Shown one piece after another: positions 1 through 64,000 of a stretch of 64,000 nt of DNA. The stretch is from Streptomyces sp. Edi2 (lineage in GTDB: Bacteria > Actinomycetota > Actinomycetes > Streptomycetales > Streptomycetaceae). Where the stretch lies: NCBI RefSeq assembly GCF_040253635.1, contig NZ_JBEJGX010000003.1, positions 868,001-932,000 on the forward strand, given 5' to 3'. Within the stretch, counting starts at the first letter, position 1. Each line of letters opens with the position of its first letter. Below the pieces are notes generated by a model. It saw only the letters and a list, made by a program, of their open reading frames with translations. It was not told the origin of the DNA and searched no databases. The position numbers and the translations under genes were made by a program.

Positions 1-366
1 AAGGGCTCACCATCCGACTTACCTGAGAATTCAGGTACTCATCCACGAGCCGGAAGAAGGCATCCAGCGGAGGTTCGCCCGGCAGATTTTCCACCATCGC
101 GGCGTTCCACCCTGCCGCCATCGACCACCCGCGGGTCCTGCTGAGCCAAGAGGCAAACCCTCCATTCCCAGGGTGAAACGCGAACGCCTCATCGACATCA
201 TGGACCTGAAGGGCGAGGTGATACCGGACAGCAGTACCGCCAGTTCCTCCAACGAGCCGTTACGCACCCATGAATTCGGCCGCTGCCGAACAGCCTCCAG
301 CAGGTCATAGACGTCCTGCCACTCTTCGACGGGCCCCACCTTCGGCCTTCCACCTGACGCCCCCAC
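1..366 (-). pseudogene. Frameshifted small conserved hypothetical gene, open at left edge
   Basis: A GTG at 366 is preceded by a strong GGAGGAGG ribosome site, and the first 45 or so residues (EEWQDVYDLLEAVR, then SLEELAVLLSG) read like a genuine acidic helical protein. Near base 224 the reading frame becomes implausible (Met/Arg-rich), while the next frame continues with sensible sequence (YHLALQVHDVDEAFAFHP, later WSMAAGWNAAM and LDAFFRLVDEYLNS) out to the window edge. One missing base between about 224 and 232 explains this. It may be a true null allele or a sequencing error. The rejoined protein resembles small Streptomyces proteins of unknown function; I do not assign a role. Confidence 0.6.
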
Positions 367-550
367 CGCATCCTCCTCCAGTCTTCCGGCACCACCGGCA
401 AGCTAACCCACCACCTTGACGAACCGCATGGGGACTCGTGCCCTGGGCCCCGTCGGCCGGGGCCGGTATGCATTCCTCGGTCGGCAGGTAGGTGCACGGC
501 GGGGCCCCTCTCGCTCTGCCGCGGGGCAGGGGTGCGACGATGGGCCTGTC

Positions 551-1363
551 ATGGATGCGGGGCAGGTTCTCAGGGGGCTACGCGCCGCGGTGTTCGCGGT
601 GGTGTGTGTGCTGCTCGCCGCGCTGGGGCACATGGTGATGTCAGATGCCGTGGTACCCGCGTGGATGCTGCTCGTCGCCGGGGTGGGGGCCGCGGCCGGT
701 GCCTGGTGCTGCGCGGGCCGGGAACGCGGGCCGCTGCTCGTGGGGGTGCTGACCGTCGGCACCCAGGCGGCCTTGCACAGTGCCTTCTCATTGGGCCAGG
801 CGGTCGCCGGTTCCGGTGGTGACGAGAGCTCGCTCGCGCGCCGGTGGGCGGAGACCTGGCTGTGCGGGGCCGAGGGGGCTCAGCTCTCCGGGCATGGCAG
901 CCCCCGGTTGATCCAGCTGATGCATCAGCAGATGGCGGCCCTGCCCTCGACGCACGGCGCGAGCCACATGCGGGACATGGCCGGCATGGGGCACATGGGA
1001 CACACGGGCTCCATGAGCGGCATGGATGCCATGGGCGGCATGGGCGGCATGAGTGGCATGGCCCACGCGGGTCAGATGCCGGGGATGCACGGCAGTGCCA
1101 CCGGCATGCTGGCGGCCCACCTGCTGGTCGCCCTGCTCAGCGCGGGGTGGCTGTGGGGTGGCGAGCGGGCGGCGTTCCAGCTCGTACGGAGCCTGTCGGC
1201 CCGGTTGTTCGCGCCGTTGGTGCTCGTTCTGCGGATCCTGCTGCCCGATCCGCGGCCCGCCGTCCGCGCCGCACGTCAGGAACCGCGGCGCGCGGTGCGG
1301 CAGTTGCTGCTGGCGTATACGAGGTCGTTGCGGGGTCCACCGCAGGAGCCGGCTGTCGGCTGA
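551..1363 (+). CDS. Methionine/histidine-rich integral membrane protein, probable copper binding
   Basis: The protein has about 270 residues. Two or three hydrophobic helices fill residues 10-80, then comes a soluble loop (about 130-180) packed with Met, His and Gly (HMRDMAGMGHMGH followed by repeated GGM units), then another membrane helix and a basic tail. Met/His clusters of this kind bind Cu(I) in CopC/PcoE-like and related proteins, and the gene sits next to a CopA ATPase and a PCuAC chaperone, so a role in copper sequestration at the membrane is inferred. An in-frame extension upstream to 416 exists but looks non-coding; ATG 551 begins just before the first hydrophobic segment. The exact function is not established. 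Confidence 0.75.
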   Translation: MDAGQVLRGLRAAVFAVVCVLLAALGHMVMSDAVVPAWMLLVAGVGAAAGAWCCAGRERGPLLVGVLTVGTQAALHSAFSLGQAVAGSGGDESSLARRWAETWLCGAEGAQLSGHGSPRLIQLMHQQMAALPSTHGASHMRDMAGMGHMGHTGSMSGMDAMGGMGGMSGMAHAGQMPGMHGSATGMLAAHLLVALLSAGWLWGGERAAFQLVRSLSARLFAPLVLVLRILLPDPRPAVRAARQEPRRAVRQLLLAYTRSLRGPPQEPAVG

Positions 1364-1586
1364 CAGCACGGTCGAACTCCCGAGCCGGCGGACGGCCGGG
1401 TGCCGAGCGCACCCGGCGACGTCCCGGCTCCGACTTCACCGGTCCCCGCCGCGCGCGGCGACCGGATCATGCGAAGGACTCCAGATGATCATTCCTGTCC
1501 GGATGCCGGTGGCACTGCCGCCCGCATCCCTTCCCGGCGCGCCGGCCGACGGAGGTGGGCGCCCGTCGGCCATCGCCTCAGCCGCG

Positions 1587-1961
1587 TCAACCGGCGGGCG
1601 TACCGCCGGAATTCGCCGTGCCGGATCCCGCCGTGCCGGATCCCGCCGTGCCGGATCCCGCCGTGTCGGAATCTGCCATGTCGGTAGCCGCCCCGTCGGT
1701 ATCCGCCATGCCGGGAACCGCCGGTCCTGCGGAGACCGCACGCAGTCGGGTGAGCAGCGCTCCGGTAGCCGCCGGGTCGTCTGCGGGGTGCGCGGTGGCG
1801 TGGTCGAGGCCGGTCGTCAGGGCCCGTACCTGTGCGTCCCACCGTCGGCAGTCCCGGCAGCCGGCCAGGTGGTCGTCGAGCCGGCCGGGGGTGAGCCCGG
1901 GAGGCAGTTCCTCGCCGTCGAGGCGGGCGGAGAGTGCCGTACGGATGCGCGAGCAGAGCAT
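1587..1961 (-). CDS. zf-HC2-type anti-sigma factor, soluble
   Basis: The N-terminus (MLCSRIRTALSARLDGEE, then DDHLAGCRDCRRW) has the zf-HC2 spacing of Cys, His, Cys, Cys that binds zinc in ECF anti-sigma factors. The protein has about 124 residues and no clear membrane segment, so it would act in the cytoplasm. The C-terminus is a low-complexity Gly/Ser/Thr/Ala tail encoded by perfect 15-base repeats. The gene is divergent from the ECF sigma gene at 2011 with about 50 bases between starts, an unusual arrangement because such pairs are normally co-directional. It is probably the specific inhibitor of that sigma factor. Start chosen at the Met that begins the zinc-finger fold. Confidence 0.72.
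   Translation of the reverse strand: MLCSRIRTALSARLDGEELPPGLTPGRLDDHLAGCRDCRRWDAQVRALTTGLDHATAHPADDPAATGALLTRLRAVSAGPAVPGMADTDGAATDMADSDTAGSGTAGSGTAGSGTANSGGTPAG
1621..1665 (+). repeat. Three perfect 15-base tandem copies inside the anti-sigma gene
   Basis: The unit CCGGATCCCGCCGTG occurs three times head to tail and partial copies flank it. On the minus strand it encodes repeated Gly-Ser-Gly-Thr-Ala in the anti-sigma tail. The length is a multiple of three, so copy-number change would keep the frame. Confidence 0.9.
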
Positions 1962-2010
1962 GCGTCCATCCTCCCCGAAGCACGGCGGCGCGGCGAGGGG
2001 CGGTCGCGGC

Positions 2011-2724
2011 ATGCGGGATGACGAGGCGGTGACGGGCTGGGCGCTGGCCGCCCGTACCGGGGACGAGCGGGCCGTCGAGCAGTTCGTGCGGGCCACGCAG
2101 CTCGATGTCCGGCGCTATGTGACGCATCTCAGCGGTGACCCGCAGGCGACCGACGATCTGATGCAGGACACCTATGTCCGGGCGCTGCGCAGTCTGCCGC
2201 GGTTCGAGGGCCGGTCGTCGGCGCGGACCTGGCTGCTGACCATTGCCCGGCGGGTCGTGGCGGACCGCATCCGGTCCGTGGCGGTGCGGCCCCGGCTGGC
2301 CGCGACGGACGACTGGCAGACGGCCGCGGAGCGGGTGCAGCCACGGGGTGTGCCGGGATTCGACGAGGGCGTCGCGCTGGCCGAGCTGCTGGGGGCGCTG
2401 GCGCCGCAGCGACGGGAGGCGTTTGTGCTCACACAGTTGCTGGGGCTGCCGTACGCGGCGGCGGCCGGCGTGATGGGCTGTCCCGTGGGAACCGTGCGGT
2501 CCCGGGTGGCGCGCGCCCGGGAGACGCTGGTCGGGTTGCTGACGGATGCGGAGCGCCCGGAAGCGGAGTGTCCGGACGGGGAGCGCCGGCAAGGGGAGCG
2601 CCCGGGAGGGGAGCGCCCGGACCGGACGCACACGGACCGGAAGCGCACGAACGGCAAGCGCACGGACGGTAAGCGCACGGAGAGGGCCGACGGGCCGCGG
2701 GTCTACGCGGACGCCGTGGCCTGA
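2011..2724 (+). CDS. ECF-family RNA polymerase sigma factor
   Basis: The 237-residue protein has the two ECF sigma domains. Region 2 is at roughly 20-90 (DDLMQDTYVRALRSLPRFEG and ARTWLLTIARRVVADRIRS). Region 4 is at about 125-180, with the helix-turn-helix PVGTVRSRVARAR. Start ATG 2011 follows a purine-rich stretch; an in-frame extension upstream lacks sigma sequence. The C-terminal 55 residues are a low-complexity tail rich in Glu, Arg, Lys and Asp built from degenerate short repeats, absent from ordinary ECF proteins. The divergent zinc-finger protein is the likely anti-sigma, and the copper genes on both sides are candidate targets, although no promoter consensus could be tested. Confidence 0.85.
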   Translation: MRDDEAVTGWALAARTGDERAVEQFVRATQLDVRRYVTHLSGDPQATDDLMQDTYVRALRSLPRFEGRSSARTWLLTIARRVVADRIRSVAVRPRLAATDDWQTAAERVQPRGVPGFDEGVALAELLGALAPQRREAFVLTQLLGLPYAAAAGVMGCPVGTVRSRVARARETLVGLLTDAERPEAECPDGERRQGERPGGERPDRTHTDRKRTNGKRTDGKRTERADGPRVYADAVA

Positions 2725-2760
2725 CGGCCGCGCACCGGGCGCAGAACACCCGGCAGGGCG

Positions 2761-2803
2761 ACGGGGCTCATGGACGGGCGAAGGGCCGGTCCATGAGCCC
2801 CGT
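2761..2803. terminator. Strong bidirectional hairpin between convergent genes
   Basis: ACGGGGCTCATGGAC and GTCCATGAGCCCCGT form a perfect 15-base-pair stem around a 13-base loop. The hairpin lies just 3' of the sigma gene and also 3' of the minus-strand copper operon ending at 2910, so it can stop transcription from both sides. No U-tract follows, as is common in Streptomyces. Confidence 0.8.
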
Positions 2804-2900
2804 GGCATGGAGCCCATGGTGTGGGGCCCGTGGCATGAAGCCCGCAGCATGGAGCCCGTGGCGCGGGCCCCGGGGCGTAGGGCCCGTGGCGTGGGTCCCG
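2804..2900. repeat. Degenerate tandem repeat between sigma gene and PCuAC gene
   Basis: Imperfect units of about 15-20 bases based on CCGTGGCATGGAGCCC recur five or six times (GGCATGGAGCCC, GGCATGAAGCCC, AGCATGGAGCCC, then more diverged copies). No gene is seen in this stretch. Confidence 0.7.
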
Positions 2901-2909
2901 CGGTTCCGT

Positions 2910-3425
2910 TCAGCTGCCGGGGCGCACCGCCCGGGCCCGTACGGTCTGTGGTGGGCTGTGGCGGAAGTGCAGCGTGAAGGTGAGCCGGTCGCCGGGCGCG
3001 AGCCGTGGCGGCGGGCTGACCATGACGTCCAGCGTGGTTGGCGTCATGGTCAGCGCGCCGCCCGCCGGGACGGTGGCGCTGCGAACCATCTCCATGCTCC
3101 GGGCGTTGTGCCCGATGTCGATGGTGCGGCTGAGCATCGCGCGATGGCCGGCGGGGCTGGTGACGCCGGTCAGGACGTCATCGGCACCGCCAGTGTTGCG
3201 GACGGTGAAGAACGCGGCGGTGGCCTCGGCCCCCGAGGGGATCAGCACCCGGCCCCCGGTGATCCTCAGCTCCGCGGGTCTGCCCGCGTTGCCGGCGGTG
3301 GTCCACGCGGTGAGCGCGCCGAGGGTCACCAGACAGGTCAGCAGCGGCACGGCGGCGGACGAGACGGACCGGAGTGACGGGAGCGACAGGCGGGACTGGA
3401 GGGATGGGCGGGACGGCCGTTTCAT
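2910..3425 (-). CDS. PCuAC-family copper chaperone, membrane anchored or secreted
   Basis: The protein has 171 residues. A hydrophobic N-terminal segment (about 22-45) would export or anchor it. The rest is a PCu(A)C cupredoxin-like domain: AAFFTVRNTGGADDVLTGV, then MEMVRSATVPAGGALTM, then the closing LTFTLHF strand. This family carries copper outside the membrane for insertion into cytochrome oxidase or for detoxification. The usual second histidine of the metal site appears as Asp (LDVMV), as I remember for other actinomycete members, so Met ligands (MEM, LTM, VMV) probably dominate. ATG at 3425 overlaps the stop of copA by four bases, so it is translationally coupled and last in the operon. 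Confidence 0.8.
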   Translation of the reverse strand: MKRPSRPSLQSRLSLPSLRSVSSAAVPLLTCLVTLGALTAWTTAGNAGRPAELRITGGRVLIPSGAEATAAFFTVRNTGGADDVLTGVTSPAGHRAMLSRTIDIGHNARSMEMVRSATVPAGGALTMTPTTLDVMVSPPPRLAPGDRLTFTLHFRHSPPQTVRARAVRPGS

Positions 3426-5983
3426 GAGGTCTCCCCACGGGGTTGGGGCCGCCTGCCGTGGGGGCGGCGGGCCGGCCTGCCGGGCCCGCCCGGCCGCCAG
3501 GCGCGCAGCCGGAGGCTGTTGCCCACGACGAGCAGTGAACTGGCGGACATGGCGGCGGCGGCCGGCATCGGGCTGAGCAGACCGACGGCGGCGAGCGGCA
3601 CGGTGACGAGGTTGTAGCCGAAGGCCCAGACGAGATTGCTGCGGATGGTGCCCAGGGTGCGCCGGGCCAGGCGTACCGCGTCGGGAATGGCTTGCAGGTC
3701 CTCGCGTACGAGGGTGACATCGGCGGCGCCGATCGCGGCATCGGTCCCGCTGCCCATCGCGATCCCGAGGTCGGCGAGGGCAAGGGCCGCCGCGTCATTG
3801 ACGCCGTCGCCGACAACGGCGACCCGGCCGCCCTGCTCCTTGAGGGTGGTGACGAGGGCTGCCTTGTCCTCGGGGCGGGCTCCGGCGTGGATTTCGGTGA
3901 TGGCGAGATGGCCGGCCACGGCTCGGGCGGTGGCGGCGCGGTCGCCGGTGGCCAGGACCGGCCGCAGCCCCAGGCGGCGCAGATGCTCGACGGCGCGGTA
4001 GCTGTCGGGGCGGAGGGCGTCGCCGACCGCGATGACGGCCTCCGGGGTGCCGTCGACGGTGACCAGGACGGCGGTGTGGCCGGCCGCCTCCGCGGTGTGC
4101 ACCGCTTCCGGCAGCGGAACGGGCAGGCCTGTTAGGTCGCCGGGCCGGGTGACCTCCACCCGGTGCCGGTCGGCCGTGCCGTGGACGCCGTAGCCAGGGG
4201 TGGCACCGAAGTCCTTTACCGGCGGCAGAAGTTTCCCCGAAGGCAGAAGTTGCCCGGACGACGGAAGTTCCCCGGACGACGGAAGTTCCCCGGACGATTC
4301 TCCCGACGACCGGGTCTGTCCCGACGGCAACAGTTGCTCCGACGGCATTTGTTGCCCAGCCGACAACGATTGTCCTGGCAGCCGGGCGCCGGCGGCGGCA
4401 CCGATCGCGCGGGCCAGCGGATGTTCGGAGCCCTGCTCGACGATGGCGGCCAGCCGTAGCGCCTCCAGGGCGTCCAGGCCGCCGGTGCGCGCGGTGAGTG
4501 CGGTGACGCTCATCCGGCCCGTGGTGAGGGTGCCGGTCTTGTCGAGGACGACGGTGTCGATGCGGCGCAGTCGCTCCAGCGCCTCCGGGCCGCGGACCAG
4601 GATCCCGAGCTGGGCACCGCGGCCGGTGGCGGCCAGCAGCGCGGTCGGGGTGGCCAGCCCCAGCGCACAGGGGCAGGCGACGACGAGGACGGCCACCGCC
4701 GCGGTGATCGCGGACTGCGGGTCGGCTCCGGCGCCGAGCCAGAAGCCCAGGACGGTGACCGAGACGGACAGGACGGCGGGGACGAAAACGGCCGCCACCG
4801 CGTCGGCGAGCCGCTGGACCTTGGTCTTGCCGGTCTGGGCGTCCTCGACGAGGCGGGTGATCCGGGCGAGTTGGGTATCGGCGCCCACCGCGTCGGCCCG
4901 TACCTCCAGCAGACCTCCGGAGTTGACCGCGCCGCCGACGACCGCCGCACCCGGACCGACCTCGACGGGGCGGCTCTCCCCGCTGATCAGGGACAGGTCC
5001 AGGGCGGAGTTGCCGTCGACGACGGTGCCGTCGGTGGCGACCCGTTCCCCGGGCCGCACCAGGAAATGGTCACCGGCCCGCAGGCGGTCCACGGGGATGC
5101 GCCTCCCCCACTCCCGGCCCTGCCCCGGAGGAAGCTCACCGTCGTCGGTCATGCGTACCTCGACGTCCTTGGCGGCGAGTTCGGCCAGCGCGCGCAGCGC
5201 GGCTCCGGTGCCGCGCCGGGCCCTGGCCTCCATCCGCCGGCCGGCCAGCACGAACAGCGGTACGCCGACGGCGGCTTCCAGGTAGAGGTGCGCGGCCCCG
5301 TCGCCGGACTCGGGCAGGAGGCTGAACGGCATCGTCATACCGGGCGCACCGGCCCCGCCGAGGAACAGCGCATACGCGGACCAGCTGAAGGAGGCGGCGA
5401 CGCCGAGCGAGACCAGGGTGTCCATGGTGGCGGCGCCGTGCCGCAGACCGCGCAGCGCACGGGCGTGGAAGGGGGCGGCGCCCCACACGGCGACGGGCGC
5501 GGCGAGCACGAAGCACAGCCACTGCCAGTTACGGAACTGCCAGCCGGGCACCATCGACAGCACCAGGACGGGGAGCGAGAGCACCGCGGTCAGCAGCAGC
5601 CGGTGCCGCTCGGCGCGGCCGCCGTCGTCCCCGCCGTCCGGGTGGACGTCGGACGGCGGCGGGCCGTCCGGGCGGGCGTCGGACGACGTCGGGTCGTCCT
5701 TGCCCGGTGCCGGGGCGGGCTCGTGGAGCCGGGCGGTGAACCCGGCCGCCTCGACGGTGGTGACGAGGTCGGTGACGGACACCGCCGCCGGGTGGCTGAC
5801 CGTTGCCCGGCCGGTGGCGAGGTTCACCGAGGCGGCGACGCCGTCGAGCCGGCCGAGCTTCTTCTCGACCCGGCCCACACAGGCGGCGCAGGTCATCCCG
5901 CCGATGGTGAGGGTGGTGGTGTGGGGCGGGGCGGATGCCGCGTCGGCGGGCGACGGCGGGCCGGGCCGGGGCTGCGGCGTCAT
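3422..5983 (-). CDS. copA: Copper-exporting P1B-type ATPase
   Basis: The 853-residue protein has one N-terminal heavy-metal-associated domain with GMTCAAC at residues 29-35, then membrane helices, the actuator segment with SGES, the intramembrane CPC motif (ACPCALGLATP, near residue 437), the phosphorylated aspartate in DKTGTLT (near 479) and the hinge GDGVND (near 725). CPC together with the HMA domain points to Cu(I) export across the membrane. Between the phosphorylation site and the nucleotide-binding fold (about 533-583) is an unusual low-complexity Pro/Ser/Gly insert, encoded partly by 18-base tandem repeats. The start ATG overlaps the stop of the upstream small membrane protein (ATGA), giving a three-gene operon. 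Confidence 0.93.
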   Translation of the reverse strand: MTPQPRPGPPSPADAASAPPHTTTLTIGGMTCAACVGRVEKKLGRLDGVAASVNLATGRATVSHPAAVSVTDLVTTVEAAGFTARLHEPAPAPGKDDPTSSDARPDGPPPSDVHPDGGDDGGRAERHRLLLTAVLSLPVLVLSMVPGWQFRNWQWLCFVLAAPVAVWGAAPFHARALRGLRHGAATMDTLVSLGVAASFSWSAYALFLGGAGAPGMTMPFSLLPESGDGAAHLYLEAAVGVPLFVLAGRRMEARARRGTGAALRALAELAAKDVEVRMTDDGELPPGQGREWGRRIPVDRLRAGDHFLVRPGERVATDGTVVDGNSALDLSLISGESRPVEVGPGAAVVGGAVNSGGLLEVRADAVGADTQLARITRLVEDAQTGKTKVQRLADAVAAVFVPAVLSVSVTVLGFWLGAGADPQSAITAAVAVLVVACPCALGLATPTALLAATGRGAQLGILVRGPEALERLRRIDTVVLDKTGTLTTGRMSVTALTARTGGLDALEALRLAAIVEQGSEHPLARAIGAAAGARLPGQSLSAGQQMPSEQLLPSGQTRSSGESSGELPSSGELPSSGQLLPSGKLLPPVKDFGATPGYGVHGTADRHRVEVTRPGDLTGLPVPLPEAVHTAEAAGHTAVLVTVDGTPEAVIAVGDALRPDSYRAVEHLRRLGLRPVLATGDRAATARAVAGHLAITEIHAGARPEDKAALVTTLKEQGGRVAVVGDGVNDAAALALADLGIAMGSGTDAAIGAADVTLVREDLQAIPDAVRLARRTLGTIRSNLVWAFGYNLVTVPLAAVGLLSPMPAAAAMSASSLLVVGNSLRLRAWRPGGPGRPARRPHGRRPQPRGETS

Positions 5984-6261
5984 CGCGGTGCTCCCCCCGG
6001 CACGGGACGAGGGGCCGCGCCGCCCATGCCGTGCATCCCACCCATGTCACCGTCATCGGCGGGCGTGCCGCCTCCCGTACGGGTCCCGCCGGCCGGACGC
6101 AGATCCGGGGCCACCGGACCGGCGACGGCACCGACCGCGTACGACAAGGTGCCGAGCAGCGCCAGCAGCAGGAGGAAACCGAGGACCGGCCGGGCGGGCA
6201 GCAACCGTGCCACGGCCTGGCGAAGAGGGGGCCGACTGCGGTCGGCCGAAGAGCGGGGCAT
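5980..6261 (-). CDS. Small single-pass membrane protein with Met/His tail
   Basis: The protein has about 93 residues: a basic N-terminus, one hydrophobic helix (PVLGFLLLLALLGTLSYAVG) and an extracytoplasmic tail ending in Met, His and Gly residues (DMGGMHGMGG). It is the first gene of the operon with copA and the PCuAC gene and overlaps copA by four bases. A role in delivering or sensing copper at the membrane is inferred. The start is uncertain: ATG 6261 is preferred because the protein begins naturally there, but an in-frame ATG at 6330 with an adjacent GGGAACGGG is possible. Confidence 0.65.
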   Translation of the reverse strand: MPRSSADRSRPPLRQAVARLLPARPVLGFLLLLALLGTLSYAVGAVAGPVAPDLRPAGGTRTGGGTPADDGDMGGMHGMGGAAPRPVPGGAPR

Positions 6262-6567
6262 CGCGTCATGGTGGCAGGTGGAAGCGGTGCCGAACGGCGG
6301 ATCGGGGGCTCGTCGGAGGGTGAGGTTCATCCCGTTCCCGCAGCGGAACTCACCTGCGTTCGGACCCGACTAACTGGGTTTGGGTGGTGCGCTCTTCGGC
6401 CCCGTCCCGGCCGCCGGGCCGGCCCTCGGTCTCCGTCCCCCGCTCGCCGCCCGGCCGAAATCCGCGGCCCCCGGCGGGAACTCGGCACGCCCTGTGCACG
6501 ACCTCTCCAACGCCGCGCCGTCCGGGCGTGGTTCGTCATCATCCGACGCCCGTTGAGGAGAACGCCC
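6262..6567. promoter_or_regulatory. Divergent promoter region between copper operon and P450 gene
   Basis: About 300 bases separate the copper-efflux operon (minus) from the P450/isonitrile synthase operon (plus), so both are probably driven from here. I could not identify a convincing CsoR palindrome or a clear -35/-10 pair by eye. Confidence 0.4.
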
Positions 6568-7995
6568 ATGCCCACACCGCCCGATCCCGTTGCTGCAGCC
6601 GACGCCACCGCTCCCATCGATCCCGTTGCTGCAGTCGACGCCACCGCTCCCATCGATCCCGTGGAGCTGTACGGGCCGGAGTACACCCGTGACCCCTATC
6701 CCCTGTACGCCGAGCTGCGGGCACGCGGCCCCGTCCACCGGGTGCGCTTCCCCAGCGGCGTGTGCGCCTGGCTCGTCACCGGCTACGAAGCCGCCCACCA
6801 GGCGCTGACCGACGTCCGGCTCGGCAAGCACCATTCACGCGGCAACGCGGCCTGGCGGGCCCGCGCCTCGATCATGCCCGAGCCCCAGCACTCCCGGCTC
6901 CAGGTGCATCTGCTCCACCAGGACCCGCCGCGGCACACCGCGCTGCGCCGGCTGATCACCGACGCCTTTGCGCCACAGCGCGTCGAAGGGCTTCGCCCGC
7001 GGTTCCAGGAGATGGCCGATGCCCTGCTCGACGGCCTCCCGGAGGCCGGTGAGGTCGATCTGGTCGAGGTGTTCGCCGGGCGCTTCCCGTTCCGGGTGCT
7101 TGCCGAAGTCATCGGATTGCCGCGGGAGTTCGAGGAGCGGTTCGACCGGGACTGGGGCAAGGTGGTCCAGCCCGTCGGCCCGTCGGATCCGGGCCGTCCG
7201 GCGTACGAGGCACGGCTGCGCGCGCTGCAGCAGTACATCGCCGATCTCGTCGTCCACAAGCGCGCCGAGCAGGGCGAGGATCTGCTCTCCCGGCTGGTGG
7301 CCGCCCGCGACGACGGCCGGCTCGGACAGGAGGAGCTGGATTCGATGATTTTCCAGCTGCTGGTCGCCGGGCAGGAACCGGTGACGAACCAGATCACCAC
7401 CGCCCTGGTGACGCTGCTGCGCCACCCCGCCCACCTGGCGGAGCTGGCCGGACGCCCGGAGCTGCTGCCTCGCGCCGTCGAAGAACTCCTCCGTTACGAG
7501 AGCGCCTTCGAGCTGACCACCTGGCGGTTCTTCGCGGAGGACGCCGATCTGCACGGGACCCGGATTCCGGCGGGCGACTCCGTCATCGTGTCGCTGTGTG
7601 CGGCGAACCGCGATGCGCGCCAGTTTCCCGACGCGGACGCCCTGCACTTCGACCGCACCCCCAACCCGCATCTCGCCTTCGGCCACGGCATCCACTTCTG
7701 CCCCGGCGCCACACTCGCCCGCATCGAACTCCAGATCGCCCTGGGCACCCTGCTGAGACGGCTGCCGGATCTGCGGCTCGCCATCCCGGACGGCGAGCTG
7801 GGCTGGATACCGGCAGTACTGGCGCGCGGGGTCGACCGGCTGCCGGTGACTTACGGCGCGCCGGCCGCCTGCCCGGTCACGGGCGAGCCCGTTGCCCCGC
7901 GACCGGTCGCCGACGGGGCAGGGGCCACCTGTCCGGTCACACACCGACCGGATGCCACCTCCCCGGTCACGAACCGACCGGATGCCGCGTGCTGA
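6568..7995 (+). CDS. Cytochrome P450 monooxygenase
   Basis: The 475-residue protein has P450 landmarks in order: LYGPEYTRDPYPLYAELRA near the start, the I-helix (VAGQEPVTNQI), the K-helix ExxR (EELLRYES), and the haem loop FGHGIHFCPGATLARIELQ with the cysteine thiolate ligand. It is soluble and of the bacterial class needing ferredoxin. ATG 6568 follows GAGGAG at 6555. The N-terminus contains a duplicated segment (DATAPIDPVAA repeated). The C-terminus has an extra tail with three copies of a CPVT/SPVT-like unit (CPVTGEP, CPVTHRP, SPVTNRP). The next gene, an isonitrile synthase, starts inside the stop region, so the two are translationally coupled and presumably act on one pathway, for example oxidising or dimerising an isonitrile. 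Confidence 0.9.
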   Translation: MPTPPDPVAAADATAPIDPVAAVDATAPIDPVELYGPEYTRDPYPLYAELRARGPVHRVRFPSGVCAWLVTGYEAAHQALTDVRLGKHHSRGNAAWRARASIMPEPQHSRLQVHLLHQDPPRHTALRRLITDAFAPQRVEGLRPRFQEMADALLDGLPEAGEVDLVEVFAGRFPFRVLAEVIGLPREFEERFDRDWGKVVQPVGPSDPGRPAYEARLRALQQYIADLVVHKRAEQGEDLLSRLVAARDDGRLGQEELDSMIFQLLVAGQEPVTNQITTALVTLLRHPAHLAELAGRPELLPRAVEELLRYESAFELTTWRFFAEDADLHGTRIPAGDSVIVSLCAANRDARQFPDADALHFDRTPNPHLAFGHGIHFCPGATLARIELQIALGTLLRRLPDLRLAIPDGELGWIPAVLARGVDRLPVTYGAPAACPVTGEPVAPRPVADGAGATCPVTHRPDATSPVTNRPDAAC

Positions 7996-9032
7996 CCAGC
8001 CCGACCCGACCGCGCCCCGGTGTGCCCGCCGGCCACCCGACTGGCCACCCGGCCGACTGCACAGCCGTGCTCGCCGAACTGCTGCCCTACCGCCGCACCC
8101 TGGACTCCGGCCACAGGGAAACGGACATGACCATGACCGTAGACGTAGACGTAGACGTAGACGTAGACGTGGACATGGACGTGGACATGGACATGGGCAC
8201 CCCCGAGGCCTACCCCGCCCAACTGCGGCAGCTCGCCGCGCCGGTGGCTGCGGGCGCGCCCCTCGTCTTCACCCTTCCGGGCTTCCCGTGCAAGTCGCCC
8301 CATCCGGCGAAGGTGCTCGGTCACCTCCCCGACGAGGGCGAACGGCTGGCGCTGCGCTTCCTGGACGCCCTGTGTGGCCGGATCGAGGCCGTTCACCCGC
8401 CCGGGGCGCGGGTGGTCATCTGCTCGGACGGGCATGTCTTCAGCGATCTCATCCACGTGGCGGACCGGGACATCGATGCCTACGCCGACGCCCTGCGCGC
8501 GCTGATCCACGACGAGGGCCTGACCCGGCTGGACGTCTTCGACCTGCGCCAGGTCTACGGGCAGCGGCTGTCGCACGACGCCAAACGGGCCCTGGTACAC
8601 GACCGCTACGCACCGGCTCTGGAGGACCTGCGGTCCCTGACGCGCAGCGACGAACCGACGCGCCGCCTGTACCAAGGCATCACCCGGTTCCTCGCCGAGG
8701 ATTCCGTCTCGTTCACGGGTACCCGTTCGGCGTGGCAGCGCGACTGCCGCCGCCGCGCCTACGGGGTGATGCAGCGCAGCCGCGCCTGGGGCGAGCTGAT
8801 CGGCGAACACCACCCGGGTGCCTTCCGGCTCTCCATTCATCCGCAGCCGCGTGGCTCGGCCAAGTTCGGGATACGGCTGCTCGATGCGCCCGATGTGTGG
8901 CTGACGCCCTGGCACTCCTGTGTGCTCGAACACCGCGACGGACGGCGGGAGTTGATGCACCGGGCGGATGCCGAGCGGATCGGCCGGCTGGTGTTCCGCC
9001 AGGGCCGGCCGAGCCACTTCGTGGCCGGGTGA
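7989..9032 (+). CDS. Isonitrile (isocyanide) synthase, PvcA/Dit1 family
   Basis: The 347-residue protein carries the family hallmark FPCKSPHPAKVLGHLPDEGE, then ICSDGHVFSDLIHV, then TRFLAEDSVSF and an RLSIHPQP-like strand, matching the Dit1/PvcA fold. Known members turn the amino group of tyrosine or tryptophan into an isonitrile using ribulose-5-phosphate. The start is judged to be GTG 7989, overlapping the P450 stop, because the segment AVLAELLPYRR ahead of later ATGs looks like the usual family N-terminus; ATG 8127 is the alternative. Residues 51-69 are alternating Val/Met-Asp encoded by a six-base tandem repeat, which is not part of the family. No PvcB/IsnB-type iron oxygenase lies nearby; the P450 may substitute. 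Confidence 0.85.
   Translation: MLTSPTRPRPGVPAGHPTGHPADCTAVLAELLPYRRTLDSGHRETDMTMTVDVDVDVDVDVDMDVDMDMGTPEAYPAQLRQLAAPVAAGAPLVFTLPGFPCKSPHPAKVLGHLPDEGERLALRFLDALCGRIEAVHPPGARVVICSDGHVFSDLIHVADRDIDAYADALRALIHDEGLTRLDVFDLRQVYGQRLSHDAKRALVHDRYAPALEDLRSLTRSDEPTRRLYQGITRFLAEDSVSFTGTRSAWQRDCRRRAYGVMQRSRAWGELIGEHHPGAFRLSIHPQPRGSAKFGIRLLDAPDVWLTPWHSCVLEHRDGRRELMHRADAERIGRLVFRQGRPSHFVAG
8139..8192 (+). repeat. Hexanucleotide tandem repeat inside the isonitrile synthase gene
   Basis: GTAGAC occurs five times without interruption, followed by four derived units (GTGGAC, ATGGAC). It encodes an acidic Val-Asp/Met-Asp stretch. The unit is six bases, so slippage would not break the frame. Confidence 0.92.
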
Positions 9033-9062
9033 GGGACGGTGGGAACCAGGGCGGGCGGCCGG

Positions 9063-9851
9063 TCACCCGTCCCCGGCCGGCGCCGCCTCCCGGTGGTCGA
9101 AGGCGATCAACGGGTCACCGGTGAGCGGATGGTCGGTCACCACGGCGCGCACCCCGAAGACCTCGGCCAGCAGCTGGGGCGTCAGCACCGTACGGGGCGT
9201 GCCGGACGCCACCACCCGTCCGGCATGCAGCACATGCAGCCGGTCGCACAGCGACGCCGCGGCGTTCAGATCGTGCAGGGAGATCAGCGTCGTACGGCGC
9301 TGCGCCCGTAGCAGTGCGAGCAGTTCCACCTGGTGCCGTACATCGAGGTGGTTGGTGGGTTCGTCCAGGACCAGGACGTCCGGGTCCTGGGCGAAGGCCC
9401 GTGCCAGCAGGGCCCGTTGACGTTCGCCTCCGGACAGGGCGGCGAACCGGCGGGCGCCCTGCCCGGCCAGGCCGACGGCGGCCAGGGCGCGGGCCACGCT
9501 CTCCCGGTCGGTGCGGTCGTCGCCCGCGAAGGCCCGCTTGTAGGGCGTACGGCCCATCGTCACCACCTCGCGCACGGTCAGCTCGAAGTCGCTGCCGCGC
9601 TCCTGCGGCAGCGCGGCGACCCGGCGTGCGGTCTGCCCCGGTGTGAGCGTGCGGAGATCGGCCCCGGCCAGCAGCACCCGTCCGGCGGTGGGCCGCAGGT
9701 GCCGGTAGACGGTCCGCAGCACGGTGGACTTGCCGCTGCCGTTGGGGCCGACCAGCCCGGCGATCTCGCCGTCCGCCGCCATCAGATGCACTCCGGCCAC
9801 GACGTTCCGGCCTGCGTAGCCGACGTGCAGATCCTCGATCTCGACGTTCAC
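9063..9851 (-). CDS. ABC transporter ATP-binding protein, FecE type
   Basis: The 262-residue protein has Walker A GPNGSGKST at about 35-43, signature ALSGGERQRALLARAFA, Walker B VLVLDEPTNHLD and the switch histidine in SLHDLNAAASLCDR. It is the ATPase of an iron-siderophore/haem/cobalamin-type importer. GTG 9851 overlaps the permease stop by four bases. It is the last gene of a three-gene operon (binding protein, permease, ATPase) and converges on the isonitrile synthase with only 30 bases between them. Confidence 0.9.
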   Translation of the reverse strand: MNVEIEDLHVGYAGRNVVAGVHLMAADGEIAGLVGPNGSGKSTVLRTVYRHLRPTAGRVLLAGADLRTLTPGQTARRVAALPQERGSDFELTVREVVTMGRTPYKRAFAGDDRTDRESVARALAAVGLAGQGARRFAALSGGERQRALLARAFAQDPDVLVLDEPTNHLDVRHQVELLALLRAQRRTTLISLHDLNAAASLCDRLHVLHAGRVVASGTPRTVLTPQLLAEVFGVRAVVTDHPLTGDPLIAFDHREAAPAGDG

Positions 9852-11086
9852 CGGTCCGCCTCCATCCGCCGGTCCAGGATGAACAGCAGGGCGGGCGCCC
9901 CGATCATCGCGGTGACGACCCCCACCGGCAGTTCCTGGGAGTCCATCGCCGTACGGCACACGAGATCCACCACGACCAGCAGCAGCGCCCCGGTCAGCGC
10001 GGACAGCGGCAGCAGCCTGCGGTGGTCGCCGCCGATCACCAGCCGGCACAGATGCGGCACCATCAGGCCCACGAAGCCGATGGCTCCGGAGACCGCGACC
10101 AGTACGCCGGTCAGCAGGCCGGACACCACGAAGAGCTCCCGGCGCAGCCGGATGACGTCCACGCCCACCCCGGCAGCGGTCTCATCGCCCATGATGAGCG
10201 CGTTCATGGCGCGGGCCCGCGCCTGGAGGGCCAACAGCCCGGCGGTGACCGCGAGGACGGGCAGCCACAGGACACTCCAGGTGGCCCCGCCCAGGCTGCC
10301 CATCAGCCAGAACAGCACACTGCGGGTCTGCTGTTCGTCGCCGGCCTGGAGCACGAGGTAACTGGTGAAGCCGGACAGGAACTGCCCGATGCCGACGCCG
10401 GCCAGCACCAGGCGCAGCGGGGAGAAGCCCCCGCCGCGCCGGGCCATGCACCACACCAGCGCGAAGGCGGCGAGCGCTCCCGCGAACGCCGCCGCGGACA
10501 GCCCCAGCCCCAGGGCGCCCCCCGTGCCGGCGCCCAGCACGATGGCGGCGACCGCGCCGAGCGAGGCACCGTGCGAGATGCCCAGCAGATAGGGGTCCGC
10601 CAGCGGATTGCGCACCAGCGCCTGGGTCGCCGTTCCGACCAGACCCAGCCCCGCACCCACCAGCGCCGCCAACAGGGCACGGGGGACACGCAGTTGCCAC
10701 ACGATCAGGTCGTCGGTGCCCGGCCGGGGCGGCGCACCGCCGAGCCGCCGCAGCACGACCGACCAGACGTGTGCGGGGGCGATATCGGTGGAGCCCAGAC
10801 AGGCCGCGGCGGTCAGGGCCACCACCACGGCGATACCGAGCCCCGCGGCGAGCAGGCCTGCGGGCGGCGTGCGGCGCCGGGCCTGCCCGTCCCGCTCGGC
10901 CTCTTCGCCCTGCCCGCCGTCCTCGGCCTGCTCGGTCCGCTCGACCTGCCCGCTGTCTTCGGCCTGCTCGGCCTGCCCGCCCTGCTCCTCGCGACCGTCC
11001 GGCTCCTCGCGACCGTCCGGCTCACGACCGATCGGCTCACGACCATCCGGGCCACGACCACCCGCCCCGGAGACAACCGACGCCAT
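9848..11086 (-). CDS. ABC transporter permease, FecCD/BtuC family
   Basis: The protein has about 412 residues, longer than usual (about 330-350), because the first 70 or so are a hydrophilic repeat region rich in Gly, Arg, Glu and Gln. After that come the family's multiple membrane helices and landmark sequences: LRVPRALLAALVGAGLGLVG, QALVRNPLADPYLLGIS-type loop and GFVGLMVPHLCRLVIG near the C-terminus. It forms the channel for a metal-chelate substrate. ATG 11086 overlaps the binding-protein stop (TGATG); a GTG three bases earlier is equally possible. Confidence 0.88.
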   Translation of the reverse strand: MASVVSGAGGRGPDGREPIGREPDGREEPDGREEQGGQAEQAEDSGQVERTEQAEDGGQGEEAERDGQARRRTPPAGLLAAGLGIAVVVALTAAACLGSTDIAPAHVWSVVLRRLGGAPPRPGTDDLIVWQLRVPRALLAALVGAGLGLVGTATQALVRNPLADPYLLGISHGASLGAVAAIVLGAGTGGALGLGLSAAAFAGALAAFALVWCMARRGGGFSPLRLVLAGVGIGQFLSGFTSYLVLQAGDEQQTRSVLFWLMGSLGGATWSVLWLPVLAVTAGLLALQARARAMNALIMGDETAAGVGVDVIRLRRELFVVSGLLTGVLVAVSGAIGFVGLMVPHLCRLVIGGDHRRLLPLSALTGALLLVVVDLVCRTAMDSQELPVGVVTAMIGAPALLFILDRRMEADR

Positions 11087-12153
11087 CACCGCGCCGCCTT
11101 GAACCGATCAGGGTGGACGGTGCGGGCGATCTCCTCGACGGTGTCCGCGTTGCCGACACCGGCGATCGTCGTACGCTCCGAGCCGATCCGCAGGAATTTC
11201 CCGTTGCGCACGGCAGCCAGCCCCTTGGTGGCGGGGAAGTTCTTCAGGAACGACGCGGCCTCGTCGAAGGCCTTGGCATTGGCTGCCACATCGCCCCGGT
11301 TGCGTACCCCGAGCTGGATCCAGTCCGGGTTCTTGGCGACCACGTCCTCCCAGGAGACCGGCTTGAAGTCGCCGTCGCAGCCATCGAAGACATTGCGCGC
11401 CCCGGCCTGGCCGATCACGGCGTTGGCGACCTGCTTGCGGCAGACCGCGACCGGCTGCTTGGTGCCCGCGTCATAGTCGAAGAAGAAGTACGACGGCCGC
11501 TTGCCGGGGGCGATGTCTCCCACCGCTTTGTGCACCGTGCCGAGCTTCGCCCGCATCCCCGCCACCAGTGCGTCCGCCCGCTGCGACGTGCCGGTCACCG
11601 CGCCCAGCCGCTTGATGTCGCCCTCCACACCGGACAGGTCGCGCTGCGGCTTCCCGGCCATCGGCGCGCAGGCGGTGGAGGCCAGGTAGAGGTGCTTGAT
11701 GCCCGCGGCCCTGAACTCTTCCTCGGTCGGCGCGTCGCCGGCCCGGCCCATGGTGTTCATCGATGCGAAGGTGTCGATATAGAGATCTGCGCCCGAACCG
11801 AGCAGCTTCTCCTTGGGAATCACGGACTTCCCCAGCACCGGCACCTTCCCGGCCTGCGCCTCCAGAGCGCCGGGCAAGGCGCCCTTGCGGGGCGGGAATC
11901 CGGTCCCGATCACCCGGTCGCCCGCGCCCAGCCGCAGCAGGATCTCCAGGGCGGCGGCATTACTGGTGACGATCTTGCGCGGCGCGGACGGGAAGGTGGT
12001 GATGGCGCCCTTGCAGTCGGTGGTCCGCACGGGAAAGCCCGGCCCGCCGGCCCCCTTGCCGGTACCCGTACCACCGCTTCCTCCGCTGCCGCCGCACGCG
12101 GTGGCGGCCAGCGCGACCACTACCGCGACACCGCACAACTTCCCAGGACGCAT
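11086..12153 (-). CDS. Metal-chelate ABC transporter substrate-binding lipoprotein
   Basis: The 355-residue protein has a lipoprotein signal (lipobox LAATAC, Cys20) followed by a Gly/Ser linker, then the Peripla_BP_2 fold typical of siderophore/cobalamin receptors (PRKIVTSNAAALEILLRLGA, later YIDTFASMNTMG and WEDVVAKNPDWIQLG). It delivers substrate to the FecCD/FecE pair encoded downstream. Several Cys residues occur in the mature protein (TDCKGA, STACAPM, VCRKQV, DGCDGD). The substrate cannot be read from sequence; the neighbouring isonitrile synthase suggests an isonitrile-type metallophore as one hypothesis. Confidence 0.88.
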   Translation of the reverse strand: MRPGKLCGVAVVVALAATACGGSGGSGGTGTGKGAGGPGFPVRTTDCKGAITTFPSAPRKIVTSNAAALEILLRLGAGDRVIGTGFPPRKGALPGALEAQAGKVPVLGKSVIPKEKLLGSGADLYIDTFASMNTMGRAGDAPTEEEFRAAGIKHLYLASTACAPMAGKPQRDLSGVEGDIKRLGAVTGTSQRADALVAGMRAKLGTVHKAVGDIAPGKRPSYFFFDYDAGTKQPVAVCRKQVANAVIGQAGARNVFDGCDGDFKPVSWEDVVAKNPDWIQLGVRNRGDVAANAKAFDEAASFLKNFPATKGLAAVRNGKFLRIGSERTTIAGVGNADTVEEIARTVHPDRFKAAR

Positions 12154-12414
12154 GACGCTTCTCCCTACGCCTCACCAGCCGGCGCACCGGCCGTCTCACC
12201 CGCCGCCGCAGCAGCGGCCGTTCAGGTCGCAGGCGCGACCCGGCACAGGTAGTCGGCCGGGCGGCGGGAGCGGTTCCGGGGCGGCGGCTCCCTCTTTCCG
12301 TCCGGGTGAATCCGACAGCCGGCGGACCGGGCCGAGGACGCCGGGAGCCGTGGTCGCGACCCGTACGGGGGCGGACTAAGGTGACGCCTCACCACGGGCA
12401 CCGGGAGGCGACCG
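12154..12414. promoter_or_regulatory. Divergent intergenic region between importer operon and PucR-like regulator
   Basis: This 260-base GC-rich stretch should contain promoters for both sides. It has several purine/pyrimidine blocks with local pairing potential, but I could not fit the conserved core of a cobalamin riboswitch to either strand. Confidence 0.35.
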
Positions 12415-13647
12415 ATGACAGCGGATACGGCGGGTGCGGCACAGGGCTCCGCCACGACGGACCCGCCGGTGCCGGTCCCCGAGGTTCCCGACGCGGTGCG
12501 GTCGCTCGCCGCGCGCTGTCTGCCCCGGGTGAACGAGCTCGCCCGGCTGATGTCCCGGGACGCCTTCGAGCAGCTGCACGGCTACGCCGAACTCCCCGCC
12601 GAGGTCAAGGATGTGGAGATCGCGGCGACCGCGCGGCACGGCCTGCGGCTGTTCCTGGAACGAGTGGTGCACGATCCGCGGACCGGCCCGGACGACACCG
12701 GCTTCTTCCGCGAGCGCGCCGCCCAGCGGGCCGGGGAGGGCATGCCGCTGCCGTTGCTGCTGACCACCCACTGTGCGGGGGCGCGGGTGCTGTGGCAGGC
12801 GCTGCGGGAGGCCGCCCGGCCCGGCGAGGAGGCCGCACTGGTCGAGCTGGCCGGCTATCTGCTCGATGCCGAACAGCGGGTCGTGAGCGCGGTCACCGAG
12901 ACCTACCTCGACGAGCAGGCGGCCCTCGCCGCCGAACGGCACGAGGAACGCCGCTCCCTGGTCCGCGGGCTGCTGGAGGGCACCGCGGTCCCCTCGGCCG
13001 GCAGCGGTCTCGCGGGGCCGTCGCTGGTCCTGGCGGTGGAGCTGCCGGACGGCCCGCGGGCGCCGGTCGCCGTACGGCGGGTGGTACGGCGGCTGCAGAC
13101 GGCGCTGGACGGGGCCTTCGGCAGGGAGGTGCTCACCCTGTTCGACGGGACCGGGGGCCGGGCGATCGTCCCCGGCCCGGCAGAGCCGCCGGCCGGCCTC
13201 GCCGAGCGGCTTGCCGAGGCCGGCGGTCCGGGCGTACGGCTCGCTGCCGTACCCGCGGAGCAGGGCGTGCAGATCCCCGATGCGGCGCGCACCGCCGCAC
13301 GGATCGTCCGGGTGGCCCGTGCCTGCGGACACCCGGCCGGGCTGCACCGGCTCGATGACGTCCTGCTCGAATACCAGCTGTCCCGTCCCAGCGCCGGGAG
13401 CGACCGGATCGCCGCCCTGCTCGACCCGGTCGCCGGCCGGCCCGAACTCCTCGAAACCCTCCGCACCCATCTGGAACAGGCCCAGGACCGCCGGGCCACG
13501 GCCCGGCTGCTCACCCTCCACCCCAACACCGTCGACAACCGCCTGGCCCGGATCTCCGCCCTGACCGGGCTCGATCTCGCGACGCCCCGGGGCGCGGCCC
13601 TGGCGCTGGCGGCGCTGCTGCTGCGCGACGCCGGAGAAGCGGGCTGA
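12415..13647 (+). CDS. PucR-type transcriptional regulator
   Basis: The 410-residue protein ends with the PucR-family helix-turn-helix (RRATARLLTLHPNTVDNRLARI, residues about 360-385). Its middle part is a degenerate sensor region, and residues 25-180 are all-helical with an RsbR/N-terminal-globin-like pattern (FEQLHGYAELPAEVKDVEIA, AAQRAGEGMPLPLLL). ATG 12415 follows GGGAGGCGACCG. It is divergent from the metal-chelate importer and could regulate it, or the alkylsulfatase gene that converges on it. Confidence 0.8.
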   Translation: MTADTAGAAQGSATTDPPVPVPEVPDAVRSLAARCLPRVNELARLMSRDAFEQLHGYAELPAEVKDVEIAATARHGLRLFLERVVHDPRTGPDDTGFFRERAAQRAGEGMPLPLLLTTHCAGARVLWQALREAARPGEEAALVELAGYLLDAEQRVVSAVTETYLDEQAALAAERHEERRSLVRGLLEGTAVPSAGSGLAGPSLVLAVELPDGPRAPVAVRRVVRRLQTALDGAFGREVLTLFDGTGGRAIVPGPAEPPAGLAERLAEAGGPGVRLAAVPAEQGVQIPDAARTAARIVRVARACGHPAGLHRLDDVLLEYQLSRPSAGSDRIAALLDPVAGRPELLETLRTHLEQAQDRRATARLLTLHPNTVDNRLARISALTGLDLATPRGAALALAALLLRDAGEAG

Positions 13648-13678
13648 ACCTGAACCGCCGCTTTCCCCTCCTCCGCAT

Positions 13679-15547
13679 TCACGGCGTGACGATCGGAAAG
13701 TTCCAGTCGGGCTTGTCCAGCAGGCTGCCGAAGGTGAGCAGGGCCTCGGGGTCGCCGTCGAGCCTGACGGTGCCGGCGGTGATCTCGTCGAGGAAGGTGG
13801 TGGTCCCGCTGAGGACCGCGTTCAGGGTGGTGCGTGCCAGATGCAGGGTGGCGTGCGGGAGTTCACCGCGGGGCGCGTCGCCGGGCATGGGGGTGAGCGC
13901 GCCGTTGGACAGCAGCAGCGTCCAGATCTCCGGGGCGGGGGCCGGGACGCCGCCGTCGGGCGCGGACCCGATTTCCCAGCGCAGGAGGAGGCGCCGGTCG
14001 CCGGCCCGGGGCCCGTTGAGGCGAACGGCCATGGACTGGAAGATCTGCTCGGCGGTGAGGGCGGCAAGCACGTCGGGCGCGGGGTGCGCGGGGGTGCCGG
14101 CAACGGTGCCGCGCAGCTCCGCGGCGCCCATGAGGTAGAAGTTGCGCCAGGGCCCGGACTCGGCGGCCTGGCCGAGCCGTTCGAAGGCGTCAGCCTGGAG
14201 CGCACGGGCCCCGGCATGGCCCGGTTCGGCGAAGATGACATGGTGGACCACTTCGGCCACCCAGCGCAGATCCCCGTCCTCGTACGCCTGACGGGCCTTG
14301 GCGACCACGGCGTCCGCGCCGCCCATGAACTCCACGTAGCGCCGGGCCGCGGCCACCGGCGGATGCTGCCACAGATGGGCCGGGTTGCCGTCGAACCAGC
14401 CCATGTACCGCTGGTACACGGCCTTGGCGTTGTGGCTGAGGGTGCCGTAGTAGCCGCGGGCGTGCCAGGCGCGTTCCAGGGCGGGCGGGAAGCGCAGCTC
14501 CTCGGCTATCTCGGCGCCGGTGAGCCCGGCGTTGATCAGCCGTACGGACTGGTCGTGCAGGTAGGCGTAGGCGTCGCGCTGCTCCTCCAGGAAGCGGACT
14601 GCGCGGTCCGCTCCCCAGGTGGGCCAGTGGTGGGAGGCGAAGACGACGTCGCTGGTGCCGGCGAACAGCCGCAGCGTCTCGGTGAGATAGCGGGCCCAGG
14701 CGCTGGGGTCACGGACCAGCGCACCGCGCAGGGTGAGGACGTTGTGCAGGGTGTGGCAGGCGTTCTCGGCCACGCACAACGCCCGCAGGTCGGGGAAGTG
14801 GAAGTTCATCTCGGCGGGCGCCTCGGTGCCGGGCGTCAGCTGGAAAACCATCCGGACGCCGTCGATCACCTCTTCCTGGCCGGTGGCGGTGATGTCCAGG
14901 GTGGGGGCGATCAGGCCGACGGACCCGGTCGAGGTCGTCTGCCCCAGGCCGCAGCCGATCTGACCGGCCGGCCCCTTGGGCAGCGTCACGCCGTACATGT
15001 AGCCGGACCGGCGGACCATCGCGGGCCCGGTGAAGACGTTCTCGCTCACCGCATGTGCGAGAAACCCGGCCGGGGCGACCACCGGTATCCGTCCGGCGGC
15101 CACCTCCGCGTCGTCCACCACGCCGCGCACCCCGCCGAAGTGGTCGAGGTGCGAATGGCTGTAGAGCACGGCGGTGACCGGCCGCGGTCCGCGGTGCCTG
15201 CGGTACAGCTCCAGGGCAGCGGCCGCCACTTCGGCACTGATCAGCGGGTCGATGACGAGAACCCCGCGCTCGCCCTCGACGAAGGTGATGTGCGAGATGT
15301 CCAGACCGCGCACCTGGTAGATCCCGGGAACGACCTCGTAGAGCCCCTGCCGCGCGACGAGCCGGCTCTGCCGCCACAGCGACGGGTTGGCGGTGGGCGG
15401 GCAGTCGTCATCCAGAAAGTCATAGGCGTCGTTGTCCCAGACGACGCGGCCGTCGGCGTCCCGGATCACACAGGGATCCAGACGGGCGAGAAACCCGCGG
15501 TCGGCGTCGGCGAAGTCGTGTTCATCGTCCCAGGCGAGATGGCTCAT
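13679..15547 (-). CDS. Class III (metallo-beta-lactamase fold) alkylsulfatase
   Basis: The 622-residue protein matches SdsA1/BDS1-type alkylsulfatases: zinc motif SHSHLDHFGG (about 127-136), further ligands in AENACHTLHNV and FASHHWPTWG, then a dimerisation helix region and a C-terminal SCP2-like domain that binds the alkyl chain (FQSMAVRLNG onwards). It hydrolyses primary alkyl sulfates such as SDS to alcohol and sulfate. No signal peptide is evident. It stands alone; the nearest upstream gene on this strand is none, and the MerR gene lies beyond its start. Confidence 0.9.
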   Translation of the reverse strand: MSHLAWDDEHDFADADRGFLARLDPCVIRDADGRVVWDNDAYDFLDDDCPPTANPSLWRQSRLVARQGLYEVVPGIYQVRGLDISHITFVEGERGVLVIDPLISAEVAAAALELYRRHRGPRPVTAVLYSHSHLDHFGGVRGVVDDAEVAAGRIPVVAPAGFLAHAVSENVFTGPAMVRRSGYMYGVTLPKGPAGQIGCGLGQTTSTGSVGLIAPTLDITATGQEEVIDGVRMVFQLTPGTEAPAEMNFHFPDLRALCVAENACHTLHNVLTLRGALVRDPSAWARYLTETLRLFAGTSDVVFASHHWPTWGADRAVRFLEEQRDAYAYLHDQSVRLINAGLTGAEIAEELRFPPALERAWHARGYYGTLSHNAKAVYQRYMGWFDGNPAHLWQHPPVAAARRYVEFMGGADAVVAKARQAYEDGDLRWVAEVVHHVIFAEPGHAGARALQADAFERLGQAAESGPWRNFYLMGAAELRGTVAGTPAHPAPDVLAALTAEQIFQSMAVRLNGPRAGDRRLLLRWEIGSAPDGGVPAPAPEIWTLLLSNGALTPMPGDAPRGELPHATLHLARTTLNAVLSGTTTFLDEITAGTVRLDGDPEALLTFGSLLDKPDWNFPIVTP

Positions 15548-15763
15548 GGACGCGATTGTGGTGCGGCCACGGGCCTGGGTTCATGGTGCTGTGACACAGA
15601 GCGGACTGTCATTGGTCACAACCTGGTGGGGTCCAGCCGCAAGGGGGTGCGTGGGCTCGTGGACCTGGTCCAGGTTGGCGCGCAGTTGCTCGGCGACGAT
15701 GGAGTGGCCGGCGTCGATGATTCGCCGGTAGGCCGCGCGATACAGGCCGCGGCTGTCGGCGGA

Positions 15764-16156
15764 TCAGCGCAGCCCGGCCCGGGGCTTGCGCGGTGCCTTC
15801 TCACCATTCTGGAGTGGTGCGTCGGCGATGACAGTGCCGAGCATCGCGCGGGATGCCTGCAGCTCCTCGATGGTGCGGCTGATCCTCTCGTGTTCCTGCT
15901 GCAACTGGGCGACCAAGTCCGGGCACGTGGGCATGATGCGATCGTCGTCGACCTTGATGCAGGGCAGGACCTGGGCGATCAGGGCCGTCGGGAGTCCCGC
16001 CGCCAGCAAGCACCGGATACGGCGCACCGTTTCCACATCCGTCTCGCTGTAGACCCGGTAGCCGCTCGACAGCCGGTCCGGTGCCAGCAATCCCTGCTGT
16101 TCGTAATAGCGCAGCAGCCTCTCATGGACTCCGGTGCGCCGGACCATCTCCTTCAT
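15764..16156 (-). CDS. MerR-family transcriptional regulator
   Basis: The 130-residue protein has an N-terminal winged helix-turn-helix (MVRRTGVHERLLRYYEQQGL, SGYRVYSETDVETVRRI) and a coiled-coil C-terminal helix (LQQEHERISRTIEEL), with an effector tail containing CIKVDDD and TCPDL. It is divergent from the alpha/beta hydrolase gene at 16227 and the shared gap holds a classic MerR operator, so it very probably controls that hydrolase. ATG 16156 starts right at the DNA-binding domain; GTG 16162 is possible. Confidence 0.85.
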   Translation of the reverse strand: MKEMVRRTGVHERLLRYYEQQGLLAPDRLSSGYRVYSETDVETVRRIRCLLAAGLPTALIAQVLPCIKVDDDRIMPTCPDLVAQLQQEHERISRTIEELQASRAMLGTVIADAPLQNGEKAPRKPRAGLR

Positions 16157-16187
16157 GCGCACGTGGTTCGCCTCCGGATTGTGCGAC

Positions 16188-16218
16188 TTGACTCTGACAC
16201 TGATGTCAGAGTTTAGCG
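16188..16218 (+). promoter_or_regulatory. MerR-type operator/promoter for the hydrolase gene
   Basis: TTGACT at 16188 is a good -35 box. CTCTGACA (16192-16199) and TGTCAGAG (16204-16211) form a perfect 8-base inverted repeat with a 4-base centre, followed by a weak -10 around TTTAGC (16212-16217). The overlong -35/-10 spacing with a palindrome inside it is the arrangement MerR proteins twist to activate. The hydrolase ATG at 16227 would give a very short or no leader. Confidence 0.75.
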
Positions 16219-16226
16219 TCGTCGGC

Positions 16227-17036
16227 ATGACCACCGGACAAGCACTCTCCGATCCCCGCCTGGACGTATTCGTGAAGGGCAGCGGCCCTGCGCTGCTACT
16301 CGCCCACGGCGCAGGAGGCGGGATCCACGGCAACTTCGGTCTCGTTCTCGACGACCTCGCCCGTGATCACACTCTCATCGGCCCGCACTACCCGGGCGCC
16401 GGCCGCACTCCTGTCGCCGACAAGCCTTTGGAACTGGACGAACTCGCCGACCAATTGACCGCGTCCGCCGTCGCTACAGGACACGAGTCATTCATCCTGC
16501 TCGGCGAGTCGCTGGGCAGCGCTGTGGCGATCCGGGTTGCCACCCGCCACCCCGAGCGGGTCAGGGCACTCGTCCTCACCGCCGGATTCCCCGTCGCGGA
16601 CCCGGTCCTGGCACTGGCAGCCCAGCTCATCAAGGCCCTTGCAGCCGCCGGTCAGTGGGAGGAGGTGGCTCGGCTCGCCTGCCTGTCCTGCATGTCCGCG
16701 ACGGAGCTCGCAGACATCGAGCCCGCCGACCTCGACACCCTCGCATCCCAGACACTGGCCGCCATGCCGCCGGGGACGGTGGACCACTTCGACCTGGTGT
16801 CCCGGGTGGACGTCCGGGCAGACCTCGCACACTTGTGTGTCCCCGTACTGGTAATGGCACCGACCGGGGACAGACTCGTCCTTCCCGTCAGCTCCTACCG
16901 CCTGGCGGCAGGCATCGCGGGCGCCAAGCTCGTCGAACTGCCCGGCGCCGCCCATGTCCTGAACGAAGCCGACCGGGCGGCATGGCTGCAGCATGTCCGC
17001 GCATTCCTCCGCACACTTCCCTCACGTGCGGCATGA
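16227..17036 (+). CDS. Alpha/beta-hydrolase fold enzyme
   Basis: The 269-residue protein has the oxyanion motif LLAHGAGGGIHGN, the nucleophile elbow GESLGS (Ser at about 96), an acid near the GDRLVLP loop, and the catalytic histidine in GAAHVLNEADR. It is a generic serine hydrolase of the lipase/esterase/haloperoxidase superfamily; the substrate is unknown. ATG 16227 lies a few bases after the predicted transcription start, so the message may be leaderless. It is expected to be induced by the ligand of the divergent MerR protein. Confidence 0.85.
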   Translation: MTTGQALSDPRLDVFVKGSGPALLLAHGAGGGIHGNFGLVLDDLARDHTLIGPHYPGAGRTPVADKPLELDELADQLTASAVATGHESFILLGESLGSAVAIRVATRHPERVRALVLTAGFPVADPVLALAAQLIKALAAAGQWEEVARLACLSCMSATELADIEPADLDTLASQTLAAMPPGTVDHFDLVSRVDVRADLAHLCVPVLVMAPTGDRLVLPVSSYRLAAGIAGAKLVELPGAAHVLNEADRAAWLQHVRAFLRTLPSRAA

Positions 17037-17217
17037 CTGCCTTCCCTGCCACCGAGGCATCAGGCCGGCCGGCCTGGCCGTGCTCGCGATCACCACGTTC
17101 ATCGTCGTCACCAAAAGCGCTTGGTCGGCTCATGTCGACCGGCTGATGCAGAAGTCGCGCAACGCGAAGCGCCCGAAGAAGGACGGGCCGGCATCCGAGG
17201 AAGGCAAGATCAACTGA
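16993..17217 (+). CDS. Possible small membrane ORF overlapping the hydrolase 3' end
   Basis: The 74-residue ORF has a hydrophobic stretch (AGLAVLAITTFIVVT) and a Lys-rich tail (KSRNAKRPKKDGPASEEGK) that looks more protein-like than a chance frame, but it overlaps the preceding gene and has no clear ribosome site. It could be the 3' end of a decayed gene. Confidence 0.25.
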   Translation: MSAHSSAHFPHVRHDCLPCHRGIRPAGLAVLAITTFIVVTKSAWSAHVDRLMQKSRNAKRPKKDGPASEEGKIN

Positions 17218-17393
17218 TCTCGTATGGATCTGGTACGGCAGCTTCAGTGGTGTGACCCCGAACTGAAAGCGATTGAAGCCCAGGAATCCGGGTTCTTCAC
17301 CGGTCTACCTGGGTCTACGTCGTACCCGCCGCGTACGCGGCTCATGGTGCCCCCAGCAGGATTCACCTCCGGCCCCCTTGAGGAGGCCCGCGC

Positions 17394-17852
17394 TCACGGA
17401 TCGACGCCACTCCCCTGGGGCCCGTACAGATCCAGCAGCCGGACCCGGGTGCCGTGCAGCCGGTCGGCCACTGTTGCGGCGACGTAGTGGTACATCGCGC
17501 GGCCGAGGACGGGGTCGGATTCGCACAGGGCGCGGACCACCTTGGCGTCGAATTCCACGGCGTCTACCGGGCCCACGGTTTCCGCTCCGAAGTGCCACAG
17601 ATAGGGCGGGAACAGCCAGGACCAGCCGAGCAGTTCGTCCCGGCCGAGGGTTTCGACGACCGCGGCGCGGCGCCCGGGGACCCGCTGGTCGAGCACCACC
17701 TTTCCGCTGCGGATGATCCAGAAGTGGTCCGCCCGCCGGCCCTCCTCGAAGAGGCGGGTGGCGCGCGGCAGCGACACCGGGCGGGCGATGTCCCGCAGCC
17801 GCCGGCGCCGGTCGGGTGGCATGGCGTCGAACAGGTCTTTCGCCGTGGTCAT
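17394..17852 (-). CDS. Cyclic-nucleotide-binding-domain protein without DNA-binding domain
   Basis: The protein has about 152 residues and is essentially one cNMP-binding beta-barrel (RATRLFEEGRRADHFWIIRSGKVVLDQRV, then GRDELLGWSWLFPP, then FDAKVVRALCESDPVLG and the closing helix). No helix-turn-helix follows, so it is not a typical Crp. Single-domain cNMP proteins of this type are common in Streptomyces and their partners are unknown. ATG 17852 follows GGAGAATGAG; an in-frame ATG 30 bases upstream is less likely. Confidence 0.78.
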   Translation of the reverse strand: MTTAKDLFDAMPPDRRRRLRDIARPVSLPRATRLFEEGRRADHFWIIRSGKVVLDQRVPGRRAAVVETLGRDELLGWSWLFPPYLWHFGAETVGPVDAVEFDAKVVRALCESDPVLGRAMYHYVAATVADRLHGTRVRLLDLYGPQGSGVDP

Positions 17853-17934
17853 CTCATTCTCCGTCCGCTGACTGCTTTGCAAGATAAGCGGTGGTCTGCG
17901 GGGATACGGGGAATGGCTCGGCGGGCGGAGCGGC

Positions 17935-18143
17935 GGCGGGACGAGTCAGACCGGGACGGGTCGGGCCGGGACGGATCAGGCCGGGGGCAGGCCGGCCCAG
18001 CTCAGGGCAGGTCAGGCCGGGACGGTTCAGACCGGGGCGGGTCAGGCAAGGCCAGCCCCGAGGACAGCCCAGCCCAGGTCACCCCAGCCCAGGCCAGCCC
18101 AGGTCACGCCAGCACAGCCCAGGCCAGGTCAGATCAGCCCAGA
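17935..18143. repeat. Degenerate short repeats downstream of the NHLM operon
   Basis: Units resembling GGGACGGGTCAGGCC, then AGCCCAGGCC, recur throughout, giving a purine/pyrimidine-asymmetric low-complexity tract. It lies between the NHLM operon's 3' end and the start of the cNMP-domain gene. No gene is seen. Confidence 0.7.
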
Positions 18144-21029
18144 TCAGGTCAACTGACGCCGCACCAGATCATGCAGCGCCCCGCCGGTGTCGGCGAGCAG
18201 TTCGGACGGGGCGCCCTGCTCGACGATCCGGCCGTCCGCCATGACGATCACGCGGTCGGCGTCCATGACCGTGGAGAGCCGGTGGGCGATCACCAGGCGG
18301 CTGGCGCTGAGCTTGCGGGTGCTGTCGATGACGATGCGCTGGGTCTCGTTGTCCAGGGCGCTGGTGGCCTCGTCGAAGAACAGGATCCGCGGGCGGCGGA
18401 CCAGCGCCTGGGCGATCATCAGCCGCTGCCGCTGGCCGCCGGAGATGGCGCCGCCGCCGGAGATCATGGTGTGCAGGCCCATCGGCATCCGTTTGATGTC
18501 CTCGGCCAGACCCGCCATCTCGGCGGCCGCCCAGGCCTCTTCCTGGGTGAAGGACTCGGCGCCGCAGATGCAGTCCAGGATCGAGCCGGTGAGGGGCTGG
18601 GCATTCTGCAGGACGACGCCGCACTGGCGGCGCACCGCCGCCTGGTCCAGGGCTGTCAGGTCCTGGCCGTCGTAGAGCACATGGCCCGAGGTCGGCTTGT
18701 CGAAGCCGATGAGCAGCCGGAGCAGGGTCGACTTGCCGCAGCCGCTGGGGCCGACGACGGCCACGAACTCGCCGGGCCGGACCTGGAACGAGACGTCGTC
18801 GAGGACGAGCGGGCCGTCCTCGGTGTAGCGGAAGGACAGCTTCTTGGTCTCGATGCCGCCGGCCAGGGTGCCGGGCTGGGCGCTGGCGCCGCGTACTTCG
18901 GGCTTCTCGTCCAGGACCGGCTTGATCTGCTCGAACATCGGCATCGCGGCGGCGGCCGAGATGAAGGCGCCGGTGATCTGGGTGACCGAGGTCAGCAGCA
19001 TGGTGACCGAGGTGTTGAAGGTGAGGAACGAGCCGGCCGACATGCTGCCGCGGGCCGGCCCGGCCAGCAGCATGAACATGATGAGCGAACAGAGCGGCAG
19101 GTAGACGGCGTTGAGGACGGTGGTCAGGTTCTTGATCCGGCCGGCCTTCTGCTGGAGTTCGCGGGAGCGGGCGAACTCGCGGGCCCAGGCCGCGTACGCA
19201 AAGCTCTCGGCCGCGGCGACCCGAAGCTTGGGCAGGCCGCGCAGGGTCTGGAACGCCTGGTTGTTGAGCTTGTTGCCGAGTTTGACCAGCCGGCGCTGCC
19301 AGCGCAGCTCCCACAGGCCCATGGCGAGGAACACGGCGCCGATGACGAGCAGCATGGCGATCGCCGCCAGCGCCAGCGGCACGCTGTACAGGAGCAGCAT
19401 CACCAGGTTCATCGCGCCGACCGTCGTGGCCTGCACGGCCACCGGGCCGAGTCCGGACAGCACCCGCCGGATGGCGCTGATGCCCATCGCGGCGCTGGCC
19501 AGCTCGCCGGTGGAGCGTTCGGTGAAGAACTTCGTCGGCAGCCGCAGCAGCCGGTCCCACACGGCCGGCTGCAGCGCGCTCTCGATCCGGCCCTCCATCC
19601 GCAGCACGGTGAGGTTCTGCAGCAGCATGAAGGCGGCGGAGACGACGCTGGTGATGATGACGGCCAGCGAGACCTGGACGATCAGGCTCTTGTCGGCGCT
19701 GGGGACGTACTCCCCGAGCACCTTGCCGGTCGCGAGGGGGACGAGGGCACCGAGTCCCACCGTCACCAGCCCGGCGAGGGCCAGGTTCCGCAGGTCCAAC
19801 CGCGAGCCGCGCAGGCTGAAGAGCATCAGCCGCAGCAGGCTCATGGGCCGCTCCGGCAGCGGGCGGTAGAACATCACGGCGCGCGGCTCGAAGGCGTCGG
19901 CGTTGTCCTTGTCGATGCGCATCCGCAGCCCGGAGGCCGGGTTGACGGCCTCGTAGCGGCCCCGGCGCCACAGCAGCGCCACGGGGGCGCCGGACTTGGC
20001 GCGGTGGCCCACCAGGGGGCCGGTGTCGGTCCGCCACCAGCGGCCCTGGAGGCGGACGGCGCGGGTGCGGATCCGCGAGCTGACCGCGATGCGTTCGACG
20101 GGCGTGACGCGGTCGTTGGCGGCGGCGCCCTTCGGCGGCTCGGTGAGGGTGATCCCGGCCGCCCGGGCGACCGTGCGGCAGACCGCGAAGGTGGCGTCGT
20201 CGCCGGCCCGGTCCGTCTCGGCACTGCCCCGTCCGGACCGGTCCTGGCGGCCCATGGACGCGATCAGCGCCTGGTCGGCCCGCTCGCGGACGGCCTCGCC
20301 CGCCTTGATGCCGGCTGCCGTGCGGTCCTCGTGGGCGCGCTCCAGCTGCTCGATCCAGCGGTCGACGGCGGACAGCAGCCGGTACTGCTGATTGACCATC
20401 TGCTGCCACAGTTCGGGGTCCACCAGCAGGTCGCCGGCCGCCTCCGCGCTGTAGGAGGCGCCGTACTGCACGCTGCCGGGCGGGACCGGCATCCACAGGA
20501 TGTCGTCGTCGGCCACCGCTTCGTCGGCGGGCCGGCCGTCGAGCGGTGCCTCGAACAGCACGCCCAGGCTGCGGGCCGTACCCAGCGCGAAGGCGTGTTC
20601 CAGCGCGGAGAGCGCCTCGCCCTGGCCGCCGTGGGCGGTGTCGTAGCCGTAGCCGTCCTGCGTGCCGTACTGCGGGAACGAGCCGGTGTCGCCGTACTCG
20701 TACCGGGGCAGTTCGCGCAGCGGGATCCGGCGCAGCAGGCAGTCCTGGGACGGCCGGCCGAGCAGGGTGTGGTGCGGGCCCGCGACCGGTCCGAGCAGGA
20801 GGGTGCCCGCTTCGAGACGGCCGAGGAAGTGCCAGTGCCCTTCCTCGGCGGCGTCGACCGCGAAGAGGTCCAGCGATCCGCCGGTGACGAGCCACAGCAC
20901 ATGCGGGCCCTCCAGGGGCACGCTGCGCAGGCCGGTGCAGTCGACGGGCGTGCCGAGGCCGCCCAGGGCCTGGGTCACCGCGTCGGTGTCGCCCGGTCCC
21001 ACGACCGCGGGCGGGGGCATGGATGACAC
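18144..21029 (-). CDS. NHLM-system ABC transporter, second (ATPase/permease) component
   Basis: The protein has 961 residues. An N-terminal region of about 360 residues is specific to the NHLM/NHLP microcin transporter family, with a jelly-roll-like start (LWLVTGGSLDLFAV). It is followed by six membrane helices and a C-terminal ATPase: Walker A GPSGCGKSTLL, signature ISGGQRQRLMIAQAL, Walker B ILFFDEATSALD. There is no C39 peptidase; the partner encoded immediately upstream has it. The two would form a heteromeric exporter. GTG 21029 lies one base past the partner's stop; ATG 21020 is an alternative. Confidence 0.9.
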   Translation of the reverse strand: MSSMPPPAVVGPGDTDAVTQALGGLGTPVDCTGLRSVPLEGPHVLWLVTGGSLDLFAVDAAEEGHWHFLGRLEAGTLLLGPVAGPHHTLLGRPSQDCLLRRIPLRELPRYEYGDTGSFPQYGTQDGYGYDTAHGGQGEALSALEHAFALGTARSLGVLFEAPLDGRPADEAVADDDILWMPVPPGSVQYGASYSAEAAGDLLVDPELWQQMVNQQYRLLSAVDRWIEQLERAHEDRTAAGIKAGEAVRERADQALIASMGRQDRSGRGSAETDRAGDDATFAVCRTVARAAGITLTEPPKGAAANDRVTPVERIAVSSRIRTRAVRLQGRWWRTDTGPLVGHRAKSGAPVALLWRRGRYEAVNPASGLRMRIDKDNADAFEPRAVMFYRPLPERPMSLLRLMLFSLRGSRLDLRNLALAGLVTVGLGALVPLATGKVLGEYVPSADKSLIVQVSLAVIITSVVSAAFMLLQNLTVLRMEGRIESALQPAVWDRLLRLPTKFFTERSTGELASAAMGISAIRRVLSGLGPVAVQATTVGAMNLVMLLLYSVPLALAAIAMLLVIGAVFLAMGLWELRWQRRLVKLGNKLNNQAFQTLRGLPKLRVAAAESFAYAAWAREFARSRELQQKAGRIKNLTTVLNAVYLPLCSLIMFMLLAGPARGSMSAGSFLTFNTSVTMLLTSVTQITGAFISAAAAMPMFEQIKPVLDEKPEVRGASAQPGTLAGGIETKKLSFRYTEDGPLVLDDVSFQVRPGEFVAVVGPSGCGKSTLLRLLIGFDKPTSGHVLYDGQDLTALDQAAVRRQCGVVLQNAQPLTGSILDCICGAESFTQEEAWAAAEMAGLAEDIKRMPMGLHTMISGGGAISGGQRQRLMIAQALVRRPRILFFDEATSALDNETQRIVIDSTRKLSASRLVIAHRLSTVMDADRVIVMADGRIVEQGAPSELLADTGGALHDLVRRQLT

Positions 21030-21030
21030 G

Positions 21031-23316
21031 TCAGTGCTCCTTGACCAGCTCGGCGTACGGGCCCTCGGCGGCGACCAGGTCCTCGTGCCGGCCGCGTTCG
21101 ACGACCACGCCGTGGTCGAGGACCACGATCTCGTCGCTGTCGCGGACGGTGCTCAGCCGGTGGGCGATGACGACGCAGGCGCAGCCGCGCCGCCGCAGGT
21201 TGTCCATGATGGTCTGCTCGGTCTGCGCGTCCAGGGCGCTGGTGACCTCGTCGAGGACCAGGATGCTGGGGCGCCGGACGAGTGCGCGGGCGATCTCCAG
21301 GCGCTGGCGCTGGCCGCCGGAGAAGTTGCGGCCGTCCTGTTCGACGCGGCTGTGGATGCCGTCGGGGCGGCGGGCGATCACATCGTCGTAGAGCGCGGCG
21401 TCCTGGAGGGCGGTGATGACCGCGTCGTCCGGGATCGACGGGTCCCACAGCGCCACGTTGTCCCTGACCGTGCCCTCGAAGAGGAAGATGTCCTGGTCGA
21501 CGAAGGACACGGAGGCGGCCAGCGCGCTGCGCGAAAGGTCCTCCAGGCGCTGTCCGTCGATGCGGATGGTGCCTTCCCAGGGGCTGTAGAGGCCCGAGAT
21601 CAGCCGGGAGACGGTGGACTTCCCGCTGCCGGAGCCGCCGACGAGGGCGACCTGCCGGCCGGGGCCAACGGCCAGGGAGAAGCCGGTGAGCAGCGGTTTG
21701 TCCAGCGGGCTGTAGCCGAAGGTGATGTCCTCAAGCGTCACATGGCCCTTGAGACGGCGGGTGTCGGCGTCCGGCTCGGGGCGCGAGTAGAGAGTGTCGA
21801 CGGGGAAGCTCTCGACGTCCTTGAGGCGGGCCACGTCGGCGGCGAAGTCCTGGATGCGGCCGGCCACGCCGTTGAGCCGGGTGATGGGTGCGGTGAAGCG
21901 GGTCACCAGCGCCTGGAAGGCGACCAGCAGACCGATGGAGATATGGCCCTCGACGGCCCGCAGACCGCCGATCCACAGGATCAGTGCGCTGTTGAGCGTG
22001 GCCAGGGTGGGGGCGACGACGGCCAGCCCGGCGCTCGGCACCCCGAGGCGCTGCTGCACCTCCAGCGTGGTGGCGTGCTGGCCGGCCCAGCGGCGGAAGT
22101 AGCCGTTCTCGCCGCCGGTGGCCTTCATCGTCTCGATGAGCTGCAGACCGGTGTAGGAGGTATTGGTCAGCCGGGCGGTGTCGGCGCGCAGCTTCTGGGT
22201 GTGGGTGGCCCGCAGCCGGATCACGATCCGCATGGCGACGACGTTGAGCAGCGCGATCCCCACACCGATGACCGTCAGCTGGGGGTCGTAGCTCCACAGC
22301 AGGAAGGCGTAGAGGATGACCACGATCCCGTCCACGCCCGCGGCGGCGAGGTCACGCGCCAGGGTTTCGGCGACCGCGTCGTTGGACTGCAGCCGCTGGA
22401 CCAGGTCGGCCGGACTGCGCTGGGCGAAGAAGGTGACCGGGAGTCTGAGCAGGTGGCGCAGGAAGCGGGCGCTGGTCAGGGTGGAGGAGATGATGCGGCC
22501 GCGCAGCAGGTTCGCCTGTTGCAGTCCGGTCAGGACGGCGGTCAGCGCGACCATCGCGGCCATCGACGCGAAGAGCGGCCCCAGCAGCGAGGTCTGGTTG
22601 CCGATCAGGAACATGTCGATGTACGTACGGCTCAGCGCGGGCACCGCCGCACCGACCGCGACCAGCAGCAGGCTGGCGAGCAGCGCGGCCAGCAGGGTGC
22701 CGGTGGTGCCGCGCATCCGGGCGGGTACGGCGCCGAGCACGCCGGGCTTGCGGCCGCCCTTGCGGAAGTCCTCGCCGGGTTCGAAGACCAGGGCGACACC
22801 GGTGAAGCTGGTGTCGAAGTCCTCGGTGGGCACGAAGCGGCGGCCCTTGTCGGGGTCGTTGATGCGCACGCCGCGGCGGCCGAAGCGTCGGCTGGTGCCG
22901 TCGTAGACGACGTAGTGGTTGAACTCCCAGAAGAGGATGGCCGGCGCCTGCACCTCGGCGAGTGCGGACGGTTCCATCTGCATGCCCTTAGCCTGCAGGC
23001 CGTAGCTGCGGGCGGCCTTGAGCAGGTTGCTGGCGCGCGAGCCGTCGCGGGAGACGCCGCAGGCGATCCGCAGCTCCTCCAGCGGTACGTGCCGCCCGAA
23101 GTGGGCGAGCACCATGGCCAGCGAGGCGGCGCCGCACTCCACGGCCTCCATCTGGAGGACGGTGGGGGTGCGTACGGTCTTCGTCTTCTTGGGCTTCGGG
23201 GCGGGCGCGGCCCGGCGGGTGCGGCGGGCGCCGGGCGCGGGCTCGGGACGGTGCCGGCCGCGGCCGGGAGGGGGCAGCTGCTGTTGCGGGGCCGCGGAGT
23301 CGTCGGTGGCGGTCAT
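21031..23316 (-). CDS. NHLM-system peptidase-containing ABC transporter
   Basis: The 761-residue protein starts with a basic, Pro-rich stretch, then a C39 double-glycine peptidase (Cys61 in AVECGAASLAM, His134 in EFNHYVVYDG, Asp154 in INDPD), six membrane helices and an ATPase (GGSGSGKSTVSRL, FSGGQRQRLEIARAL, ILVLDEVTSALD). It cuts leader peptides after Gly-Gly and exports the product. The ATG overlaps the HlyD-like gene's stop by four bases. Substrate: most likely the 75-residue peptide encoded at 24295. Confidence 0.93.
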   Translation of the reverse strand: MTATDDSAAPQQQLPPPGRGRHRPEPAPGARRTRRAAPAPKPKKTKTVRTPTVLQMEAVECGAASLAMVLAHFGRHVPLEELRIACGVSRDGSRASNLLKAARSYGLQAKGMQMEPSALAEVQAPAILFWEFNHYVVYDGTSRRFGRRGVRINDPDKGRRFVPTEDFDTSFTGVALVFEPGEDFRKGGRKPGVLGAVPARMRGTTGTLLAALLASLLLVAVGAAVPALSRTYIDMFLIGNQTSLLGPLFASMAAMVALTAVLTGLQQANLLRGRIISSTLTSARFLRHLLRLPVTFFAQRSPADLVQRLQSNDAVAETLARDLAAAGVDGIVVILYAFLLWSYDPQLTVIGVGIALLNVVAMRIVIRLRATHTQKLRADTARLTNTSYTGLQLIETMKATGGENGYFRRWAGQHATTLEVQQRLGVPSAGLAVVAPTLATLNSALILWIGGLRAVEGHISIGLLVAFQALVTRFTAPITRLNGVAGRIQDFAADVARLKDVESFPVDTLYSRPEPDADTRRLKGHVTLEDITFGYSPLDKPLLTGFSLAVGPGRQVALVGGSGSGKSTVSRLISGLYSPWEGTIRIDGQRLEDLSRSALAASVSFVDQDIFLFEGTVRDNVALWDPSIPDDAVITALQDAALYDDVIARRPDGIHSRVEQDGRNFSGGQRQRLEIARALVRRPSILVLDEVTSALDAQTEQTIMDNLRRRGCACVVIAHRLSTVRDSDEIVVLDHGVVVERGRHEDLVAAEGPYAELVKEH

Positions 23317-24119
23317 GGCAGCAGCCAATCGATCGGGTGCTGCGCGGCCAGATGGACGGCGCCGGTGGCCGGCGTCATCGAGTCGAGGGCGTACGGCGGG
23401 CCGCCGGAGGCCGACCAGGCGTAGCCGGACGCGTTGTGCGGGGCGGCCTCGAGCTGTACCAGGACCGCGAGGGGCTGGCCGTGCTGCGAGAACTGCTCGC
23501 CGAGCTGGCTGTTGCCCAGGTAGGCGCCGATCCGCTGGCGGGTCTGGGCGGTCCTGCCGACGGCCTTGACCCGCCCGCGCAGGACGCCGTACTGCTGGCT
23601 CGGCACGGACTGGACGGTGAGGTCGACCGAGGCGCCGACGGGGACGGTGGCGCCGCTCTGGGCCGGGACGTACAGCGTGGCCATCAGGGGGTCGCGGGCA
23701 TGGGCGACGCGCTCCACGGAGGCGACATCGGCGCCGGTGGTGACGACGGAGCCGATCGTGGCGACCATCGTGGTCAGCCGGCCGGCGGCAAGCGTGCGGA
23801 CGACGGTGGTGCCCCGGGCGGTGCGGACCTTCAGGACGGGGGTGTTGGCGGCCACCCGCTTGCCTTCTTGGGCGAGCACGCCGGTGACCTGGCCCGCGAC
23901 GGGGCTCTGCAGGATGTAGCTGCCCTGGCCGTGGGTGAGGATGCCGGGTGCACCGAGGGTGGACGACACGGTGCCGGTCACCGCCCATACGGACGCGGCG
24001 ATCACAAAGAGGACCGTGACGGTGAGCACGAGCCAGCCCTGGGGGCGGGCGAAGCGCACCGGAAGATCGATTTCCTCGGGCGACTGCAGCTTGGAAAGGG
24101 CCTGTTGGCGGAACTGCAC
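23313..24119 (-). CDS. NHLM-system HlyD-like secretion accessory protein
   Basis: The 268-residue protein has a cytoplasmic N-terminus, one membrane helix (GWLVLTVTVLFVIAASVWAV) and a periplasmic-adaptor-like barrel/lipoyl region (ILQSPVAGQVTGVLAQEGKRV, DPLMATLYVPAQSG). The family accompanies NHLM transporters and forms the extracytoplasmic part of the exporter. GTG 24119 follows GAGGGA. It is the first transporter gene and is coupled to the peptidase gene by ATGA overlap. Confidence 0.88.
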   Translation of the reverse strand: MQFRQQALSKLQSPEEIDLPVRFARPQGWLVLTVTVLFVIAASVWAVTGTVSSTLGAPGILTHGQGSYILQSPVAGQVTGVLAQEGKRVAANTPVLKVRTARGTTVVRTLAAGRLTTMVATIGSVVTTGADVASVERVAHARDPLMATLYVPAQSGATVPVGASVDLTVQSVPSQQYGVLRGRVKAVGRTAQTRQRIGAYLGNSQLGEQFSQHGQPLAVLVQLEAAPHNASGYAWSASGGPPYALDSMTPATGAVHLAAQHPIDWLLP

Positions 24120-24161
24120 GACACTCTTCCCTCAACTGCAATGATCTGACTGACGGGTGGC

Positions 24162-24211
24162 GGCCGTGCGCCCCGGTCCCGGGCGAAGCCAGGGATCCGG
24201 GGCACGCGGCC
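24162..24211 (-). terminator. Hairpin between peptide gene and transporter genes (attenuator?)
   Basis: On the minus strand GGCCGCGTGCCCCGG pairs almost fully with CCGGGGCGCACGGCC across a 20-base loop. It lies in the 175-base gap between the precursor gene and the HlyD-like gene. Partial termination here would make more peptide than transporter message. This is inferred from position and pairing. Confidence 0.5.
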
Positions 24212-24294
24212 CGGCACGTCGGCAAGGAGGGGGCGCCGACCTGCCGTTGTCACCGTTCAAAGCCGGCTGTACCGCTCAGCGGCACAGAAGCGAC

Positions 24295-24522
24295 TCAGAG
24301 ACCGGAGACCAGGCCCGTGGCGGTGCCGGCGATGCCCGAGGCGTTGACGCCGGTGGCGCCGTCGACCAGGCCGGTGGCGGTGCCCACGGCGCCCGAGACC
24401 GGGGCGATGGAGTCAACGGTGTTGGTGGCGGTGCCGACCACGCCGTTGAGGAGGCCACCGGACACGTTGTCCAGGTCGGCGTCGGAGATTTCCTGGGTCT
24501 GAACCTGGGCGTTGGAGTTCAT
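24295..24522 (-). CDS. Double-glycine leader bacteriocin-like precursor peptide
   Basis: The 75-residue peptide has a leader (residues 1-23) ending in the classical EISDADLDNVSGG, which C39 peptidases cut after Gly-Gly. The predicted core (24-75) has no Cys, no aromatic residue and no Lys or Arg. It is built from Gly, Ala, Val, Leu and Thr, with three copies of a G-x-x-GTAT-x-x-V-[DS] unit at residues 27-37, 44-54 and 63-73. The start ATG 24522 follows GAAGGGA. It directly precedes the NHLM exporter genes on the same strand. Without Cys it cannot be a lanthipeptide; an unmodified hydrophobic pore-forming or self-assembling peptide, or one modified by an enzyme encoded elsewhere, is inferred. 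Confidence 0.82.
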   Translation of the reverse strand: MNSNAQVQTQEISDADLDNVSGGLLNGVVGTATNTVDSIAPVSGAVGTATGLVDGATGVNASGIAGTATGLVSGL

Positions 24523-25281
24523 GGTGTTTCCCTTCGGAATGAATATCTCGAAAAAAGCTGCGCCCGAACCGTCCGGTGGGGTGGTCCGGCCGCGGCTGCG
24601 GCAGTCGGGTACCCGAAATCGGGAACCGATGGTGTGACTCCCGCGGTGCGAAGGATCAAAGCACGCGGGCGGGTTGCGCTGCTAATCGGAGAACCGCTGA
24701 TCCGGACCCCAACGCCCCACTGAATTACCGGAAGTGCACGTGCATCCATGACTTGGTGGCAGCTTCTTCACAGGTTCTCCAGTTTCACTTTCAACTCATT
24801 GGTAACCACTCATTCGGCGAACTGGACATTCCTGCACCAAACCGTTGAGGCGCAGGTCAGCGTGGGGATGAGCCACGGGAGACGGTGTGCCGACTGCGCT
24901 TTCGTTGTGCAGATCCCTTGAAGACCGCCAATTTTTACGGCACCTGAGCACAGCACGGTCACGAAACTCCACAGCCCGCCCCGGGCGGGCCGCTCGGAAT
25001 GTTGCAGAGGCATGAAATGTGCCCGATTCGCCCGGAGTTCATGGGCGGCATCGGGCGAGTTGCACGCCCGGAACGGAATCATCGGAACTATACGTGCCCC
25101 ATTCCCTGGAAACGGATCGAGTGGGCCGGAGAACGGACATAACCGCATAACGCCACGCCTTCGGAACCGTCGGTAATGGGCGATTTTGGAGGGCGCCGCC
25201 GACAGCCCGGTGGCAGCCGCCCACCGCGTACGGCACCGTGAAAGGACACCGCGGGGCCGGCGCCCCGGGAAGGAGCCGTCC
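24523..25281. promoter_or_regulatory. Long, lower-GC intergenic region upstream of the NHLM peptide gene
   Basis: About 760 bases without a credible gene. The part at 24700-24850 is clearly less GC-rich than the surroundings and probably contains the divergent promoters of the peptide operon and the PHP-domain gene. The minus-strand ORF at 24810-25148 shows no gene-like composition. Confidence 0.5.
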
Positions 25282-26313
25282 GTGGACCCCGTCGAGGCGC
25301 TGGAGCGGATCGCGTTCCTGCTGGAGCGGCAGGGCGCGGTGAGCTACCGCGTCCAGGCGTTCCGTACGGCCGCGACGGTGGTCGGCGCGCTCTCCCCCGA
25401 CGAGGTGCAGCGGCGCGCCCTGGACGGTTCGCTGGGGCGGGTCAAGGGGCTGGGCCCCACCACCACCCGGGTGGTCGAGGAAGCGCTCGCGGGGGTGCGG
25501 CCGGCCTATCTGTCGCACCTGGAGGAGGCGGCGGGCGGGCCGCTGGTCGAGGGGGAGCAGGGGCAGCGGCTCCGGCGGGCGCTGCGCGGTGACTGCCATC
25601 TGCACTCGGACTGGTCGGACGGCGGCAGCCCGGTCGAGGCCATGGCCCGGACCGCCCGCGACCTCGGGCACGCCTGGTGTGTGCTGACCGACCACTCCCC
25701 CAGGCTCACCGTGGCCCGCGGGCTGACCGCCGAGCGGCTGCGCCGGCAGCTGTCGCTGGTGGCGGAGGTCAACCGGCGGCTGGCGCCGTTCCGGCTGCTG
25801 ACCGGGATCGAGTGCGACATCCTCGACGACGGCACCCTCGACCAGGAGCCGGAGCTGCTGGAGCAGTTGGACGTGGTGGTCGCCTCGGTGCACTCCAAGC
25901 TGCGGATGGACAAGGCACCGATGACCCGACGGCTGCTGGCCGCGGTCCGCAACCCGCTGGTCGACGTGCTGGGGCACTGCACCGGACGGCAGATCACCGG
26001 CAAGCTGCGCCCGGAGTCGCAGTTCGACGCCGCCGAGGTGTTCGCGGCCTGCGCCGAGCACCGTACGGCCGTCGAGATCAACTGCCGTCCCGACCGCTTC
26101 GACCCGCCGCGCCGGCTGCTCCGCCAGGCGCTCGCGGCGGGGACGCTCTTCGCCATCGACAGCGACGCCCATGCGCCGGGCCAGCTGGACTGGCAGATCT
26201 ACGGCTGTGCCCGCGCCGAGGAGTGCGGAGTGCCCGCCGAGCGGGTCATCAACACCTGGACGCAGCGGCAGTTGGCCACCTGGACCACGACGGGCCGGAC
26301 GCCGCGACGCTGA
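25282..26313 (+). CDS. PHP-domain phosphoesterase (PolX/YcdX-like)
   Basis: The 343-residue protein has an N-terminal helix-hairpin-helix region as in family X polymerase tails (AFLLERQGAVSYRVQAFRTA, VKGLGPTTTRVVEEAL) joined to a PHP metal-dependent phosphoesterase domain (GDCHLHSDWSDGG at about 106, LTDHSP, GIECDIL, VVASVHSKL, ILGHCTGR-type site, and AIDSDAHAPGQL). The polymerase catalytic domain of PolX is missing. A DNA-repair 3' phosphatase or exonuclease, or a histidinol-phosphatase-like role, is possible. GTG 25282 follows GGGAAGGAG. Confidence 0.85.
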   Translation: MDPVEALERIAFLLERQGAVSYRVQAFRTAATVVGALSPDEVQRRALDGSLGRVKGLGPTTTRVVEEALAGVRPAYLSHLEEAAGGPLVEGEQGQRLRRALRGDCHLHSDWSDGGSPVEAMARTARDLGHAWCVLTDHSPRLTVARGLTAERLRRQLSLVAEVNRRLAPFRLLTGIECDILDDGTLDQEPELLEQLDVVVASVHSKLRMDKAPMTRRLLAAVRNPLVDVLGHCTGRQITGKLRPESQFDAAEVFAACAEHRTAVEINCRPDRFDPPRRLLRQALAAGTLFAIDSDAHAPGQLDWQIYGCARAEECGVPAERVINTWTQRQLATWTTTGRTPRR

Positions 26314-26315
26314 GC

Positions 26316-26390
26316 GGGCCGTCGAGCGGTGTACGTGCCGTCGAGCGGTGCAGGCCGTCAAGCGGTGTGCGGGCCGTCAGGCGGCATGCG
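26316..26390. repeat. Four 18-19-base tandem units between convergent genes
   Basis: Imperfect copies of GGCCGTCGAGCGGTGT follow each other four times, starting just after the PHP gene stop and running into the 3' end of the ClC gene. Confidence 0.75.
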
Positions 26391-27750
26391 AGGCAGGCGC
26401 GGGGGGCGGCGAGGCGGGCGCGGGCGCGGTCGTGGCCGGAGTGAGCCGCAGCGCCACGACATACGCCACGACCACCGCGACGATCACCAGCGGCATCACC
26501 GTCAGCCCGCTCTTCCCCAGCAGCAGGGTGGCCAGCAGCACCGAGGTCATCGGCAGCCGGAGCATCGCCACGCTCATGGCGCCGACGCCCATCGCAAACG
26601 CCGGGGTGAGCGACAGGCCGGGCAGGTGGGACAGCACGACGCCGCCCGCCGCGCCGAGGAACAGCGCGGGAAAGATGGGCCCGCCGCGGAAGGCGCTCAG
26701 CGAGACGCAGTACGCCAGGCCCTTGCACACGATGAGCAGCAGCAGCGCCGCCACCGAGTAACCGGCGCTGTCCCGGAACAGCGACCCCAGCGCCGACTGG
26801 CCCGAATAGAGCATTTCGGTGGCGGGCTTGCCGGTGATCCCGGCGAACGCCACCGCCAGCGCGCCCACCACCAGGCCCATCACCATCGTGGCCACCACCC
26901 GGTGGCGGACCACGCGCCCCTTGAGGAACAGCGAGAGCCGCCGTACGCCGGCCGCGACGAACGCGGCGGCCACGCCGATGACCAGGGCCCAGCCGAACTC
27001 CGGAATCGTCGGCCCGGCGGCCTTGGGGACGTCGTGCAGCGCGAGGGAGTACGTACCGAGTCCCGTCCAGTCCCCCAGGCCGGTGAAGACCAGCGCACCG
27101 ATCCCCGCCGCGAGCAGACCGGGCACCAGCATCATCCCGAGCATCGGGCCGCCCAGCCCCGACACCTCCATCAGGAGGAACGCCCCCAGAAGCGGGGAGC
27201 CCAGCAGTGCGCTGACCGCCGCGAAACTGCCGGCGGCGCCCACCGCCGCCACGCTCCGGGCGCTCACGCCCCGGCCCAGCAGCCGTGCGGCGCCCGCGGC
27301 CAGTCCGCCGCCGAGGGCGATCAGCGGCGCCTCGGGTCCGACCACCGCACCGAAGCTGAGCGAGGCCAGCGCCGCGAGCACGATGCCGGGGAGCGCGGAG
27401 AGCGGGGGCGCACCGCTGAGCGCCAGCCCGTCGGCCGGCTCATGGCCGCCGTTGCCCGGCAGCCGACGGATGGTCAGGCCGACCAGGAGGCCGGCGACCA
27501 CGAGCATCGGGACCGGCCACCACAGGGGCGTCCCGGTGAAGCCGAGCGCCCGCGGCAGATCTGTGTAGAGCAGCGGTTCCAGCTCGTGGACCAGCGCGAG
27601 GAAGCCGAACGAGACGGCACAGACCGGGAAGCCGACCGCTGCCGCCACCAGGAGGAGCTTCAGATAGCCGCGGGTGCGCACCAGCGCGTACGGATCCTGG
27701 GGCACGGTGGCGGGCGCCCCGCCCACCGGTCCGGTGGAGCCGACCGACAT
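26377..27750 (-). CDS. ClC-family chloride channel or transporter
   Basis: The 457-residue protein has 10-12 hydrophobic segments and ClC selectivity motifs: the gating-glutamate loop GAVVGPEAPLIALGGG, GSPLLGAFLLMEVSG, and FRGGPIFPALFLGAAGG. Members conduct chloride or exchange it for protons; the presence of Glu in GPEAP leaves both possible. ATG 27750 is preferred over an upstream extension that has no membrane sequence. The gene is monocistronic. Confidence 0.88.
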   Translation of the reverse strand: MSVGSTGPVGGAPATVPQDPYALVRTRGYLKLLLVAAAVGFPVCAVSFGFLALVHELEPLLYTDLPRALGFTGTPLWWPVPMLVVAGLLVGLTIRRLPGNGGHEPADGLALSGAPPLSALPGIVLAALASLSFGAVVGPEAPLIALGGGLAAGAARLLGRGVSARSVAAVGAAGSFAAVSALLGSPLLGAFLLMEVSGLGGPMLGMMLVPGLLAAGIGALVFTGLGDWTGLGTYSLALHDVPKAAGPTIPEFGWALVIGVAAAFVAAGVRRLSLFLKGRVVRHRVVATMVMGLVVGALAVAFAGITGKPATEMLYSGQSALGSLFRDSAGYSVAALLLLIVCKGLAYCVSLSAFRGGPIFPALFLGAAGGVVLSHLPGLSLTPAFAMGVGAMSVAMLRLPMTSVLLATLLLGKSGLTVMPLVIVAVVVAYVVALRLTPATTAPAPASPPPAPASHAA

Positions 27751-28041
27751 CGCCTCGCCTCCCTCGCCGACGCCGTGCCGAGCCTGCCATGACCGACCCC
27801 GCCGGGCTGCCGGGGCGCGTGCTCGGGGGCATGGCCATTCGGGTGAACCGGGCCCGTACGCGGGCCGTGCGGGGTACGGAGTACGCCGCACGAGCCCGGT
27901 GGACGGCCGACTGAGCAGTCCGATGAGCGAAGGGGCCGGGGCGTTCCGGGAGGCGATGGCGGGGCGTGCGCCGCTGCCGCCGCCACGGCCCGGGGCATCG
28001 CCATGGACCAGGCGCCGGGTGCGGCATGACGGCCACGGCCC

Positions 28042-28950
28042 TCACCCCTGTGGCGCCGCCGTCTCCCTGAGGGCGGCCAGCACCGGGCGGAGCAAGGGGT
28101 GTTCCTCGGCGCCGCGGCGTACGGCGGCGAAGACCCGGCGGGTGGGGGCGACATCGTCGACGGGGCGGACCACCACCCCCGTGAGGTCCATGTCGCGCAG
28201 GGCCGAGCGGGGGACGAGGGCCACCCCCGCGGCCGCCGAGGCGAGGGCGACGACGGCCCGGAAGTCGTCGGAGGAGTGCTCCAGCCGGGGCTCGAAACCG
28301 GCGTATTCGCAGGCCAGGACGACCACGTCATGGCAGGGGTTGCCGGGGTAGGGGCCGATCCAGGGGTCGTCGGCGAGATCGGCCAACGCCACCTGCGCCA
28401 GGCCGGCCAGGCGGTGACCGGGCGGCAGCACGACGTCGAACGGCTCGGCGTAGAGCGGGACCCGGGTCAGCCGCGGGTCGTCGGCGCGGGGCGCGCCCCG
28501 GTATTCGACGGCGACCGCGACATCCACCTGCCGGTCCAGGACCATGAGCAGGCTGGCGTCGCCCTCGGCGTCCTGGACGCGGACCCGGATGCCGGGTGCG
28601 GTGCGGGTGAGCGCGGTGAGCGCGGGCGCGACGACCAGGCCGATACCGGTGGCGAAGGCCGCGACGGTGACCGTGCCGGCCTCGCCCGAGCCGTAGGCGG
28701 CGAGCTCGGACTCGGCGCGCTCCAACTGGGCGAGGACGGCATTGGCGTGGGCCAGCAGGATGTCGCCCGCAGCGGTCAGCCGGACGCCGCGGGCGCTGCG
28801 CTCCACCAGGCGGTGGCCGGTCTCCTGTTCCAGGGCGGCGAGCTGCTGGGAGACCGCCGAGGGCGTGAGATAGAGCGCGGCGGCCGCGGCGGTGACCGTA
28901 CGGTGGTCGGCCACCGCGCGGAGGATGTGCAGCCGTCGTGCTTCGATCAT
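28042..28950 (-). CDS. LysR-family transcriptional regulator
   Basis: The 302-residue protein has an N-terminal LysR helix-turn-helix (VTAAAAALYLTPSAVSQQLA) and a two-lobed effector domain (TVTVAAFATGIGLVVAPAL, DVAVAVEY, ASAAAGVALVPRSAL). It lies 35 bases after kbl on the same strand, so it may be read through from the tdh-kbl transcript and could regulate threonine catabolism. The effector is not known. Confidence 0.88.
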   Translation of the reverse strand: MIEARRLHILRAVADHRTVTAAAAALYLTPSAVSQQLAALEQETGHRLVERSARGVRLTAAGDILLAHANAVLAQLERAESELAAYGSGEAGTVTVAAFATGIGLVVAPALTALTRTAPGIRVRVQDAEGDASLLMVLDRQVDVAVAVEYRGAPRADDPRLTRVPLYAEPFDVVLPPGHRLAGLAQVALADLADDPWIGPYPGNPCHDVVVLACEYAGFEPRLEHSSDDFRAVVALASAAAGVALVPRSALRDMDLTGVVVRPVDDVAPTRRVFAAVRRGAEEHPLLRPVLAALRETAAPQG

Positions 28951-28985
28951 GCTCCCAGTTTCGCAGGCCCCGCAGGCGAGGGGCG

Positions 28986-30185
28986 TCAGGCGCCCAGCGC
29001 GGACCGCGCGTCGACGAAGGCGTCGACCGCGCGGTGGACGTCCGCGGTGGAGTGGGCGGCGGACAGCTGTACGCGGATCCGCGCCTGGCCCTGCGGGACC
29101 ACCGGGTAGGAGAAGCCGATGACGTAGACGCCGCGCTCCAGCAGCAGCTCCGCCATCCGGGCCGCCTCGGCCGCGTCGCCGATCATGACGGGGGCGATGG
29201 CGTGGTCGCCCGGCAGGACGTCGAAGCCCTCCTCGGTCATCCGCGACCGGAACAGGGCGGTGTTGGCGTGCAGCTGCTCGCGCAGGTCACCGGCCGACTC
29301 CAGCAGGTCGAGCACCTTCAGCGAGGCGGCGGCGATCACCGGGGCGAGCGAGTTGGAGAAGAGGTACGGGCGCGAGCGCTGGCGCAGCAGCGCGACGATC
29401 TCGGCGCGGGCCGCGACATAGCCGCCGGAGGCGCCGCCGAGGGCCTTGCCGAGGGTGCCGGTGATGATGTCGACGCGGTCCATGACGCCGTGGAGCTCGG
29501 GGGTACCGCGGCCGCCGGGGCCGACGAAGCCGACCGCGTGCGAGTCGTCGACCATCACCATGGCGCCGTAGCGGTCGGCCAGGTCGCAGATCTCGTCCAG
29601 CGGCGCCACATAGCCGTCCATGGAGAACACGCCGTCGGTGACGACCAGCGTACGGCCGCTGCCGCCCGCGGTCGCCTCCTTGAGCTGGCGTTCCAGATCG
29701 GCCATGTCGCGGTTGGCGTAGCGGAAGCGGCGGGCCTTGCACAGGCGGATGCCGTCGATGATGGAGGCGTGGTTGAGGGCGTCGGAGATGACCGCGTCGT
29801 CCGGGCCGAGCAGGGTCTCGAAGACACCGCCGTTGGCGTCGAAGCAGGAGGAGTAGAGGATCGTGTCCTCCTGGCCGAGGAAGCCGGAGATCCGCTGTTC
29901 CAGCTCCTTGTGGACCTCCTGGGTGCCGCAGATGAAGCGGACCGAGGCGAGGCCGTAGCCCCAGCGGTCGAGCGCTTCATGGGCGGCCGCGACGACCTCG
30001 GGGTGGTCGGCGAGGCCGAGGTAGTTGTTGGCACAGAAGTTGAGCACTTCACCGGGGTTTCCTCCCGCGGTCACCGCCACGGTGGCGGACTGCGGGGTGC
30101 CGATGACCCGCTCGGGCTTGTGCAGGCCGGCGGCGCGGATCTCATCGAGGGTGCCGCGCAGTTCATCGCGTACGGAGTCGAACAT
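28986..30185 (-). CDS. kbl: Glycine C-acetyltransferase (2-amino-3-ketobutyrate CoA ligase)
   Basis: The 399-residue PLP enzyme of the alpha-oxoamine synthase family has the motifs [47 protein letters not shown] and the PLP lysine in [13 protein letters not shown]. It splits 2-amino-3-ketobutyrate with CoA into glycine and acetyl-CoA. ATG 30185 is chosen because GGAGA sits at the right distance; a start 15 bases earlier is unlikely. It follows tdh in an operon, together completing threonine to glycine conversion. Confidence 0.94.
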
Positions 30186-30263
30186 CGGGGATGTCTCCAA
30201 GAGTCGGGGGAAGCGGGCGCGTGGGCCGAAGGGGGTGCGCCGGAGGAAAGCCGGAGCGGGGAT

Positions 30264-31292
30264 TCAGGCGGTCCAGTCGAGGATGATCTTGCCGCTTTGG
30301 CCGCTGGCGGCGTCGTCGAAGGCGGCGCCGAAGTCCTGGTACGCATAGCGGCCGGTGATCACCGGCGCGAGGTCGAGACCGCCTTCGAGCAGGACGGACA
30401 TCGCGTACCAGGTCTCGAACATCTCCCGGCCGTAGATGCCCTTGATCGTGATCATGGAGGTGACGATCCGGGACCAGTCCACGGGGAACTGTTCGGCGGG
30501 CAGGCCGAGGACGGCGATCCGGCCGCCGTGCGTCATGTTGGCGATCATGTCCTGCATCGCCTCGGGCCGGCCGGACATCTCCAGTCCGATGTCGAAGCCC
30601 TCGCGCAGGCCCAGTTCGCGCTGGCCGTCGGCGATGGTCGCCTCGGCGACGTTGAGGGCGAGGCTGACGCCGACCTTGCGGGCCAGGGCGAGGCGCGCCT
30701 CGCTGACGTCCGTGATCACGACATTGCGGGCCCCGGCGTGCCGGGCGACGGCCGCGGCCATGATGCCGATCGGCCCGGCGCCGGTGATCAGTACGTCCTC
30801 GCCGACCAGCGGGAACGACAGCGCGGTGTGCACGGCATTGCCGAAGGGGTCGAAGACGGCGGCGATATCGAGGTCGACGGGGACGCGGTGCACCCACACA
30901 TTGGTGGCGGGCAGCGCCACGTACTCGGCGAACGCGCCGTCCCGGCCGACGCCGAGGCCGACGGTGGCGCGGCACAGATGGCGCCGGCCGGCCAGACAGT
31001 TGCGGCACTTGCCGCAGACGAGATGGCCCTCGCCGCTCACCAGGTCGCCGGTCTTGACCTCGGCCACATCACGGCCGGTCGCCACCACCTCACCGACGAA
31101 TTCATGACCGATCGTCAGCGGGGTGCCGATGGACTGCTGGGCCCAGCCGTCCCATGCGCGGATGTGCAGATCGGTGCCGCAGATGCCGGTGCGCAGCACC
31201 TTGATCAGGACATCGCCCGGGCCGACGGCCGGCTCCGGCACGTCCATGAGCCAGAGACCCGGCTCTGCTTTCTGCTTGACCAGTGCCTTCAC
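30264..31292 (-). CDS. tdh: L-threonine 3-dehydrogenase
   Basis: The 342-residue zinc alcohol-dehydrogenase-family protein has the catalytic zinc motif [23 protein letters not shown], the structural zinc cysteines [15 protein letters not shown], the NAD fold [18 protein letters not shown] and the C-terminal [15 protein letters not shown]. It oxidises L-threonine to 2-amino-3-ketobutyrate with NAD, the substrate of the next gene kbl. The start is GTG 31292 with GGGAG upstream. Confidence 0.94.
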
Positions 31293-31768
31293 CGCAACGG
31301 CTCCCGTACGTGAGTGTGACCCTGCCGGGTGCCCGTCCTCGGCAACCCGATCTTCCTCAGGGAATCTTCCCTACGACGGCCGCCCGGTCCATCGAGGATT
31401 TCTTAAACACGGTCACAGTTGCCCTTTACGCCCCATGGGCACCGGGGTGCACGGCCCCGGACGTGAGGGCGGTCACGCGCCTGCGCCAGGCCGGCCGCGC
31501 CGACGAACCCGCAGCTCGGGGACGGTGCCGGTGGTCCGGGTGAGGTGGCTGGGCAGGCCGCCCGGGAGGGTGCAAGGGGCCGCGCGGTCGGTGCGGGAGT
31601 GTAAACGTTCGCCACCGCAAGCGTCGGAATTCATCACAGCTTGAGTGGCCGTGAGACCCGGATGGACGGGGCTACGTAGGACTGAGTGGCAGCAACACAC
31701 GGGTGCTGACGCGACGCACCGCAGTCGCCCGTGTGCCCCGTTCCTGTGCGTCCCTGGAGGTCAGTGAA
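31293..31768. promoter_or_regulatory. Divergent region between tdh and the secreted protease
   Basis: A roughly 475-base gap; no convincing gene. It must carry the promoters for the threonine operon and for the protease. The segment near 31360-31420 is less GC-rich. No clear operator was identified. Confidence 0.4.
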
Positions 31769-33418
31769 TTGAGCCACCGACATGTGAACAAGCGGACCGG
31801 CGTCGTCGTCGGCGCCGCGGCGGCCGCCATCGCGGCCGCAGCGATCCTGCTCCCCAACGCCAACGCGAGCACGGACCAGCCGGCGGCCCCGAAGACGCTC
31901 AGCGCCCACTCGGCCACGCAGCTGGCGGCGTCCCTGAAGGCGGACCTGGGGGACAAGGGCGCCGGCTGGTACCTGGACAGCGCGAACGGCCACCTGGTCA
32001 TGAACGTGCTGTCGGAGGACGACGCCAAGAGCGTCACGGCCAAGGGCGCCGTCGCCAAGGTCGTGCACAACAGCATGACCGCGCTGAAGGCCGGTGCGGC
32101 GACCCTGCGCAACTCCGCCTCGGTGCCCGGTACGGCGTGGTCGATCGACCCGAAGACCAACAAGATCGTGGTGCTCGCCGACAGAACCGTTACCGGCGCA
32201 AAGATGGCCACGCTCAACAAGGCCACGAGTGGCATGGGCGCAGGCATGGTCACCGTCAAGCGGTCTCAGGGCGAGTTCAAGCGGTACGACGGCGGGGACG
32301 CGGGGAGTGCGGCGGGCGGCGCGGCCGGCGGCGGCGGACAGGCGGCGGGCGGTGCCGGCGATGCCGGCGCGGCAGGCGGCGGTGACGCCGGCGCGGCGGG
32401 CGGCGGCGATGCGGGAGCCGCCGGCGGCGGTGCCGGCGCGGCAGGCGGCGGCGACGGCGGGCAGGCCGCGGGCGGTGCCGGCGATGCCGGTGGAGCCGGT
32501 GGAGCCGGTGGAGCCGGTGGCGGGCAGGCCGCGGGGCCGGTCGGTGGCAGCGCGATCTTCGGCGGCAACGCACGCTGCTCGCTGGGTTTCAATGTCACGG
32601 TCAAGGGCGCACCGGCGTTCCTGACGGCCGGTCACTGCGGCAACGACTCCAAGACCTGGACGGCCGACCAGGGCGGCAGCCAGCCGCTGGGCACGGTGGC
32701 CGACTCCAAGTTCCCCAAGACGGACTTCGCGCTGGTCACCTACGACGACAAGGGCGCCCAGCCGGAGAGCTCGGTCGACAAGGGGGACGGCACCACCCAG
32801 AAGATCACCAAGGCCGCGGAGGCCGCCGTCGGGATGAAGGTGCAGCGCTCTGGCAGCACCACCGGCCTGCACGACGGCACCGTCACCGGCCTCGATGCCA
32901 CGGTGAACTACGGCAACGGCGACATCGTCAACGGCCTCATACAGACGGATGTCTGCGCGGAGCCCGGCGACAGCGGCGGCTCGATGTTCTCCGGCGACTC
33001 GGCGGTCGGCCTGACCTCCGGCGGCAGCGGCGACTGCACCGCGGGCGGTGAGACCTTCTTCCAGCCGGTCACCGACGCGCTCAAGGCCACGGGCGCGGAG
33101 ATCGGCGCCGGGGGCGGCGGTGCGGGCGGCGGTGGAGCCGCAGCAGGCGGCGGTGACGCGGCAGCAGGCGGCGGTGGAGCCGCAGCGGGTGGCGGCGACG
33201 CGGCCGCGGGCGGCGGTGACGCAGCGGGTGGCGGCGCCGCAGCAGGCGGCAGTGACGCGGCAGCTGGCGGCGCCGGAGCGGGCGACGCCGGTGCCGGAAG
33301 CGCCGGAGCCGGGGACGCCGGAAGCGCGGGCGCGGGAGACGCCGGTGCCGGTGCCCAGGACCCCGGTACGGGTGCCCAGGACCCGGGAGCCGGCGGCAGC
33401 GGTGACGGGCTGAACTGA
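31769..33418 (+). CDS. Secreted streptogrisin-like (S1) serine protease with Gly/Ala-rich linkers
   Basis: The start is TTG 31769 with GGAGG upstream, giving 549 residues: a signal peptide, an alpha-lytic-type propeptide (about 40-180), a Gly/Ala/Asp-rich insert of about 70 residues, then the chymotrypsin-fold domain with His in FLTAGHCG, Asp in KTDFALV and Ser in EPGDSGGSMF. A second Gly/Ala-rich tail of about 100 residues follows. Streptogrisins normally join propeptide to catalytic domain directly and end soon after the last strand, so both low-complexity regions are unusual. They may attach the enzyme to the cell wall or spread autocleavage, which is inference. Confidence 0.88.
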   Translation: MSHRHVNKRTGVVVGAAAAAIAAAAILLPNANASTDQPAAPKTLSAHSATQLAASLKADLGDKGAGWYLDSANGHLVMNVLSEDDAKSVTAKGAVAKVVHNSMTALKAGAATLRNSASVPGTAWSIDPKTNKIVVLADRTVTGAKMATLNKATSGMGAGMVTVKRSQGEFKRYDGGDAGSAAGGAAGGGGQAAGGAGDAGAAGGGDAGAAGGGDAGAAGGGAGAAGGGDGGQAAGGAGDAGGAGGAGGAGGGQAAGPVGGSAIFGGNARCSLGFNVTVKGAPAFLTAGHCGNDSKTWTADQGGSQPLGTVADSKFPKTDFALVTYDDKGAQPESSVDKGDGTTQKITKAAEAAVGMKVQRSGSTTGLHDGTVTGLDATVNYGNGDIVNGLIQTDVCAEPGDSGGSMFSGDSAVGLTSGGSGDCTAGGETFFQPVTDALKATGAEIGAGGGGAGGGGAAAGGGDAAAGGGGAAAGGGDAAAGGGDAAGGGAAAGGSDAAAGGAGAGDAGAGSAGAGDAGSAGAGDAGAGAQDPGTGAQDPGAGGSGDGLN

Positions 33419-33472
33419 CCCCCGCCCTTTGCCCCCTTGATCCCCTGATCCCCGGGATCCCTCTGTGCCCTC

Positions 33473-33512
33473 GGCCCCGTCCTCCCCTGCAACTGCGCAG
33501 GAGGGCGGGGCC
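33473..33512 (+). terminator. Hairpin terminator after the protease gene
   Basis: GGCCCCG and CGGGGCC, extended by CCTCC/GGAGG and CTGC/GCAG with one bulge, form a long GC stem 55 bases after the stop. Confidence 0.7.
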
Positions 33513-33600
33513 GTTGCGTACGGAAGCCCCGGACCGGAACAGACCTCGTACCGGAACAAGCCTCGAGCCGGAACAAGCCTCAGTAGTACCGGAACAGGCC

Positions 33601-34383
33601 TCAGTAGTAGGAGACGACGGTGAAGAGGCCGCCGTCGGGGTCACGGATGACGGCCTGTTGGCCCTTGCCGTCCTCGGTCGGCGTCACCGGGGTGACGGTT
33701 CCGCCGGCGGCCACCGCGGCGGCCGTCACCTTCTCGATCTCGCGGACCGGGAAATGGACGTGCCAGCGGGGGCGCACCCGCGGGTCCGGGGCGGACTCCA
33801 CAGCACCGCCCCGCAGGGTGGCGACGGTGTGCCGGCCGTCCCGTACGAGGACCTGGTCGTGTTCGTAGGTCACATCGCAGCCGCCCGGCTCGCCGGAGGC
33901 CCAGCCGAAGACCTCCGCATAGAAGATGGCGGCCGCGAAACCGTCCCGGGTGCGCAGTTCGAGCAAGGCGGGTGCGGCGCCCCGTCCGACCGACCACGCC
34001 AGGGTCTGGCCCTCCCAGAAGCCGAAGGTGGCGCCGTCGGGGTCGGCGGCGAGGGCGGCGCGGCCGGGGCCGAGCTTGAGCGGACCGACGGCGACGGTCC
34101 CCCCGCGCTCGCGGATCCGGTCCGCGGCCTCGTCGGCGTTCTCCACCGCGAAGTAGGAGGTCCAGGCCACAGCGACCTGAAAGCTCTGGGCGAGGGCACC
34201 GATGCCGGCGACCGGCTGTCCGTGGGAAACCGCGACGGAGAACTCCTCGCCGAGGCTGGCCGGGCGGAACCGCCAGCCCAGGACGGCGGAGTAGAAATCC
34301 TGGGCGGATTCCAGATCGCGCGCCATCAGACTGACCCAGCACGGAGCGCCACATACCGGAGTGGCCGGGCCATGGGCCGACAT
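33601..34383 (-). CDS. VOC-superfamily (glyoxalase/bleomycin-resistance fold) protein
   Basis: The 260-residue protein has two VOC modules: PCWVSLMARDLESAQDFYSAVLGW, then YAEVFGW and WHVHFPVREIEKVTAAAVAAGG, ending DPDGGLFTVVSYY. Similar actinomycete proteins are annotated as VOC or hydroxylase-like proteins; substrate unknown. ATG 34383 follows AGGAGGC. An upstream extension to 34995 on this strand is a shadow of the divergent gene. Confidence 0.82.
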   Translation of the reverse strand: MSAHGPATPVCGAPCWVSLMARDLESAQDFYSAVLGWRFRPASLGEEFSVAVSHGQPVAGIGALAQSFQVAVAWTSYFAVENADEAADRIRERGGTVAVGPLKLGPGRAALAADPDGATFGFWEGQTLAWSVGRGAAPALLELRTRDGFAAAIFYAEVFGWASGEPGGCDVTYEHDQVLVRDGRHTVATLRGGAVESAPDPRVRPRWHVHFPVREIEKVTAAAVAAGGTVTPVTPTEDGKGQQAVIRDPDGGLFTVVSYY

Positions 34384-34534
34384 GACATCTGCCTCCTGTT
34401 GCTCAGCGCCCCTTCCCACTCTGCCAGCGACGGGGCAGGGCCGCACCAAGGGCGCGTCCCCCGGCGGCAGCGCAGTTGTGCCGCCCTTGATCAGGCTCGA
34501 TGCTGTAGTTACTGAACCGGGCTGGGTTGATGCC

Positions 34535-36979
34535 ATGAACGCATGGAACGCGGCGGAGAGCGCCGATTTCCGTGGTCCCCTCGACGTCACCAGGGCGGCC
34601 ACAGCGGTTCTGGACGCCCAGGACCGCATCATCGGGTGGAGCCCGGCGGCCCAGCGGCTCCTCGGGTACGCACCGGAGGAGATCATCGGGCGCCCCGTGG
34701 AGACCCTGCTGCCGGCCGGTTCGGCACCGGCCTCCCCCGCGTCCGAGTCCTCACCGAGCGGCAGCCAGGCGCACACGCTGCGGCACCGTGACGGCCGGAT
34801 GCTGCGGATGGCCGTCACGAGCTGCCCGCTCGCCGACGTACGCGAGGTCGCCGAGGTGTCCGAGCTGCCCGAGACCGCCGGTGCGCGGCCGGCCCGTGTC
34901 CTGGTGGCGGCCGAGCTGGACGAGCACCGGATGTGGGAGTCCCGCCAGGCCATGCTGCACGGTCTGGCCACCCAGTCCCCGGTGGGCCTGGGCATCTACG
35001 ACACCGAACTGCGGCTGATCTGGGCGAACGGCGCGTACACCCGGGAGATCGGACTGCCGGTCGAGGAGTTTCTGGGTGCCCGGGCCGATGAGCTGTACCC
35101 GGACGGCCAGTTCGTGACCGAGGGGTACCCGCGCACCCTCGAAGCGGTGATGCGTCAGGTCCTCGCCACCGACGAACCGGTCCTCGATCTGCACTTCGTC
35201 GGCCAGCAGCCCTCCGACCCGGGTTCCGATCACGTCTGGTCCTGCTCCTACTACCGGCTGCAGGACGCCCAGGGCCGGGTGCTCGGGGTGTGCGAGGACG
35301 CCTTCGACATCAGCGGCCGCTACCAAGCGCAGCGCCGGCTGAACCTGCTGGTGGAGGCCGGCGCCCGGATCGGCACCACGCTCGACATGACCGTCACCGC
35401 GCGGGAGATCACCAAGGTGGCGGTGCCGGCTTTCGCCTCCATGGTGATCGTCGACCTGATGCGGTCCGTGCTGCACGGCGGGGAGCCGGAAACCGTCGAC
35501 GGCACCCTGCCGGCCCTGGTGCGGGTGGCCACCCGCAGCGCCGACCACACCCCGGACGGTCCGGTGCAGGGCCCGCACCGCGTCGAGTACCCGCCCGGCT
35601 CGCTCCAGTACCGCAGCCTGTCCTCCGGCGGCACGGTGCGCGAGGAGGGCACCATGGTCGTGCCCCTGCGGACCGGCGGCGCCCTGATGGGGCTGGTCAC
35701 CTTCCTCCGCGCCGCCCCGGCGGTCTTCGACAAGGAGGAGACCGAGCTCGCCGACGAGCTGGTCATCCGGACGGCGGTCTGCCTGGACAACGCCCGCCGG
35801 TTCACCCGCGAGCACACCGCCGCGCTGACCCTGCAGCGCAATCTGCTGCCGCAGCATCTGCCGGCCCAGTCCGCCGTCGATCTGGCCTACCGCTACCTGC
35901 CGAGCGACGAGCGGGCCGGTGTCGGCGGCGACTGGTTCGATGTCATCGGTCTGTCGGGCACCCGGGTCGGCCTGGTCGTCGGGGACGTGGTCGGCCACGG
36001 CCTCCAGGCGGCGGCGACCATGGGACGGCTGCGGACGACCGTACGGGCCCTCGCCCGGCTGGACCTCTCCCCCGACGAGTTGCTGAGCCGGCTGGACGAC
36101 CTGGTGGGACAGACCGCGGAGGAGCAGCCCGCAATAGCCGGCACGGACGCCGGCCCGGACGATGTGGCCACCGGAGTGACCTGCCTCTACGCCGTCTACG
36201 ACCCGGTGTCACGGCGGTGCACCATGGCGCGGGCCGGGCATCTGCCGCCGGCCGTCGTCGATGCGGAGGGCGGCCTGTACTTCCCGGATCTGCCGGCCGG
36301 CCCGCCACTGGGCCTCGGGGGCCTGCCGTTCGAATCCCTGGACATCGAGCTGCCGGTCGGCAGTCTGCTCGCGCTGTTCACCAACGGGCTGGTCGAGGGC
36401 CGTGACCGGGACATCGACGAGGGGCTGGCCATCCTGGGCCGGGTGCTGAGCGATCACCGCAGGCCGCTGGACGAGCTGTGTATCCACACGCTGGCGGAGC
36501 TGCTGCCGGACGGTCCTGCCGTCGATGACTCGGCCCTGCTGCTGGTGCGCACCCGTGAGCTGGACGCCCGGCAGGTGGCGGCCTGGGAGCTGCCCGCCGA
36601 GCCGGCCGCGGTGGGCAAGGCCCGTGAGCGGGCCACCGGACAGCTGCGGGAGTGGGGCCTGGAGGAACTGTCCTACACGACGGAACTTGTGGTCAGCGAG
36701 CTGGTCACCAACGCCGTACGGCATGCGTCGGGGCCCCTGCACCTGCGGCTGCTGCGCGACCGGACCCTGCTGACCGAGGTGTCGGACACCGGCCACACCT
36801 CACCCCACCTGCGGCACAGCGCCAGCGACGACGAGGGCGGGCGGGGGCTTTTCATCGTCGCGCAGCTGGTGCAGCGCTGGGGCACGCGCTACACGCCGTA
36901 CGGCAAGACGATCTGGACGGAACAGGCGTTTCCGCCGCACTACCCCGGGGCCCCGCGCCCGGCCGGCCGGCCGGACTGA
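34535..36979 (+). CDS. PAS-GAF-SpoIIE phosphatase with anti-sigma-kinase-like ATPase domain
   Basis: The 814-residue protein has, in order: a PAS domain (TAVLDAQDRIIGWSPAAQRL), a second PAS (about 150-275), a GAF domain (about 280-420), a PP2C/SpoIIE phosphatase (about 450-660; GVGGDWFDVIGL, VVGDVVGHGLQAAATMGRLR) and a HATPase_c domain of the RsbW type (TELVVSELVTNAVRHA, GRGLFIVAQL). Such proteins switch sigma factors by dephosphorylating anti-anti-sigma proteins. The start is placed at ATG 34535; a GTG a little upstream cannot be excluded. It is divergent from the VOC gene. Confidence 0.9.
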   Translation: MNAWNAAESADFRGPLDVTRAATAVLDAQDRIIGWSPAAQRLLGYAPEEIIGRPVETLLPAGSAPASPASESSPSGSQAHTLRHRDGRMLRMAVTSCPLADVREVAEVSELPETAGARPARVLVAAELDEHRMWESRQAMLHGLATQSPVGLGIYDTELRLIWANGAYTREIGLPVEEFLGARADELYPDGQFVTEGYPRTLEAVMRQVLATDEPVLDLHFVGQQPSDPGSDHVWSCSYYRLQDAQGRVLGVCEDAFDISGRYQAQRRLNLLVEAGARIGTTLDMTVTAREITKVAVPAFASMVIVDLMRSVLHGGEPETVDGTLPALVRVATRSADHTPDGPVQGPHRVEYPPGSLQYRSLSSGGTVREEGTMVVPLRTGGALMGLVTFLRAAPAVFDKEETELADELVIRTAVCLDNARRFTREHTAALTLQRNLLPQHLPAQSAVDLAYRYLPSDERAGVGGDWFDVIGLSGTRVGLVVGDVVGHGLQAAATMGRLRTTVRALARLDLSPDELLSRLDDLVGQTAEEQPAIAGTDAGPDDVATGVTCLYAVYDPVSRRCTMARAGHLPPAVVDAEGGLYFPDLPAGPPLGLGGLPFESLDIELPVGSLLALFTNGLVEGRDRDIDEGLAILGRVLSDHRRPLDELCIHTLAELLPDGPAVDDSALLLVRTRELDARQVAAWELPAEPAAVGKARERATGQLREWGLEELSYTTELVVSELVTNAVRHASGPLHLRLLRDRTLLTEVSDTGHTSPHLRHSASDDEGGRGLFIVAQLVQRWGTRYTPYGKTIWTEQAFPPHYPGAPRPAGRPD

Positions 36980-37092
36980 GGAGGTCCGGCACGAATCGGC
37001 CCGCCCCATGGCGTGCGGCTGTTCCGAGGCGGTCCCATCATGGAATCAAGCGAGGTCCCGGCGACTCGGCGGGCGCGGACAGAGGAGGACCT

Positions 37093-37284
37093 GTGACGAC
37101 CAATGGCAGCGACAAGTCGGCCGAGCGTCAGCCGTTCGAGCTGTACACCGGTAGCGAGCGGCCCTACGACCCGGAGGACCTGGTGAAGGCGTCCGGGCGC
37201 GAACCCACCCCGTCGAGCCTGGAATGGGCCAGGCGCCTGATGGCCGAGGAGGGACCCGGCGCCATCGAGCGGTATCTGCCGTGA
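37093..37284 (+). CDS. Small conserved-looking hydrophilic protein
   Basis: The 63-residue protein starts at GTG 37093 with AGGAGG at 37082-37087. The C-terminal part (SLEWARRLMAEEGPGAIERYLP) has good helical and codon character. I recall similar small Streptomyces proteins but no function. Confidence 0.65.
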   Translation: MTTNGSDKSAERQPFELYTGSERPYDPEDLVKASGREPTPSSLEWARRLMAEEGPGAIERYLP

Positions 37285-37828
37285 CGGCTGAGGGCTGACG
37301 GCCGGCGGCTCTTGGCTGGCGGCTCTTGGCTGACGGCTGACCGAGCGGGCCGGGCAGGGAGGCGGGCCTGTCCCGCGGCACCGTGTGCACCGTCGCACGG
37401 CCGGGGACGGCGGCCCGTCCGTCATGCGCATGAGCCACCACCGCCTGCCGCTGTCGCCGTAACGAGCCCACCGCCGTGGGAGGTTGCGCGTCGATACGAG
37501 CGGTGCCATGGCCCGCCCGCCGCCTTCTGCCACCACTCCGCACGTTCCGGTAAATCGCTTGCGGCGGCCCCCGGTGCTCGGGAATCCTTTCGACCGCGGC
37601 CGCCTCGCCTCGCTTCGTCGGCATGCTCCGTTGGAGTGCTCAGGAGGCTTCCTCTCCGCGCCTCTCCGCTCCCGGGACGTATCGCGCACAGACGCCTTGC
37701 GGCCCTTGCGCCCGGCTCGTTCCGGCCCTTGGGCCCGGCAGCCGGCCGCATCGCTGTGACACCGCTCCGCCCCTGCCGGCCCGCTCACCCGCCGAGTCCT
37801 CGCGGCTCGCCGCGGAAAGGAATCCACC
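37285..37828. other. Gene-free gap with short direct repeats
   Basis: No credible gene. The first 60 bases contain repeats of GGCGGCTCTTGGCT and GACGGCTGAC. The last part should hold the promoter of the DinB-like gene. Confidence 0.5.
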
Positions 37829-38335
37829 GTGACCACCGAACGTGTCTCGCCGCCCGTACGCGCCAACGAGCGGGAGACCCTGCGGTCCTTCCTCGACTTC
37901 CACCGCGCCACGCTCGCCATGAAGACCGACGGCCTCTCCGACGAGGACCTCAGGCGCCGGTCGAGCCCGCCGTCCACGCTCTCCCTGCTCGGCCTGGTGC
38001 GGCACATGGCAGAAGTGGAGCGCACCTGGTTCCGCCGGGTGATCGCCGGCGAGGACATTCCGCTCGTCTGGTCGGCCGAGGGCGACTTCCAGGTGGCGTA
38101 CGACGCGGCCACGGCCACCCGCGAGGAGGCCTTCGACGCCTGGCAGACCGAGGTGGCACACGCCCGCCGCATCGAGCGGGAGGCGGCATCGCTCGATGTC
38201 ACGGGCTACCAGCCCCGTTGGGGTGAACACGTCTCCCTGCGCCTGGTGATGCTGCACCTGATCCATGAATACGCCCGCCACAACGGCCATGCGGACTTCC
38301 TCCGCGAGGCCATCGACGGCACGGTCGGCCCGTGA
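37829..38335 (+). CDS. DinB/DUF664-family protein
   Basis: The 168-residue four-helix-bundle protein has the metal-binding histidine pattern of the DinB/YfiT fold: LVRHMAEVERTWF and LHLIHEYARHNGHADFLRE. The start is GTG 37829. Family members include thiol-dependent transferases (mycothiol) and uncharacterised proteins; the three-His site is intact, so enzymatic activity is plausible. Confidence 0.85.
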   Translation: MTTERVSPPVRANERETLRSFLDFHRATLAMKTDGLSDEDLRRRSSPPSTLSLLGLVRHMAEVERTWFRRVIAGEDIPLVWSAEGDFQVAYDAATATREEAFDAWQTEVAHARRIEREAASLDVTGYQPRWGEHVSLRLVMLHLIHEYARHNGHADFLREAIDGTVGP

Positions 38336-38458
38336 GGGAGCCCGCCGCCACCGGTGCCCGGCAGCGGCGCCCGGGCGGGCCGGCCGGCCCGGCGAGAGCA
38401 CGGACGGCCGGCCGGGCCGCGACGGGCAGGCCATGGTTCAGGGCTCTGGTCGCCGTCC

Positions 38459-39997
38459 CTAGATCAGGTCCATCGCGGCAACCTCGTCGGGACGGCCGTA
38501 GCTGACGGGCCCCTGGAAGCGCCGTCGGGCGGTGGCGAACCACCAGACGGTGGCGATGACCAGTACCACTGCCAGCGCGAGGGGCGCGTAGTTGAACGAG
38601 GCGGGGGTGATCGGGGACGCCTGGGGCAGCATGAACAGCACATTGCTGATCAGGATCCAGGCCACCGCGACCGCCGCGACGGGCTTGCCGTAGCGGCCGA
38701 GGTTCCACGGTCCGGCCTGGAAGTCGTCGAGCCGCAGCCGCAGGAAGATGGGGACGGCATAGGCGAGGAACAGGCCGACGACGTTGACGCTCACCACGGC
38801 GGTGAAGGCGGTGTGCGACCACCAGCCGGGCAGCACCAGCACCAGCGGACAGGCCGCGGCGAGCCAGACGGCCTTGACGGGCGTACGGGTGCGCGCGGAC
38901 ACCGAATGCCACCAACGGGAGCCGGGCATCGCCCCGTCCCGGGAGAAGGCAAAGATCTGCCGGGTATTGCTGGTCATGTTGGCGAGACCGCAGAAGAGCA
39001 TGGCGCCGATAACGATCAGCAGCAGGAACTGGGCGGCGCTTTGGCCGAGTGCGTCCACGAGAATCTGTACCGGCGGCGCCTCGGCACTCGCGGCATGCCC
39101 GTAGTCACGGATCGCGTACACCAGGGCGAGCATGAGGATCAGTCCGGTGATCGCGGAGCAACTGATCGATCGCATGATGCCCCGGGGGGCATTGACGGTG
39201 GCCTTCACCGTTTCTTCAGACATGTGGAAACTGCCGTCGAACCCGGTGAAGGTCCAACTGGTGACGAGCAGACCCAGCATTCCGCCGTACAACGCATGGG
39301 TGAAGCCGGTGTTGTTGACGAAGTGCAGTGCGAACGACGGCGGTTGGTGATGGTCGGGGATCAGCGCCAGCGCACCGACGATCACCACCATGCCGATCAG
39401 CAGCCACCACACGGAAATACGGTTCACCACGGCAACCAGCCGCACCGTATAGGTGTTGGCCAGTGCCTGGACGAGAAGGATGGCCGCGGTGATACCGACG
39501 GTCTGCTGGGGTGTCGGCTCATAGGACGGCCACTGCATGGAGACGAACGCCTGGATGAAGGTGGCGGCGGCGAAGTTGGTGGCGGCGGTGCCGCCGACCT
39601 GGCCCACGAAGTTCAGCCAGCCCGTGTACCAGGACCAGGCGCCCTGGTGCCGCTTGGCCAGCTTGCCGGCCGAGAAGTAGAGCGCGCCGCTGGTCGGGTA
39701 GGCGGAGGCGATCTCCCCCATCGCGGCGCCGACGAACAGCACCATGACCGAGACGGCGACCCAGCCGAAGATCAGCACCCGCGGGCCGCCGGCGTTCATG
39801 CCGAAGCCGAAGGAGGAGAAGATCCCGGAGATGATGTTGATGATGGTGAAGGAAATGGCGAAATTGTCGAATGCGCGGAATCGGCGAGTGAGTTTCCGCG
39901 GGTAGCCCATGGCATGGAGCGTGGCGTCATCGTCGAGGGTGGCAGGGTCTGCCGGGTGGGGGGTTTTCGAGCGAGCTGGGGACGTACGCTCGGACAC
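38459..39997 (-). CDS. APC-family amino acid permease
   Basis: The 512-residue protein has about 12 hydrophobic segments. It starts with LTRRFRAFDNFAISFTIINIISG and has GWLNFVGQVGGTAATNFAAA and FSRDGAMPGSRWWHSVS, typical of the ACT subgroup (GABA/amino acid/choline permeases). Substrate unknown. GTG 39997 follows GAAAGG. Confidence 0.88.
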   Translation of the reverse strand: MSERTSPARSKTPHPADPATLDDDATLHAMGYPRKLTRRFRAFDNFAISFTIINIISGIFSSFGFGMNAGGPRVLIFGWVAVSVMVLFVGAAMGEIASAYPTSGALYFSAGKLAKRHQGAWSWYTGWLNFVGQVGGTAATNFAAATFIQAFVSMQWPSYEPTPQQTVGITAAILLVQALANTYTVRLVAVVNRISVWWLLIGMVVIVGALALIPDHHQPPSFALHFVNNTGFTHALYGGMLGLLVTSWTFTGFDGSFHMSEETVKATVNAPRGIMRSISCSAITGLILMLALVYAIRDYGHAASAEAPPVQILVDALGQSAAQFLLLIVIGAMLFCGLANMTSNTRQIFAFSRDGAMPGSRWWHSVSARTRTPVKAVWLAAACPLVLVLPGWWSHTAFTAVVSVNVVGLFLAYAVPIFLRLRLDDFQAGPWNLGRYGKPVAAVAVAWILISNVLFMLPQASPITPASFNYAPLALAVVLVIATVWWFATARRRFQGPVSYGRPDEVAAMDLI

Positions 39998-40121
39998 AAC
40001 CGCAACCTTTCGGGGGGGAATCGGAGAAGAATGGAACGGGTCGAACTGATCGAACAGTTGGAGCGGAAGGGGCGGGCCTTTCTCGGTGCCGTTTCCGGTG
40101 CGGCCCGCGCCTTCTCAAGAA

Positions 40122-41078
40122 TCAGCCGCCATGGGGTACGGGGAGTCCGCAGGAGCGCCTTGCCCTGGTCAATTGCTCTTCGGGATCACCGAATACGCTC
40201 CAGGGCATGCGCGAGGCATACGGCCCCATGGCCGTAAAGACTTCCCGTGCCTCGAATTCGCGTTTCGCCATGAACAGCGCGTGGGCCAGATACGCCAGAT
40301 CCAGCACCGGCGTGAAGCGGTAACCGGCCATTTGCGGGAACCAGTTCCGGTAGACACCCATGGCCGCCGAGATCCACTGGGGCTGCTCCCAGGTGTGGTC
40401 CGCGAGCAGTTCGGAGGGGTTGTAGTCCTCGACCAGCGCCACCAGCGGCAGCAGCCGCAGCGGCGAGGCGGCGGGGGCGCGCTGGCTCAGGAACGCGGCA
40501 ACGTCCCAGCTCGCGCTGGACGAACCGCCGTAGCGGGTGAAGAAGAACGACAGGAAGCGGTGGTGCGCCTCGCGGTGCCAGGGGTCGAGCCGGAGGATGT
40601 GGGCGAAGAGGTACCAGGGCCCCGCCGGAGCGGTCAGCAGGCCCTGCGGTGCCGGGTCCTGCGGACGGTCGAGGCGCGTCAGCGCCAGTTGCGCCACCCA
40701 GGGCGTGGGATCCTCGGGAAGCAGCTTCGCGGCCCGCTCGCACGCCGACCGCGCTATCCGGGCCAGGGCGCCCTGCCGCCGGTCACCGGCGTCGGCCATC
40801 CGCAGCGCACGGAGCATGGCCACCCGGGCCCAGAGCAGCGCCGCCTCCGGTCCCGGTTCCTCGGCGAGCCAGCGCTCGGCCAGATCCGAGTCGGCCGCCA
40901 CGGACGCCAGCACCAGGGACCGGTGGGCACGTACCTCGAAATCCTCCCGGGCTTCCCGCAGAACTTCGTGTGCGCTCAAGTACCGTCCGGTCCGCACGTC
41001 CATACACGCGCGCGCCAGCGCCCGGTCATTGGCAGCCGGACTCCACACGTACTGTCCCTCGAAAGAGCCGGCCGCCAT
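40122..41078 (-). CDS. Hypothetical helical-repeat (TPR-like) protein
   Basis: The 318-residue protein is rich in Ala, Leu and Arg helices (LVLASVAADSDLAERWL, RSACERAAKLLPEDPTPWVAQLAL), consistent with TPR-like pairs, followed by a region with many Trp, Phe and His residues (DPWHREAHHRFLSFFFTRYGG). No catalytic motif or signal peptide is visible. ATG 41078 follows GGGAGGGGACC. I recognise this type as an uncharacterised actinomycete protein and give no function. Confidence 0.72.
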   Translation of the reverse strand: MAAGSFEGQYVWSPAANDRALARACMDVRTGRYLSAHEVLREAREDFEVRAHRSLVLASVAADSDLAERWLAEEPGPEAALLWARVAMLRALRMADAGDRRQGALARIARSACERAAKLLPEDPTPWVAQLALTRLDRPQDPAPQGLLTAPAGPWYLFAHILRLDPWHREAHHRFLSFFFTRYGGSSSASWDVAAFLSQRAPAASPLRLLPLVALVEDYNPSELLADHTWEQPQWISAAMGVYRNWFPQMAGYRFTPVLDLAYLAHALFMAKREFEAREVFTAMGPYASRMPWSVFGDPEEQLTRARRSCGLPVPHGG

Positions 41079-42037
41079 GGTCCCCTCCCGGTCACGAAGG
41101 CGTCATCCCCCACACCGCATTCCGGCTGCGCCGAATTCAGCCGGACCCTGCCACCGGTCAAGTGACAGCGAGCCACACCCTACTCACCCCCAACTCCCAG
41201 CGAAAACAAGTCGTCTGGAATATCTGGTTCCGCACCTTTTCGTCTCGATGAAATTGAAAAGGAAACAACTTCTCGGCCAACCTTCCGAACCCCCTTGCTT
41301 TGCACCCCTGTTCATCACCGTGCACTTATTTGGCATATTCACATGCCCACAGCACCTTCACAACCGGACATCGCCGCCGACTACCCCTCCGTATCCGCCA
41401 CTTCCCCGGATGTCGAGCGCGCCCCCGGCTCCCGGCCGGCTCAAGGAGGATTTCCGGCCATGCCGGTCGGGGTGGCGCGGGGGCCGGGACCGACGGACGT
41501 GCGCCCGCCCCGGCGAGCGCACCCCTCACCCCTGGGCGCGAGACCCCCTCCGCACCACCCGCACCGTCGGCGCGAAGACCGCCACCGGGCCCGTACAACG
41601 CCACGAGCGCCCCGAATCATCACCATTCAATGAATTCCTGACGCGCTTGCGCGGCGGAACCGTGGGCACCCGGAAGCCATGGGCCGGCGCGCCGCCCGGG
41701 TGGACACCGCCCCAACACGAAGTCGGCTCAAGAGCAACCGAATTAGCGGACGCTACTTTCCGGAAGCACGCGATTACATGTAGCGTTCGACTGGACCGGA
41801 GGCCGTGACTTCACACCACGTCACGGCTGGGTACGGGCATGGGCGCGAGCGTTCCTCCGGTACGAGCGGAACGATCGTCCCCGATGGGCGCACCTGCACC
41901 ACAAGTGTCTGGCCGCCGCCCCGCACGACCACCGGACCGCCTCGCGATCGCTGCGTAGCACCTCAGCATCCCTGAACGTCGAGCACCGCCATGTCTGTCC
42001 GTACACGCCTGCTTTGCAAGAGGAATGGGCCCAGATC
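41079..42037. other. Long gene-poor region of lower GC
   Basis: About 960 bases with no ORF of convincing codon bias on either strand. The part at 41160-41350 is AT-richer, as often seen in regulatory regions or acquired DNA. The minus-strand ORF covering 41821-42549 is the shadow of the regulator gene. It precedes the regulator of the peptide cluster. Confidence 0.5.
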
Positions 42038-42595
42038 ATGTTTATGAACTCCTCGACGACCCCGCTTGCGTTGCGTCCGGACGCCGACGTCGTCCGGCCG
42101 CTCACAGCCGGGCCCGGCGAAGAGCCACCCCTGGCGGTCGACCGGCTACCCGACGGAAAGTGGCAATTGACCCTGCACGACCTGGAACCCGTATCGGTGC
42201 ACCGGCTGCCGTCCGACGAGGTCCACATCATTCTTGCGCCGCCGGGCGAGGAACCGTCCCACCCCGGGGAGCCGCCGGCCGGCCGGACCCGGCCCGACCC
42301 GGTCCACATCGACACCGCGGCCCGGACGGTCTTCATCAGAGGGCGCCAACTCGACCTGCCACGACTGGAGTTCGATCTGCTCGCCCATCTTGTGCTGCAC
42401 CCCCGGCGGGCCTTCACCCGGGAACAGCTGATGGACGCCGTCTGGCCCAACTGCCACTCCAGCACCCGCACCGTCGACGTCCACATCGCCCGTCTGCGCC
42501 GGCGCCTGGGGCCCGGCCTGCGCGACGCCATCAGCACGGTCTTCGGCATCGGCTACAAGTACCTGCCGGCCGCCCAGGCCGACGACTGCGGCTGA
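42038..42595 (+). CDS. Orphan OmpR/PhoB-type winged-helix regulator
   Basis: The protein has about 185 residues. Its C-terminal half is a complete trans_reg_C winged helix (LPRLEFDLLAHLVLHPRRAF, TREQLMDAVWPNCHSSTRTV, DVHIARLRRRLG, GIGYKYLP). The N-terminal half has no receiver aspartate or receiver fold. It is therefore not a two-component partner in the usual sense. It lies at the edge of the HypX-peptide-ligase cluster and may control it. Confidence 0.82.
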   Translation: MFMNSSTTPLALRPDADVVRPLTAGPGEEPPLAVDRLPDGKWQLTLHDLEPVSVHRLPSDEVHIILAPPGEEPSHPGEPPAGRTRPDPVHIDTAARTVFIRGRQLDLPRLEFDLLAHLVLHPRRAFTREQLMDAVWPNCHSSTRTVDVHIARLRRRLGPGLRDAISTVFGIGYKYLPAAQADDCG

Positions 42596-42787
42596 CGCGC
42601 GCCGCCGCAACGGCCGCACCCGCCACCGGTCCTCCGTGGAGGCAGGCAGCGGGCCGGTGACCGATGAATACCGGCCATCGGCCCGGCTGGGAGGCCCGGA
42701 GTGGGCGAGCCCAGCCGGAGGCCCCGCCTGCCCGCCGTTCCCTTGGCACTCACGCGGCGCTCACGGCACGGGCCGGGGCCGGTCGCC

Positions 42788-44497
42788 TCAGGCCCCGTCA
42801 GGTGAGGTGTTCAGGTGTGCCAGGGCTCCGGCCGCGGGTTCCTTGCGTACGAAGGCCCGGCGCAGGGCGTGATACGGCGCGTCCGGGTCGAAGAAGGTGC
42901 GGTGCATACGGGCCAGTTCGTCCTCCCGGTAGGCGGTGAGGGGCCGCTCGGCCTCGTCGCGTTCCCGGGACGCCTTCTTCGTGGCGATCCGGGCCTGGGT
43001 CGCGGGCGCCGATGCCAGCCGGACGGCGAGGCGGGCGGTCTGTGCGGCGAAGTCCTGCGCGGTGCAGTCGATGATCCGGTCGACCAGGCCGAGCCGCGCA
43101 CCGGCCGCCGCGGTCATCGGCAGGGCGCGGGCCATCAGCTGCCCGGCCACCTCGGGGCCCGCCCGGCCGGGCAGCGTATAGGTCCAGTACTCCGAACCGT
43201 AGAGCCCCATCAGCCGGTAGTGCGGGTTGAGCACCACGGCCGAGCGGCACCACACCTCGTCGGCGGCAAGGGCCAGCATCGCCCCACCCGCCGCGGCATT
43301 GCCGCCGAGCGCGGCGACCACCAGCCGGTCGGTGGTGGTCAGGACGGCATGCACCAGGTCGTCCATGGCATTGATATTGGCCCAGGACTCCTCGGCGGGG
43401 TCGGCGGCGGCCTCGATGACATGGAGATGGATGCCGTTGGAGAAGAAGTCCCGGCGGCCGCCGAGGACCAGGACGGAGGTCGGCCGGGCGCAGGCGTGGC
43501 GGTAGGCGGCGAGCAGGCGCCGGCAGTGGTCGGTGCTCATCGCACCGCCGGGGAAGGAGAATTCCAGGAAGCCGGCCGGCCCGTCCTCGCGGTAGCGGAT
43601 GTCGCTCCAGGTACGGGGGCCGTCGCCGGGGTCGAGCGGGGCCGGGATCTCCGGGAGCCGCGGGAGGCGGTCACCCAGCGCCAGTGTGGCGGGCAGCTTG
43701 GGGGTGCCGGGCTCCCCCGGCGCGCGGGGCGCCCGCAGTTCCGGGATCCATACCGCGCCGTCGGCCGTCGCCCGGCAGATCGCGCCGCCTCGGGTGGCGA
43801 GCAGTTCCCCGGGCCGGCCCGTCAGGGTGTCCTCGGGGTGGCCGCCATGCAAATGCCATGTCTCCCCGAGGAGTTCATCGCGTACCCCGGGCTGTGAATC
43901 GGCGGCACGCAACGTGCGTACGACGGTGTCGGTGGGGTCGGACCGCCAGTCGATCCGGCGCAGCTCCTGGCGGAAGGGCGGACAAAGGCGGCCGGGGCGC
44001 GCGGCCTCGGGCAGGGCGGCCTGCGGCTGCGGCCGGTGGGTGCCGGAGGCCACGCGGGCCACGGCCGTCAGGACCGCCTCGACCGCGCCGTCGGCGATCT
44101 CGCCCCGGTACAGGTCGCTCTTGCCCACCGCGGGTACGGGGAAGCCGGCCGCGGCCCAGATGTCGCCGGCGTCCATCTCGTCATTGGCCTGCAGGACCGT
44201 GACGCCCCATCGGTCGGCACCCAGGTGCACCGCCCAGTCCACCGACGACGGGCCGCGGTCGCCGACGGGCCCGGGGTGCACGATCAGGCAGGTGTACGCC
44301 GACCACACCTCGCGGGGCACGGCCGTCTTGAGCATCGGTGCCACGATCAGGTCGGGGGCGTGCCGGCGTACGGCCTCGAGGAGCGGCGTCTCACGCGTCA
44401 CCAGCTCCACGCCCACGTGGTGCCCCCGCTCGCCGAGTTCCGCGTAGACGCGCTGCGTCAGGCTGTTGAACGCGCCGGCGATGAGCAGAATGCGCAC
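42788..44497 (-). CDS. hypX: HypX-like formyltransferase/enoyl-CoA hydratase fusion
   Basis: The 569-residue protein has an N-terminal formyl-THF-dependent formyltransferase domain (HPGPVGDRGPSSVDWAVHLG near residue 73) and a C-terminal crotonase domain (FFSNGIHLHVIEAAADPAEE, NINAMDDLVHAV, then NPHYRLMGLYGSEYWTYTLP). This is the exact architecture of HypX, which makes CO from formyl-THF via formyl-CoA for the [NiFe]-hydrogenase active site in aerobes. No hydrogenase or other hyp genes occur in the window. It is divergent from a Cys-containing repeat peptide and ligase gene. GTG 44497 follows AGGGGAGTCC. Either it serves a distant hydrogenase or its formyl/CO chemistry is used in the neighbouring pathway. 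Confidence 0.85.
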   Translation of the reverse strand: MRILLIAGAFNSLTQRVYAELGERGHHVGVELVTRETPLLEAVRRHAPDLIVAPMLKTAVPREVWSAYTCLIVHPGPVGDRGPSSVDWAVHLGADRWGVTVLQANDEMDAGDIWAAAGFPVPAVGKSDLYRGEIADGAVEAVLTAVARVASGTHRPQPQAALPEAARPGRLCPPFRQELRRIDWRSDPTDTVVRTLRAADSQPGVRDELLGETWHLHGGHPEDTLTGRPGELLATRGGAICRATADGAVWIPELRAPRAPGEPGTPKLPATLALGDRLPRLPEIPAPLDPGDGPRTWSDIRYREDGPAGFLEFSFPGGAMSTDHCRRLLAAYRHACARPTSVLVLGGRRDFFSNGIHLHVIEAAADPAEESWANINAMDDLVHAVLTTTDRLVVAALGGNAAAGGAMLALAADEVWCRSAVVLNPHYRLMGLYGSEYWTYTLPGRAGPEVAGQLMARALPMTAAAGARLGLVDRIIDCTAQDFAAQTARLAVRLASAPATQARIATKKASRERDEAERPLTAYREDELARMHRTFFDPDAPYHALRRAFVRKEPAAGALAHLNTSPDGA

Positions 44498-44855
44498 AGC
44501 GGACTCCCCTGGGGCTGGAACCGGTCAGCGGGTGATTGTCGTGATCGTTCCCCACGGGCGGCTGTCCGGCGACGGAGCCGCGCCAGGGTCACCCGATCGA
44601 CGGCCGCCGGGCGGCCCAATGTCCGCCGGGGACGTTGCCTGACGATCGTTGCCTGACGGCACGTCAGTTAGTTCCGTCCGAAGATCATCTGGACGGAATC
44701 CCGCCAAAGTTGGCGCACTCCATATGCTTCCGCAGACCGCGACATTGCCATTAATTGACATTCACTTGGTCATACTTTTACCTTCGGTGTGGGGCATCAG
44801 CGCAGGTCAGCGCCGTATGCCCGGTTCGTCTTCCGTACTCTCACCGGAGGTTCCC
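44498..44855. promoter_or_regulatory. Divergent promoter region between hypX and the repeat-peptide gene
   Basis: About 360 bases. The half nearest the peptide gene (44680-44790) is notably AT-rich (ATTAATTGACATTC and nearby), with TTGACA-like sequence at 44755, consistent with a promoter for the peptide operon. No ORF is seen. Confidence 0.5.
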
Positions 44856-45011
44856 ATGGAGCAGCTCATCAAGAAGATGGCCCAGGACCAGGTCTGGCAG
44901 AGCTGGCTGGCTGCCAACTCCGCACAGCAGGCGGCGAAGAACGGCTGCATCAGTGCGGCACCGAAGGCGGGCTGCATCAGCGCCGCGCCCAAGGCCGGCT
45001 GCATCTCCTGA
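44856..45011 (+). CDS. Repeat-core precursor-like peptide with three GCIS units
   Basis: The 51-residue peptide has ATG 44856 after GGAGG (44846-44850). The N-terminal 30 residues (IKKMAQDQVWQSWLAANSAQ region) form an amphipathic leader-like helix. The C-terminus is GCIS, AAPKA, GCIS, AAPKA, GCIS, with Cys at 31, 40 and 49 exactly nine residues apart. The two 27-base repeats differ at five third positions and no amino acids. A PaaK-like adenylating enzyme, a GRDP-like protein and an exporter follow on the same strand. This is the pattern of a RiPP precursor; no known class fits by eye. Confidence 0.8.
   Translation: MEQLIKKMAQDQVWQSWLAANSAQQAAKNGCISAAPKAGCISAAPKAGCIS
44943..45008 (+). repeat. 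27-base coding repeat, two full copies plus partial
   Basis: Copies at 44943-44969 and 44970-44996, with a 12-base start of a third at 44997. All differences between the two copies are synonymous. Confidence 0.9.
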
Positions 45012-45153
45012 CCCTCGCGCCTCAGGCGTCCGGAGCGGACCGGCGATCACCGGAGGGCGGACCACCCCCGCCCTCCGGCCACCGGCCCGCTCCGGGCACC
45101 ACCCCTCTGCATTCCCGTGTGGGCACCGCACCCCGACCAAGGACGAGGAAGCC

Positions 45154-46392
45154 ATGGATGGTCAGCCGACCGCCGAGGTCATCGAGCAGATCCGCGACAT
45201 ACCGATCTACCGGGCGTCGCTGGCGAAAGGCCACTTCCCCCTGCTCGACAAGCCGGAGATCGCGCGCGGCTTCCCCGACAACTGGATGACCCCCCGGCTT
45301 TCCGCGGCCCTGGAGTCCGGAGAGGCGGAGTTCGTTCTCTCCACCGGCACCCACCACGCCCGGATGCAGATCATCCGGCCCCCGTATTTCCTACTGCACT
45401 CCTACTACCGGCTGTGGAGCGAACACCCCGATATCGCCGGCACCTGGGAAGCGGGCTGCCGACGGGTCTCCCTGACCACGGTGCTGGCCACGGAACACGT
45501 GGCACGGGTCAATGCCGCACGGCGCGGTACGCCGCCGGATCCGGTGCCCGCCCTCGCCGACCGGCAGCTCGATGCGCGTACCTGCTACCTCAATCTGCGG
45601 CTCGATCCGGCGCTGTGGGAGCGCGACGAGGTGGTGCGGATGCTCCAGGAGATCAAGGCCGCCGCGCAGGCGCACCCGCGCGGCTGGTACCACCTGGACT
45701 GCTCCGGATACCACCTGGCGCATCTGCTGCGGAAGGTCGCCGAATGGGGGCTGTGGGACGACTTCCCGCCGCCCGCCAGCATCATCCACGCCTACGAGTA
45801 CACCCCGGTGAACGTCCGGCGTTTTCTGCACCAGCACTTCACCTGCCCGGTCATCGACCTGTTCGGCAGCACCGAGCTCGGCTACCTCTACTTCAGCGAC
45901 CGCCGCGGCACCTACCGGCCGCATCTCGACAAGATGAGCGTCGAACTTCATCCGGTCGCCGACGGCAGCACGATCCACCAGCTCATCGTCACCAGTGTGC
46001 GCAACCCGTTCATGCCGCTGGTGCGGTACCGCTCGGGCGACTGTGTGCGCACCGTGGACGGAACGCCGGACCCGGAAAAGATCACCCAATTCTGCGGCCG
46101 TGAAAAGGAATTGCTCGACACTTCGCACGGTCCCGTCGCGCAGGGCGACCTCGACCGGTGTATCGGCGAGGCGTCCCCGCAGGTCTTCGTCTACCAGTTG
46201 CAGCTGACCGGCGAGGCGACGGCGAGGCTGGTGTACACGACGTTCGACGGCACGCCCGTCGAGCCCGACGGGGTCGCCGCGCTGGAGGAAGCCCTCGGTG
46301 AACTGACCGGGCGGCGCTGCCGGCTCGACCACCGCCCGCACCTCCCCATCGGGAAGTCGGGAAAGTACGCCTGGCTCACGACCGGCGCCTGA
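45154..46392 (+). CDS. PaaK-like adenylate-forming enzyme
   Basis: The 412-residue protein resembles phenylacetate-CoA ligases and related adenylating enzymes: a Gly/Thr-type loop (VLSTGTHHARMQI), DLFGSTELGYLYFSD (acid-binding/AMP region), RYRSGDCVRTVDG (ribose contact Asp) and a C-terminal GKSGKYAW with the candidate catalytic Lys. It should activate a carboxylic acid as acyl-AMP and pass it to a thiol or amine. Lying 140 bases after the repeat-peptide gene, it may activate a carboxylate of that peptide or load an acyl group onto its Cys, Ser or Lys. ATG 45154 follows GAGGAAG. Confidence 0.83.
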   Translation: MDGQPTAEVIEQIRDIPIYRASLAKGHFPLLDKPEIARGFPDNWMTPRLSAALESGEAEFVLSTGTHHARMQIIRPPYFLLHSYYRLWSEHPDIAGTWEAGCRRVSLTTVLATEHVARVNAARRGTPPDPVPALADRQLDARTCYLNLRLDPALWERDEVVRMLQEIKAAAQAHPRGWYHLDCSGYHLAHLLRKVAEWGLWDDFPPPASIIHAYEYTPVNVRRFLHQHFTCPVIDLFGSTELGYLYFSDRRGTYRPHLDKMSVELHPVADGSTIHQLIVTSVRNPFMPLVRYRSGDCVRTVDGTPDPEKITQFCGREKELLDTSHGPVAQGDLDRCIGEASPQVFVYQLQLTGEATARLVYTTFDGTPVEPDGVAALEEALGELTGRRCRLDHRPHLPIGKSGKYAWLTTGA

Positions 46393-46429
46393 CTCGCCCG
46401 GACGACTTCCTCACCCGGACAGGAGAAGC

Positions 46430-46948
46430 ATGACCACCCCGCCGCGGATATCCCCCGACGCTCTCACGGACTTGCTCGGCAAGGCGCTCCACACCGAAGT
46501 GGTGACGCATTTCGACGGCAAGAGCGCCGCGCCGCGAGAGTTCGTGGAGCGCCAGGTCACCGAGTGCCTGCGCTATCTCTATCTCGTCTCCCGGCACCAC
46601 GACCGGCTCGGCGGTCTGTTCCTGCCCGTCGAGCAGGACATCGACGAGATCTGGCACTACCTCATCCTGCAGACCCGCGAATACCGTGCGCTGTGCGAGG
46701 AACGGCTGCCGGGGCGCTTCTTCATCGAACACCGCAGCATCGCCTACGAGGACTACCAGCAGGAGCCGGGCCGCGAGCAGGCACTCGAAGAGGCGCTGCG
46801 CTGGATTCCGCTGTACTGCCGGGAATTCGGGCCGTTCGACGAGGGGGCACTGCCGCACTGGACCATCGTGCGCTTCCTCCATGAGCAGATGGGGGTGTCA
46901 CTCGCGGACATCGCGGCGCTGGAACCGGCGGAGTCGGCGACGGCGTAA
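46430..46948 (+). CDS. GRDP-like (glycine-rich-domain family) protein
   Basis: The 172-residue protein has the hallmark P-x-DIDEIWHYLILQTREY then C, then GRFFIEHR, resembling the core of GRDP/DUF1399 proteins, whose conserved Trp-His, Cys and His residues could bind metal. Biochemical function of the family is unknown. AGGAGAAGC precedes ATG 46430; it is 37 bases after the ligase gene, so cotranscribed. In this cluster a chaperone or metal-dependent modifying role is possible, not shown. Confidence 0.68.
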   Translation: MTTPPRISPDALTDLLGKALHTEVVTHFDGKSAAPREFVERQVTECLRYLYLVSRHHDRLGGLFLPVEQDIDEIWHYLILQTREYRALCEERLPGRFFIEHRSIAYEDYQQEPGREQALEEALRWIPLYCREFGPFDEGALPHWTIVRFLHEQMGVSLADIAALEPAESATA

Positions 46949-47016
46949 AGCCTGTCTTCACCGGTCCTTGAAGCCCGTCTCGTCCAGTCCCCGTCCGGCG
47001 CGAACCGAAAGGAATC

Positions 47017-48336
47017 ATGAGGGCTCGCCACGCTGACCCTGCCGAGGGCGAAGTACCGGAACAGCGGCGGATTCTGGCTGTCCTGGTCCTCTCCCAGATC
47101 CTCAGCGGCGCAGGTCTCGCCGCGGGGATCACCGTCGGCGCGCTGCTCGCCGAAGAGATGCTCGGCTCGACCGGCCTGGCGGGCGTGCCCAGTGCGCTGT
47201 TCACCGCCGGAGCCGCGCTCGGCGCCGTCGGCATCGGCCAGGTCTGCCGGCGCCGCGGCCGGCGCCCCGGTCTTGCGCTCGGCTACGCCGTCGGGGCGCT
47301 GGGCAGCCTCGGAGTCGTGGTGGCGGCCGCCCTCGGTCAGGCGCTGCTGTTGTTCGCGTCCCTGTTCGTCTACGGAGCGGGCACCGCGACAAATCTGATG
47401 GCACGGTACGCGGGTGCGGATCTGGCCTCGTCCGCACGGCGCGGACGGGCCGTGAGCACCGTGCTCTTCGCCACCACGCTCGGTGCGGTGATCGGCCCCA
47501 ACCTGGTGACGCTGACGGGCCGGGTCGCACACTCCTGGGGCATCCCCCGGCTCGCCGGGCCGTTCCTGCTGGCCGTCGCCGCGTTCGGGGCGGCCGCGGT
47601 GGTCCTGGCCGTTCTGCTGCGGCCCGATCCGCTGCGGCTGGCCGAAAAGCTGGCCGCGGCGCAGGCCGGGACGGCAGCCGAGGGACCCGGGGACGAGGGC
47701 GGCGGCGGACCGGATGCGCGGCCGGAGGCCCGGCCGGACCGGCGCGGGGTGGTCACCGGCACCGGGATCATGGTCCTCACCCAGCTGGTGATGATCGCCG
47801 TGATGACGATGACGCCGGTACACATGCAGGCACACGGTCATGGCACCCAGGCGGCCGGCTGGGTCATCGCCCTTCATGTCGGAGCGATGTTTCTGCCCTC
47901 GCCGCTCACCGGCCTGCTGGTCGACCGGGTCGGCCGGCGGTGGATCGCCGGTGCGTCCGGTCCGGTCCTGCTCGCCGCCGGGGTGGTGGCCGCCGCGGCA
48001 CCGGACTCCGTGCCCGCGCTCGCCGCGGCACTGGTGCTGCTCGGCCTCGGCTGGAACTTCGGGCTGGTCAGCGGCACCGCGCTGGTCACCGACGCGCTGC
48101 CGCCCGCCCGTCGTGCGTCGGCGCAGGGGCTGGTGGACGTCGGCATCGCCCTCGCGGGCGCCACCGGGGGGATGCTCTCGGGCCCGGTCGTCGTGCTGGC
48201 CGGCTACCCGACGCTGGCACTGGCCGGCGGCATCCTCGCGATGGCACTCATTCCCGTCCTCGCCTGGGCGGCCCGCCGGCCGCCGCACCCCGTCACCGCG
48301 CCCGCGGCTCCCCTCACGGAAACGGAACAGACATGA
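47017..48336 (+). CDS. Major facilitator superfamily transporter
   Basis: The 439-residue protein has 12 predicted helices. The A-motif-like loop CRRRGRRPGLALGYAVG (after helix 2) and LVDRVGRRWIAG in the second half mark MFS. A cytoplasmic loop with Gly/Arg-rich sequence lies at about 220-240. Placed last in the peptide-ligase-GRDP operon (68 bases after), it is a natural exporter for the product. ATG 47017 follows AAAGGA. Confidence 0.88.
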   Translation: MRARHADPAEGEVPEQRRILAVLVLSQILSGAGLAAGITVGALLAEEMLGSTGLAGVPSALFTAGAALGAVGIGQVCRRRGRRPGLALGYAVGALGSLGVVVAAALGQALLLFASLFVYGAGTATNLMARYAGADLASSARRGRAVSTVLFATTLGAVIGPNLVTLTGRVAHSWGIPRLAGPFLLAVAAFGAAAVVLAVLLRPDPLRLAEKLAAAQAGTAAEGPGDEGGGGPDARPEARPDRRGVVTGTGIMVLTQLVMIAVMTMTPVHMQAHGHGTQAAGWVIALHVGAMFLPSPLTGLLVDRVGRRWIAGASGPVLLAAGVVAAAAPDSVPALAAALVLLGLGWNFGLVSGTALVTDALPPARRASAQGLVDVGIALAGATGGMLSGPVVVLAGYPTLALAGGILAMALIPVLAWAARRPPHPVTAPAAPLTETEQT

Positions 48337-48440
48337 ACATCTCTTCGCTGTACGGATGTTCCCGGCTGTTCTACGGGGGATTCTGGAAACTTGGCGTCAT
48401 TTCTCGTTATCACGCCCGAAACCTGGATGCTGCACTGTGA
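48333..48440 (+). CDS. Possible 35-residue peptide coupled to the MFS gene
   Basis: ATG 48333 overlaps the transporter stop (ATGA). The 35-residue product is rich in aromatic residues (SLYGCSRLFYGGFWKLGVIS) with only about 60% GC at third positions, unlike neighbouring genes. Too short to be sure; could be chance. Confidence 0.25.
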   Translation: MNISSLYGCSRLFYGGFWKLGVISRYHARNLDAAL

Positions 48441-48481
48441 AGGCAGAGTGGAACCGTGCGGACGAACCACGGGGGGCGACG

Positions 48482-48904
48482 ATGCGGAAGGACGCCTGCG
48501 TAGCGGGCATACCCGTGCTGCGCCTGTGCCGTATGTCGCTGACCGCACTGCTGGTGGTCGCGGCCTTCCTGCTGGGTGGTGGCGCGGCCGCGCCCGGTGC
48601 GGCGAAGACCGCATTCTCCGCCTCGTCCGCCGCGAAGTCCGCGAGCACGTCGGCCGTCAAGCCCGGCTATGAGAGCGAAGAGGAAAAGGCGAAGCGCGAG
48701 GCCGAGCGCGGCCAGCCCCGGCGCACCGCCCGGACCTCCGTCGGCGTTCCCCAGCACACCGGCCGCCCGCTGCCGCCGTTCAGCGCGGGCGCCCTCACTC
48801 CCGTCGCCACGACAGCCTCCGGTGACCCGGCGGCCGGCAGCTCCACCAAGGCCGCGTCCAGACGGGCCGGGCTGACCGTCCTGCACTGCGTCTTCCGCTG
48901 CTGA
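48482..48904 (+). CDS. Small secreted protein with two C-terminal cysteines
   Basis: The 140-residue protein has an N-terminal signal peptide (LRLCRMSLTALLVVAAFLLGGGAAAPGAA), a charged segment (YESEEEKAKREAERG), a Pro/Ser/Thr-rich middle and an unusual end, TVLHCVFRC. No domain recognised. GTG 48437 in frame is an alternative start. It lies after the peptide cluster and may or may not belong to it. Confidence 0.6.
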   Translation: MRKDACVAGIPVLRLCRMSLTALLVVAAFLLGGGAAAPGAAKTAFSASSAAKSASTSAVKPGYESEEEKAKREAERGQPRRTARTSVGVPQHTGRPLPPFSAGALTPVATTASGDPAAGSSTKAASRRAGLTVLHCVFRC

Positions 48905-48994
48905 GAGCGGCGTGGTGGCCTGCCCCACCCCCGCACCATGCACCTTTCCGCCACCACCCCACAGTGGCACCACTCATCAGCAGGAGACCTCCTC

Positions 48995-49597
48995 GTGGAG
49001 ACCTTCATTCAGCATGCCCGGGGCCTGACGGCCCGTATCGCCGACCGGCGGGAGGAACAGGAGACCTACGGCCGGCTCGCGGCCGGACAGTCCCCCCTCG
49101 CCCTGTTCATCACCTGCTCCGACTCGCGGGTCGTCCCCGCCCTGATCACCGGGGCGCGGCCCGGCGAACTCTTCGAACTGCGGACCGCCGGCAACGCCGT
49201 GCCCGTCTACCGCGAGGACATGGCGGCCTGCGCGGAAGCGGCCACCATCGAGTACGCGATGCGCGTCCTGGGCGTGGCCGACATCGTGGTGTGCGGTCAT
49301 TCGCACTGCGGCGCGGTCGGCGCCAAGGCCCGCGGTGAGGACCTGACCGGCGCACCCGCCGTACGGGACTGGTTGGCGGAGCAGTTGTCCGACCACCTGC
49401 CCGACGACGCGGAACCGACCGTCGCCGCCGCGGTCCAGCACCACGTGCGCGAACAGCTCGACCGGCTGCGTGGCTACCCCTGTGTCCGGGAGCGGCTGGA
49501 CGCCGGCGAGGTGACGCTGCACGGGTGGTTCTACGAAGTGCACACCGGCCTGGTGGCCGCGCATCACCCGGCCTCCGACCTGTTCCTCCCGCTGTGA
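48995..49597 (+). CDS. Beta-class carbonic anhydrase
   Basis: The 200-residue protein has the zinc-binding pattern CSDSRV (about 36-41) and GHSHCGAVG (about 95-103) typical of beta-carbonic anhydrases, plus ELRTAGNAVP. It interconverts CO2 and bicarbonate. The start is GTG 48995 after AGGAGAC. Only 17 bases separate it from the SulP transporter downstream. Confidence 0.92.
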   Translation: METFIQHARGLTARIADRREEQETYGRLAAGQSPLALFITCSDSRVVPALITGARPGELFELRTAGNAVPVYREDMAACAEAATIEYAMRVLGVADIVVCGHSHCGAVGAKARGEDLTGAPAVRDWLAEQLSDHLPDDAEPTVAAAVQHHVREQLDRLRGYPCVRERLDAGEVTLHGWFYEVHTGLVAAHHPASDLFLPL

Positions 49598-49614
49598 AGG
49601 CGGGTGGGCACCTC

Positions 49615-51069
49615 ATGAAGCGATTCACCTCCATCCGGGCGGACTTCACCGCCTCCCTCGTCGTCTTCCTCGTGGCCGTCCCGCTGTGTGTCGGGGTGGC
49701 CGTCGCCTCCGGGGTACCGGCCGAACTGGGGCTTGTCACCGGTGTGGTCGGCGGACTGCTCACCGGTCTGCTCCCGGGCAGCAGCCTCCAGGTCAGCGGC
49801 CCCGCCGCCGGTCTGACGGTGCTGGTCTTCGAGGCCGTCAAGGAGTACGGCATCGGGGCGCTCGGCGCGCTGGTACTGGCGGCCGGCGTACTGCAACTGA
49901 CCATGGGCGCCCTGAAGTTGGGGCGCTGGTTCCGGGCGATCTCGGTCGCCGTGGTCCAGGGCATGCTGGCCGGCATCGGCCTGGTCCTGATCGCCGGACA
50001 GCTCTACGCCCTCGCGGACGCCAAGGCGCCGGGCAGCGGACTCGCCAACCTCGGCGGTATGCCGGGCCTGGTCACCGCCACCGTGGGGTCGGGGACGGCA
50101 CTGGCCGCGCTCGCCATCGGCGCCGGGACCATCGCCGTCCTGGTGCTGTGGCCGCGCTGGCGGCGCGCCGCGCGGATCCTGCCCGCACCACTGGCCGCGG
50201 TGGCGCTCGCCACCACTGCCGTATGGGCGCTGGATATGCCCGTCGCACGCGTCGAGGTCAGCGGTCTGCTGGACGCGATCCAGCCGCCCGGCCTCGCCGA
50301 CCTCGGCCGGCTCACCGATATCGCGGTGCTCGGCACGGTCCTCGCGTTCGCGCTGATCGCGTCCGCCGAGTCCCTGTTCAGCGCCGCCGCGGTCGACCGG
50401 CTGCACGACGGGCCGCGCACGGACTACGACAAGGAGCTGATGGCCCAGGGCGCGGGCAACACCGTCTGCGGTCTGCTCGGTGCCCTGCCGATGACCGCCG
50501 TCATCGTCCGCAGCGCGGCCAATGTCCAGGCGGGCGCGAAGACCAAGGCCTCGCGGGTGCTGCACGGCGTCTGGCTGCTGGTGTTCGCCGCGGCGTTCCC
50601 GGCCGCGCTGGGCGTGGTGCCGGTGGCCGCGCTGGCGGGCGTGCTGGTCCATGCGGGCTGCAAGCTCATCCCGCTGCGCGAGCTACGGCCGCTGTGGCGC
50701 GAACACCGCGGCGAGGCGGTGGTTCTCCTGGTCACGGCCCTCGCGATCGTGACGGTCAACATGTTCGAGGGCGTCCTGATCGGTCTGCTGCTGGCGATCG
50801 CGAAGACGGCGTGGGAGACCTCCCATGTGCACCTCGAGGTCGACACCCCCGAGGACGAGGACGAGCCGGTGCGGGTACGCGCCGTCGGCAACGCCACGTT
50901 CCTGCGGCTGCCCAAGATCCTCGATCAGCTCGACGCGCTGCCCGCCGAGCGGGGAGTGGAACTCGATCTGAGCGGGCTGCGCCATCTCGACCACGCCTGT
51001 GGTGCCGCGCTGACGAACTGGGCCGAGCAGCACCGTCGTACCCGGCGGGCCGTGGAGCTGGTGTCCTGA
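49615..51069 (+). CDS. SulP-family anion transporter, probably bicarbonate
   Basis: The 484-residue membrane protein starts FTSIRADFTASLVVFLVAVP, has about 12 helices and ends in a STAS-like domain (VELDLSGLRHLDHACGAAL). Pairing with a carbonic anhydrase gene 17 bases upstream suggests bicarbonate as substrate, as in the BicA-type/SulP-CA pairs; sulfate is the alternative. Confidence 0.86.
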   Translation: MKRFTSIRADFTASLVVFLVAVPLCVGVAVASGVPAELGLVTGVVGGLLTGLLPGSSLQVSGPAAGLTVLVFEAVKEYGIGALGALVLAAGVLQLTMGALKLGRWFRAISVAVVQGMLAGIGLVLIAGQLYALADAKAPGSGLANLGGMPGLVTATVGSGTALAALAIGAGTIAVLVLWPRWRRAARILPAPLAAVALATTAVWALDMPVARVEVSGLLDAIQPPGLADLGRLTDIAVLGTVLAFALIASAESLFSAAAVDRLHDGPRTDYDKELMAQGAGNTVCGLLGALPMTAVIVRSAANVQAGAKTKASRVLHGVWLLVFAAAFPAALGVVPVAALAGVLVHAGCKLIPLRELRPLWREHRGEAVVLLVTALAIVTVNMFEGVLIGLLLAIAKTAWETSHVHLEVDTPEDEDEPVRVRAVGNATFLRLPKILDQLDALPAERGVELDLSGLRHLDHACGAALTNWAEQHRRTRRAVELVS

Positions 51070-51074
51070 CGACC

Positions 51075-51118
51075 CGCCGCCCGGCGGTACGGTCACCTCT
51101 CCGTACGGCCGGGCGGCG
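51075..51118 (+). terminator. Hairpin terminator after the SulP gene
   Basis: CGCCGCCCGGCGGTACGG pairs with CCGTACGGCCGGGCGGCG with one mismatch and an 8-base loop, starting six bases after the stop. Confidence 0.8.
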
Positions 51119-51225
51119 AGGCCGGGAAGATTCCCCTCGTTACGGTTGTTGACCGAAGGTCAGGCCGGTCGCGGTGGACCACGGCGGCCGGCACCACGCT
51201 TGTCGTCGTCGAGGGGACGGACGGT

Positions 51226-51672
51226 ATGCCTCTTCAGGGTGAGTACGAGCCGAGCCCGGAGCAGTGGGTACGCGATCAGGTCGAGGAGTACGAAGGCTCC
51301 GGCGGTACGAAAGGCACCACGATCCGGGGGCTGCCCGTCGTGGTGCTGACCACCCGGGGCGCGAAGAGCGGAAAGATCCGCAAGAGCCCGCTGATGCGGG
51401 TGGAGCACGACGGGGCGTATGCGGTGGTGGCCTCCCTGGGCGGCGCACCGCGGCACCCGGTCTGGTACCACAACGTCGTGGCGGACCCGCGGGTGGAGCT
51501 GCAGGACGGCCCGGAGCGCCGGGACATGACGGCCCGTGAGGTCACCGGCGAGGAGAAGGCCCTGTGGTGGGGCCGCGCGGTCGAGGCGTACCCCGATTAC
51601 GCCGACTACCAGAAGAAGACGGACCGGCAGATCCCGGTGTTCGTCCTGGAGCCGGCGGCCACGGCGCACTGA
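51226..51672 (+). CDS. DDN-like deazaflavin (F420)-dependent nitroreductase family protein
   Basis: The 148-residue split-barrel protein has the family features [41 protein letters not shown] and [17 protein letters not shown]. Members bind F420 or fatty acids/quinones and reduce a variety of substrates. The gene stands alone. Confidence 0.9.
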
Positions 51673-51679
51673 GACCGGG

Positions 51680-51710
51680 TCCCTCGTGACGCTCAGAGCG
51701 TCACGAGGGA
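51680..51710. terminator. Bidirectional terminator between DDN-like and modBC genes
   Basis: TCCCTCGTGACGCT and AGCGTCACGAGGGA form a perfect 14-base-pair stem with a CAG loop. The right arm lies within the last codons of modBC. Confidence 0.85.
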
Positions 51711-53666
51711 GACCTCGGTGGCCTTGACGCTGGTCCACACGGACACGCCGTCCGCGAGGCCGAGTTCGAGGGCGGCCGACGGGGTGATTTCGGCCACCAG
51801 GTCGGGGGCCTCGTGCGAGGTGACGAGGATCCGCAGGCGGCTGCCCGCCGAGGTGATCTCCCGGACGGTGCCCGGCCAGACGTTGCGGGGGCTGCCCGTG
51901 GGCTTGTCGAGGTGTAGGGACACGGCTTCGGGGGCGATGATCGCCAGTGCCCGGGAGCCGTCGGGGAGCCGGTCGGCGGCGACGAGGCGGCCGCCGTCGG
52001 TGAGCGCAAGGCCGTCCTCGGTGGCGGTGCCCGGCCAGGCGTTGCGGCCGAGCATCCGGGCGACCCAGGGCGAGCGCGGGTGCCGGGTGACCTCGGCGGG
52101 CGGGGCGTCCTGGAGAGCGCGGCCGTCCTCCAGGACGAGGACACGGTCGGCGAGCGAGACCGCCTCGACGGGGTCATGGGTGACGATCAGGCAGACGCCG
52201 CCGAAGCCCGCGAGATGACGGCGCAGGGTGTGCCGGACGTGGGCGCGGGTGGTCTGGTCGAGCGCGGCGAGCGGTTCGTCGAGCAGCAGCAGACGGGGCC
52301 GGGCGGCCAACGCCCTGGCGAGGGCGACGCGTTGCGCCTGCCCGCCGGAGAGCTGGGCGGGCTTGCGGTGCGCGAGCGGCCCGACGCCGAGCCGGTCGAG
52401 CCAGAGCTGTGCCGTACGGCGGGCCTCGGCGCGCGGGATGCCATGGGCGCGCAGCCCGTAGGCGGTGTTGCTCAGGGCCGTCAGGTGCGGGAAGAGCGCA
52501 CCGTCCTGCGGGACCCAGGCGACGCCGCGGCGGTGCGGGGGCAGCGTGGTGACATCGGTGCCGCCGAGGCGCAGCGTGGCGCGGGCACGCGGGGTGAGTC
52601 CGAGCAGGGCGCGCAACAGGGTGGTCTTTCCGGCGCCGTTGGGGCCGACGACGGCGAGGGTGGTGCCCGGTTCGGCGTCCAGGGTGAGCTGATTGAAGCC
52701 GGTGACCTCGGCGTGCAGCGGCCAGTTTTCCGGGGGCGCCGCCGGCGTCGTTGCGGGCTCCTCGACGGGCGGCACGGGCGGCGCCGCGAGGGCGGTGTCG
52801 TCGGTGGTGCGTACGGTACGGGCGGTGCGGGCGGTGGTGGCACCGGTCCACCGGCCGCGCAGCGCGACCAGCACGCCCATGGCGATGACGAGCAGCAGCA
52901 GCGAGACCGAGGTGGCGGCCTCCGGGGACCCCTGGAGCAGCAGGTAGACCTGGAGCGGCAGGGTCTGGGTGGTGCCGGGCAGATTGCCCGCGAAGGTGAT
53001 CGTCGCGCCGAATTCACCGAGGGCGCGGGCCCAGGTCAGTGCGGCACCGGCGGCGAGGCCGGGGGCGACCATGGGGAGGGTGACGGTGCGGAAGACCCGT
53101 ACGGGTGAGGCGCCGAGGGAGGCCGCGGTCTCCTCGTAGCTGGTGCGCAGTCCGGCGAGGGTGCCCTCCAGGCTGATGACGAGGAACGGCATCGCGACGA
53201 AGGTGGCGGCGACCACGGCGCCGGAGGTGTGGAACGGCAGCACGATGCCGAAGGTGTCCTCCAGCCAGGGGCCGAGGAGTCCGCGGCGGCCGAAGCCCAT
53301 GAGCAGTGCGACACCGCCGACCGTCGGCGGCAGCACCATCGGCAGCAGCACCAGCGAGCGGACCAGCGCCTTGCCGCGGAAGCTGACCCGGGCCAGCAGC
53401 CAGGCCAGGGGTACCCCCAGCAGCAGCGCGAGCCCCAGCGCACAGAACGACACCAGCAGCGACAGCCGGAGCGCTTCGAGGACGTCGGGGCTGGTCAGGT
53501 GGGTGCCGAGGTCGCTCCAGGTGGTGCGGGCAAGGATGCCGGCCAGGGGCATCAGGAGGAACGCGATGGCGACCAGCGCGGGCACGGCCAGCGCGACGGG
53601 GGCACGGCTGCCCGGCACGCGGAGCCTGCCTGCCGGGGGCCGGGCGAGGGTGCGGGGGCGTCTCAT
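51693..53666 (-). CDS. Molybdate ABC transporter ModB-ModC fusion
   Basis: The 657-residue protein has, first, a ModB permease with six or so helices and the EAA loop (GASPVRVFRTVTLPMVAPGL, residues about 190-210). A low-complexity linker follows (about 270-315). Then comes a ModC ATPase (GPNGAGKTTLLRAL, LSGGQAQRVALARALA, LLLLDEPLAALD, THDPVEAVSLADR) and a C-terminal TOBE domain. Fusion of permease and ATPase is seen in some actinomycetes but most keep them separate. It lies 137 bases after modA on the same strand. Confidence 0.9.
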   Translation of the reverse strand: MRRPRTLARPPAGRLRVPGSRAPVALAVPALVAIAFLLMPLAGILARTTWSDLGTHLTSPDVLEALRLSLLVSFCALGLALLLGVPLAWLLARVSFRGKALVRSLVLLPMVLPPTVGGVALLMGFGRRGLLGPWLEDTFGIVLPFHTSGAVVAATFVAMPFLVISLEGTLAGLRTSYEETAASLGASPVRVFRTVTLPMVAPGLAAGAALTWARALGEFGATITFAGNLPGTTQTLPLQVYLLLQGSPEAATSVSLLLLVIAMGVLVALRGRWTGATTARTARTVRTTDDTALAAPPVPPVEEPATTPAAPPENWPLHAEVTGFNQLTLDAEPGTTLAVVGPNGAGKTTLLRALLGLTPRARATLRLGGTDVTTLPPHRRGVAWVPQDGALFPHLTALSNTAYGLRAHGIPRAEARRTAQLWLDRLGVGPLAHRKPAQLSGGQAQRVALARALAARPRLLLLDEPLAALDQTTRAHVRHTLRRHLAGFGGVCLIVTHDPVEAVSLADRVLVLEDGRALQDAPPAEVTRHPRSPWVARMLGRNAWPGTATEDGLALTDGGRLVAADRLPDGSRALAIIAPEAVSLHLDKPTGSPRNVWPGTVREITSAGSRLRILVTSHEAPDLVAEITPSAALELGLADGVSVWTSVKATEVSLVTL

Positions 53667-53803
53667 CGAGGTCCCTGGGATTCGGGGCGGGCCGAGCGGG
53701 GGTACGGCGGGCGCACGGGCCGGGCCGGGGTGCGGCGGCGCGCACGGGCCGAACCGCGTCCGGGCCGCTTCCCCGGGCCGGCGGTCCGTGCGCGCCGCTC
53801 GGA

Positions 53804-54604
53804 TCACGGCTTCTGGAAGCCGGCCTGCTGCAGGAGCTTCTGCGCCTCGGGCGTGCTCAGCCACTTCACGAACGCGGCCGCGGCGGCCCCGTGCTGAGAG
53901 GCCTTCAGCGTGGCGGCCGGGTAGGAGGCGACGGCGTTCTGCGCGTCGGGGATGTCGACGGCGTCGACCTTCTTGGGCGCGGTGGCGGCGTCGGTCTTGT
54001 AGACGATGCCGGCATCGGCCTCGCCGAGCTCGACCTTGCTGAGCACCGCGCGGACGTTGGGCTCCTGCGAGACCGGCTTGACCTTCAGCTTCTGAGCGTC
54101 CAGGACCTGCTTGCTGTAGCGGCCGACCGGCACCTCGGAGGCGGCAAGGACGACCTTCAGCTTGCTGTCGGTGAGCGCCTTGAGGTTGTCGATCTTCTTC
54201 GGGTTGCCCTCGCCGGTCGCGATGACCAGGCGGTTCTTGGCGATGACGGTGGGTGTGCCGACATCGGCCTTGAGCCCGTCCATGGTCTTGGTGTCGGCGG
54301 TGACCACGGCGTCGGCGGGGGCGCCCTCCCTGACCTGGGCGGCCAGTTCCTGGGAGCCGGCGAAGGAGAAGTGCACCTTGGTGCCGGGGTGTTCCTTCTC
54401 GTACACCGCACCGGCCTTCTTGAAGACATCGGTCAGCGAGGAGGCGGCGAGCACCGTGAGGTCCGCCTTGGGGGCGGCGCTGCCGCCGGGCTTCTCGGCG
54501 CCCTCGTCCTTCTTGCCGTTGCCACCGCAGGCGGAGAGCGGAACGAGGAGGGCGGCGGTCACGAGCGCGGCGGCGGCGCGGCGTCCGGTGAAGAGCTGGG
54601 ACAT
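53804..54604 (-). CDS. modA: Molybdate-binding lipoprotein ModA
   Basis: The 266-residue protein has a lipobox (LSAC, Cys at about 26), then ModA motifs [46 protein letters not shown] and [15 protein letters not shown]. It captures molybdate or tungstate outside the cell and delivers it to the ModBC fusion. Confidence 0.93.
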
Positions 54605-54749
54605 GGGGCGGGACTCCTTGGAGCGCGGGACGACGGGTGTCGTCCGAGCGGATGGGAAAAGCCGCGCCGGGACGGGCGACGCCGCTGGTGTGCGCAGCCG
54701 GCCGGTGGGGGACGGTGGTTGCGGATCGGCTGGGTGCTACCGCGGTGGG

Positions 54750-55145
54750 TCAGGTGCGGTCGATGTGCACGCTGGTGGACTTCACGCGGGCGGTGGCCTG
54801 CATGCCGACCTCCAGGCCCAGTTCCTCCACCGCTTCCCGGGTCAGCAGGGACACCAGGCGGTGCGGACCGGCCTGGATCTCGACCTGGGCGGCGACATCG
54901 CCGAGCTTGACGGCGGTGACGATGCCCGGGAAGGCATTGCGCGCGGAGGTGTACGAGGCGTCGTCCTCGCCGGTGCCGGTCTGTGCCACCTCGACGGAGA
55001 AGGCGGCCAGATCGCGGCCTTCGATGAGGCGGCGGCCGCTGTCGTCACGATGGGTCGCGACCTTGCCGGCGTCCGCCCAGCGGCGGGTGGTGTCCGGGCT
55101 GACGCCCAGCAGCCGCGCCGCCTGGCCGATCGTGTAGGACTGCAT
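54750..55145 (-). CDS. HTH-TOBE molybdate-responsive regulator (paralog 1)
   Basis: The 131-residue protein has a BldC/MerR-like helix-turn-helix (SYTIGQAARLLGVSPDTTRRW) and a C-terminal TOBE/Mop domain (NAFPGIVTAVKLGDVAAQVE, ending VKSTSVHIDR) that binds oxyanions. It acts as a compact analogue of ModE. It lies upstream of modA on the same strand and faces a Mop gene across a region with candidate operators. Confidence 0.85.
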   Translation of the reverse strand: MQSYTIGQAARLLGVSPDTTRRWADAGKVATHRDDSGRRLIEGRDLAAFSVEVAQTGTGEDDASYTSARNAFPGIVTAVKLGDVAAQVEIQAGPHRLVSLLTREAVEELGLEVGMQATARVKSTSVHIDRT

Positions 55146-55442
55146 GTGCGACAAGATATGCGGTATCAGCTGGCATTTGCAATTCCTCGGGGGAAGCTAT
55201 ATGGCAGATGCCAGGCGGTCTGGAGGAAGGGACGAAAAGCGGCCCACCGGCCGGTGCACGCCCGAATGACCGGCGGAATTCCCCACGCCTTCGCTGTTTT
55301 GCCAGGCGCATTCGGATATCTACCCGGCATCTGCCATGCATGCCCGGAGCGCGGCGCGTTGTGTGGTTAGGGTGCAGACATCAGAGCAGGGAAAACGCGA
55401 CATTCCACCCTTCGCTTTCCACTCCACCGGTGAGGCATTTCG
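55146..55442. promoter_or_regulatory. Divergent region with candidate molybdate-regulator sites
   Basis: ATGGCAGATGCC at 55201-55212 and its exact reverse complement at 55326-55337 flank the gap centre. A related half-site CTGGCATTTGC is at 55170. The arrangement between an HTH-TOBE gene and a Mop gene suggests operator sites; unproven. Confidence 0.5.
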
Positions 55443-55862
55443 ATGAGCCTGAGCATTCGTAACCAGATTTCCGGCACCGTTCTCTCCGTCACCCCGGGCG
55501 AGGTCATGGCGACCGTCAAGGTGCGACTGGAGGGCGGCCAGCAGATCACCGCGGCGATCACCCTGGAGGCGGTGAAGGAGCTGGGCATCGACGAAGGTTC
55601 CACGGTGCGCACACTGATCAAGTCCACCGAGGTCTCGCTCGCGACCGGCGCGGTGGACGGTCTGAGCATCCGTAACCGGATCCCCGGCACCGTCACCGAT
55701 GTCACCACCGGCGGCGCGATGGCGGGCGTCAAGGTCGCCGTCGCGGGCGGGGAGCTGACCGCCGCGATCACCAGGGACGCGGCAGAGGACCTGGGCCTGG
55801 CCGCCGGTGCCGAGGTCACCGCGCTGGTCAAGTCGACCGAGATCGCGCTCGCCGCGGTCTGA
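55443..55862 (+). CDS. Di-Mop molybdate-binding protein (molbindin)
   Basis: The 139-residue protein consists of two Mop domains in tandem (LSIRNQISGTVLSVTPGEVM to STEVSLA; LSIRNRIPGTVTDVTTGGAM to STEIALA). Such proteins store molybdate in the cytoplasm. ATG 55443 follows GTGAGG. A strong terminator follows. Confidence 0.92.
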   Translation: MSLSIRNQISGTVLSVTPGEVMATVKVRLEGGQQITAAITLEAVKELGIDEGSTVRTLIKSTEVSLATGAVDGLSIRNRIPGTVTDVTTGGAMAGVKVAVAGGELTAAITRDAAEDLGLAAGAEVTALVKSTEIALAAV

Positions 55863-55872
55863 ACGCGGACCC

Positions 55873-55905
55873 GCCGAAGTCCCCTGCGTCACGGGGGACT
55901 TCGGC
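55873..55905 (+). terminator. Rho-independent-like terminator after the Mop gene
   Basis: GCCGAAGTCCCC and GGGGACTTCGGC form a near-perfect 12-base-pair stem, loop TGCGTCACG, followed by CTTT. Confidence 0.88.
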
Positions 55906-56064
55906 CTTTCCGGTGAGCGGCCCCTCCAGCGACCCCTCCCGCGTGCGACCTTCCGACGTTCGGTCAGGACGTGCCCGGCCCCGGCCCGCCGGACCAGGGC
56001 CTGTCCGCCCCGGGCGGGACGCAGGCGCCGAACCAGATGCCGGTGACGGCGCTGATGTAGCGGG

Positions 56065-57371
56065 CCCCGCAGTGGTGAACCGCACCCCGGTGGCATCGCG
56101 CAGGGCGTTGGCGAAGGCGGGTGCCACAGGGTTGAAGGGGCTCTCGCTCATCGACTTGGCGCCCAGCGGCCCGATGGTGTCCGAGGTCTGCATGAAGTGC
56201 ACCTCGGTGCGCGGCACATCGGCGTAGGCCGGCAGCCGGTAGCGACGGAACGCGGGGGTGATGACCTTGCCGCCGTCGTCGGCGAGGACCTGCTCGAAGA
56301 GGGTCGCGCCGAGTGCCTGGGCCACCCCGCCCTCGACCTGGCCCCGGCACTGCATGGGGTTCATGACCTTGCCCGCGTCGGCCGAGTGCACGCTGCGCAG
56401 GATCTTGATCTCACCGGTATCCGGGTCGACGGCGACCCGGAACCACTGGGCGTTGAAGGCCACCGAGCGGGGCGAGCCGCCCCAGTGCCCGTCGGCCGCC
56501 CACGTCACCCCCCTGTCGTGCGCGGCCTCGTGGAGTTCCTTGAGCGGCACCGGCCGCCCCTCGCACTCCACCGCGTCCGCCAGCAGCCGGCACAGGCTCC
56601 GCGGGGTTCTGGCGTACTCCGCGGCGAAGGTGAGAATCCGCTCGGCCAGGCCGTTGGCCGCCTGCATCACGGCCTTGCCGGCCACCACCGTCCCGGCCGA
56701 GCCGGAAGCGCCGGTGTCGTGCCGTACGACATCGGTGTCGGACTGCCGGACAGTGAGCGGGTCCACGGTGGTGCCCAGCGCGCCGGCGGTGATCTGCTGG
56801 TGGACGGTGGTGGTGCCGTTGCCGAACTCCGCGGTGCCCACCGCGATGTCGTAGGTGCCGTCCTCCAGCAGCGTCACCGTCGCATCGGCGAAGTGCCCGC
56901 CGGGCGGTCCGGTGGCGATCATCGACATCGCGGTGCCCTGTCCGACCAGCCGGCCTTCCGGCGCCTCCTCGGCGCTGCGGTCCTCGGCAAGGGCCCGGCG
57001 GGCAGACCGTTGCAGAGGTTTCCGCCGACGGTCGCCCTGTTCCAGATCTTGAACGAGGCCAGGAAGGCGCGGCAGCACTGCTCGAACAGCGGGGCCGCGG
57101 GGCCTCGTAGCCGGCCGCGAAGCGGGAGAGCTGGGCGATGGTGCAGGTCGCCGCGATCTCCAGCGAACCGTCCGGCTGCCGGGTCAGCGGCTCCCAGCCC
57201 GTCCGGCTCAGGTCCACCAACCGCCGGATGTGCGGCTGCGGTTCGGAGAAGAGGTAGGTGCCGCCGCCCAGCCTGGCGGTACCGCCCAGCGTTAGCTGGG
57301 GGAACGTCGCCGCTGCGCCACGGGGCGCGCTGCCGGGCGTCACGTACGTCCCGCACCGTATTCAGGTCCAT
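56065..57371 (-). pseudogene. Collapsed xanthine-dehydrogenase-type pseudogene (FAD subunit fused to molybdopterin subunit remnant)
   Basis: From ATG 57371 the sequence starts as an FAD-binding subunit (MDLNTVRDVRDARQRAPWRS). It shifts frame into GGGTYLFSEPQPHIRRLVDL and shifts again into LFEQCCRAFLASFKIWNRAT and NLCNGLPAGP. It then jumps near 57005 into the C-terminal half of a molybdopterin-binding subunit (LVGQGTAMSMIATGPPGGHF, GTAEFGNGTTTVHQQITAG, GPLGAKSMSESPFNPVAPAF). The rest of the FAD subunit, the whole 2Fe-2S subunit and the first half of the molybdenum subunit are missing. At least two frameshifts, one large deletion and a lost normal C-terminus make it non-functional. A PucR regulator lies divergently upstream. 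Confidence 0.85.
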
Positions 57372-57574
57372 GCCACCGAGTGAAGCAACGCCGCCGCCCC
57401 GGGGACGACTGGTGCGCAGCACGGAAAAGCACCACTGCCGGGTCCGGTATCTGGAGAATCATCCAAGAGGGCTTTGGACCCAGGTGGCTGGCATTTACGA
57501 TGCTGGTACTCACTTTCGCCTCGTGAATGTGAGATGCCGGGGTCACTCCCGGCAGCCGCCCAAGGAGTCCGCAC
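57372..57574. promoter_or_regulatory. Divergent promoter region between pseudogene and PucR gene
   Basis: CTGGCATTTAC at 57488-57498 resembles the CTGGCATTTGC at 55170 near the molybdate regulator. TCAC and GTGA half-sites lie around 57510-57530. Confidence 0.4.
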
Positions 57575-59104
57575 ATGCACGTCCAAGATCTCCTCCAGCT
57601 CGATTCGCTCGATCTGACCCTGCTGTGGGGCGAGGGCCCCCTGCTCACCCGGGAAGTCAGTGGTGTCACCGCCACCGATCTGGCGGACCCGGCGCGGTTT
57701 CTGCAGCCGGGCGAGCTGGTACTGAGCGGACTGGTGTGGTGGACGCCGGACGCGGACCGGACGACGGTCGACCGCTTCGTCTCGGCCCTGCACTCCGCCG
57801 GGGCAACCGCGCTGCTGGCCGGCGAGGAGACCCATGGCACGGTCCCTGACGTCCTGGTCGACTCCTGTCGTGAGCGGGGCATCGTCCTGGTGGCGGTGCC
57901 CGCGCACACCACGTTCCGCGCCATCACGGAGGCGGTGTACCTGCGCCAGTGGGGCGATCTGAGCCGGCGCCCCACCGAGCACCACGCGCTGCCGGAGAAC
58001 GTCCGCACCGAGCTGGCCGGTCTGCTCGCCGAGGACGCGGCGCCGGACACGCTGCTGGACCGCGCCTTCGCCCATCTGGGCGGGCCGCCCTGCTATCTGG
58101 TAACGGCGACCGGCCGGGTGATCGCGCGGACGCCGGCCGCTCCGTATCTGCCGGCCGGTCAGGCCGCCCGGGAGCTGACGGCGGCGGCCGGCACCGTCCT
58201 GCGGATCGACGGCGAGGCCGGTCCGTACGACGACTGGCAGCTGTACCTGCAGGACCCGGCCGCCGCCCCGCCCCGGGTGCTGCACGAGATCGCCGAGGTC
58301 ATGGCCCAGTACCGTCACCATGTCGAGCTGCGGCAGGCGGCCGGACGGCGGGCGGCGGACGCACTGTTCGCGCTTGCCGGGGCCGGTGCCTCCGACGGGC
58401 CGGCCGACGGTGCGGCGCTGGAGGCCGCGCTGCACGCCTGCGGGCTGCCGGCCACCGGGCCGTACCGGGTGGTGGCCGCATCGGGCGGCGAGGGGAGCGA
58501 GCAGACGGTGCGCGCGCTGGCCGAGGCGTTGCGGCACTCCCCCGGTGAGCCGTTCGCGGCGGGCCGGCTCCCTGGCGGTGAGGCGGTCGCCGTCGTGCGC
58601 ACCGACCCCGATGCGAAGGACCGTCTCCCGCTCGGCGACGTGTGGCCGCTGGTGCACGCCTGCCGGCCGCAGACGCCGCTGCACGCCGGGGTCAGCGGCC
58701 AGGTACGGGCCGCCGACGGCCTCAACTCGGCGCTGGGCCAGGCACGTTACGCGATGGCGGCGGCGCGCGCCGGAGCGCCGGACGATGCCCGGGTGACCTC
58801 CCTCGAAGACCTCAGCACGCTGGGCGCTCTGCTCGCCGGGGTTCCCGCCGAGGTCCGCACGGCCTTCAGCAGCCGGGTGCTGGGCCCGCTGGCGCGCGCC
58901 GGGAGCACCTCGCACCGGATGCTCCTGGAGACGCTGGAGAGCTTCCTCGCCCACCACGGGTCATGGGCGCGTACCGCCGCGACGCTGCATCTGCATGTGA
59001 ACACGGTGCACTACCGCATCCAGCGCATCGAGACGCTGACCGGCCACGACCTGTCCCGGCTCGATCACAAACTGGACCTGCAGGCGGCGCTGCTCTGCCG
59101 CTGA
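57575..59104 (+). CDS. PucR-family transcriptional regulator (purine catabolism type)
   Basis: The 509-residue protein has an N-terminal PucR domain (VQDLLQLDSLDLTLLWGEGP), a GGDEF-like middle and the C-terminal PucR helix-turn-helix (WARTAATLHLHVNTVHYRIQRI). Related proteins respond to purines and control xanthine dehydrogenase genes; here the adjacent target is a pseudogene. ATG 57575. Confidence 0.9.
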   Translation: MHVQDLLQLDSLDLTLLWGEGPLLTREVSGVTATDLADPARFLQPGELVLSGLVWWTPDADRTTVDRFVSALHSAGATALLAGEETHGTVPDVLVDSCRERGIVLVAVPAHTTFRAITEAVYLRQWGDLSRRPTEHHALPENVRTELAGLLAEDAAPDTLLDRAFAHLGGPPCYLVTATGRVIARTPAAPYLPAGQAARELTAAAGTVLRIDGEAGPYDDWQLYLQDPAAAPPRVLHEIAEVMAQYRHHVELRQAAGRRAADALFALAGAGASDGPADGAALEAALHACGLPATGPYRVVAASGGEGSEQTVRALAEALRHSPGEPFAAGRLPGGEAVAVVRTDPDAKDRLPLGDVWPLVHACRPQTPLHAGVSGQVRAADGLNSALGQARYAMAAARAGAPDDARVTSLEDLSTLGALLAGVPAEVRTAFSSRVLGPLARAGSTSHRMLLETLESFLAHHGSWARTAATLHLHVNTVHYRIQRIETLTGHDLSRLDHKLDLQAALLCR

Positions 59105-59129
59105 AGAGCTTCCGGGGCGGGCAGGGAAC

Positions 59130-59246
59130 GGCGGTCTGCGGTCTGCGGCCGGCGGTCTGCGGTCTGCGGTCGGCGGTCTGCGGTCTGCGGTCGGCGGTCG
59201 GCGGTCGGCGGTCGGCGGTCGGCGGTCGGCGGTCGGCGGTCGGCGG
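59130..59246. repeat. Seven-base tandem repeat tract
   Basis: About sixteen head-to-tail copies of CGGTCTG or CGGTCGG, with the second form dominating to the right. Non-coding, between the convergent PucR and HTH-TOBE genes. Confidence 0.92.
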
Positions 59247-59273
59247 AAGATCAGCGGCCTCCGGAAGACCGGC

Positions 59274-59681
59274 TCAACTGCGCCCGCCCGCCCGGTCGAT
59301 GTGCACATTGGTGGACTTCACCCGGGCGGTGGCCCGCACCCCGACCTCGATCCCCAGCTCCTCGACGGCCTCCCGGCTGACCACCGACACCAGCCGGTGC
59401 GGGCCGGACTGGATCTCGACCTGTGCGATCACCTCGTCGAGAGTCACCTTGGTGACGATCCCGGCGAACGAGTTCCGCACCGAGGTCAGCACCTCACCCG
59501 GCACCGGATGCAGGCCCGCGGCGCGCTCCTTGGCGAACGCCGCCAGGCTCACCCCGTCGATCACGCGGTTTCCCGCGCCGCCCCGGTCCATCCGCAGCTG
59601 CCCGCCATCGGCCCAGCGGCGGACGGTCTCCGCACTCACACCCAGCAGCCCGGCTGCCTGACCAATGCTGTATGTCGGCAC
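59274..59681 (-). CDS. HTH-TOBE molybdate-responsive regulator (paralog 2)
   Basis: The 135-residue protein is closely similar to the regulator at 54750: BldC-like helix-turn-helix (YSIGQAAGLLGVSAETVRRW) and a TOBE domain (NSFAGIVTKVTLDEVIAQVE; AGPHRLVS- and STNVHIDR-like ends shared). The start is GTG 59681. No transport gene lies next to it; presumably it regulates molybdenum genes elsewhere or cross-acts with paralog 1. Confidence 0.85.
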   Translation of the reverse strand: MPTYSIGQAAGLLGVSAETVRRWADGGQLRMDRGGAGNRVIDGVSLAAFAKERAAGLHPVPGEVLTSVRNSFAGIVTKVTLDEVIAQVEIQSGPHRLVSVVSREAVEELGIEVGVRATARVKSTNVHIDRAGGRS

Positions 59682-60067
59682 CCCCGCACTCTAAGGGCTG
59701 CCCCGTAGGCGGTGCCGCCCTCCTCCCCGCCGCCGCTCCCCCACCCCCCTGCTCCCCGTGGCGTGCACCCGCCGCATGCCCGCTGCGTACGCGCCGCGTA
59801 TCCGTTCCGCCGCCGTGCGTCCGAACAGCGCAGTCCGATCCCCCATCGGTGCGGCCCCTTCACCCTTGGAGCCCTCCCCCCCTACGCCTGACTGCCACTC
59901 CGGGACAAACGCCATCAGCCGGGCATGACAAGGCAGTTGCGGATCACGGGGCCGGTCGAGCGGTATTCGGTATCACCCAAAATGCTGCTGTTTGTCAGAT
60001 TTTTCCCCTTGCGACGCAAATATGCCGATGTGAATCTGGGATCCCATTCGTCGAAGGAGTTGATCGC
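59682..60067. promoter_or_regulatory. Promoter region of the five-gene peptide operon
   Basis: The second half (59920-60050) is markedly AT-richer (TGTTTGTCAGATTTTTCCCC, AAATATGCC) and probably contains the operon promoter. The GC-rich first half shows no gene. Confidence 0.5.
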
Positions 60068-60253
60068 ATGGTTACGGATCGCACAGCGCCGGTCGAGACG
60101 GCCGCCCTGGCCGCCGAGGTCGAGGGACTGCTTGAACCCGCCGAGGCCGACGGTGTCTTCCGCGATACCCGCGAGTGCGGAGGTGCGCTGCTGCTGGCCG
60201 CGCTGCTCCTGATCTCGCCGCCCACCCCCCGGCCCAAGACCGACGTTCGCTGA
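60068..60253 (+). CDS. Putative 61-residue precursor or signalling peptide
   Basis: ATG 60068 follows GAAGGAG. Residues 1-36 are acidic and helical (VETAALAAEVEGLLEPAEAD). They are followed by ECGG (Cys37, Gly38-Gly39) and a hydrophobic segment ALLLAALLLIS, then PPTPRPKTDVR. This could be a leader with a Gly-Gly site or a small membrane peptide. It is first in a coupled operon of unknown function. Confidence 0.68.
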   Translation: MVTDRTAPVETAALAAEVEGLLEPAEADGVFRDTRECGGALLLAALLLISPPTPRPKTDVR

Positions 60254-60269
60254 GGCTGAGGGGAAAGCG

Positions 60270-60971
60270 TTGGCTGAACAGACGCAGGGAGCAGTCCCGC
60301 TGAGCGCTGTGATCGCCGATGCCGCAACCGGGGTCGCCCTCGCCCTGCGGGGCGAGGGCGGCCCTTATGCGTTGTCGGCCGTTCTGCGGCAGAGCGACGG
60401 GCTGGCTCCGGCCGCCCTCCGGGTGCTCGGCGCCGATGCGCTCGCTCCGTACGCAATGGACCATCCCGCGGCGCCCGTCGGCGGGGACGATACCGAGGTC
60501 GTCCGGCAGGCGCTCTCGGCCTATCCACCGGGAGCGGATGCCTCGGAGGTGTCGGTGTGGACCTACCGGGGCCTGGTCGAGGCCTCGCACGCGTTTCTGT
60601 CCGGGAGCGCTCAGCCCTGGCCGCCGCCACCCGAGGTCGCGGCCGGATGGGTCGAGGCCGACCCCTGGCCGAAGCTTGCGCATCGCGTGTCACAGCTCGC
60701 CGCGCTGGCGCTGCCCGGCCTCGCCCCCGGTCTCGCCGAGCAGCTGGCGGCACGCACCGACGATCTGGCCCGTGGTTTCGTCCGGGCGGTCCGCCGCCGG
60801 GACTGGCTGCAGGCGGCCGGTCTGGGCCGCTGGCTGTCCCGGCTGCCCGACGTGCCGCAGACCCTGGGGCTCGACAGCGGGCTGGCGTTCGTCCGCCACA
60901 TGGGCGGCGCCGACCCCCGGGTGACGCTGCACCTCGCGGCCGCCCAGCGCTTCTACGGGCGGGGTTGGTGA
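60270..60971 (+). CDS. Unknown 233-residue protein of the peptide operon
   Basis: The start is TTG 60270, sixteen bases after the peptide stop, with GAGGGGAA upstream. The protein is Ala/Leu-rich and mostly helical (LAHRVSQLAALALPGLAPGL, GLGRWLSRLPDVPQTLGLD), with no recognised motif, signal or membrane segment. It overlaps the next gene by four bases (GTGA). Confidence 0.7.
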   Translation: MAEQTQGAVPLSAVIADAATGVALALRGEGGPYALSAVLRQSDGLAPAALRVLGADALAPYAMDHPAAPVGGDDTEVVRQALSAYPPGADASEVSVWTYRGLVEASHAFLSGSAQPWPPPPEVAAGWVEADPWPKLAHRVSQLAALALPGLAPGLAEQLAARTDDLARGFVRAVRRRDWLQAAGLGRWLSRLPDVPQTLGLDSGLAFVRHMGGADPRVTLHLAAAQRFYGRGW

Positions 60972-61951
60972 CCGGCGGACGGGGCGACCCCGGGCTGCTG
61001 GACCGGATGGTCCACGGCAGCCTGGGGTGGCTGGACGGAGCACGCGACCACTTCCGCCTGCCCCCGAACGTCACCACGGACGCCGACCCCAATCTGACCC
61101 TCAAACCGCTGGGTGAACTGGCCGAACTGACCCAGCTGATCGGCGTGTCGCACCCGTGCGACGAGATCCGGCAGACCGCCCGCGGACTGTTCGCGTTCGC
61201 CTGGAACGAGACCCGCGACGGCGAGCTGTTCGCCGAGCTGATCCGCGGTGAGCCGTTCGCCACCTATCCGGTCGAGCTGTACGGCGTGTTCGCCCAGGCC
61301 GGGCTGCGCCATGCCGAGGCCGACCGGCTGGTGGACCTCACGACCCGGCTGCGGGGCTGGCGGGTGGCCCGTGAGGATCACACCCGGACGCTCGGTGTAC
61401 TCAATGCGGAGCGGCGGATCGGGCTGCGCCAGCACGCCGACTTCGGCGCCGTCCTGGCCCTGACCGGCCTCGGCGGGCTGCCGGAGCCCTGGGCGCTGGA
61501 CCGCAGGGCGGCGTACGGCGTGACCCATGACGTCTTCCACCTCACCGACTGGGGCCGCAACCGGCAGCGGCTCTCCCCCGAGCTCGCCGGCTATCTGCGG
61601 CTGTGGCTCCCCTCCTGGCTGGAGAACTGGCTGGAGGAACAGCTGTGGGACCTGGCCGGCGAGTTGCTGGCCGTGACGGCCTGCCTGCCGCAGGCCCCGT
61701 ACCCCGCACAGGCCTGGCAGCGGCTGGCCGGCGCCCGGGCGGCCGACGGCAGCGTGCCGGAGATCGGCGCCGCGCCGCCGGCCGGCGACCGGGCCGCCGC
61801 GTTCACGGCCTGCTACCACTCCACCCTGGTGACCGCGTTCGCCGCCACCCTCGCCCGTATCGCCTCCGACGAGGCCGAGGCCGGGCCCCCGGCCGGGGAT
61901 ACGGCGGGGGCGGACGGGCGGACCTCCTGCGAAAGCGAGACAGCCCCGTGA
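60968..61951 (+). CDS. DUF6895-like protein, copy 1
   Basis: The 327-residue protein starts at GTG 60968. Features shared with the next gene are LKPLGELAELTQLIGVSH, the hydrophobic core HTRTLGVLNAERRIGL, and the His-rich VTHDVFHLTDWGRNRQRL near residue 180. The conserved H-D-x-F-H-L-T pattern could bind metal or catalyse. I associate it with DUF6895 from memory, unverified. Function unknown. Confidence 0.75.
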   Translation: MTGGRGDPGLLDRMVHGSLGWLDGARDHFRLPPNVTTDADPNLTLKPLGELAELTQLIGVSHPCDEIRQTARGLFAFAWNETRDGELFAELIRGEPFATYPVELYGVFAQAGLRHAEADRLVDLTTRLRGWRVAREDHTRTLGVLNAERRIGLRQHADFGAVLALTGLGGLPEPWALDRRAAYGVTHDVFHLTDWGRNRQRLSPELAGYLRLWLPSWLENWLEEQLWDLAGELLAVTACLPQAPYPAQAWQRLAGARAADGSVPEIGAAPPAGDRAAAFTACYHSTLVTAFAATLARIASDEAEAGPPAGDTAGADGRTSCESETAP

Positions 61952-62871
61952 CCGTGACGGCCGCATCCCCCGCCTTGCTGCACGGTGTCGGCGACCGGGC
62001 CCTGGCCTGGCTCGATGATCACCGTGAGCACTTCCGGCTGACCCCCGACGACTTCGCCACCAACGGCGCGGTCGTCGAACGGCTCAAGCCCATCGGGGAG
62101 CTGGCGCTCAATATGCAGGTGCTGTTCCGGGAGGGCGTGGCCGGCTCCCGGCAGAAGGAGCGGGCCGGGAAGCTGCTGGACTTCGCCTGGCGGGAGCTGC
62201 TGGACGGCGGCAACGTGCTGGCCCGGCTGCAGCACGACGAGCCGCTGTCCCCCGTGCCCCTGGAGGTCTATGCGACCTTCCACGAGCTCGGCCACCGCCA
62301 CCCGGGGCTGGAGGCCGCGCTGGAGATCTGCCGGCGCACCACCACCTGGACGGCGCTGGAGATGATGCCCAACCGGCGGCTCGGCGTGCTCAACGCGGAG
62401 CGCAAGCTCGGCCTTTCGCCCAGCAGCGACTTCGACCAGGCCGTGGACCGCACCTGGCTGGGGCAGCTGCCCGAGCCGTGGACGGTGCAGCTGCACATCG
62501 CCTACGACCTCACCCACACCGTCTTCCACCTCACCAACTGGGGCGAGGCACCCGAGCGCATCCCGCCGGCCATCGCCGACTACCTCACGCGGTATCTGCC
62601 CGCCTGGATGGAGGACTGGGCGGACCTCGAACACTGGGATCTGCTCGGCGAACTCCTCGTCGTCGACGCCTGCCTGCCGCGGCCCACCCTGGACGCAAAG
62701 CTGTGGGCGCGGTACGCCGCCGCCCAGTCGCCCACCGGCGCGATGCCCATCCAGCGCCGGATGCCGGAGGGTGACGCGGCGCGGGTCTTCGACCTCGTCC
62801 ACCACCCCACCCTGGTCGCCGCGTTCGCCTCCGCGATGGCCACCTCCCGGGCCCTGTCCCCCGTCGGATGA
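61948..62871 (+). CDS. DUF6895-like protein, copy 2
   Basis: The 307-residue paralog of the preceding protein has LKPIGELALNMQVLFREGVA, ALEMMPNRRLGVLNAERKLG and DLTHTVFHLTNWGEAPERIP. GTG 61948 overlaps copy 1 by four bases, and its own stop overlaps the hydrolase ATG. Copies are well diverged, so the duplication is old and both are probably needed, perhaps as a heterodimer. Confidence 0.78.
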   Translation: MTVTAASPALLHGVGDRALAWLDDHREHFRLTPDDFATNGAVVERLKPIGELALNMQVLFREGVAGSRQKERAGKLLDFAWRELLDGGNVLARLQHDEPLSPVPLEVYATFHELGHRHPGLEAALEICRRTTTWTALEMMPNRRLGVLNAERKLGLSPSSDFDQAVDRTWLGQLPEPWTVQLHIAYDLTHTVFHLTNWGEAPERIPPAIADYLTRYLPAWMEDWADLEHWDLLGELLVVDACLPRPTLDAKLWARYAAAQSPTGAMPIQRRMPEGDAARVFDLVHHPTLVAAFASAMATSRALSPVG

Positions 62872-63908
62872 CGACCGAAAGCCCCGGCCCCGCGCTCGGT
62901 GACCGCCTCGCGGACGCGGTCACCGAGATCGACGCGCCGGACGTCGTGCTGGCGGTCACCCGCAACGGCCGCCGGACCGTGGTGACCGGCGGCTCGGCGC
63001 TGGCCCCACCCACCCCCCGCCATGCGCTGCGCTACGAACTGGGCTCGCTGTCCAAGACCTTCACCGTGCTGCTGCTCGCCGAACTGGCCAGGGACGGGGT
63101 GCTGGCCCTGGACGACCGGCTCGTCGACCGTCTGCCCGAGCTGCCGCACCCGCACCCGCACTCGCGCCGGATCACCCTGTGGCATCTGGCCACCCACACC
63201 TCCGGGCTGCCACGGATCCCCACGGACCTGATCGCCGGCGCGCTGGTGCACCCGTACGCCAACGGCTACGCCCGGTACGACGCCGAGCGGCTGCTGCGCA
63301 CCTTCGCCCGCACCCGGCCGCGGCACCGTCCCGGCACCCGCTGGCGGTACTCCAACTTCGGGCTGGCGCTGCTCGGCCCGGCCATGGCCGGTGCCGCCGG
63401 CGCCGGTTACCCCGCCCTGCTCACCGACCGGGTGCTGCGCCCCCTCGGGCTGACGGACACCACGCTGGGCCCCGGCACCACCGGCACCGACGCCATCGGC
63501 CACCGCACGAACGGGGTGACGCCGGTGGGCAGCGCCGACATGGGCGCCTTCGTCGCTGCCGGGTCGGTCCGGGCCACCCCCGATGACCTGCTCACCTACC
63601 TCGAAGCGCACCTCTCCCCCGACGGCACGCCGCTGGCCGGTCCGCTGCGCGACGTCCAGGTGCCGCTGCTGCGCCGCGGCCGGCGCAAGCGCCACACCCA
63701 CACCCTGACGTGGTATCAGCACCCGTCTCCGCTAGGTCCGTTGCTCTTCCACGTCGGGGCGACCTTCGGCCAGCAGGCGTTCCTGGGCTATCACCCGGCG
63801 TCGCGCACCGGGCTGGTCGCGCTGGCCACCCGCCGCGGCCGCACGTGCCGGATGGTCAGTACGGCCTACGAGCTGCTGTACGCCCTGGCCGGCGATCCCT
63901 CCGCCTGA
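62868..63908 (+). CDS. Beta-lactamase-fold serine hydrolase
   Basis: The 346-residue protein has the class C/PBP-like motifs SLSK (nucleophile Ser at about 63), YSNFG (Tyr-Asn at about 162) and a C-terminal HVGATFGQQAF in place of KTG. There is no signal peptide, so it is cytoplasmic. It could hydrolyse, transfer or form esters or amides on the operon's peptide, as such enzymes do in some peptide pathways. Confidence 0.88.
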   Translation: MTTESPGPALGDRLADAVTEIDAPDVVLAVTRNGRRTVVTGGSALAPPTPRHALRYELGSLSKTFTVLLLAELARDGVLALDDRLVDRLPELPHPHPHSRRITLWHLATHTSGLPRIPTDLIAGALVHPYANGYARYDAERLLRTFARTRPRHRPGTRWRYSNFGLALLGPAMAGAAGAGYPALLTDRVLRPLGLTDTTLGPGTTGTDAIGHRTNGVTPVGSADMGAFVAAGSVRATPDDLLTYLEAHLSPDGTPLAGPLRDVQVPLLRRGRRKRHTHTLTWYQHPSPLGPLLFHVGATFGQQAFLGYHPASRTGLVALATRRGRTCRMVSTAYELLYALAGDPSA

Positions 63909-63933
63909 AGCAGGCGGTGAGGGCCGCCCCCGG

Positions 63934-64000
63934 TCACAGCTCGCCCGCCAGGATCCGGGCCAGCGAGGCCTGGGGCCGCTCCTCGCTGGCCCGGTGGAAG
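63934..64000 (-). CDS. 3' end of a gene continuing past the right edge
   Basis: The minus strand reads FHRASEERPQASLARILAGEL then stop. Gene-like codon use, but too short to identify. Confidence 0.4.
   Translation of the reverse strand, partial: FHRASEERPQASLARILAGEL

Follow-up and report, generated by a model that had tools for sequence, protein, structure and literature searches.

Comparison of gene neighborhoods indicates that the core of this locus is a three-gene cassette encoding a repeat peptide, a PaaK-fold ligase and a GRDP-like protein. The repeat peptide was encoded upstream of the ligase in all 80 loci examined, which were the best 80 of 93 ligase loci and mostly derived from Streptomyces. 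A GRDP gene followed the ligase in 79 of these loci, and the remaining one (L059) stops at the end of its contig. Genes at the loci were called by home-made scripts. The first-pass annotation had proposed a new peptide-modifying pathway and had named co-occurrence of peptide and ligase in other genomes as a check, with a lack of such conservation as the refuting outcome. The 80 loci show the opposite, and given this linkage its core idea is well supported. All coordinates (Table 1) refer to the window, the whole 64-kb stretch of DNA that was analyzed.

Table 1. Positions of the cassette, its upstream element and the surrounding genes in the window.
Feature	Position	Strand	Remarks
OmpR-type DNA-binding protein without receiver	42038..42595	+	Neighbor; Trans_reg_C, E 4.7e-21
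HypX-like protein	42788..44497	-	Neighbor; formyltransferase and enoyl-CoA hydratase domains
Promoter-like element, TTGACAnTnnCTTGGnCAnnCnTTTACnTTC	44755..44785	+	About 100 bases 5' of the repeat peptide; promoter role putative
Repeat peptide, 51 aa	44856..45011	+	Conserved leader (residues 1-27) and three K-x-G-C-I-S units
Unit 1, KNGCIS (residues 28-33)	44937..44954	+
Unit 2, KAGCIS (residues 37-42)	44964..44981	+
Unit 3, KAGCIS (residues 46-51)	44991..45008	+
PaaK-fold adenylate-forming ligase, 412 aa	45154..46392	+
GRDP-like all-alpha protein, 172 aa	46430..46948	+	Structure model and viral-library fold match
MFS exporter	47017..48336	+	Frequent accessory; MFS_1, E 1.4e-27
Small secreted-type protein, 140 aa	48482..48904	+	C-terminus LHCVFRC; companion of the carbonic anhydrase and SulP genes
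Beta-carbonic anhydrase	48938..49597	+	Linked accessory; start codon uncertain; Pro_CA, E 8.9e-41
SulP anion transporter with STAS domain	49615..51069	+	Linked accessory; Sulfate_transp, E 1.9e-58

Linkage and relatives of the ligase and the GRDP-like protein

Ligase, GRDP-like protein and MFS exporter are all encoded on the + strand downstream of the repeat peptide, and the co-directional order from peptide to exporter noted earlier agrees with the coordinates. Among 295 Streptomyces genomes, ligase and GRDP were confined to the same 36 genomes, one for one, in searches that scored few first-look candidates per genome. The enzyme pair also reached beyond Streptomyces, to Sorangium and several Pseudonocardiales.

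The usual RiPP enzymes had been described as absent, and none is present among the conserved cassette genes. No YcaO, LanB/M, radical SAM or ATP-grasp enzyme was found among the Pfam-scanned proteins of the window, nor did any of them form a conserved neighbor family at the other loci, whose neighbors were clustered and partly scanned against Pfam. Neither a protease nor a peptide exporter was recognized among the conserved neighbors of the loci. Judged from titles and abstract openings among the matches listed, no published work apparently describes the peptide or the trio.

The ligase can be placed in the PaaK family by its adenylate-forming fold and its retained adenylation motifs. Its sequence had no match in Pfam and weak matches in the PDB (best E 1.6e-6), and its best NCBIfam score of 32.1 bits was far under the 300-bit cut-off. 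The nearest folds include small-molecule ligases of the NatL2/AjiA1 type. NatL2, AjiA1 and ClxA are PaaK-like enzymes of benzoxazole pathways that join small aromatic acids. They have 16-19% identity to the cassette ligase and, unlike it, have no known link to a gene for a peptide. A cluster of Pantoea that includes a PaaK-like gene appears unrelated to the present cassette (PMC7744662).

For the GRDP-like protein, a structure model with a pLDDT of 80 was obtained, and its best fold match in the viral library was to a giant-virus protein of the GRDP-like type (E 0.031, probability 1.00). The protein itself had no match in the Pfam library at E 0.1, a point in which it differs from known GRDP-like proteins; another is the strict tie of its bacterial branch to the ligase in the searched genomes. 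Most of the listed relatives carry the precomputed assignment PF27765, and NCBI names some of them GRDP-like.

The repeat peptide and its upstream element

The repeat peptide has the sequence MEQLIKKMAQDQVWQSWLAANSAQQAAKNGCISAAPKAGCISAAPKAGCIS, with cysteines at positions 31, 40 and 49, and its gene is preceded by the Shine-Dalgarno sequence GGAGG. Three GCIS units at intervals of nine residues, as reported by the first-pass annotation, are indeed present in this peptide. Across the family the repeat is K-x-G-C-[IV]-S with 2-7 copies per peptide, up to seven being reached in Sorangium, and its spacing is not fixed. Nine residues was the commonest distance (200 of 262 intervals), within a range of 7-18. 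The conserved feature of the peptide family is the unit, not the nine-residue spacing. The unit cysteine is lost in a few peptides, for example those of L021 and L013, so not every unit is essential.

Database searches returned 62 relatives of the peptide, the query itself excluded. The ratio pN/pS was 0.13 for 308 non-independent pairs when codons with a single difference alone were scored, which indicates that the gene is under purifying selection. Together with the relatives and the presence of the peptide at every ligase locus examined, this argues that it is more than a chance ORF. A single one of the database relatives comes from Paraburkholderia (P0070), and further candidate loci are indicated by proteins of Cystobacter (P0283) and Melittangium (P0291).

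Like the precursor of a RiPP pathway, the peptide is ribosomally encoded by a conserved gene and combines a leader with repeated units. In multi-core RiPP precursors such as those of cyanobactins or dikaritins, a series of repeated units, separated by short spacers, comes after a leader. The cassette peptide shares this layout; the enzymes are unrelated, and the cassette unit is nearly invariant between species.

Most cassette copies share a promoter-like element. Of 81 sequences (80 loci and the window), 65 contain the pattern TTGAC-N13to17-TTTAC 5' of the peptide, 64 of them with identical spacing. When both strands of the 80 loci were searched, 64 matches to the element were obtained, which equals the number of loci with an element at the peptide. 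It occurs once in the window and is also single in its own 9.8-Mb genome, allowing up to 3 mismatches.

Accessory genes and local neighbors

The exporter had been regarded as part of the cluster. An MFS match was indeed common downstream (58/80 loci), but it was not universal, since 22 loci lacked a related MFS protein. One of the 58 matches (L005) is a 30-residue remnant, and three have less than 40% identity.

The region originally outlined ended at 48904, which is the stop codon of the 140-aa small protein. The genes that follow encode a carbonic anhydrase and a SulP transporter. Near the ligase, carbonic anhydrase was found at 43 and SulP at 42 of the 80 loci, and either or both at 47, in several arrangements. 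The carbonic anhydrase-like gene of the Sorangium locus L071 represents another subtype and was excluded from the 43. Flanks were short at twelve loci. At the other 68, the sequence extends for 6 kb or more upstream and 7 kb or more downstream of the ligase start, and 39 of these loci had carbonic anhydrase or SulP. On a quick tree with support below 80% on 23 of 78 inner branches, the arrangement must have changed at least 15 times and the presence at least 11 times (77 rows, short-flank loci without these genes set aside). The numbers were 16 and 12 when short-flank loci were counted as lacking them. By chance, SulP would be expected near the trio at fewer than 1 of 80 loci, by rough arithmetic with 1-3 copies per ~8.6 Mb against a ~17-kb stretch and with phylogeny ignored. 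SulP clustered with carbonic anhydrase is common in Streptomyces according to one published study, in which bicarbonate transport is suggested and its direction left open (PMC5489568).

The divergent HypX gene and the orphan regulator lie beside the cassette as described before, but membership of the pathway did not hold for either. HypX was present at 13/80 loci and in 136 of the 295 Streptomyces genomes, 121 of them without the ligase (lists compared by eye), and therefore stands outside the system. The regulator was also found at 13/80 loci, with more than 60% identity. We judge both to be local neighbors outside the core.

Proposed function of the cassette

We infer from the sequence comparisons that the ligase would chemically modify the peptide. 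On balance it seems probable that the cassette is self-contained and RiPP-like or carrier-peptide-like, and that the ligase would acylate each unit at its Cys or Lys. The conserved leader would dock the enzymes. A common cellular acid would be activated by the ligase as its acyl-AMP, from which the acyl group would be transferred to the thiol of the Cys in every K-x-G-C-[IV]-S unit, and the conserved Lys three residues before the Cys may be the final acyl acceptor. The GRDP-like protein would be a partner that the ligase requires, either for loading or for a second step. Where an MFS exporter is present, the product would exit through it, as a small molecule that has been released or as short fragments bearing the modification. 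Self-protection or supply of bicarbonate may be the best reading of the linked carbonic anhydrase and SulP. An AMP-forming enzyme that acylates a Cys of a protein is known in LuxE, the acyl-protein synthetase. In contrast to the proposed ligase, LuxE loads itself, in fatty-acid reduction, and has no known peptide substrate.

A possible, less probable reading is that the peptide is not the product but a reusable scaffold, in which each Cys holds a small acid during its alteration until the finished small molecule is released. Pearlins, the carrier peptides of 3-thiaglutamate and ammosamide, are likewise short ribosomal peptides that serve as scaffolds for small-molecule chemistry. The multiple identical sites per peptide, a sequence that is conserved and not diverse as usual in bioactive core peptides, the MFS type of the exporter and the flavin monooxygenases that accompany 8/80 loci are consistent with such a role. 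However, pearlins are extended at the C terminus with aminoacyl-tRNA by a LanB-like PEARL, while the cassette has an AMP-forming ligase and internal repeats, and no PEARL-type enzyme was found conserved beside the peptide among the scanned window proteins and the clustered neighbors.

We regard it as unlikely that the ligase alone makes a small-molecule amide or ester like its fold relatives NatL2 and AjiA1, with the Cys-rich peptide as an accessory metal-binding, redox or regulatory subunit. The Cys repeats could bind metal, and a zinc enzyme, carbonic anhydrase, is often close by. However, the conserved Lys and Ser of the units would be superfluous for a simple metal site, and no conserved aromatic-acid gene was linked to the loci.

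It is quite improbable that bicarbonate itself is the activated acid. The conserved Lys of each KxGCIS unit would then take up CO2 as a carbamate, which the ligase would adenylate, and ring closure by the Cys or Ser of the unit would yield a (thio)carbamate peptide with a carbonyl bridge. Such a reaction would account for the joint conservation of Lys and Cys, the lack of a conserved acid-making gene and the presence of carbonic anhydrase, SulP or both at 47 loci. Activation of a carbamate by ATP is comparable to the reaction of dethiobiotin synthetase. About +26 Da per unit and label from 13C-bicarbonate are predicted by the bicarbonate reading.

The C-terminus had also been listed as a possible target, in which case the ligase would activate the peptide at its C-terminal carboxylate and couple it to an amine. 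Carboxylates are what PaaK-type enzymes activate, and 116 of 129 peptides (counted as different strings, a number of which have an extended N terminus or an end altered by a frameshift) end with GC[IV]S. However, the units are internal repeats that are equally conserved, and 6 of the 129 peptides have residues beyond the last GCIS, so C-terminal modification is very unlikely. That the small, compact and patchily distributed cassette is a defense, toxin-antitoxin or mobile-element module is hardly plausible, as PADLOC matched 0/4 proteins, there was no plasmid match and no viral contig encoding a relative, and an exporter is frequent at the loci.

If the ligase modifies the peptide, the PaaK-fold ligase and the GRDP-like protein would constitute a new peptide-modifying enzyme pair, which to our knowledge falls outside every known RiPP class. 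Such a pair would be present in about one of eight sampled Streptomyces genomes, and it would provide a role for the bacterial branch of the GRDP-like fold. The link to carbonic anhydrase and SulP may be a clue to the target or the substrate.

Conservation of the peptide, the ligase and the GRDP-like protein

The window has a high G+C content across its 64 kb. The 51-residue peptide encoded there ends with three GCIS units (cysteines 31, 40 and 49), and its gene is followed on the same strand by genes for a 412-aa ligase, a 172-aa GRDP-like protein and an MFS transporter. A hypX gene lies divergent to the peptide gene and a gene for a DNA-binding protein lies upstream of it. The first-pass annotation had described this gene arrangement exactly.

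A scan for relatives of the ligase with one genome per species gave 93 confirmed places, the best 80 of which were kept as loci; the nearest relatives were from Streptomyces. The first-pass annotation had suggested looking for co-occurrence of peptide and ligase in other genomes, and a peptide of the same kind was indeed encoded at 80 of 80 ligase loci, preceding the ligase match by 60–350 bases (median 129). The GRDP-like protein was encoded downstream of the ligase in 79 of the 80; in the exception, L059, the contig ends. Hosts among these best 80 of 93 were chiefly Streptomyces, together with Kitasatospora, Kutzneria, Sciscionella, Actinokineospora, two Amycolatopsis and three Sorangium strains. 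A protein search added further ligases named for Cystobacter and Melittangium and one peptide from Paraburkholderia.

The ligase was found in 36 of 295 genomes of the genus Streptomyces, as a single copy in each. A separate search with a GRDP profile also returned 36 of 295, and comparison by eye showed identical genome handles. At the sensitivity of the genome searches used, ligase and GRDP-like protein are obligate partners.

Features of the window and of related loci
Feature	Location	Strand	Remarks
OmpR-type DNA-binding protein	42038–42595		window
Promoter-like element	44755–44785		window, upstream of the peptide; TTGAC-N17-TTTAC, consensus TTGACAnTnnCTTGGnCAnnCnTTTACnTTC
Repeat peptide gene, 51 residues	44856–45011		window; preceded by a GGAGG Shine-Dalgarno sequence
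Small secreted-type protein ending HCVFRC	48482–48904		window; precedes the carbonic anhydrase, also in 17 trio loci: L001–L005, L007–L013, L015, L036, L037, L046, L063
Beta-carbonic anhydrase and SulP transporter	48938–51069		window, neighbours of the trio
Related MFS gene, ~60% identity	L018:306–1840	-	other strand, ~6 kb upstream of the trio
Related MFS gene, ~60% identity	L020:852–2039	-	other strand, ~6 kb upstream of the trio
Related MFS gene, ~60% identity	L054:613–1779	-	other strand, ~6 kb upstream of the trio

The repeat unit and the promoter-like element

The 80 loci and database proteins together provided 129 distinct peptide strings, in which the pattern GC[IVL][SCNFA] counted 391 units, omitting diverged ones such as GYIS in L021 and GRAS in L013. 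While Gly and Cys are fixed by this pattern, Lys three residues before Cys (384 of 391 units) is a free observation. Cys was followed by Ile in 372 units and by Val in 19, and Ser came next in 387; Asp or Glu stood at -2 in 75. Peptides held 2 to 7 units (3 in 103 of 129), at a spacing of nine in 200 of 262 intervals (range 7–18). The peptide ended with GCIS in 113 and with GCVS in 3 of 129; six had residues beyond the last GCIS, and the remaining ends were diverged or frameshifted. The N-terminal stretch MEQLIKKMAQDxVWQxWxAANSA was likewise conserved, and pN/pS was 0.13 over 308 non-independent peptide pairs, with codons showing several differences set aside. In the peptides of the Sorangium loci L070, L071 and L077, GCISRKA or GCISKKA recurs near-perfectly five to seven times, with a spacing of 7.

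Of 81 sequences (80 loci and the window), 65 have the promoter-like element upstream of the peptide, 64 of them with identical spacing, at a median of 98 bases before the ATG; the other 16, among them the three Sorangium loci, lack it. A looser pattern (TTGAC-N13to17-TTTAC) matched 64 times in all over both strands of the 80 loci, equal to the number of loci with a peptide-proximal match, and the stricter pattern had no match away from the peptide in these loci. The element occurs once in the window and is single in the whole genome even when up to three mismatches are allowed.

Neighbouring genes

The first-pass annotation had proposed a new peptide pathway that included HypX and the regulator. 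Its core idea is well supported by the linkage of the conserved trio; the membership of these two proteins is not. Each accompanies the trio at 13 of the 80 loci, always within a single clade of 25 rows in the ligase tree, the one holding the window, and 121 of the 136 HypX-bearing genomes (among the 295 of the genus Streptomyces) lack the trio. Both were judged not to belong to the cassette. The OmpR-type protein is without a receiver domain, no adjoining kinase gene was noticed, and it is conserved in the window's clade only.

A related MFS exporter was matched downstream in 58 of 80 loci, including one 30-residue remnant and three low-identity matches, and four more loci have a different MFS. 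Next to the reversed MFS gene of L018 there is an incomplete GRDP-like reading frame of 107 aa, as though the locus held a second, broken set. Eight of the 80 loci (L068–L071, L077–L080), six of them outside Streptomyces, have a flavin monooxygenase (FMO/BVMO-like) gene near the trio, possibly a tailoring enzyme.

Carbonic anhydrase and/or SulP lie within ~8 kb of the trio in 47 of 80 loci (carbonic anhydrase 43, SulP 42), and one or both in 39 of 68 long-flank loci; 33 of 80 have neither within the flanking DNA examined. They are found on either side of the trio and in either orientation: upstream they are co-directional or divergent, and some downstream copies are reversed. On the ligase tree this requires at least 15 arrangement and at least 11 presence changes, and at least 7 arrangement changes among the 48 rows having such a neighbour. 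SulP occurs in 238 of 295 Streptomyces genomes. In six trio-free genomes it accompanies carbonic anhydrase in five unrelated settings, so chance is an unlikely explanation for the recurrence of these genes next to the trio. This recurrence may reflect self-protection, with carbonic anhydrase or bicarbonate supply as the target of the product; it may also be a matter of substrate supply or of a shared preference for one genome region. A small secreted-type protein, with a different end, likewise precedes the carbonic anhydrase in the trio-free genomes L130, L131 and L132; this protein therefore goes with carbonic anhydrase and SulP, not with the trio. Sorangium L071 has a downstream carbonic anhydrase-like gene that belongs to a different subtype.

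A candidate loading system

As far as the literature and family libraries searched show, the system is undescribed, and we know of no described class using a pair of PaaK-fold ligase and GRDP-like protein. It is a candidate RiPP-like or carrier-peptide system, with RiPP membership putative.

The ligase family activates carboxylic acids. Given several like candidate reaction sites per peptide and units without a conserved carboxylate side chain, the Cys thiol, or the adjoining Lys amine, is predicted as the natural acceptor. Each unit would be loaded with a common acid by the cassette, in which the GRDP-like protein would act as obligate partner, and a small product would be exported. Either the acylated units themselves would be the product, as in a RiPP, or the peptide would serve as a carrier, similar to pearlins. 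In the boldest version, which we consider very improbable, the acid would be bicarbonate, and Lys and Cys would become joined by a carbonyl bridge; if true, this would explain the link to carbonic anhydrase and SulP.
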